10,694 bases of DNA from Clostridia bacterium. Its GTDB lineage: Bacteria; Bacillota_A; Clostridia; Oscillospirales; Butyricicoccaceae. The stretch is taken from the NCBI GenBank assembly GCA_017548175.1, contig JAFYMZ010000083.1, positions 1-10,694 on the forward strand. Direction: 5' to 3'. Below the pieces are notes generated by a model. It worked only from the letters and a program-made list of their open reading frames with translations, was not told where the DNA came from and searched no databases. A program made the translations under genes and the position numbers. Shown one piece after another: positions 1-10,694 of the stretch; position 1 is the first letter of the stretch, and each line of letters begins with the position of its first letter.

Positions 1-191
1 ATGACCTGCACGGCCGCGATGCCACTGCTGCCCGCCTCCCCCGGCTGGATCAGCGTATGCGCCCGCAGGCCACGGGGCAGGCGGCACTTGCCGTCCCACA
101 CCACCGTCCGATAGCCGTGCCCCGCCTTACACGGCGCAAGTCCCGGCAGCAGCGCCAAAAGCCCCGCCCCAGCGATTCCCGTTTGCTCCAT
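1..191 (-). CDS. Unidentified protein, 5' end only (runs off window edge)
   Basis: An open frame on the minus strand starts with ATG at 191-189 and stays open for 63 codons to the window edge, so only the N-terminus is visible. A good ribosome binding site (AGAGGGG) sits about 5 bases before the ATG, and most codons end in G or C as in the neighbouring genes, which supports real coding. The visible protein begins MEQTGIAGAGLLALLPGL, a short apolar stretch, followed by a basic segment (HGYRTVVWDGKCRLPRGLR) and a Gly/Ala-rich part. I do not recognise the family. The apolar start could be a weak signal or membrane segment, but it could equally be the first strand and helix of a soluble protein. 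It lies downstream of the UPF0371 gene beyond a strong terminator, so it probably has its own promoter; I found no convincing one in the 50 bases available. Confidence 0.55.
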   Translation of the reverse strand, partial: MEQTGIAGAGLLALLPGLAPCKAGHGYRTVVWDGKCRLPRGLRAHTLIQPGEAGSSGIAAVQV

Positions 192-242
192 CTCTACCCC
201 TCTTTTTGACAGATGTTGCTGCTTATTCTGCCACAAAGGGGC

Positions 243-276
243 AAAAAAATACGCAGACTTTTGCAAGTCTGCGTAT
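243..276 (-). terminator. Rho-independent terminator of the UPF0371 gene
   Basis: A perfect 12-bp inverted repeat (249-260 with 265-276, arm AAGTCTGCGTAT) encloses the tetraloop GCAA on the minus strand. It is followed on that strand by seven T (249-243). It begins 14 bases past the UPF0371 stop codon. Stem, short loop and T-run in this orientation are the classical intrinsic terminator layout. The plus strand has no matching T-run directly after the stem. Confidence 0.9.
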
Positions 277-289
277 CTGTGATGCGATT

Positions 290-1774
290 TTATTTGTGAT
301 ACAGTTTCTTGGTCTGGTAGTTGGGCTCGCAGGTCAGGTGCATACCCAATTTCCGATAGATGTCGGCATCCACCTGAGACAGAATGACGGTGGAGTGTGC
401 CTGACAGCCGCGCAGCAGCGGCAGCGCGTCGGCGGCCTGCTTGGCGTCTTCGCTCAGCGCCGCGCTGACGGCCAGCGCCACCAGCACCTCGTCGGAATGC
501 AGGCGCGGATTGTGGTTGCCCAGCAGCTTGGTCTTCATCATCTGTACCGGCTCGATGACCGATTTTGCGATCAGCAGCGTTTCCTTGGACAGGCCGCTCT
601 GTGCCTTTGCGGCATTCAGCAGGGCCGCGGCAGAGGGACCCAGCAGATCCGAGGTCTTGCCGGTGACGATGCGGCCGTCGGGCAGTTCAATGGCCACGGC
701 AGGCTTGCCGGTCTCTTCGGCACGGGCCAGCGCGGCGGCTACCACGGGACGGTCGGCGGTGGTAATGCCCACCTGCTTCATCACCAGTTCGATCTTGTTG
801 ACGGGTTCTTCGTTGCCGATGCCTTTGCGCACGTCACAGCGTGCCTGATAGTAGCGGCGCAGCACTTCCTGACGGGAGGCTTCGCAGCAGACTTCGTCAT
901 CCACGATGGCGCTGCCTACCATATTGACACCCATATCGGTGGGAGAACGGTAGGTGCCGGGGTTGCCGATGGCATCCAGAATGGCCTGCAGCACGGGGAA
1001 GACTTCCACGTCGCGGTTATAGTTGACGGCAGTGGTGCCATAGGCAGCCAGATGCCAGGGGTCGATCATATTCACGTCGTTCAGGTTTGCGGTGGCTGCC
1101 TCATACGCCAGATTGACGGGGTGCTTCAGCGGCAGATTCCACACGGGGAAGGTCTCGAACTTGGCATAGCCGGCCTTACCGCCACGACGGTACTCGTGGT
1201 ACATCTGGGACAGGCAGACTGCCATCTTGCCGCTGCCGGGGCCGGGTGCGGTGACCACAGCCAGAGGACGAGTGGTCTCTACATACTCATTGCGGCCCAG
1301 ACCCTCATCGCTGACTACCCGTGCCACATTGGCAGGATATCCGGGGATGGTGTAGTGACGGTAAACGCGCAGACCCAACTTCTCCAGCTTCTCCTGGAAC
1401 TTCTTGGCCGCGGGCTGGCTTTCGTAACGGGTGATGACTACGCTGCCCACATACAGGCCAAACTCGCGGAATGCATCGATCAGACGCAGCACGTCGGCAT
1501 CGTAGGTGATGCCCAGATCACCGCGAGTGGTGTTCTTGACGATGTCGCTGGCGCTGATGGCGATGATGATCTCCGCCTGGTCGGCCATGGCCTTCAGCAT
1601 CTGGATCTTGCTGTCGGGTGCAAAGCCGGGCAGCACGCGAGACGCATGGAAATCGTCAAACAGCTTGCCGCCAAACTCCAGATACAGTTTGCCGCCCAGT
1701 CGTTCGATCCGCTTGCGGATCTCTTCCGACTGCTTTTGGATATATAATGCATTATCAAAACCGATGGTCTTCAT
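290..1774 (-). CDS. UPF0371 / DUF1846 family protein, 494 aa
   Basis: This is a full-length member of the UPF0371 (DUF1846) family, whose members are about 495-505 residues and are common in Firmicutes and Actinobacteria. Crystal structures exist but the biochemical role is not settled. Recognisable family segments are the N-terminal MKTIGFDNALYIQKQSEEI, LYLEFGGKLFDDFHASRVLPGF (residues 31-51), AISASDIVKNTTRGDLGITY (72-91), the glycine-rich APGPGSGK (176-183), which resembles a P-loop, KFETFPVWNLPLKHPVNLAYE (205-225) and SPTDMGVNM (277-285). I chose ATG at 1774 because GGGGTG lies about 8 bases before it and the protein then starts as the family does. The in-frame ATG at 1831 lies within the promoter spacer and upstream of the likely transcription start, so it is excluded. 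The gene appears monocistronic, with its own promoter (1811-1839) and terminator (243-276). The P-loop resemblance is not proof of nucleotide binding. Confidence 0.93.
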   Translation of the reverse strand: MKTIGFDNALYIQKQSEEIRKRIERLGGKLYLEFGGKLFDDFHASRVLPGFAPDSKIQMLKAMADQAEIIIAISASDIVKNTTRGDLGITYDADVLRLIDAFREFGLYVGSVVITRYESQPAAKKFQEKLEKLGLRVYRHYTIPGYPANVARVVSDEGLGRNEYVETTRPLAVVTAPGPGSGKMAVCLSQMYHEYRRGGKAGYAKFETFPVWNLPLKHPVNLAYEAATANLNDVNMIDPWHLAAYGTTAVNYNRDVEVFPVLQAILDAIGNPGTYRSPTDMGVNMVGSAIVDDEVCCEASRQEVLRRYYQARCDVRKGIGNEEPVNKIELVMKQVGITTADRPVVAAALARAEETGKPAVAIELPDGRIVTGKTSDLLGPSAAALLNAAKAQSGLSKETLLIAKSVIEPVQMMKTKLLGNHNPRLHSDEVLVALAVSAALSEDAKQAADALPLLRGCQAHSTVILSQVDADIYRKLGMHLTCEPNYQTKKLYHK

Positions 1775-1810
1775 AAGGCTCACCCCATCACATAGACTTC
1801 TAACTCTATT

Positions 1811-1839
1811 AGCATAGCACAACCGGCGCACAAGTGCAA
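1811..1839 (-). promoter_or_regulatory. Probable sigma-A promoter of the UPF0371 gene
   Basis: On the minus strand, TTGCAC (1839-1834) and TATGCT (1816-1811) are separated by exactly 17 bases, and TGC precedes the -10 as an extended -10 element. Transcription would begin near 1804, about 30 bases before the chosen ATG at 1774. This agrees with the start choice. Confidence 0.55.
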
Positions 1840-1870
1840 TCCGTTTCCAGTTTTTTGTGCATTTCGCGCA

Positions 1871-1891
1871 AAAAAATCATTCAGATTTTTT
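1871..1891 (-). terminator. Possible weak terminator after citG
   Basis: On the minus strand, AAAAAATC, a 5-base loop and GATTTTTT form a perfect 8-bp inverted repeat that overlaps the citG stop codon and ends in a T-run of seven. The stem has only one G-C pair, so it would be weak. An adjacent, partly overlapping repeat (1851-1860 with 1866-1875, one G-U pair) competes for the same bases. Read-through toward the UPF0371 gene is quite possible. Confidence 0.25.
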
Positions 1892-2717
1892 ACATCTCCA
1901 ACGATGCCCATTCGGTCTCTAACCGATGCAAAAAAATCGTCACGGCCAACAGGTCGGCGCAGCCGCCGTGGCTGACGTTTTCCCGGATAAAGGCTTCGTC
2001 CAGTGCCAGCACCGCCTGCTCGTCATAAGCCGCAAGGCAGCGGGCGGCTTCCTCCGCCGCCCACGCCGCCGTGGCTTCGTCCCGGCGGTGCAGCACGGTG
2101 GTGTCGGGCACATGCGCGATCAGCGCAAGCAGCGCCTTGACGGCGGCCTCGCCGTAATCGGTACCCTGTGCCAATTCTTTCCGGAAGCGCGGCAGGCTAT
2201 ACGCGCGCACACTGGCAAAGCCGCTTTCGGCTTCGCCGCGGATGCCCCGGGTGCCGTATTTGCGGTAAACGCCCTGTCCGTGGGTCTCTTCGCCCACACC
2301 CAGCTCCCGGGCGCAGATGCCCCGGGTCATGTGCGCCACGCAGGCGCACAAAGCCTCTGCATCGGGGGCGATGCCCCGCGCCAGATACTGTCCGGCGGCG
2401 CCGCACAGCAGACCCAAGGAAATCAGCGCGCCCTTGTGGGTGTTGACACCGCCGGTGGCCGCAAACATGGCGGCTTCGGCGCGGATGCCGCTTTCCCGCA
2501 GGGCGGGCAGCAGGTCTTCCTGCGGCAGCGTGCGGCCCAGTTCCGCCATCTGACGGAAATACGGCTGCAGCGCCGCCGCGGAGTACAAAAAGGTCTGCAC
2601 CGTCATATCTCGATGGGCGCCGTTGTTGTTCAGGTCCACCAAGCCCGGCTTGGGGGTGGTATAGACTTCCTCTACCAAGGCAGCCGCCGCCAGACGGGCA
2701 ATGCGCAATTCGGTCAC
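1890..2717 (-). CDS. citG: CitG: triphosphoribosyl-dephospho-CoA synthase, 275 aa
   Basis: CitG condenses ATP with 3'-dephospho-CoA to give 2'-(5''-triphosphoribosyl)-3'-dephospho-CoA, the precursor of the citrate lyase prosthetic group; it is a cytosolic enzyme. Family blocks are all visible: TPKPGLVD (21-28) followed by NNGAHRDM (31-38), ATGGVNTHKGALISLGLL (87-104), THGQGVYRKYGTRGIRGEAESGF (145-167), DTTVLHR (205-211) and SHGGCADLLAVTIFL (249-263). The length matches the usual 275-295 residues. The start is GTG at 2717-2715. It overlaps the TGA of citX (2716-2714) as GTGA and is preceded by a strong GGGGAGGTG site about 6 bases upstream. The frame is open further upstream, but that part is antisense-like sequence inside citX. 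The related malonate decarboxylase protein MdcB is the main alternative; pairing with CitX rather than MdcG favours CitG. No citrate lyase subunit gene is in the window. Confidence 0.9.
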   Translation of the reverse strand: MTELRIARLAAAALVEEVYTTPKPGLVDLNNNGAHRDMTVQTFLYSAAALQPYFRQMAELGRTLPQEDLLPALRESGIRAEAAMFAATGGVNTHKGALISLGLLCGAAGQYLARGIAPDAEALCACVAHMTRGICARELGVGEETHGQGVYRKYGTRGIRGEAESGFASVRAYSLPRFRKELAQGTDYGEAAVKALLALIAHVPDTTVLHRRDEATAAWAAEEAARCLAAYDEQAVLALDEAFIRENVSHGGCADLLAVTIFLHRLETEWASLEM

Positions 2718-3220
2718 GGGAACACCTCCCCGGTGATGCGGCTGATCTCGGCCCACAGGGCCTCCAGTGAATGGGCCTGACTGCGGGCACAGGCTTTGGC
2801 ATCGTTGCCGCACAACAGGCACTTCCGTCGGGGCAGACCCAGCTCGCTGCGGCTGACGGGGGTACCGTCGGGGCGCAGCACATCCAAATCCATCAGGCGG
2901 CCCATGGGGTGGGATTCTTCCAGTTCCACCAGCGCGGATTTTACCGTTTCGGCAGGCAGGTCCACGGCAAAATAAGCCTCGTACCCGGTGGGATAATCCA
3001 GTTTTTTATAATAGATCACATACCCGGCCAAGCGTTGGCGCAGCGCCGCAACACCGGCCTGAAAGACGGCCAGCGAAGGCGCGCAGCGCTTGACGGCACC
3101 GGGCATATTGACGGTAAAGCAGACGAGGGTACTGCCGTAGCCGCGCAGGAGGATCTTTTGAAAATCTGCCCGGGCTTCCCGGTTGTCCAGAATCTGCTGC
3201 AAGGTGACAACTTCGTTCAT
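2714..3220 (-). CDS. citX: CitX: holo-citrate lyase synthase, 168 aa
   Basis: CitX (apo-citrate lyase phosphoribosyl-dephospho-CoA transferase) transfers the prosthetic group made by CitG onto a serine of the acyl carrier subunit CitD. Family signatures seen are LVCFTVNMPGAVK (32-44), HPMGRLMDLDVL (104-115), SRSELGLPRRKCLLC (123-137) and ACARSQAH (143-150), giving three conserved-type cysteines (134, 137, 144) and His150. Length and motif order are those of stand-alone CitX; it is not the CitX-CitG fusion known from some bacteria. The gene starts 12 bases after the deoC stop. The bases before its ATG contain no recognisable ribosome binding site, so translation probably depends on ribosomes arriving from deoC. 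Its last codons hold the strong site for citG. Known cit clusters place citX beside citCDEF; here the upstream partner is deoC, which is unusual. Confidence 0.92.
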   Translation of the reverse strand: MNEVVTLQQILDNREARADFQKILLRGYGSTLVCFTVNMPGAVKRCAPSLAVFQAGVAALRQRLAGYVIYYKKLDYPTGYEAYFAVDLPAETVKSALVELEESHPMGRLMDLDVLRPDGTPVSRSELGLPRRKCLLCGNDAKACARSQAHSLEALWAEISRITGEVFP

Positions 3221-3232
3221 ACGCGTATCAAA

Positions 3233-3883
3233 TCAGGCTTCTTCTGCCACGATCTGCACGCCGGCAGAAGCACCGATGCGGCTGGCACCGGCACGGATCA
3301 TGGCCTGTGCGGTGGCGTAGTCACGGATACCGCCGGAGGCTTTGACCCCCATCTCGGTGCCCACTTCGGCACGCATCAGGGCGATATCGGCTTCGGTTGC
3401 GCCGCCGGTGGAAAATCCGGTGGAGGTTTTTACATAATCTGCGCCGGCGGCTTTGGCCAGACGGCAGGCAATGCGCTTTTCCTCCTCGGTGAGCAGGCAG
3501 GTCTCCAGAATGACCTTGACCAGCGCTTTGCCCTTGGCAGCCGCTACCACGGCGGCGATGTCCTCCTGTACCAAGGCGTGGTTGCCGTCCTTCAGCGCAC
3601 CCACATTGAGCACCATATCCACTTCGGTGGCGCCTTGACGGATGGCTTCTGCCGCTTCAAAGGCCTTGACGGCAGGGGTGTTTGCACCCAAAGGGAAGCC
3701 GATGACGGTACACACCGCCACTTCGGTGCCCTGCAGCAGTTGGGCGCACAAAGACACCCAGCAAGGGTTGACGCAGACCGAGGCAAAGCCGTATTCCGCG
3801 GCTTCCCGACAGAGGGTGCGCACGGCGGCTTCGGTGGTCTGGGGTTTCAAGACGGTATGATCGATGCACTTGGCAATGGACAT
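3233..3883 (-). CDS. deoC: DeoC: deoxyribose-phosphate aldolase, 216 aa
   Basis: DeoC cleaves 2-deoxy-D-ribose 5-phosphate to acetaldehyde and glyceraldehyde 3-phosphate, feeding deoxynucleoside sugars into glycolysis. It is a cytosolic class I aldolase with a TIM-barrel fold. The family's catalytic residues are visible: Asp89 in VDMVLNVG, the Schiff-base lysine Lys152 in [15 protein letters not shown], and Lys181 in VKASGGIRD. The N-terminal IDHTVLKP and VCVNP blocks are also present. The 216-residue length is normal. ATG at 3883 is chosen over the in-frame ATGs at 3892 and 3946. AAAGGA lies about 8 bases before 3883 but directly abuts 3892, and 3946 is the first base of the -35 element. It is the first gene of a three-gene unit with citX and citG. 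No other nucleoside catabolism genes (deoD, pdp, deoB) are nearby. Confidence 0.95.
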
Positions 3884-3917
3884 AAGATTCATCCTTTCCG
3901 GAATTCTTTCTGGAAAT

Positions 3918-3946
3918 ATTGTAGAAGAAGGCAGACAAAAAGTCAA
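3918..3946 (-). promoter_or_regulatory. Sigma-A promoter of deoC-citX-citG
   Basis: TTGACT (3946-3941) and TACAAT (3923-3918) lie exactly 17 bases apart on the minus strand, each one base off consensus. Transcription should start near 3911, giving a leader of about 28 bases. That leader contains nested small palindromes (TTCCGGAA at 3896-3903, GAATTC at 3901-3906, and TTTCC/GGAAA arms at 3895-3899 and 3912-3916). These could be a repressor site overlapping the transcription start, although this is only a suggestion. Confidence 0.8.
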
Positions 3947-3998
3947 TGCAAAAGCCTTGTTTTGGGGCTGGTTTGCTGCGCTCTACCATATCTGGCTC

Positions 3999-4027
3999 TT
4001 GCGCTTTTTCTTATATAATGGTATAAT
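3999..4027 (+). promoter_or_regulatory. Extended -10 promoter of the methyltransferase-ECF-truA operon
   Basis: A perfect TATAAT (4022-4027) is preceded by TGG, an extended -10 element. TTGCGC (3999-4004) stands 17 bases upstream as a weak -35. A second TATAAT lies 8 bases earlier (4014-4019) in the direct repeat TATAATGG/TATAATGT but has no good -35. Transcription should begin near 4034, leaving a leader of about 70 bases before the ATG at 4105. It diverges from the deoC promoter, and the two share the 3947-3998 stretch, in which I see nothing else. Confidence 0.75.
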
Positions 4028-4051
4028 GTACTATCCATTATTATGGAGTAG

Positions 4052-4060
4052 TGTGGATAA
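4052..4060 (-). promoter_or_regulatory. Perfect DnaA-box 9-mer in the operon leader
   Basis: The plus strand reads TGTGGATAA, the exact complement of the consensus DnaA box TTATCCACA. It lies about 18 bases downstream of the predicted transcription start. An inverted partial partner, TTATCC (4074-4079), follows. In RNA, GGATAA (4055-4060) and TTATCC could pair around an inner GCC/GGC (4065-4067, 4071-4073) to make a leader hairpin. Whether DnaA binds here is unknown. Confidence 0.4.
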
Positions 4061-4104
4061 ATCTGCCCGTGGCTTATCCCGGGCGTTACAGAGGAGCAAT
4101 TACT

Positions 4105-4968
4105 ATGTGGTTGAGCGATAACTGGAAAGAATATGCCCTGTTGGATTGCGGCGGCGGTCAGCGGCTGGAGCGCTGGGGCAAGCAGATCCTGGTGCGCCCC
4201 GATCCGCAGGCCATTTGGCAGCCTGCCGGACATCCCCTGTGGACCAAGGCGGATGCAACCTATCACCGTTCCTCTTCCGGTGGCGGAAGCTGGAAAGTCA
4301 AGCATCTGCCCGAGTGCTGGAGCCTGCATTATGACGACCTGACCTTCCAGATCAAGCCCATGAGCTTCAAGCACACCGGCGTGTTCCCCGAGCAGGCCGC
4401 AAACTGGGACTTCATCCGTCAGCAGATCAAGAAGGCCGGCCGCCCCGTCAGCGTGCTGAACCTGTTTGCCTATACCGGCGGCGCAACGCTGGCTGCCGCA
4501 TCTGCCGGCGCCACCGTCTGTCACGTGGATGCCGCACGCGGTATGGTCACCTGGGCCAAGGAGAACGCCAAGTGCTCCGGTCTGGAGGACGCACCCATCC
4601 GCTACATCGTGGACGACTGCAAGAAGTTCATCAAGCGTGAGATCACCCGTGGACGCAAGTACGATGCCATCATTATGGACCCGCCCTCTTACGGCCGCGG
4701 TCCTTCCGGTGAGATCTGGCGCTTTGAAGAAAACATCGGCGAACTGGTGGATCTGGCTGTGCAGCTGCTGAGCGACGATCCCCTGTTCATCATCATCAAC
4801 TCTTACACCGCCGGCATTTCTCCCTCGGTGCCTGCCTATATTCTGGGCACCACCGCGGCAAAGCGCTTTGGCGGCACGGTGGAGGCACAGGAACTGGGTC
4901 TGCCCGTAGAATCTACCGGTCTGGCACTTCCCTGCGGACATACCAGTCGCTGGATCCGCAAAAAATAA
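4105..4968 (+). CDS. SAM-dependent methyltransferase, RlmI/COG1092-like, 287 aa
   Basis: This is a class I Rossmann-fold methyltransferase related to the RlmI/RlmK group of 23S rRNA methyltransferases (COG1092). Motif I is VLNLFAYTGGATLAAA (117-132), the acidic end of strand 2 is VDAA (141-144), and motif IV is MDPPSYGRGPSGE (191-203). The family's substrate-channel segment appears as FKHTGVFPEQAANW (88-101). It differs from E. coli RlmI in two visible ways. The N-terminal part is short, without an evident full PUA domain. The region where RlmI carries its catalytic Cys in a SCS motif instead reads INSYTAG (231-237). The target (rRNA base, other RNA or protein) cannot be assigned. ATG at 4105 is chosen because GAGGAG lies 8 bases before it; the open frame upstream runs through the leader. 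It is the first gene of the operon, 22 bases before ecfA1. Confidence 0.87.
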   Translation: MWLSDNWKEYALLDCGGGQRLERWGKQILVRPDPQAIWQPAGHPLWTKADATYHRSSSGGGSWKVKHLPECWSLHYDDLTFQIKPMSFKHTGVFPEQAANWDFIRQQIKKAGRPVSVLNLFAYTGGATLAAASAGATVCHVDAARGMVTWAKENAKCSGLEDAPIRYIVDDCKKFIKREITRGRKYDAIIMDPPSYGRGPSGEIWRFEENIGELVDLAVQLLSDDPLFIIINSYTAGISPSVPAYILGTTAAKRFGGTVEAQELGLPVESTGLALPCGHTSRWIRKK

Positions 4969-4990
4969 GTTCCGATAAAGGAGCGTATTT

Positions 4991-5836
4991 ATGGCTATCA
5001 TTGAAACGAAATATTTGACTTTTTCCTACAGCGAAGGCACCACTGCCGCGCTGGATGATGTCAACATCCAGATCCGGGAGGGCGAGTTTACCGCCATTCT
5101 GGGACACAACGGCAGCGGCAAGAGCACACTGGCCAAACACTTTAACGGCATCCTGCTGCCCTCCGGCGGCAAGGTGTGCGTGGGCGGTATGGACACGGCA
5201 GAGGACAGCCAGTTGTTCGACATCCGCAAGACGGCAGGCATGGTCTTCCAGAACCCCGACAACCAGATCGTTGCCACGGTGGTAGAGGAAGACGTGGCCT
5301 TTGCCTGCGAAAATCTGGGGCTGCCCTGGGCCGAGCTGCGCAAGCGCGTGGATGATGCACTGGCTGCCGTCGGCATGACGGAGTTTGCAAACCACGCACC
5401 CCATCTGCTGTCCGGCGGTCAGAAGCAGCGCATCGCCATTGCCGGTGTGCTGGCCATGCAGCCCCGGGTCATCATTATGGACGAACCCACCGCCATGCTG
5501 GATCCCGCCGGCCGTGCCGACGTCATGGAGACCATCAAGGAACTGAACCGGAAGAAGGGTATGACCGTGGTGCTCATCACCCATCATATGGACGAAGCCG
5601 CACAGGCCGACCGCGTCATCGTGATGAAGCAGGGTCAGGTGGCACTGGACGGCACGCCCAAAGAGGTTTTTGCCCAAGTGGACAAGATGCAGGAGCTGTC
5701 TTTGACCGTGCCGCAGACGGTAGAGATCCTGCACGGCTTGAATCAGGGCGGCGAGACGCTGGCACTGGACAAGCTGACGGTGGAAGAATGCGCCGACGAA
5801 CTGATGCGCTATCTGGGAGGTGGCAAGGATGCATAA
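4991..5836 (+). CDS. ecfA1: EcfA1: ECF transporter ATPase subunit, 281 aa
   Basis: This is one of the two ATPases that power energy-coupling factor (ECF) importers for vitamins and other micronutrients; it acts at the inner face of the membrane as a heterodimer with EcfA2. All ABC elements are present: Walker A GHNGSGKST (38-46), Q-loop Gln87 in MVFQNPDNQ, signature LSGGQ (140-144), Walker B VIIMDEP (160-166) with Glu165, and switch His198. The Q-loop FQNPDNQIVA is typical of EcfA1/CbiO proteins. About 60 residues after the switch histidine form the ECF-type C-terminal region. AAAGGAG precedes the ATG by 7 bases. Order and overlaps with ecfA2, ecfT and truA match the Firmicutes general-module locus. 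No substrate-binding S component is in the window, so it is presumably shared among several S proteins encoded elsewhere. Confidence 0.95.
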   Translation: MAIIETKYLTFSYSEGTTAALDDVNIQIREGEFTAILGHNGSGKSTLAKHFNGILLPSGGKVCVGGMDTAEDSQLFDIRKTAGMVFQNPDNQIVATVVEEDVAFACENLGLPWAELRKRVDDALAAVGMTEFANHAPHLLSGGQKQRIAIAGVLAMQPRVIIMDEPTAMLDPAGRADVMETIKELNRKKGMTVVLITHHMDEAAQADRVIVMKQGQVALDGTPKEVFAQVDKMQELSLTVPQTVEILHGLNQGGETLALDKLTVEECADELMRYLGGGKDA

Positions 5837-6695
5837 CGAAGTACTCCGCATCGAAAATCTGACCCACGTATACAGCGCCGGCACGCCCTTTGAGCGAATT
5901 GCCGTAGACAACGTGAGCCTGTCCGCCAATCACGGCGAGTTCATCGGCCTCATCGGCCACACCGGCAGCGGCAAGAGCACGCTGATCCAGCATTTCAACG
6001 GCCTGCTGAAGCCCACCTCCGGCCGCGTGCTCATCAACGGCGAGGACATCTTCCAGAGCAAGGAAATGACCCGCGGTGCGCGGTTTGCCGTTGGTCTGGT
6101 GTTCCAGTACCCCGAATATCAGTTGTTTGAAGAAACCGTTTACAAAGATATCGCCTTCGGCCCCAAGAATATGGGTCTGGACGAGAAGGAGATCGACCGC
6201 CGCGTCCGTGACGCCGCCGCCATCGTCGGTCTGGCACCCGAAACGCTGGAAAAGTCGCCCTTTGAACTGTCCGGCGGTCAGAAGCGCCGCGTGGCGCTGG
6301 CCGGTGTCTTTGCCATGGAACCGCAGGTTCTGGTGCTGGATGAGCCCATGGCCGGTCTGGACCCCGCAGGCCGCGAGGACGTCTTTGCCTTTATCAAAGA
6401 ATACCAAAAGAAGCACGGCATCACCGTCATCTTCGTCACCCACAGTATGGAAGATGCCGCCAAGATGGCCGACCGCATCATTGTGATGGAGCGCGGTAAG
6501 ATCCTGCTGCAGGGCACGCCCGAAGAGATCTTCTGCCACGCCGATGAACTGGTGCAGGCCGGTCTGAATATTCCGCAGGTCACCCAGGTGTTCAGCGAGC
6601 TGCGCCGTCGCGGCGTGGACATCCCGGGCAACGTGTACACCGTTGAGCAGGCACTGGACGTGCTGCGTCGGAGAAAGGAGCAGGGACATGCTTAA
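5829..6695 (+). CDS. ecfA2: EcfA2: ECF transporter ATPase subunit, 288 aa
   Basis: This is the second ATPase of the ECF module, the partner of EcfA1. Visible elements are Walker A GHTGSGKST (43-51), Q-loop Gln93 in LVFQYPEYQLFEETV (the FQYPEYQLF form is typical of EcfA2), signature LSGGQ (147-151), Walker B VLVLDEP (167-173) with Glu172, and switch His205 in VTHSMEDA. ATG at 5829 is chosen because GGGAGG lies 8 bases upstream. A GTG at 5820 is in frame but overlaps that same site. The gene overlaps ecfA1 by 8 bases (ATGCATAA), so its translation is probably coupled, which suits a 1:1 heterodimer. Nothing is missing compared with working ATPases. Confidence 0.95.
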   Translation: MHNEVLRIENLTHVYSAGTPFERIAVDNVSLSANHGEFIGLIGHTGSGKSTLIQHFNGLLKPTSGRVLINGEDIFQSKEMTRGARFAVGLVFQYPEYQLFEETVYKDIAFGPKNMGLDEKEIDRRVRDAAAIVGLAPETLEKSPFELSGGQKRRVALAGVFAMEPQVLVLDEPMAGLDPAGREDVFAFIKEYQKKHGITVIFVTHSMEDAAKMADRIIVMERGKILLQGTPEEIFCHADELVQAGLNIPQVTQVFSELRRRGVDIPGNVYTVEQALDVLRRRKEQGHA

Positions 6696-7494
6696 AGATA
6701 TTACCCTGGGCCAGTATTTCCCCGGCACCAGCGTCATCCATCGACTGGACCCCCGTACCAAGCTGCTGGCGCTGATTTTGTACATCGTGTCGCTGTTCCT
6801 GTCCAGCAATGTACTGTCCTATGCCCTGTGCATTGCCTTTTTGCTGACGGTACTGTTTCTGTCCCGCATCCAGCCCAAGCTGGTGCTGAAGAGCCTGAAG
6901 CCGGTGGTCTTTATCGTCATTCTGACCGCAGTGCTGAATATGCTGTACACCCCCGGCGATGTGCTGTGGAGCCTTGCCTTTATCAAGATCACCAAACAGG
7001 GCATCCGTACCGCCATCTATATGGCGCTGCGCATCACCCTGCTCATCACCTCGGCTACGATGCTGACCTACACCACCTCCCCCATCAGCCTCACCGATGC
7101 CATCGAGAATCTGCTGAGCCCCCTGAAAAAGGTGAAGGTGCCCGTGCACGAGTTTGCCATGATGATGACCATCGCCCTGCGCTTTATCCCCACCCTCATC
7201 GAAGAAACCGGCAAGATCATGTCTGCCCAGAAGGCACGCGGTGCCGACTTTGAAAGCGGCAGCCTGTTCGCCCGCGCCAAGGCGCTGGTGCCCGTGCTGG
7301 TGCCCCTGTTTATCTCCGCCTTCCGCCGCGCCGATGAACTGGCCGTGGCCATGGAGTGCCGCCTGTATCACGGCGGTCAGGGCCGTACCCGTCTGCATCA
7401 GCTGAAGTACACCAAGCTGGATCTGGTGGGCGGCCTGCTGGTGATTCTGGTTTGCGCCGGCATCATCGTGCTGGGTCGGGTGGCACTGGTATGA
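6688..7494 (+). CDS. ecfT: EcfT: ECF transporter transmembrane coupling subunit, 268 aa
   Basis: EcfT is the membrane scaffold that joins the two EcfA ATPases to exchangeable S components. The start has the family form GQYFPGTSVIHRLDPRTKLL (8-27). Hydrophobic membrane segments follow at roughly 26-58, 72-86, 106-127 and, at the C-terminus, 245-264. The long cytoplasmic coupling helices carry the two family signatures: Ala-Arg-Gly at 183-185 (AQKARGADFE) and a second Arg at 225 in AMECRLYHGG. The second site reads Cys-Arg-Leu rather than the commonest Ala-Arg-Gly. The length is normal (about 265). ATG at 6688 is chosen for AAAGGAG 7 bases upstream and an 8-base overlap with ecfA2 (ATGCTTAA). 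The upstream in-frame ATG at 6643 would add 15 residues inside ecfA2 that do not resemble EcfT. Confidence 0.95.
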   Translation: MLKDITLGQYFPGTSVIHRLDPRTKLLALILYIVSLFLSSNVLSYALCIAFLLTVLFLSRIQPKLVLKSLKPVVFIVILTAVLNMLYTPGDVLWSLAFIKITKQGIRTAIYMALRITLLITSATMLTYTTSPISLTDAIENLLSPLKKVKVPVHEFAMMMTIALRFIPTLIEETGKIMSAQKARGADFESGSLFARAKALVPVLVPLFISAFRRADELAVAMECRLYHGGQGRTRLHQLKYTKLDLVGGLLVILVCAGIIVLGRVALV

Positions 7495-8267
7495 AGATCG
7501 CGTTAGTCCTGTCTTATTACGGTGCCGCCTATCACGGCTGGCAGCGGCAGAATAACGGCATGACCATTCAGGAACTGGTGGAGACCGCGGTGGAAAAGAC
7601 CTGCGGCAAGCCCACCTATGTTTCCGGCTGCGGCCGCACCGATGCCGGTGTGCATGCCAAGTATTATGTGGCCTCCATGGAACTGGACACCTCCATTCCC
7701 ATGGAGCGCCTGCCCGCGGCGCTGAACGCACGCTTGCCCTACGACGTGGTGATCCACAAGGCCGTGCAGGTGCCCGATGATTTTGACGCACGCTTCTCCT
7801 GCGTATGCAAGGAGTACACCTATGTGATCCACAACGCCCGGACCCGGGACCCCTTTACCGTGGATCGCGCCTATTTTTACTCACGCCCGCTGGATGCCGA
7901 TGCCATGCATCGCGCCGCCCAGCATTTTGTGGGCAAGCAGGATTTTGCCGCCGTGAAGAACGAAGGCACCCCTGTCAAAAGTACTGTCCGCACCATTTAC
8001 TACTGTAATGTCGAGCGCCGCGGCGACCGGATCTACATCCGCGTCTGCGCCGACGGCTTCCTGTACAATATGGTGCGCTCCATCGCAGGCACGCTGATGT
8101 ACTGCGGTGTGGGCAAGATCGCCCCCGAGGCGATTCCTGCCATTTTGGCCAGCGGTGATCGGGAACAGGCCGGTCCTACTGCGCCCGCCTGCGGACTGTA
8201 TATGTCCGCACTGACTTATAATATGGAGGCTTTGGATGGCCGCGCAAATGAAACCTACGACGAATAA
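7491..8267 (+). CDS. truA: TruA: tRNA pseudouridine(38-40) synthase, 258 aa
   Basis: TruA converts uridines 38, 39 and 40 in the anticodon arm of tRNAs to pseudouridine in the cytosol. The N-terminal LSYYGAAYHGWQRQ (7-20) and the catalytic-loop motif GRTDAGVHA (48-56) with nucleophile Asp51 are clear. The family Tyr in CKEYTY (106-111), DGFLYNMVRSIAGTL (188-202) and the C-terminal AGPTAPACGLYM (227-238) are also clear. The length is usual for bacterial TruA. The ATG shares bases with the ecfT stop (ATGA), and only a weak GGTGG site precedes it, so translation is likely coupled to ecfT. The same frame is open upstream to 7356, but that part is an out-of-frame reading of ecfT. In many Firmicutes truA is followed by rplM-rpsI; here it is followed by a DUF5711-like gene instead. 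Confidence 0.96.
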   Translation: MKIALVLSYYGAAYHGWQRQNNGMTIQELVETAVEKTCGKPTYVSGCGRTDAGVHAKYYVASMELDTSIPMERLPAALNARLPYDVVIHKAVQVPDDFDARFSCVCKEYTYVIHNARTRDPFTVDRAYFYSRPLDADAMHRAAQHFVGKQDFAAVKNEGTPVKSTVRTIYYCNVERRGDRIYIRVCADGFLYNMVRSIAGTLMYCGVGKIAPEAIPAILASGDREQAGPTAPACGLYMSALTYNMEALDGRANETYDE

Positions 8268-9438
8268 AGCATCGGTCAAAAACAACATCGCCAAGTTCCG
8301 TCAGGACCGCCGCCTGCTGGTGGTAGGTCTGTTTCAGGGACTGGGCCTTTTGCTGATGCTTGCCGTTCTGGTTTTCTCCATCGTTGCCTATCAGGACTAT
8401 CTGTCCCCTGCCTCTCTGCAGCAGGGCTTGCGCTATCTGGGTGCCACGGCATCCCAAGGCAGCACCGTCCTGCTGGACATCAGTCCCGATGAGGACGCGG
8501 TCTATCTGCCCATGGGTATGGGAATGGTGTCCGCCTCCCGGGACGGCTACCGCTACCACAGTATGGTAGAGGACAACCGCTTTTACACCGGCAGCAGTTT
8601 TGGCAGTCCTGCCATCACCGCAGGCAATCGTCTGGCGCTGATTTATGGCCGCGGCGGTGACACCCTGACGGTACACACCAGTTACGGACAGGTTTGGAGC
8701 AAAACGCTGGACTCCACCATCCTGTCGGCTTCTATGAACGCCAAAGGCGCCTTTGCGCTGGTGACCAACGAGACCGGCTATCGCTGCGCCGTTTCCGTGT
8801 ACAACAACAAACAAACGCTGCTGTGCAAATGGCTGTCCAGCCAGTATTATATCCTGTCCGCATCGGTGAATCACACCGCCAACGCCTTTGCCGCCCTGTG
8901 CTTCAGCGCAGAGAATGCCGGCGTGAAAACGCAGGTCTTGCTCTTCCGCGTGGGCGAGGAGCAGGCATTCGCCACGGTGGACCTGCAGGGTCGCAGCGTT
9001 TGCTCGATGAAGTATGATAATTCCGGGAATTTGTTCATACTATGTGAAGACAGCCTGTTGGCCGTTGACGGCAACGGCAGCATCGTGCTGGACCGCCGTT
9101 TTTCCGGCGAACTGACCGGCTTTTACCATCGTGAGGGGCAAGAGCCTCTGCTGGTCTTTACCCGCGCCGCCACCGACGGAGAGATGGTGCAGCTGCTGAT
9201 GCTGGATGCCGCCGGCAACGCCCTGTGCGACCGGGAATTTTCCGGCACTTACGTGGATGCCACCACCGACGGCGAAGTCTTTCATCTGCTGCTGGGCGAC
9301 AAGTTGATCTCCTTCTTTGCCGACGGCACGCAGGAGACCGGCGTGGCCTGCAGCGGTGCCGTTGCGGTTTTAGCCGGCAGCAACCACTGCCCCATTCTGC
9401 TGTACAGCGACCGGGCAGAAAAGCTGCAGCTGCATTGA
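8236..9438 (+). CDS. Single-TM DUF5711-like protein with repeat-rich external domain, 400 aa
   Basis: The protein has a short basic cytoplasmic tail (1-26, ending FRQDRR), one strongly hydrophobic segment (about 27-51) and a 350-residue remainder that should lie outside the membrane. The outer part is built of recurring beta-type units: a turn such as YGQVW, GNGSIVLD or AAGNALCD, followed by a hydrophobic strand and a polar turn, as in anchored beta-propellers. I believe it belongs to DUF5711, a Clostridia family of unknown function, judged from architecture and context rather than from a diagnostic motif. GGAGG (8225-8229) stands 6 bases before ATG 8236. This makes the gene begin 32 bases inside truA, with its ribosome site also in truA. 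ATG 8248 is a less well-spaced alternative. A structural or surface-sensing role would fit the next gene, CvpA-like, also being a membrane protein, but no enzymatic residues are evident. Confidence 0.8.
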   Translation: MAAQMKPTTNKASVKNNIAKFRQDRRLLVVGLFQGLGLLLMLAVLVFSIVAYQDYLSPASLQQGLRYLGATASQGSTVLLDISPDEDAVYLPMGMGMVSASRDGYRYHSMVEDNRFYTGSSFGSPAITAGNRLALIYGRGGDTLTVHTSYGQVWSKTLDSTILSASMNAKGAFALVTNETGYRCAVSVYNNKQTLLCKWLSSQYYILSASVNHTANAFAALCFSAENAGVKTQVLLFRVGEEQAFATVDLQGRSVCSMKYDNSGNLFILCEDSLLAVDGNGSIVLDRRFSGELTGFYHREGQEPLLVFTRAATDGEMVQLLMLDAAGNALCDREFSGTYVDATTDGEVFHLLLGDKLISFFADGTQETGVACSGAVAVLAGSNHCPILLYSDRAEKLQLH

Positions 9439-9471
9439 TCAGAGCACACGACCCCCAAGGAGGGCTTTTTT

Positions 9472-10116
9472 ATGACGTTTTTTTCTACGCCCCTGCTGTA
9501 TGACGCAGCATTTGTACTGATTTTACTGGTCAGTATCACGCTGGCCGCCAAGTGCGGCGCTTTCAAGGCCATTTCCGGCATTGCCGGCACGGTGGCCGGT
9601 CTGGTGGGCGGCTTGATGTTTCAGGACCGCATCGCCGTACACGTGGAAAGTTTCCTGACCCCGATGGTGGAGCGCACCATCCTCAGCTGGGACTTCTCTC
9701 AGTTTATGGAACTGAGCAGCGAGACCATTGCCAAGTTGTCCCAGACGATGGCCGATGTTATTTCCGCCTGGCAGCAAAGCAGCGGCGGTCAGATCCCGCA
9801 GGAGCTGGTCACCGGCATCACCGGCGAGATCGTGCCCCGAATGGCGGCTATTTTGAGTTTTCTGTTGTTGTTCTTTGCCATCAAGATCGTGGTGGTCTTG
9901 GTGCTGCGGTTGTTTAACGACAGCATTCCCGGCTTCCGCACCCTGAGCCGCGGCTTGGGTGCCGTACTGGGCGCCGTCAGCGGCCTGCTGCTGGCGCTGG
10001 TTCTGTGCTGGGCCGTGCTGCACTATGCCCCTGCCGACGAAGCCGCCGGACTGATCAATCAGCAGTCCCTGCGCGAAAGCCATATCGGCAGTGTGCTGTG
10101 CACCTTTTTCGATTGA
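9472..10116 (+). CDS. CvpA family membrane protein, 214 aa
   Basis: Four hydrophobic segments (about 8-25, 30-49, 121-147 and 161-184) with a polar 60-70 residue loop between the second and third match the CvpA (colicin V production) family. The C-terminal TLSRGLGAVLGAVSGLLLALVLCW (157-180) is typical of the family. CvpA was named from an E. coli host factor needed for colicin V release; in Firmicutes its role is poorly defined and linked to envelope functions. The central loop is longer than in minimal CvpA proteins and contains amphipathic helices (about 60-100). The start is secure: AAGGAGG lies before a T-run of six and the ATG at 9472. The gap to the previous gene is 33 bases, without a convincing terminator. 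It lies between two genes with the same leader motif (CCCCAAGGAGG also precedes the next gene). Confidence 0.88.
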   Translation: MTFFSTPLLYDAAFVLILLVSITLAAKCGAFKAISGIAGTVAGLVGGLMFQDRIAVHVESFLTPMVERTILSWDFSQFMELSSETIAKLSQTMADVISAWQQSSGGQIPQELVTGITGEIVPRMAAILSFLLLFFAIKIVVVLVLRLFNDSIPGFRTLSRGLGAVLGAVSGLLLALVLCWAVLHYAPADEAAGLINQQSLRESHIGSVLCTFFD

Positions 10117-10136
10117 CCCCAAGGAGGTAACCCCTG

Positions 10137-10622
10137 ATGAATATGCCTATTTGCGGCCGCTGCAAGAAAAATGTCGCGGTGGTTTTCGTCACCCGAATGG
10201 AGGGTGACAAGACCCAGAACGAGGGTCTGTGCCTGAAGTGCGCCAAAGAACTGGGCATTCAGCCTGTGACCCAGATGCTGCAGCAGTTCGGTGTCACCGA
10301 CGAAGATCTGGACACCGTATCGGAAGAACTGATGAACGGCGGTGGCGAAATGCTGCAGAATATGATGCAGCAGATGACCGGCCAGATGCCGGAACTGCCC
10401 CAGAATGACGAGTCCGACAGCGCCGATGAGGAGGAAGAAGCCGCCTCCCGCGCGCCTTCCCTCAACCTGTTCCAAATCTTCCGCAACCAGAAGGACAAAG
10501 AGCAGGAGTCCGATGCTTCTGCCGACAAGCAGAGCAAGAAATCCGGCAAAAAAGAACCCAACAAGAAGAAATTCCTCTCCAGTTATGCCCAAAACCTGAC
10601 CCAACAGGCCAAGGACGGCTAG
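10137..10622 (+). CDS. Zinc-binding N-terminal part of a ClpE/ClpC-type ATPase, ended by TAG (161 aa)
   Basis: The ORF starts at ATG 10137, 9 bases after AAGGAGG. It encodes a treble-clef-like zinc site with Cys6, Cys9, Cys32 and Cys35 (CGRC, 22 residues, CLKC), as in ClpE and in Clostridia Clp ATPases starting with a C4 zinc domain. A helical segment follows (CAKELGIQPVTQMLQQFGV, 35-53), then a Met/Gln-rich stretch, an acidic linker (DESDSADEEEEA) and a Lys/Ser-rich linker (about 122-145). The last residues, FLSSYAQNLTQQAKDG (146-161), match the segment that precedes the first AAA+ domain of ClpC/ClpE (NLTEQARKGKLDPVIGRD in relatives). TAG at 10620-10622 then interrupts the frame. McsA was considered but has more CxxC pairs and a UVR domain, neither of which is seen. 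The zinc domain would recognise substrates or adaptors for ClpP-dependent proteolysis. Confidence 0.8.
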   Translation: MNMPICGRCKKNVAVVFVTRMEGDKTQNEGLCLKCAKELGIQPVTQMLQQFGVTDEDLDTVSEELMNGGGEMLQNMMQQMTGQMPELPQNDESDSADEEEEAASRAPSLNLFQIFRNQKDKEQESDASADKQSKKSGKKEPNKKKFLSSYAQNLTQQAKDG

Positions 10623-10694
10623 TTGGACCGCGTGGTGGGCCGCGACAGCGAGACGCTGCGCGTGATTCAGATCCTCAACCGCCGTCAGAAGAAC
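10623..10694 (+). CDS. Start of ClpC/ClpE-type AAA+ module, in frame after the TAG (partial)
   Basis: Immediately after the TAG and in the same frame, 24 codons read LDRVVGRDSETLRVIQILNRRQKN. This is the entry to the first AAA+ domain of Hsp100/Clp ATPases: V(V/I)GRD, then R-VIQIL-RR-KN just before the Walker A of the D1 domain. The window ends before the Walker A motif. If this is a separate cistron, TTG at 10623 could serve as its start, because AAGGA (10611-10615) lies exactly 7 bases upstream. Otherwise it is the continuation of the preceding ORF beyond a nonsense, read-through or mis-sequenced codon. The AAA+ identity is secure from the motif. How it is translated is open. Confidence 0.75.
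   Translation, partial: MDRVVGRDSETLRVIQILNRRQKN

Follow-up and report, generated by a model that had tools for sequence, protein, structure and literature searches.

An in-frame TAG in a ClpE-type Clp ATPase gene of a Clostridia bacterium: a probable recent nonsense allele, or an artefact, and not a new split system

The window, which is the whole stretch of 10,694 nucleotides that was analyzed, carries on its + strand genes for a methyltransferase, EcfA1, EcfA2, EcfT, TruA, a DUF5711 protein, and a CvpA-like protein, followed by a 161-codon ORF. The DUF5711 and Colicin_V/CvpA proteins were assigned by Pfam, and the methyltransferase, EcfA1, EcfA2, EcfT, and TruA were named by their sequence and context. 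The gene order in relatives L001, L002, and L112-L117 is the same as far as each locus extends, so that the arrangement methyltransferase-ecfA1-ecfA2-ecfT-truA-DUF5711-cvpA-clpE (window 4105-10622) is kept up to the locus ends. Most of the relatives are MAGs of the Oscillospirales type that come from animal guts, and the source bacterium is therefore probably gut-dwelling. The features in and around the 161-codon ORF are given below with their basis in brackets (numbers beginning with P denote related proteins that are described further on).

10121-10127, + strand: AAGGAGG ribosome-binding site, 9 bases 5' of the ATG at 10137 (sequence).
10137-10622, + strand: 161-codon ORF for a ClpE-type N-terminal zinc domain and a low-complexity linker, ended by TAG (translation; 98-99% identity to P0001, P0002, and P0241).
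10152-10241, + strand: CX2C-X22-CX2C zinc-ligand motif, Cys 6, 9, 32, and 35 (translation; all four Cys conserved without exception in an alignment of 39 proteins).
10560-10613, + strand: coding sequence for the helical segment that opens the D1 AAA+ module, 5' of the stop (matches to solved D1 chains start inside it; AlphaFold2 model of P0241).
10605-10607, + strand: CAG for Gln157, common to the window and P0001; Lys in P0241, P0002, and P0003 (protein alignment).
10611-10615, + strand: AAGGA, Shine-Dalgarno (SD)-like, within coding Lys-Asp codons, 7 nt 5' of TTG 10623 (sequence).
10620-10622, + strand: in-frame TAG at a codon where relatives mostly have Lys (sequence; junctions of the relatives).
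10623-10694, + strand: 24 more D1 codons in the same frame, the window end being reached before Walker A (same residues after the junction in P0241).

The first-pass annotation had described an in-frame TAG at 10620-10622 that ends a zinc-domain ORF in a frame open beyond it, and an AAGGA (10611-10615) 7 nt ahead of TTG 10623; both were confirmed in the sequence. Past the TAG, the reading frame is LDRVVGRDSETLRVIQILNRRQKN, 24 codons up to 10694 (72 bases from the stop to the window end). All 24 residues are identical to those of P0241, and thus no decay is visible.

The identity of the gene was established from the ORF and its complete relatives. The published hallmarks of ClpE are an N-terminal zinc-binding domain, two AAA+ modules with Walker A/B motifs, and an [I/M/L/V]GF tripeptide for ClpP (PMC8635124). 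The window ORF has the predicted zinc domain, with CX2C-X22-CX2C at Cys 6/9/32/35; no Pfam model matched it above cut-off (the best, DUF7685, with an E value of 0.041, was below cut-off), and no NCBIfam model hit it at E <= 0.01. The complete relatives L112-L117 encode at this place a protein of 768-785 aa with an N-terminal CX2C-X22-CX2C, a linker, and two AAA+ modules. AAA, AAA_2, and ClpB_D2-small were matched by Pfam in L112 and L115, and for neither of these two did any of the 25 listed NCBIfam models exceed its cut-off. The VGF tripeptide is present in the second module of P0241 and L112-L117, a region that lies beyond the window end, and the zinc motif together with this tripeptide fits the published description of ClpE. 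In a search of solved structures, P0241 was aligned to ClpC across both AAA+ modules; the top solved relatives were ClpC, and ClpE (29hb) was also high in the list. Judged from these sequence features, the gene is that of a ClpE-type class I Clp ATPase, which follows truA, DUF5711, and cvpA in the family.

The stop had been placed exactly at the linker/AAA+ junction in the first-pass annotation, a position that did not hold, as solved chains, conservation, and the predicted structure put the beginning of D1 about 15-20 residues upstream of the TAG. The matches to the D1-only chains 1jbk, 6emw_E, and 2p65 start at P0241 residue 146, which corresponds to chain residue 2-5, and the stop position maps to P0241 residue 161, 15 past this start. 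Residues K144, L146, Y149, L153, A157, L162, and D163 are invariant among 39 proteins. The AlphaFold2 model of P0241 (39 sequences; mean pLDDT 72, pTM 0.52) has pLDDT <50 at residues 68-140 and is ordered from 141, with a helix-strand-helix at 141-158. Taken together, the starts of the D1-chain matches, the conservation, and the model indicate that the stop falls past the first helical segment of D1.

Next, the junction was read in 100 relative loci with a match, 4 of which repeat others. The codon is passed without a stop in 97 of the 100, a comparison with related genomes that the first reading had proposed. In the 81 loci whose junction fits the motif (4 fetched twice), the residue is Lys in 61, Gln in 8, Arg in 5, Gly in 5, Ala in 1, and Thr in 1; of the remaining 19, 16 visibly continue past the codon, L007 and L028 do not reach the junction, and L054 has a frameshift upstream of it. 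Of 118 proteins scanned, 117 had a readable junction (113 Lys and 4 Gly), and the 118th, P0001, ends there. The expectation of a sense codon, mostly Lys, in place of the TAG is thus borne out by loci (61/81) and proteins (113/117) alike. A search of the 87 family genomes placed the gene in 83 of them, at 84 places, and at 68 of these the frame is open for 600 aa or more; 8 of the 16 places with a shorter frame were fetched, and all 8 run to the end of their own contig. The clpE-type gene of the MAG at L054 (12863-15149) is frameshifted in the linker, and its AAA+ part is open in another frame.

A nearly identical full-length protein is P0241 (779 aa; a cluster of 5 sequences; an 11,027-base ENA contig), which shows 98% identity over the 161 residues. 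Relative to the window ORF, it is one residue shorter with one change in the acidic run, and it has Lys at Gln157. By this identity, P0241 appears to be an intact copy from the same species. A further 35 sister proteins, P0242-P0276 (777-781 aa; 72-87% identity), all have Lys at the stop position; P0241-P0276 come from the best 120 of 1612 matches. P0241 itself has Pro464 and Ala494, where all 35 sisters have Thr464 and Asp or Glu494, which may reflect entry errors or relaxed constraint.

The species of the window was not found in the genome collections searched, including GTDB r220, the 87 family genomes, and 394 genomes of the order. A scan of GTDB r220 with the 161-aa ORF gave 61 stretches, with no relative among them by tblastn, viral contigs gave 7 stretches with no relative, and no near match to 9000-10694 was found in plasmids. 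The DNA search of the 394 genomes gave 2 matches, to the distant G010 and G085, which had been found before, and a profile search with alignment A1 yielded none of the window's species among the best 120 of 8000 scored candidates.

The same early end was found a second time. P0001 (161 aa; a 1102-base ENA contig; a cluster of 2) has the same last residue and Gln157 as the window ORF, and has Ile77 in place of Met77; since Gln157 is common to both, it goes with the early end. That this haplotype was found twice favors a real allele over a one-off error. P0001 may simply end with its own 1102-base contig, and its sample may be the same as that of the window. On this evidence, the window probably carries a recent nonsense allele of the ClpE-type gene, most likely a loss of function. 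Translation from ATG 10137 would then give a fragment of zinc finger and disordered linker after 161 codons; because this fragment has no motor, the AAA+ part being not or hardly made, loss of function would be the most likely outcome. Such a loss may be tolerated owing to other class I Clp ATPases: one or more that have Clp_N repeats were found in addition in all 6 relatives searched, and two in 5 of them. A clpE-deficient strain of S. mutans has been made and studied (PMC8635124). Among the paper titles found on the recoding of stop codons in gut Firmicutes and on nonsense mutations within hosts, none was about this gene.

The TAG and the nearby Gln157 could instead be errors of the consensus, made close to the end of a contig where the sequence is conserved and the assembly graph branches, an explanation that we regard as unlikely but as a serious competitor. 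The stop lies only 72 bases from the window end, and within 18 bases the window departs from P0241 at two of its Lys codons. Nine genomes were searched in the G001 genus, and in 6 of the 8 that gave a match the contig breaks off no more than about 290 codons from the gene start; the loci whose contigs end there, as the window does, are L081, L083, L085, L088, L089, and L090, and the assemblies probably break on shared AAA+ sequence. Odd tails just past the junction were seen in at least 5 of 14 short relatives looked at. The abrupt odd tails of P0002, P0003, P0004, P0006, and P0027 are likely contig-end artefacts; of these, P0002 (212 aa; 99% identity) has Lys at both positions, reads through, and departs from its relatives after GEPGVGK. 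A GGC motif is found close to each of the two differing codons, but 14% of the bases of the region also lie near one, which makes this a weak, post hoc lead. Against consensus errors stands P0001, which agrees with the window in Gln157 and in its end but differs at residue 77, so that the same error would need to arise twice or stem from the same reads. Among the options listed in the first-pass annotation, the nonsense mutation is accordingly the best fit, given the intact P0241 and the shared haplotype of P0001, and a base-call error keeps a lesser place beside it.

The option of a true split, in which ribosomes stop at the TAG and restart at TTG 10623 to give a zinc-domain protein and a motor lacking the N domain, somewhat like that from the internal start of E. 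coli ClpB, is very unlikely. The abutting TAG-TTG suits re-initiation, and of the 171 NTG codons inside the eight + strand window genes just 3 have an SD-like 5-mer (three types) 4-10 nt ahead of them, so that the arrangement is uncommon by chance. Internal initiation does yield an N-domain-less ClpB in E. coli (PMC11268196). On the other hand, a split gene would keep the SD and start at the break, and none of 92 junctions of relatives combines an SD-like 5-mer (five types, a slightly wider set) with NTG (the 5-mer is present in 25 and NTG in 3). In addition, AAGGA belongs to coding Lys-Asp codons, and the eight + strand genes all begin with ATG, at the starts chosen in the analysis. TTG 10623 lies past the first D1 helix; this helix is part of the solved D1 chains and would be missing from the re-initiation product. 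The intact, nearly identical P0241 also exists. A true split, previously considered credible, is thus disfavored, and a split conserved across the clade was rejected, the junctions of the relatives being uninterrupted and devoid of a paired SD and NTG. We give hardly any weight to a naturally segregating split, in which a TAG haplotype would produce a free zinc-domain protein and a motor without N-domain initiated at TTG 10623, uncoupling recognition from unfolding in part of the population. A split-protein system would be unusual if true, but the evidence points away from it.

Restoration of the full-length protein by amber read-through, a suppressor tRNA, pyrrolysine, or TAG reassignment is equally improbable. 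The 11 other window ORFs that were taken as genes have TAA (6) or TGA (5) as their stop and never TAG; however, TAG accounts for 46 of 457 readable ortholog stops in the relatives (TGA 249, TAA 162; 15 more genes ran off the locus), at which rate a set of 11 genes would have no TAG stop about 3 times in 10, and its absence here is unremarkable. The absence of in-frame TAG from the eight + strand genes is circular, as these are ORFs, and comparison with relatives is the better test; the other window genes compared are nearly full length and have no need for TAG as a sense codon. UAG is the pyrrolysine codon, and the family genome G058 has PylS, but this is the only one of the 87 family genomes with PylS above cut-off, and G001-G011 and G084-G087, which include the nearest ones, have none. 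Weak matches below cut-off, found in 62 of the 87 family genomes and also in 13 of 14 control genomes, are not evidence. No tRNA was found in a scan of the window. Read-through, which had been proposed earlier, therefore gains no support, and TAG reassignment and pyrrolysine were rejected, since TAG is a used stop in relatives, the window genes compared are nearly full length, and PylS is above cut-off in 1 of the 87 family genomes. The G058 locus (L118; G058:C37:4926-5627) matches the C-terminal domain of pyrrolysyl-tRNA synthetase far above the cut-off.

In summary, what the window carries appears to be a recent nonsense allele of a known ClpE-type gene, or an artefact, rather than a novel split system. 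A real allele would show that an uncultured species can lose a ClpE-type unfoldase in part of its members, and would provide a natural truncation for comparison with its intact siblings.

Compared with known systems, the best-scoring solved relatives over the AAA+ part are the ClpC proteins of B. subtilis and S. aureus. The ClpC N domain is built of Clp_N repeats, whereas in L112 and L115 the zinc motif is present and Clp_N is absent from the Pfam families listed, 25 of 36 and 25 of 34, respectively. ClpE, a class I Hsp100/Clp ATPase of Gram-positive bacteria, shares the CX2C-X22-CX2C domain and, in the intact relatives, the two AAA+ modules and VGF; residues 122-778 of P0241 match its solved chain 29hb. 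In contrast to ClpE, the window copy ends after 161 codons, and the linker is long and, by the model, probably disordered (about 68-140). A role as an oxidative-stress sensor has been proposed for the ClpE N domain (PMC5506225). E. coli ClpB resembles the proposed split in that a second start, which has an SD of its own, yields a natural motor lacking the N domain (PMC11268196). That isoform is made from an intact gene beside the full-length protein, whereas the window allele would give no full-length protein and has its candidate start within D1.
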